From Clostridia bacterium (GTDB taxonomy: Bacteria > Bacillota > Clostridia > Oscillospirales > CAG-272), in contig JAFTIV010000082.1 in the NCBI GenBank assembly GCA_017456685.1, positions 1 through 9,956 on the forward strand: a DNA stretch of 9,956 nucleotides, in the 5' to 3' direction. The translations under genes and the position numbers were made by a program. Under the pieces are notes generated by a model that made no database searches, was not told the origin of the DNA, and worked only from the letters and a program-made list of their open reading frames with translations. This document shows, in pieces, positions 1 through 9,956 of this stretch; within the stretch, counting starts at the first letter, position 1, and each line of letters starts with the position of its first letter.

Positions 1-318
1 ACTATCTATTATGTCCTCAATAACGAGAATATCGGTTTCCGAAAGGTCTGTTCTGTGAAGGTCAAGGATTATGTTTATCTTTCCTGTTGTTTCTGTGCCT
101 GCGCCATATGAGGAGACCTTCATAAAGTCAATTTCAACAGGACGCTTTATTTTCTTCATAAGGTCCGACATAAACACAACGCTTCCCTTTAGTATTCCCA
201 AAAGCAAAAGCCTTTTTTCTCTATTTGAATAATCCCTATCAATTTGCTCTGCAATTTTTGTCGTAAGAGCATCAAGCTCCTCTTCGGTTAATAAAACCCT
301 TGCAATATCGTTTATCAT
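1..318 (-). CDS. hpt: Hypoxanthine phosphoribosyltransferase, N-terminal part (cut by window edge)
   Basis: This gene encodes a purine-salvage enzyme that transfers phosphoribose from PRPP to hypoxanthine or guanine in the cytoplasm. The reading frame opens with ATG at 318 (MINDIARVLLTEEEL) and runs open for 106 codons to base 1. Visible family marks are the LLLGILKGSVVFMSDL block around residues 38-53, the SSYG segment, and the PRPP-loop start VIEDIIDS at residues 99-106. The window ends just before the expected Gly of EDIIDSG. Family members are about 175-185 residues, so roughly 40 percent is missing. A GGAAGGG ribosome site at 325-331 lies six bases before the ATG, inside the end of tilS. 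Only one base separates the tilS stop from this start, so the two genes are co-transcribed and probably translationally coupled. The tilS-hpt order is common in Bacillota, often followed by ftsH, which cannot be seen here. Confidence 0.93.
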   Translation of the reverse strand, partial: MINDIARVLLTEEELDALTTKIAEQIDRDYSNREKRLLLLGILKGSVVFMSDLMKKIKRPVEIDFMKVSSYGAGTETTGKINIILDLHRTDLSETDILVIEDIIDS

Positions 319-319
319 A

Positions 320-1627
320 TTATGCCCTTCCATTATAGAATTTTATTATTATGTCCTCTCCTCGAGCACCGTCTCGCACGGCAACCTCGGGAATTGCAAC
401 AATCCCATCGTCGTCGCATATTAGAGGGATTTTATCCCTTAGGTGCGAAGGAATTTTTCTTTCACAAAGAAGCTTTTTAAGCTTTTTTGTAAGCCTTCCT
501 TGAATTATAGTGTCGCCATCCTTGCGTGAGCGCACATATAAATTCCCTCTTAATTTATTTTTATCAAGCCTTAGGGTAAAATAAGGCGTGCCCTTAGGCT
601 CATTGTCAGCATTATATGCCAAGGTAACATTTGCTTCATTGATAAAGCTAACGCCCTTTTCAAGGAGCATTGAAAATTCAACCCTTGCAAGCGCACTCGT
701 TTCAACAAAGGCAGCGTAATCGCCCTCTCGCTTGAGTGAAATACCCTTACAAAGATTTATCATATCACCGCATTTTGCGCTTGGCATAAATGCAACACAA
801 GCAAGAATTGCATTATTATCAAGATTTTTGCCAGCTACAAGCTTAAGCACCCTTGCCTTAACGCTTTGGTGTAGGGCATCAAACTCAATTGGTGGAATTT
901 TTCCATCCTTGCAATTCCTTGATACAAATTCCTTGGCGACGGAGTTAATAAAGTCCTCATCTGCACGAAGCGAGGCGGTAAGCCTTGCAACGGCGGAATT
1001 AAGCGACGGGTTCAGCTCCTCAAGCATAGGAACGATTTTGTGCCTTATATAATTCCTTGTATATTCGGTATCATTATTTGTTGAGTCGGTAACATACTCG
1101 ATATTGTTTTTCTCGCAATACTCAAGTATTTCCCTACGGCTCGCATAAATAAGCGGGCGAAGGATTTTTCCGTTTACCGCCTTAATGCCAGAGATGCCGT
1201 TTGCACCGCTTCCGCGAGCGAGATTAAAAATAACGCTCTCGGTATTATCATTTGCATTATGCGCGGTCAAAATAGCATCAAAGCCACGAGACAAAAGCTC
1301 CTCGTTAAATACACGATAGCGCTCCTCTCTTGCAGTCTCCTCAATTCCCTTACCGCGCTCCTTAGCAAGTGCGGGAATATCTATTCTATGACAAGAGAGC
1401 TCAATTCCGTATTTTTCACACACGGATTTGCAAAACGCCTCGTCACTGTCAGCCTCTGCACCTCTTATCATATGATTGATATGAACGCACACAACAGCCC
1501 TTGCCTTGCCTACAAAATAATGCAAAAGGGCTGAGGAATCAGCTCCGCCCGAAAAGCCGACTATTACTTTTTCGTATGCGCTGAGCATATTATAATCCGC
1601 AACAGCGCGCTCAACCATTTTCTCCAA
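320..1627 (-). CDS. tilS: tRNA(Ile)-lysidine synthetase
   Basis: TilS ligates lysine to C34 of the CAU-anticodon tRNA-Ile using ATP, switching it to read AUA codons; it is essential in most bacteria. The 435-residue length fits the long form of the family. The PP-loop SGGADSS lies at residues 26-32. The VHINHMIRG block (48-56), TAHNANDN (121-128), RPLI (157-160), DSTNND (181-186) and RNYIRHKIVP (191-200) are family blocks of the N-terminal ATPase domain. The C-terminal substrate domain contains RSRKDGDTI and the LKKLLCERKIP segment followed by IPEVAVRDG. I chose the TTG start at 1627 because AAGGGG at 1635-1640 sits seven bases upstream. An in-frame ATG at 1618 would lie 16 bases from that site and only 3 from a GGAG. 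The gene is first in an operon with hpt and has its own promoter at 1663-1691. Confidence 0.95.
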   Translation of the reverse strand: MEKMVERAVADYNMLSAYEKVIVGFSGGADSSALLHYFVGKARAVVCVHINHMIRGAEADSDEAFCKSVCEKYGIELSCHRIDIPALAKERGKGIEETAREERYRVFNEELLSRGFDAILTAHNANDNTESVIFNLARGSGANGISGIKAVNGKILRPLIYASRREILEYCEKNNIEYVTDSTNNDTEYTRNYIRHKIVPMLEELNPSLNSAVARLTASLRADEDFINSVAKEFVSRNCKDGKIPPIEFDALHQSVKARVLKLVAGKNLDNNAILACVAFMPSAKCGDMINLCKGISLKREGDYAAFVETSALARVEFSMLLEKGVSFINEANVTLAYNADNEPKGTPYFTLRLDKNKLRGNLYVRSRKDGDTIIQGRLTKKLKKLLCERKIPSHLRDKIPLICDDDGIVAIPEVAVRDGARGEDIIIKFYNGRA

Positions 1628-1641
1628 AGCGATTCCCCTTA

Positions 1642-1656
1642 TAATAAGTCTTATTA
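1642..1656. promoter_or_regulatory. Perfect 7-1-7 inverted repeat in the tilS leader, possible operator
   Basis: TAATAAG-T-CTTATTA is a perfect inverted repeat of 7-base arms about one base. It overlaps the predicted transcription start of tilS-hpt and ends just before the ribosome site (1635-1640). The 7-1-7 geometry is that of Fur/PerR/Zur operators, but the base content is not a clear match to any known box. In such A/T-rich sequence it could be chance. Confidence 0.25.
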
Positions 1657-1662
1657 CAAAAT

Positions 1663-1691
1663 ATATTACTATAAAAAAAAGAAAAAATCAA
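1663..1691 (-). promoter_or_regulatory. Promoter of the tilS-hpt operon
   Basis: Reading the minus strand, a -35 TTGATT (1691-1686) and a -10 TAATAT (1668-1663) are separated by exactly 17 bases. The predicted start of transcription, near 1656, leaves a short leader to the TTG at 1627. The spacer is almost pure T. The match to the -10 consensus is 4 of 6, so this is a moderate prediction, helped by its position just behind an upstream terminator. Confidence 0.55.
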
Positions 1692-1710
1692 TACCTTATT
1701 ATTAAAAAAA

Positions 1711-1744
1711 GTGTTGAGAAGATGAAAATTCACCTTTTCAACAC
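1711..1744 (-). terminator. Rho-independent terminator after the 90-codon ORF
   Basis: GTGTTGAGAAGATG (1711-1724) pairs with CACCTTTTCAACAC (1731-1744) over 14 positions, with one G-T wobble and one A-C mismatch, around a 6-base loop. On the minus strand the hairpin is followed directly by seven T residues (1710-1704). The stop codon of the upstream ORF (1732-1730) lies in the loop and arm. It separates that ORF from the tilS promoter. Confidence 0.8.
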
Positions 1745-2002
1745 ATTGTCTTGTATTATTTCACACAATAAACACATTTCTACTCCATGCCTTATTATTT
1801 TCTCAAATAATGCTCTTGAGCGATTTTCATCCTCGTACAAGGAATGTGCTTCTCTCTTGCTTATTCGTCTGTTCTCGCTCATTTGCAAGGCGGTTATTTT
1901 GTTCTTATCAATTTTGATTAGCTGGCGCTCTATGCCATTTAGGATTTTATAAATTATTTTCACGACTTGGGACTTTCTTGTTTTGGTGTTCACACGCCTC
2001 AT
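1730..2002 (-). CDS. Hypothetical 90-residue basic protein
   Basis: I do not recognise this protein. The 90 residues are highly charged and basic. The N-terminal half is Lys/Arg rich (MRRVNTKTRKSQ), and the middle (about residues 30-70, KITALQMSENRRISKREAHSLYEDENRSRALFEKIIRH) looks helical. There are three cysteines near the C-terminus or none elsewhere that form a clear motif: VEMCLLCEI holds a CxxC pair. No signal peptide or membrane segment is present. Support for a real gene is a promoter-like pair at 2035-2062 and a strong terminator whose stem contains the stop codon. Against it, no good ribosome site precedes the ATG at 2002 (only GAAGAAAG, eight bases away) and codon choice shows no clear bias. 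It could instead be the coding-like part of a noncoding transcript. Confidence 0.45.
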   Translation of the reverse strand: MRRVNTKTRKSQVVKIIYKILNGIERQLIKIDKNKITALQMSENRRISKREAHSLYEDENRSRALFEKIIRHGVEMCLLCEIIQDNVLKR

Positions 2003-2034
2003 GCTCGAGGCTTTCTTCGCATTCTATAAGCAAT

Positions 2035-2062
2035 ATTTTACTATTTTTGCAAAACCTCTCAA
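2035..2062 (-). promoter_or_regulatory. Promoter for the 90-codon ORF
   Basis: On the minus strand TTGAGA (2062-2057) and TAAAAT (2040-2035) are separated by 16 bases. Transcription would begin near 2028, about 25 bases before the ATG at 2002. The stretch 2003-2172 around it is otherwise non-coding and rich in T runs on the plus strand. Confidence 0.5.
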
Positions 2063-2173
2063 ATCAGGCTTGTTGAGCGGTTTTTTAGGCGATTTTCTCC
2101 TCTGTTTTTTTGCTGTTTTTGAGATTTTCTTGAAAAAGTGTATTTTTTACTCATTTTTGGTCGAATTTACGCA

Positions 2174-2202
2174 TTGATAAAGTGATTCTTGGCTGATACA
2201 AT
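2174..2202 (+). promoter_or_regulatory. Promoter of the small membrane protein gene
   Basis: TTGATA (2174-2179) and TACAAT (2197-2202) are separated by 17 bases, close to the housekeeping sigma consensus (5 of 6 in each box). Transcription would start near 2209, about 24 bases before the ATG at 2233. It is divergent from the promoter at 2035-2062. Confidence 0.75.
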
Positions 2203-2232
2203 AAAATCAATTACGAATTTATAGGAGAATAT

Positions 2233-2487
2233 ATGAGGGAGAAAAATTTGCCTATATCGCCAAGGCATACATTTAATTTTATAAAGCTGTGCTACATACT
2301 CATAATAATAGTTTCGCTTTTTGGTCTTAAGCTGGCGATATACCCAGAGGGCGAATATCAGGCCTGGCTTGCAATAAGTGCCTCGAGCATTTTAATTGAG
2401 GGTGTAATATACGCAACCATAATTTGCTCAGTGCTCTCTTATGCCATTGTTAAAGTGCTTTATTCTGTCAAAAATGTAGAAAAATGA
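2233..2487 (+). CDS. Small two-helix membrane protein, function unknown
   Basis: This is an 84-residue protein that I cannot assign to a family. Two hydrophobic segments are evident: about residues 16-37 (FIKLCYILIIIVSLFGLKLAIY) and 53-77 (ILIEGVIYATIICSVLSYAIVKVL). A short acidic loop with PEGEYQAW lies between them. Positive residues at both ends (Arg2, Lys4, Arg11; Lys74, Lys80) predict a hairpin with both termini in the cytoplasm. The start is well fixed: AGGAG at 2223-2227 lies five bases before ATG, and a near-consensus promoter is at 2174-2202. It stands alone and is followed by the DnaA-box-rich gap. Nothing in the sequence indicates a substrate or partner. Confidence 0.82.
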   Translation: MREKNLPISPRHTFNFIKLCYILIIIVSLFGLKLAIYPEGEYQAWLAISASSILIEGVIYATIICSVLSYAIVKVLYSVKNVEK

Positions 2488-2516
2488 ATTGTTGATTTGT
2501 CAAAATGAGGCTTAAG

Positions 2517-2547
2517 CTCGCTTGCCAAGCGGAGTTGCCCGTTTTTT
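2517..2547 (+). terminator. Weak terminator-like hairpin after the membrane protein gene
   Basis: CTCGCTT (2517-2523) pairs with AAGCGGAG (2527-2534) with one bulged G and a 3-base loop. Six T residues follow at 2542-2547, but seven bases intervene between stem and T tract, which is unfavourable. It is the only terminator candidate soon after the stop codon at 2487. Confidence 0.3.
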
Positions 2548-2835
2548 GTGCAAAATGTCAATTTTGGCACTCAATTATTCACGCATATTCACCCATTTTT
2601 TGCATATTTTTTTGTCAAGATGTTTTTGGAAAATTTTAAAAATTCTACATTCCATTTTTGGCAAATGTGTAAATTTCGACATAAAAAACCGAGTTTTCCA
2701 CGGGTTCAATGTGTGGAAAAGTGGATAAAATTCAGTTCAAACTACGAGTTTTTCACACTTTCCACGGAGTTTTCCACGCGTTTTTATCGTTTTCGGGTGG
2801 ATTTGTCCACTCTCGCTTAATTGGCAAGTGTAAAA
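2547..2835. other. Cluster of DnaA-box-like 9-mers (candidate replication origin or DnaA-binding locus)
   Basis: Against the relaxed DnaA box TTWTNCACA, three sites match at all nine positions: 2547-2555 (minus, TTTTGCACA), 2712-2720 (minus, TTTTCCACA) and 2749-2757 (plus, TTTTTCACA). Six more match at eight: 2575-2583 (plus), 2666-2674 (minus), 2694-2702 (plus), 2720-2728 (minus, TTATCCACT), 2770-2778 (plus) and 2827-2835 (minus). Weaker copies are at 2585-2593, 2758-2766 and 2803-2811. The 12-mer GAGTTTTCCACG occurs twice (2691-2702 and 2767-2778). No convincing gene occupies the region, and an A/T-rich stretch follows on the right. dnaA and dnaN are not in the window, so origin function is an inference. 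Confidence 0.55.
2797..2810. repeat. Short inverted repeat GTGGA-TTTG-TCCAC
   Basis: Five-base arms are perfectly complementary about a 4-base centre. The right arm is the core of a weak DnaA-like box (TTGTCCACT, 2803-2811) and the left arm is the reverse core TCCAC, so it may be a pair of facing half-strength DnaA sites rather than an RNA hairpin. Confidence 0.35.
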
Positions 2836-2861
2836 AATGATTTTGTGAACATTGCACAGTA

Positions 2862-2910
2862 TTGTTTAGTTAACTAACATTTCAAATCATTAAAAAATTT
2901 TAAAAAAATT
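2862..2910. other. A/T-rich stretch with 12-base palindrome, candidate DNA-unwinding element
   Basis: This nearly all-A/T segment directly follows the DnaA-box cluster. It contains the perfect palindrome TTAGTTAACTAA (2866-2877) and the A/T block at 2889-2910 (runs of A and T with no G or C). The side-by-side order of box cluster and A/T block is the layout of bacterial origins. From 2911 to about 3020 I see no gene and no clear regulatory element. Confidence 0.35.
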
Positions 2911-3024
2911 CGGCATTTTCACCAATTATGAATACCGACATTTGTCAAAATTCATCATTGAAATTTTGTTTCTCGGTTACACTAAGATGACAGGGCTACC
3001 TTTCGATTTCAACACCCATTTACT

Positions 3025-3065
3025 ACATAAAAGGACGGATGCAAATTGCATCCGTCCTTTTATGT
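3025..3065. terminator. Strong bidirectional terminator
   Basis: Two perfectly complementary 20-base arms (3025-3044 and 3046-3065) surround one base, with GC-rich core GGACGGATGC. The stem is flanked by AAAA on the left and TTTT on the right, so each strand ends its hairpin in a T tract. It lies seven bases beyond the stop codon of the minus-strand SGNH hydrolase gene, whose operon it ends. It would also stop any plus-strand transcript leaving the DnaA-box region. Confidence 0.9.
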
Positions 3066-3071
3066 TTTTAT

Positions 3072-3962
3072 TTAGTCTTGATTTATTTTAAGTGCTATTT
3101 TTTCACGATTGGCATAATCCTTCAAAATGCCCCTTGCAACCCAGTCATTTGTCTTGCCAAGATAATGAATAAGGTCCCAACGGAAAATGTTACAGTCCCA
3201 AGCATACTCATCATAGAAGGGTGCTGTTCTTACATCAAAAACGCTTGTTTTTGGAAGCTCCCTTGCAAGCTTATAGAATAGGTCGTTTATATAATTCATT
3301 GCGTTAAGATGCTCGCCAGAGGGATCCTCCTTGAGCATAACCTTATCGAATGGCATTCTGTGAAGCACGACAGGCGCCTCGTAGCCTATCGCCTCTCTTA
3401 AGCCTGTGAAAATCCTTATATAATCTTTTTCAAGCCTACCCTCAAGGCTTGGAATTTCAACTCTTGTCTCCTGCTCTCCACCGCGCCAGTGTATTCCTAC
3501 AAAGTCGGGCTCAAGCTCGTTTTCCTTCATATATTTATTAAATAGCTCAAGAACATGAACAGCAAGCGGGTACATTGACACATCGCACTCTCCAAGCTTG
3601 CCAGGAACGAGCACCCTTTCTCTGTCAGGGCTCCACATTCCATACACGCCCTGAGAGCCTATTGCAATATGAATTATATAAAGGTCAGGAAGAGATGTGC
3701 CTGCATCTATTTCGTCGTGCCAAGCCCTTGCAAGGCAATTCGCAACGGAATAGGTATTGTCCTGAGTTTCAGCAAGGTTCATTCCAAAGCTTGTATAGCC
3801 CGAAAAGATAAGCTCAGTCGAATCAAAGCTTTGATTGGGGTCTCTGTTAAGTCCATATACATTTTTAAGAGGCTCTGCGATTATATCGCGCTCCTCCATT
3901 GGCATTGCGTGTCCAACTGCATTTGACTGACCAAAAAGCATAAATATTGCTATTTTTTTCAT
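3072..3962 (-). CDS. SGNH hydrolase, sialate O-acetylesterase (SASA)-like carbohydrate esterase
   Basis: This is a predicted esterase of the SASA/CE6 group, whose members remove acetyl groups from sugars. In the 296 residues, GQSNAVGH at 11-18 is the nucleophile block (Ser13), IHWRGGEQE at 157-165 corresponds to the family's WxQGExD block, and DLIH at 263-266 gives the catalytic Asp-His pair. The protein begins only ten residues before the nucleophile motif and lacks a signal peptide, so it is probably cytoplasmic and acts on imported or intracellular substrates. The start at 3962 is supported by AGAGG eight bases upstream. The gene is last in a three-gene operon, three bases behind the ASCH gene, and ends at a strong terminator. 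The true substrate cannot be told from the sequence. Confidence 0.85.
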   Translation of the reverse strand: MKKIAIFMLFGQSNAVGHAMPMEERDIIAEPLKNVYGLNRDPNQSFDSTELIFSGYTSFGMNLAETQDNTYSVANCLARAWHDEIDAGTSLPDLYIIHIAIGSQGVYGMWSPDRERVLVPGKLGECDVSMYPLAVHVLELFNKYMKENELEPDFVGIHWRGGEQETRVEIPSLEGRLEKDYIRIFTGLREAIGYEAPVVLHRMPFDKVMLKEDPSGEHLNAMNYINDLFYKLARELPKTSVFDVRTAPFYDEYAWDCNIFRWDLIHYLGKTNDWVARGILKDYANREKIALKINQD

Positions 3963-3965
3963 AAT

Positions 3966-4313
3966 TTATTCCTCTGACAATTCAATTTCTATTCCAAGCA
4001 CTCCATATTGATTTTCCCTCTCGGGGGTGTAATATGAGTGCATTCTATCGCACGCCTCGGTTATTGTATAGCCATAGAAGCCAGCCCTTTCAAGTAGCCC
4101 CGCTTCTTCAAAAAGTAATTTAAAGCTTGGGTATTTATGAAGAGCAACAACGCGCGCATCAAGATGCAGGGCATCGTTTTCTGCGTGAGTGAATACTATT
4201 TCATCTTCTACCGAAATTTCTCTGCGCTTTTCGTCGTTTAAGCGAAGCTCTATTACTTTTTCACCATTTTTCATTTGCTCGAAGGGTGCGCTATTAAGCT
4301 TCATTTTCATCAT
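3966..4313 (-). CDS. ASCH-domain protein
   Basis: This is a compact 115-residue protein of the ASCH (PUA-like beta-barrel) superfamily, whose members bind RNA or modified nucleosides and in some cases hydrolyse acetylated cytidine. Typical marks are MKLNSAPFEQMKNGEKVIELRLNDEKR at the N-terminus (the GxKxIELR block carries conserved Lys, Glu and Arg), a DEIVFTH strand near residues 37-43, ALHKYPSFKLLF near 57-68, and the C-terminal MHSYYTPERENQYGVLGIEI block. Its ATG (4313) overlaps the TGA of the upstream hydrolase as ATGA and no strong ribosome site is present, so translation is probably coupled. A second ATG follows directly at 4310. The role is not determined by the sequence; placement between two hydrolases suggests a shared but unknown pathway. 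Confidence 0.87.
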   Translation of the reverse strand: MMKMKLNSAPFEQMKNGEKVIELRLNDEKRREISVEDEIVFTHAENDALHLDARVVALHKYPSFKLLFEEAGLLERAGFYGYTITEACDRMHSYYTPERENQYGVLGIEIELSEE

Positions 4314-5458
4314 TCTATAATTTGATTTACGATATTTTTGATTTTAGGGTGAATTATGTGGTTATGAGGATCGCGCATTTGCTGTGCATAAACAACCGCC
4401 ATTTCCTTGTCCGGATTTACAGAGATAAGAAAGCCTGCTGCGCCATCCCAGCCAAATTCACCAGGCGCGCAAAGGTCTCCCCCTCTGCCTCCTACCATTT
4501 TTGTGCGAACACCATAGCCGTAGCCATAGCAGAAGTTATTGTCCCAGCCTGTTGTAAACTCGTTAAGAGCCTCGGGGCTTAGGGTGTTTGTTCTTAGAAG
4601 GTTTACGCTTGCCTTTGAAAGAATGCGCGCGCCATTTTTACCGACACCGAAGCTTGCAAGGGCGGCAGCGAACTTTGCATAATCCTCAATTGTTGTTACA
4701 ACGCCTGCTCCGCCCGAGTCATATTCGTCGCCAAACACATACTCATTTACCTTTTCTATTCTCTCAGGCTGACCAGTTGTATAGTTAAACTTATATTGAG
4801 TGCAAATGTTATCATAAACATTTTTTGGTGGGTGATAATAGCTATCGTTCATTCCAAGCGGTTCAAAGATAACTCTTTTTACATAGTCGGCAAATTTTTC
4901 GCCCGTTACCACCTCGACAAAGCCCGCCAAGATATCATGGCAGAGGCTATATTGCCATCTTGTACCAGGCTCGAAATCAAGAGGCTCGTTTGCGATAGCC
5001 TTGACAATTTCAAGGGTTGGCGCCTTTGGATTCTTAGCAACTGCATCTCTTATGGATTTCGATGTAGTGTTATAATCGAAGCCTGCTGTCATCGAAAAAA
5101 GGTCGCAAATTCTTATAGGGTTTTTTACAGGCTCAAGGGTCATTTCACCATTTTCATGATAGGTCTTAACCTTACAATTTGCAAACTCACCAATATACCA
5201 CCAAAGAGGCTGATTGAGAAGATATTTTCCCTCCTCCATTGCGTGTAAGGCTGCAACACAGGCAATAGGCTTAGATGCGGAATAGATATAATAGTGCTCC
5301 TTACCCGTCATTGGAATATTATTTTCCTTATCATTAAAGCCAGCGGTGTGTCTAAACACCTCCTTACCCTTATGAATGACTATACAGTCAAAGCCAGGAA
5401 CCTTTTCCCTTACAAGGACTGTATCGAGATATTTTTCAAGCGATGAAAATGTGTACAT
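4310..5458 (-). CDS. Serine hydrolase of the beta-lactamase (class C/EstB-like) family
   Basis: This 382-residue protein has the penicillin-binding-protein/class C beta-lactamase fold found in many esterases and peptidases. The catalytic SxxK is SASK at residues 60-63 (Ser60, Lys63). A Tyr motif (Y170-S-L) takes the place of the usual YxN, and GWDGAAG at 336-342 takes the place of the KTG/HxG box. LFSMTAGFDY (120-129) and FEPLGMNDSYYH are further family blocks. There is no signal peptide or membrane segment, which argues against a true beta-lactamase and for a cytoplasmic esterase or amidase. AAGGA lies about eight bases before the ATG at 5458. It is the first gene of the operon, with the promoter at 5495-5523, and overlaps the ASCH gene by four bases. 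Confidence 0.88.
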   Translation of the reverse strand: MYTFSSLEKYLDTVLVREKVPGFDCIVIHKGKEVFRHTAGFNDKENNIPMTGKEHYYIYSASKPIACVAALHAMEEGKYLLNQPLWWYIGEFANCKVKTYHENGEMTLEPVKNPIRICDLFSMTAGFDYNTTSKSIRDAVAKNPKAPTLEIVKAIANEPLDFEPGTRWQYSLCHDILAGFVEVVTGEKFADYVKRVIFEPLGMNDSYYHPPKNVYDNICTQYKFNYTTGQPERIEKVNEYVFGDEYDSGGAGVVTTIEDYAKFAAALASFGVGKNGARILSKASVNLLRTNTLSPEALNEFTTGWDNNFCYGYGYGVRTKMVGGRGGDLCAPGEFGWDGAAGFLISVNPDKEMAVVYAQQMRDPHNHIIHPKIKNIVNQIIE

Positions 5459-5494
5459 TTGATTTCTTCCTTAAATTATATATTTGATAAAATA

Positions 5495-5523
5495 ATTTTA
5501 GCATATCGCGCGCGCAATTTCAA
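5495..5523 (-). promoter_or_regulatory. Promoter of the serine hydrolase-ASCH-SGNH operon
   Basis: On the minus strand TTGAAA (5523-5518) and TAAAAT (5500-5495) are separated by exactly 17 bases, both near consensus. The spacer carries the alternating run CGCGCGCGC (5507-5515), striking in otherwise A/T-rich DNA. Transcription would start near 5488, about 30 bases before the ATG at 5458. Confidence 0.8.
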
Positions 5524-5537
5524 TACAAATAAAAGAA

Positions 5538-5560
5538 AAAACGGCAAAATTTGCCGTTTT
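5538..5560 (-). terminator. Rho-independent terminator of the MBL-fold gene
   Basis: Arms AAAACGGCAAA (5538-5548) and TTTGCCGTTTT (5550-5560) are perfectly complementary. On the minus strand the stem is followed by a TTTTTTCTTTT tract. It lies ten bases after the stop codon at 5571 and insulates this gene from the next operon, whose -35 box begins 15 bases further on. Confidence 0.9.
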
Positions 5561-5570
5561 AATTCTTTGA

Positions 5571-6716
5571 TTATTCAAGGGGTGCTTCGTCGCTTGAATC
5601 GGTGTCATCTGTGCTTGAAATCTCGACATCAGGCACATCTGTAACGGTTGCATCAGCGCCGTCATCTACACAAGAGGCATCGTCCTCGTAGGATGCGTCG
5701 CCTATTGTGATTGGGGCATCAAGCGAGGGCTCCTCATATACTGGCGCCTCTGCCCCCTCAATCTCCTCAATGGAGGACACAGGAAACATTGACGATGTAC
5801 CTATTTTTGGTGCCTTCATCGACACATCTGTCATTGTCGGGTCATCACACTCTACATATTTTTGAAGGGAATCGATAAGCTGTTTTCTCATAAGATAAGC
5901 CTTTTCCTCGCTCTTTTCAGCTCTTACAGCCTCCTTATAGGTCCTTGGGTATTTTGCCGGAACCTCATCAAGTCCGCGAGCGAGCCTTTCCTTCGGGTCA
6001 AGCGAGAGCGTTTCCTCGGTTTCTGCATCGACTGGGATTACCTTATATACCTTTGGTATAATCTTATTCTTACAGCCAAATTCCCTTGGGTCAACCCTGT
6101 CGAACATACCGAAATGGAACGGGACAACGGTCTTTGTCTCAAGGTCGGCTGCGAAGCGCTGTGCATCGTCCATATTCATAGTGCTATACTGACCGCTAAT
6201 TGGAATATACGCAACATCAATTCCCTTTGGAATATCTTGAACAAGATATTTATTATAAAGGGTGTTTCCTGCTATGTATATTGTCTTTGATGACATTGAG
6301 TCCTCGATAATAACACCAAATGCGGTCTTATCATCAGTCTTGCATCTTACGCCCTTTACGCGTATATGCTTAAGGGTCCACTCATCCCCCTCCTCGAACA
6401 TAACATTAAGATACCTTCCTGCAATACGCTCTCTGTATATCTTATCGTAAGCCTTCTCCGAGGCGAGCACAACCGTGCCCTGCTTTGTTTTATGCAAATA
6501 TTTCTTAAGCGTCATCATATCTGCGTGATCGGGATGAGAATTTGTTATAATTATCATATCAGGCTTAACTCTTAAGAATTTCTTCTTAACCTTAACCCTG
6601 CGCTTCATTGTCTTATCAACAAGTCGCATACTATTAGACAAATAAGGGTCCACAACTATTTTAAGCTTACCCGATATAATGAGCAAGCCACCCTGTCCAA
6701 GCCATACTGTCTTCAT
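5571..6716 (-). CDS. UlaG-like metallo-beta-lactamase-fold protein with acidic C-terminal tail
   Basis: This is a 381-residue protein whose residues 1-230 form a metallo-beta-lactamase fold of the UlaG/Lactamase_B_2 type: WLGQGGLLI at the start, VVDPYLS (21-27), TNSHPDHAD (58-66), YIAGNTLY (147-154), AYIPISGQYSTM (169-180) and PFHFGMFD (199-206). Two expected metal ligands differ: the first His of HxHxDH is Asn59 and the Asp of GDT is Asn151. His61, Asp63, His64 and His201 are kept. Activity with a changed metal site, or a non-catalytic role, is therefore possible. From about residue 287 to the end the chain is rich in Asp, Glu, Ser and Thr and looks disordered, longer than usual for the family. 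There is no signal peptide. AGGAG stands seven bases before the ATG. The gene is a single transcription unit, divergent from ribF. The substrate is unknown. Confidence 0.85.
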   Translation of the reverse strand: MKTVWLGQGGLLIISGKLKIVVDPYLSNSMRLVDKTMKRRVKVKKKFLRVKPDMIIITNSHPDHADMMTLKKYLHKTKQGTVVLASEKAYDKIYRERIAGRYLNVMFEEGDEWTLKHIRVKGVRCKTDDKTAFGVIIEDSMSSKTIYIAGNTLYNKYLVQDIPKGIDVAYIPISGQYSTMNMDDAQRFAADLETKTVVPFHFGMFDRVDPREFGCKNKIIPKVYKVIPVDAETEETLSLDPKERLARGLDEVPAKYPRTYKEAVRAEKSEEKAYLMRKQLIDSLQKYVECDDPTMTDVSMKAPKIGTSSMFPVSSIEEIEGAEAPVYEEPSLDAPITIGDASYEDDASCVDDGADATVTDVPDVEISSTDDTDSSDEAPLE

Positions 6717-6753
6717 TTGAGTTCTCCTATCATTTTTTACAAATACCTAAAAT

Positions 6754-6762
6754 ATAATATCA
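6754..6762 (-). promoter_or_regulatory. Extended -10 promoter of the MBL-fold gene
   Basis: On the minus strand TGA-TATTAT (6762-6754) forms an extended -10 element. The -35 position (6782-6777, TACACA) is poor, which is common for extended -10 promoters. The start of transcription would be near 6747, about 30 bases before the ATG. Confidence 0.5.
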
Positions 6763-6820
6763 TATTTTTTTCCATTTGTGTATAATATTTTAAAAATTTT
6801 AATATTTTTTTGCTTTTTTA

Positions 6821-6849
6821 TTGCAAAAGGCTTCATTTTATAATAAAAT
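6821..6849 (+). promoter_or_regulatory. Promoter of ribF
   Basis: TTGCAA (6821-6826) and TAAAAT (6844-6849) are separated by 17 bases. The start would be near 6856, leaving a leader of about 30 bases. That is too short for an FMN riboswitch, and none of its conserved sequence is seen, so no riboflavin-linked control is visible. Confidence 0.7.
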
Positions 6850-6885
6850 AGTCTAAATGACAATCTACGAAAAGGGGGTAAGCAA

Positions 6886-7806
6886 ATGCTTTGCTACAGT
6901 CTAAAAAATATGCAAAGGTGCAAAATTGACGAGCCAACCGTGGTTGCGCTCGGCGCATTTGATGGCGCGCACATTGGGCATATGTCTGTTTTTGCGTCCT
7001 GTGCTATGCTTGCAAGGAAAATGGGTGTAAGAAGCGCGGTTTACACCTTTTCTTCAATCCCAAGGGATTTTTTGTCAAAGCAAAAAAGCAGGCTCATTTT
7101 TACGCTTAAGGAAAAAATACGGGCTGTTCGAGATGCGGGAATTGATTATCTTTGCATTGAGGACTTTGAAAATGTAGAGCATCTCTCGGGCGAGGAGTTT
7201 TTGTCGTCTGTTTTAGCGGGTGATTTAAAGGCAAGGGGCGCATGCTGTGGCTTTAATTTCAGGTTTGGACACGGTGCAAGCTATGGAACAGACGAGCTTC
7301 GCGAGTTTTTCGAAAATCGCGGGGGATGTGTGAATATTTGCGATAAAATCTTATATGAGGGCAATGTGCTTAGCTCCTCTCTTATTCGAGATTTGATAGA
7401 GCGTGGCGAGGTTGAAAAAATAATTTCCGTGTCGCGCCCATATAGTGTTTATTCAAGGGTTGAGCACGGCAAGGAGCTCGGTAGAAAAATAGGGCTTCCC
7501 ACTATAAATCAGCTTTTCCCAGAGGGCAAGGTCGTGCCCGCTGATGGTGTTTATATTACCGAGTGCGAGATTGGCGAGGATGTTTATCCGTCGATTACAA
7601 ATGTCGGTGTACGCCCTACCGTTGAAAGCGAGGGGGCACGAAATATGGAAACTCATATAATAGGATATGAGGGAAATCTTTACGGCTCTTATGTTCGGGT
7701 GAATTTTTACAAGCGCTTGCGTGACGAAATTAAATTTGATAGCTTAGAGGATTTAAGGGCTGAAATTGAGCGCAACAAGAAAAGCGCTATTGATTATTTT
7801 AAATAA
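6886..7806 (+). CDS. ribF: Bifunctional riboflavin kinase/FAD synthetase
   Basis: RibF phosphorylates riboflavin to FMN and adenylates FMN to FAD in the cytoplasm. The 306-residue length is standard. The N-terminal FAD synthetase domain shows GAFDGAHIGH at 23-32 (nucleotidyltransferase HxGH), FNFRFGHGASYG at 123-134 and SSSLIRDLI at 163-171. The C-terminal riboflavin kinase domain shows GRKIGLPTIN at 199-208, DGVYITEC at 220-227, NVGVRPTVE at 239-247, METHII at 254-259 and YVRVNFYKRLRDEIKFDSLEDL near 269-290. AGGGGG at 6873-6878 lies seven bases before the ATG, fixing the start. The gene has its own promoter and terminator and stands alone; in many bacteria it is next to truB or rpsO, which are absent here. 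Confidence 0.95.
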   Translation: MLCYSLKNMQRCKIDEPTVVALGAFDGAHIGHMSVFASCAMLARKMGVRSAVYTFSSIPRDFLSKQKSRLIFTLKEKIRAVRDAGIDYLCIEDFENVEHLSGEEFLSSVLAGDLKARGACCGFNFRFGHGASYGTDELREFFENRGGCVNICDKILYEGNVLSSSLIRDLIERGEVEKIISVSRPYSVYSRVEHGKELGRKIGLPTINQLFPEGKVVPADGVYITECEIGEDVYPSITNVGVRPTVESEGARNMETHIIGYEGNLYGSYVRVNFYKRLRDEIKFDSLEDLRAEIERNKKSAIDYFK

Positions 7807-7808
7807 TG

Positions 7809-7863
7809 AAAAGACACTACCTCTCGCCCCAACGGGGTCAGCGAGATTGGCAGTGTCTTTTTT
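7809..7863 (+). terminator. Long compound terminator of ribF
   Basis: The outer stem AAAAGACACT (7809-7818) pairs with AGTGTCTTTT (7852-7861). Nested inside are CC/GG (7820-7821 with 7849-7850), CTCGC/GCGAG (7823-7827 with 7841-7845) and CCC/GGG (7828-7830 with 7834-7836), with small internal loops. Six T residues (7858-7863) follow. It begins three bases after the ribF stop codon. Confidence 0.85.
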
Positions 7864-7867
7864 AGCA

Positions 7868-7879
7868 AGCAAGCTTGCT
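7868..7879. repeat. 12-base perfect palindrome AGCAAGCTTGCT
   Basis: This perfect palindrome lies just beyond the ribF terminator in a gap of about 270 bases (7807-8075). Apart from the terminator, this repeat and the promoter at 8008-8036, the gap holds nothing I can recognise. Confidence 0.3.
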
Positions 7880-8007
7880 CGATATTATTGTATGCATTTT
7901 TCCCTTTGAGCTATACAAGCTCGGCAAATTATACCTTCATTTTTTACATTTTGAATAGTTTATGCTTCATTTTTATATTATATTTTATAAAAATTTACAA
8001 AAAAGTA

Positions 8008-8036
8008 TTGAAAAATGCTTCCTGTTATGGTAAAAT
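8008..8036 (+). promoter_or_regulatory. Strong promoter of the secreted protein gene
   Basis: TTGAAA (8008-8013) and TAAAAT (8031-8036) are separated by 17 bases, and TGG directly before the -10 adds an extended element. The start would be near 8043, about 33 bases before the ATG. It is one of the closest matches to consensus in the window. Confidence 0.8.
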
Positions 8037-8075
8037 GCTTATGTAAGAAATTTATATTTATACAAGGAGTATAAA

Positions 8076-9872
8076 ATGAAAAAAAGAACTATCGCTTTAA
8101 TTCTTTGTCTTCTTATGCTTGTTCCTTGCTTCCTTTTCGGTGTTTCTGCCGAGGATGCGACCGAGGAACCATTCGTTGACATTTCCAAGGAATCTATGCT
8201 TAAGGCTTCCTCACAGTGGAACTACTATTCCGCGCCCAAATACACTATTGATGGTGACCTTAACGCCGTTGCGGCTGGAGGATGGGCATATTGGCGTCCT
8301 AATGCACCGGGTCGTGACCCGTCCGTTAACCTTAGCGACACTTGGATTGAGTACCGCTACAAGGAGTACAAGGAGATTGACACAATCACTATGTACGCTC
8401 GTAAGTACACCTCAAATATGAAGTTTAGACTTCAGGTTCTCATTATGGGTGAATGGCACGAGTTCCCAGCATTGAACATGAACACCGCACCTATCTATAA
8501 GTACACCTACGATGGCAAGGAATATAATGGCGACACCATTATGCTCGTTTGGGACACAGATGTAATTATTGAACAATACAATGCAGCTCACCCAGATAAT
8601 CCTATTGAGCCCGGCAACCTCAACACAAAGAAATTTAGAGTTTACTTTGATTACGCTGACCAGTGGAATCCACCTATCATTTACGAAACAGTAATTATGG
8701 GTAGAACCGGTAAGGTTCCCGAATTCGAGGTTCCAGATGACGCTGAGCTTTCTACAAATGCAGCTCTTAGCGGACATATGTACGCTTCATCCGCAACTCT
8801 TGGTCGTTACCCTGCTCTTGGCGCAGACAACTCAATCGCATCCTCTTGGCAATCCAAGAACACAACTGATGGCGAGTGGGTTAAGGCTGAGTTCGATAAG
8901 CCATACGACATCACTAACCTTAGTCTCAACTTTGGTGGTATAGTTGACACATACTCATTTACAGTTGATGTTTCTCTTCTCTACGATGACGCTTGGGAAT
9001 TCTATGAGACTGTAGATGTTACAACCTCAAGCGACTACGAGGATGCTCTTATTGACATCTTTAAGGGTAATGACGACAACGCCCTTAAAAATGTAAGAGG
9101 TGTTAAGGTTGTATTCAGCGAGCTTAATGGAAAGCCTGCTGTAATTTCCGAAATTAACGCAAAAATCGCTAATGGCGGAAAATGTATCTTCCTTGCTGGT
9201 TGGATGACAAACGACAGAAAGTCCTCTGTTGCAAACGGTAATATTGCTATTTATGGTAAAGCATATGCTTCCGCAACATTTGATTATCTCGGTATTTCCG
9301 ATGTATCATTTATCAATGACGGTCAAATCCTCGACCCATCACCCTGCTGGTATGCTGGTGACATGGGAACAGGAAACTACTGTGGTGTAACTCTCGGTCT
9401 TGATGAGGGCGAGAAGGCAACAATTTCCAAGATTGTTCTTAACTTCAACGACTACATTACTTGGGACTACTACAATATGATTACACAGGTTCGTGAGAAT
9501 AAGGTTAAGGATGACTACATTCTCGGCTTTGAACTCCAAGCTAAGCAGGCTGACGGAACCTTCAAGACCATTGCAACTGGTTCTTCCTATGACTCAATTT
9601 CAAAGAGCTACATTGTATCCTTTGATTTCACAGACCTTGTAACAGACGACGTTCGTGTTGTATTCACATCTACGGATGCCGGATATGCATATCTTAAGGA
9701 AATCGAGATATTCTCAAGCGACGTTGAATATGGAGATGAAGCTATAAACGGCTACTCATCATTCGCTCACGACAGAAAGAAGCCAAAGGCTTCAACAACC
9801 TTTGCTACACCTCACATCGTGTTCCGTGCAGCATTTATGGACATCATCTCTCCACTTTCATCTGCAAAATAA
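8076..9872 (+). CDS. Secreted protein with three discoidin-like (F5/8 type C) domains
   Basis: This 598-residue exported protein is probably involved in binding carbohydrate or other surface ligands. Residues 1-25 are a Sec signal peptide (MKKR, a hydrophobic stretch to FGVSA, likely cut after VSA). LVPC is not a proper lipobox. Three beta-sandwich repeats follow, each with the discoidin pattern of an xxDG/DN loop, an aromatic Trp segment, an xITxL strand and a closing EI strand: about 41-210 (YTIDGDLNA, WIEYRY), 225-362 (LGADNSIASSW, WVKAEF, VISEINAKI) and 385-548 (INDGQI, ISKIVLNF, YLKEIEIF). No catalytic domain, LPXTG motif, SLH repeat or C-terminal membrane helix is visible. The tail is short and basic (HDRKKPK). 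AAGGAG six bases before the ATG and the promoter at 8008-8036 suggest strong expression, and C-ending codons look more frequent than in its neighbours. Domain calls rest on motif pattern only. Confidence 0.8.
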   Translation: MKKRTIALILCLLMLVPCFLFGVSAEDATEEPFVDISKESMLKASSQWNYYSAPKYTIDGDLNAVAAGGWAYWRPNAPGRDPSVNLSDTWIEYRYKEYKEIDTITMYARKYTSNMKFRLQVLIMGEWHEFPALNMNTAPIYKYTYDGKEYNGDTIMLVWDTDVIIEQYNAAHPDNPIEPGNLNTKKFRVYFDYADQWNPPIIYETVIMGRTGKVPEFEVPDDAELSTNAALSGHMYASSATLGRYPALGADNSIASSWQSKNTTDGEWVKAEFDKPYDITNLSLNFGGIVDTYSFTVDVSLLYDDAWEFYETVDVTTSSDYEDALIDIFKGNDDNALKNVRGVKVVFSELNGKPAVISEINAKIANGGKCIFLAGWMTNDRKSSVANGNIAIYGKAYASATFDYLGISDVSFINDGQILDPSPCWYAGDMGTGNYCGVTLGLDEGEKATISKIVLNFNDYITWDYYNMITQVRENKVKDDYILGFELQAKQADGTFKTIATGSSYDSISKSYIVSFDFTDLVTDDVRVVFTSTDAGYAYLKEIEIFSSDVEYGDEAINGYSSFAHDRKKPKASTTFATPHIVFRAAFMDIISPLSSAK

Positions 9873-9916
9873 TTAAAAGCAAAATTCCAATCGCACGAGT
9901 GGCATTTGTTTTTTAG

Positions 9917-9956
9917 AAAAGCGTGCTAAGCCTATGTGGCTATAGCACGCTTTTTA
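9917..9956 (+). terminator. Rho-independent terminator of the secreted protein gene
   Basis: AAAAGCGTGCTA pairs with TAGCACGCTTTT. One bulged A is followed by AGCC/GGCT around a TATGT loop. A T tract follows to the window end. It lies about 45 bases after the stop codon at 9872, and the interval holds nothing else recognisable. Confidence 0.88.

Follow-up and report, generated by a model that had tools for sequence, protein, structure and literature searches.

A conserved six-box array beside tilS in gut clostridia, predicted to collect DnaA away from the replication origin

Results

A conserved non-coding element to the right of tilS

The window, that is the whole stretch of 9,956 nucleotides analysed here, is contig C57 of a draft genome (1.43 Mb, 63.7% complete) of an uncultured gut clostridium. 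Its genus is represented by metagenome assemblies, and the genus genomes used are draft MAGs throughout. The closest named relatives of RibF are from Clostridia bacterium and Oscillospiraceae bacterium MAGs, many of which come from the gut of deer, goat, and sheep. A small ORF (2233-2487, plus strand) and an SGNH-type gene (3072-3962, minus strand), which was named by eye and has no Pfam match, enclose a non-coding stretch (2488-3071). To the left of this stretch are hpt and tilS (320-1627, minus strand), both confirmed by models. In all 27 of the genus genomes with the element described below, tilS stands next to it in divergent orientation. The G+C content is 33% over 2488-3072 versus 41% for the whole window. 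At the 3' end of the SGNH-type gene, a perfect inverted repeat of 35 bases (3028-3062) is bordered by runs of A and T and probably acts as a terminator in both directions.

Within the stretch, positions 2540-2965 form a conserved non-coding element of about 425 bp, which has a mean column identity of 0.70 in an alignment of 26 genus copies (the window and 25 others). The preliminary description saw no convincing gene here, and we agree: ORFs of at least 60 aa occur at only some of the 26 aligned loci and vary in strand and place. The A/T block that it reported is present (approximately 2880-2910), but its columns are poorly conserved. No Rfam family reached its gathering score anywhere in the window, and a structured RNA or riboswitch was rejected on a consensus of -7.75 kcal/mol over 445 columns with a covariation term of -0.44.

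Six boxes in a rigid layout

The element had drawn attention as a dense cluster of DnaA-box-like words, and the cluster is real. Positions 2547-2915 contain three exact TTWTNCACA matches (at 2547 and 2712 on the minus strand and at 2749 on the plus strand), the number given before, and nine one-mismatch sites in our box scan where six had been counted. In 1,000 local dinucleotide shuffles of 2547-2915, the mean number of exact matches was 0.21 and one shuffle reached three; sites with at most one mismatch numbered 12 versus a shuffle mean of 2.91, and no shuffle was as high. The word TTTTCCAC occurs exactly three times in the same interval, versus a shuffle mean of 0.06 (0/1,000). Two finer observations were also borne out, namely that the 12-mer GAGTTTTCCACG is repeated (2691-2702 and 2767-2778) and that two boxes abut, 2712-2720 and 2720-2728 having base 2720 in common.

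Six TTTTCCAC-type boxes make up the array, one forward, two reverse, and then three forward. Box 1 (TTTTCCACG, 2694-2702, plus strand) is followed by box 2 (TTTTCCACA, 2712-2720, minus strand), box 3 (TTATCCACT, 2720-2728, minus strand), box 4 (TTTTTCACA, 2749-2757, plus strand), box 5 (CTTTCCACG, 2758-2766, plus strand), and box 6 (TTTTCCACG again, 2770-2778, plus strand). The mean identities of their 8-mers over the 26 copies are 0.96, 0.96, 0.85, 0.92, 0.95, and 0.99, respectively, and 0.94 for all box 8-mers versus 0.55 for the spacers. Box 4 opens a triplet with invariant spacings, as box 5 starts 9 bp after box 4 and box 6 starts 12 bp after box 5 in 26/26 copies (the 9/12 triplet). The successive start spacings across the array are 18/19, 7/8, 28/29 (or 39), 9, and 12 bp; the long variant, found in four of the 26 copies, adds 10-11 bp, about one helical turn. 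The last base of boxes 1, 5, and 6 is G instead of the A of the E. coli/B. subtilis consensus, and boxes 3 and 5 depart from that consensus at a second position.

Conservation and linkage to tilS

A DNA query with 2488-3071 gave matches in 29 of the 57 genomes searched, including its own: 26 of the 28 other genus members, plus G036 and G041, which belong to other families. The match in G004 is spurious, as this genome has no strong profile match and tilS was not found in it. A sequence profile of the element core (R1) has strong matches in 27 of the 29 genus genomes; 26 of these matches went into building it, and G011 is the only independent one. These 27 are the same genomes in which we found tilS; in G004 and G018, neither a strong profile match nor tilS was found. 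The array is on the tilS contig in 27/27 genomes, 601-1083 bp from the 5' end of tilS.

The 9/12 triplet occurs seven times in 1.12 Mb of genus contigs, once on each of the seven element contigs and nowhere else, and its exact match in the window's own assembly is at the element only. Clusters of at least three TTWTCCAC boxes number 13 in 1.27 Mb, and all five clusters with at least five boxes are the element; on the element contigs of G001 and G010, each cluster has three such boxes. Many equally dense clusters across the genome, which the preliminary description had held out as evidence against its proposal, did not turn up: with up to three mismatches allowed, the three-box layout matches the own assembly only at the element (no mismatches) and on contig C52 (three mismatches), and R1 at E ≤ 0.1 matches only the element (both strands) and the dnaA-dnaN gap. 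Because this assembly is incomplete, further box clusters may be missing from it.

Flank motifs and adjoining ORFs

Conserved words other than the six boxes flank the array. The left-edge motif TTTGTGCA (2545-2552) has an identity of 1.00 in the 26 copies, occurs in none of 15 genus dnaA-dnaN gaps, and reads as TTTTGCACA, a box-like word, on the reverse strand. It is followed by the motifs TGTCAAG (2613-2619, mean identity 0.98) and TTCTACA (2643-2649, mean identity 0.97) and, on the other side of the boxes, by the palindrome TTAGTTAACTAA (2866-2877). TTAGTNNNCTAA, the word counted for this palindrome, is found in 21 of the 26 elements and TGAATATTCA in 11, both in 0/15 genus gaps; among 15 upstream regions, one has TTCTACA and three have TTGTCAAG. 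The flank motifs may be sites for another protein.

The small ORF at 2233-2487 encodes 84 aa with two hydrophobic stretches and has no Pfam or NCBIfam match. Its stop is 57 bp from the element edge in the window. Taking the longest ORF that ends there at each locus, we found an ORF of 70-100 aa ending near the left edge of the element at 26/26 loci, with the stop within 3 bp at 19 of them. In their alignment, inspected by eye, these proteins have K18 and the two hydrophobic stretches in common. The database contains 13 relatives at E ≤ 0.001, none of which has a Pfam domain, and the named ones are from Clostridia MAGs. On the right side, the neighbour gene varies within the genus, and the nearest ORF converges on the element at 17 of the 26 loci, points away at seven, and is missing at two; at the 17 loci the right gene and the left small ORF both face the element, each pointing toward the array. 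A tilS promoter is disfavoured by the distance of 0.6-1.1 kb and by the convergent genes.

Origin features at dnaA and at the element

The cluster had been proposed as a candidate replication origin, with the remark that dnaA is absent. The absence holds for the ORF list of the window but not for the assembly, in which dnaA is on contig C67 and is followed by dnaN after a gap of 0.88 kb. In each of the 25 genus genomes in which both were found, dnaA and the element are on different contigs, so the element cannot be the part of a bipartite origin that adjoins dnaA. The argument from the position of tilS in B. subtilis does not transfer: tilS is on none of five dnaA contigs (one of them fetched in part only) versus all seven element contigs read.

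A DnaA-trio pattern is described for oriC2 of C. difficile (PMC7561715). The window genome's own dnaA-dnaN gap shows this pattern: TAGTAGTAGGAGTAGCAGTAGAGGGG is found there next to A/T-rich sequence and to box-like words, and at L001:2140-2345 an imperfect trio array on the plus strand precedes box-like words, a likely unwinding site. An exact-repeat scan detected no trio array in the window element, but it overlooked the imperfect one in this gap as well; we therefore used a graded score. All 15 genus dnaA-dnaN gaps score 3.0-5.0, whereas the 26 element copies score 1.5-2.5 and none has a trio array. Scores in control upstream regions go up to 3.0, which leaves the weakest gap of the genus (G005, 3.0) without a clean separation from them. 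Outside the genus, eight of 20 dnaA loci have a trio score below 3 or no gap.

The dnaA and element cases were told apart only by skew corrected for transcription (third-position skew corrected for gene strand, 60-kb flanks). Raw GC skew is noisy and driven by gene strand, with a clear sign change near dnaA only in G015. After correction, three of four testable contigs have an origin-sense (negative to positive) change at dnaA with a confidence interval that excludes zero (95% intervals: G026, 0.098 to 0.200; G010, 0.070 to 0.162; G015, 0.005 to 0.189), and the fourth falls short of significance (G009, -0.008 to 0.151). The distance between the dnaA mark and the minimum of the corrected cumulative skew is 0.6 kb in G026, 2-3 kb in G010, G015, and G025 (in G025 at the contig end), and 16 kb in G009. 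At the element, where the preliminary description had proposed to look for a skew minimum, none of six testable contigs has a positive change; G021 and, marginally, G015 have a change of the opposite sense. The dnaA contig of G025 and the element contig of G010 were left out as untestable. In G020, the skew on one side does not change sign over 134 kb.

A word shared with the dnaA-dnaN gap and the DnaA of the genus

Relative to 1.12 Mb of genus contigs, TTTTCCAC is enriched 72-fold in the elements (present in 26/26) and 36-fold in the genus dnaA-dnaN gaps (present in 13/15). That elements and gaps have this word in common lends indirect support to the predicted DnaA binding. The base after TTTTCCAC is mostly A in gap boxes and often G or T in element boxes, a difference that may tune affinity.

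DnaA recognizes its box through the signature RDH[ST]T. Of 15 DnaA tails of the genus that we tried to recover, nine were obtained, and all nine have R in place of H; domain IV reads NRDR[ST]T in the genus (including the DnaA encoded at L001:325-1773) versus KDHTT in sister genera. Textbook box rules may thus not hold for this DnaA.

Across 36 dnaA loci from 35 genomes, the 9/12 triplet occurs in no dnaA-dnaN gap and in one upstream region. This region belongs to G041, a complete genome from the same order as the host, which has the box triplet upstream of dnaA; profile matches on its contig C1 are at 258 (5' of dnaA), 181324, and 194520.

Related arrays in other genera

In a scan of the family, 68 of 196 genomes had a profile match at E ≤ 1e-4, four of which are the genus itself. 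Many of these matches cover the triplet part only, and several of the weaker arrays look degenerate. We read 19 array loci outside the genus, 18 from the family plus that of G036, leaving out region L215; the arrays of L196 and L197 (in G155 and G067) are identical and probably represent a single locus, and G067 is 8% contaminated. At the 19 loci we found neither dnaA nor dnaN, nor any of ten window proteins that were sought, including TilS. NCBIfam models identified TsaD (G132 and G124), Rex (G132), MraZ (G177), YifB (G116), MnmE (G106), and dTMP kinase (G131) among the array neighbours, and other neighbours were judged by eye. The array begins 25 bp beyond the 3' end of tsaD in G132 (L209) and 388 bp beyond it in G124 (L207). 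Two family arrays are located just upstream of mraZ, identified by model in G177 and by eye in G032.

Discussion

We interpret positions 2540-2965 as a conserved non-coding six-box array outside the origin that most likely collects DnaA cooperatively, away from oriC, and we put the probability of this at roughly 0.7. The best reading of the sequence is a chromosomal DnaA-box array of the kind represented by datA and the DnaA-box clusters of B. subtilis, predicted to sequester DnaA, and the DnaA-binding locus or datA-like titration site that the preliminary description had listed among its options is supported to that extent. The array has several boxes beyond chance in an intergenic region, and it is located apart from oriC by contig (25/25) and by skew; membership in the DnaA-box clusters rests on this location and on the boxes, with DnaA binding a prediction. 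DnaA would bind the array cooperatively, and the inverted pair and the 9/12 triplet would seed an ordered DnaA complex. DnaA held there would leave less for initiation at oriC and so restrain initiation, as reported for the B. subtilis clusters, and an accessory DNA-binding protein would bind the flank motifs. Given its strict linkage to tilS and the small ORF within the genus, the array may instead have a local role.

We compare the array with B. subtilis through published descriptions. The B. subtilis DnaA-box clusters are likewise dense, intergenic, and outside oriC (PMC4447404, PMC5295017, PMC13220808), and a strain lacking six of them (delta-6) is reported to initiate early (PMC5295017, PMC13220808). 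The gcp-ydiF site, which is described as binding ATP-DnaA with a Kd of 0.15 uM, is located between two 3' ends (PMC4447404), as is the window element. The arrays past tsaD in G132 and G124 resemble it further, as the tsaD family is also called gcp. The genus differs in that we saw a single strong cluster in each genome, located at tilS, in which the six boxes are rigidly arranged and accompanied by further conserved motifs.

E. coli datA, too, is described as a non-coding DnaA locus with several boxes, situated apart from oriC, whose sequence and spacing are under selection, and DARS1 and DARS2 as having a three-box core plus extra sites with conserved spacing, a likeness at the level of these descriptions; for datA and DARS2, spacing and IHF/Fis sites are reported to matter (PMC4585315). 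In contrast to the six-box element, datA has five boxes plus an IHF site and hydrolyses DnaA-bound ATP. The array might also act on the nucleotide state of DnaA, as datA and DARS do. The bipartite oriC of C. difficile is described as having DnaA-box clusters, too, and the counterpart of its oriC2 trio array is in the genus dnaA-dnaN gap and not in the window element (PMC7561715). In contrast to that origin, the element has no trio array, no adjoining dnaA or dnaN, and no origin-sense skew shift. The literature covered by our search, as far as its text was available, contains no earlier report of such an array in clostridia; the rigid layout, the flank motifs that 15 dnaA-dnaN gaps of the genus lack, and the tiny ORF ending at the element edge are new.

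Several other explanations have to be weighed against a DnaA-collecting array. The most novel makes the element a Bacillota counterpart of datA or DARS, in a group whose best-studied model reportedly has no such loci; the rigid six-box array and sites for accessory proteins (TTTGTGCA, TGTCAAG, TTCTACA, and TTAGTTAACTAA) would set the nucleotide state or the supply of DnaA, and the small two-helix protein encoded at the edge might anchor the array to the membrane. We consider this unlikely. We think it less likely still that the element is a DARS- or datA-like site proper, at which the nucleotide of array-bound DnaA would be exchanged or hydrolysed with the help of a flank-motif protein. The rigid spacing and the conserved non-box motifs absent from the 15 genus gaps do recall datA and DARS2 as described (PMC4585315), but a review presents B. 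subtilis as having no IHF and no datA or DARS loci (PMC13220808).

Control of transcription, by which array-bound DnaA would regulate tilS-hpt, the small ORF, or the right gene, would account for the linkage to tilS (27/27 genomes) and to the small ORF (26/26 loci), and DnaA is reported to regulate genes beside some B. subtilis clusters (PMC4447404); a right ORF that points away at seven of 26 loci and the two family arrays just upstream of mraZ would also fit. We nevertheless judge it improbable, because the array is located beyond the small ORF's 3' end and 0.6-1.1 kb from tilS, the right gene converges on the array at 17/26 loci (two have no right ORF) and changes within the genus, and none of the ten window proteins, including TilS, was found at the 19 array loci read outside the genus. 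Most improbable of all is that the chromosome has its origin at the element, or a second or backup one, and that the A/T-rich flanks are the unwinding element. It is the densest box cluster found, above the dnaA-dnaN gap, and sits within A/T-rich non-coding DNA, and the triplet upstream of dnaA in G041 means that this module can belong to an origin. Yet a trio array is found in 0/26 elements versus trio-like arrays in 15/15 genus gaps (the weakest of which, at 3.0, equals the highest controls), an origin-sense skew shift is found on 0/6 testable element contigs, and the element is never on the dnaA contig (25/25); it is very probably not an origin.

The DnaA-collecting array that we favour bears on how these bacteria limit initiation. 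Bacillota have no datA, DARS, or Hda, and how they nevertheless limit initiation to one round per cycle is described as an open question (PMC13220808). Such arrays recur next to genes unrelated to each other, in two cases just beyond tsaD, as at gcp in B. subtilis; this hints, without being proof, that placing DnaA arrays at a distance from oriC is an old habit. With their nearly fixed geometry and dozens of natural variants, these arrays form a comparative set for learning which boxes, spacings, and flank motifs matter.
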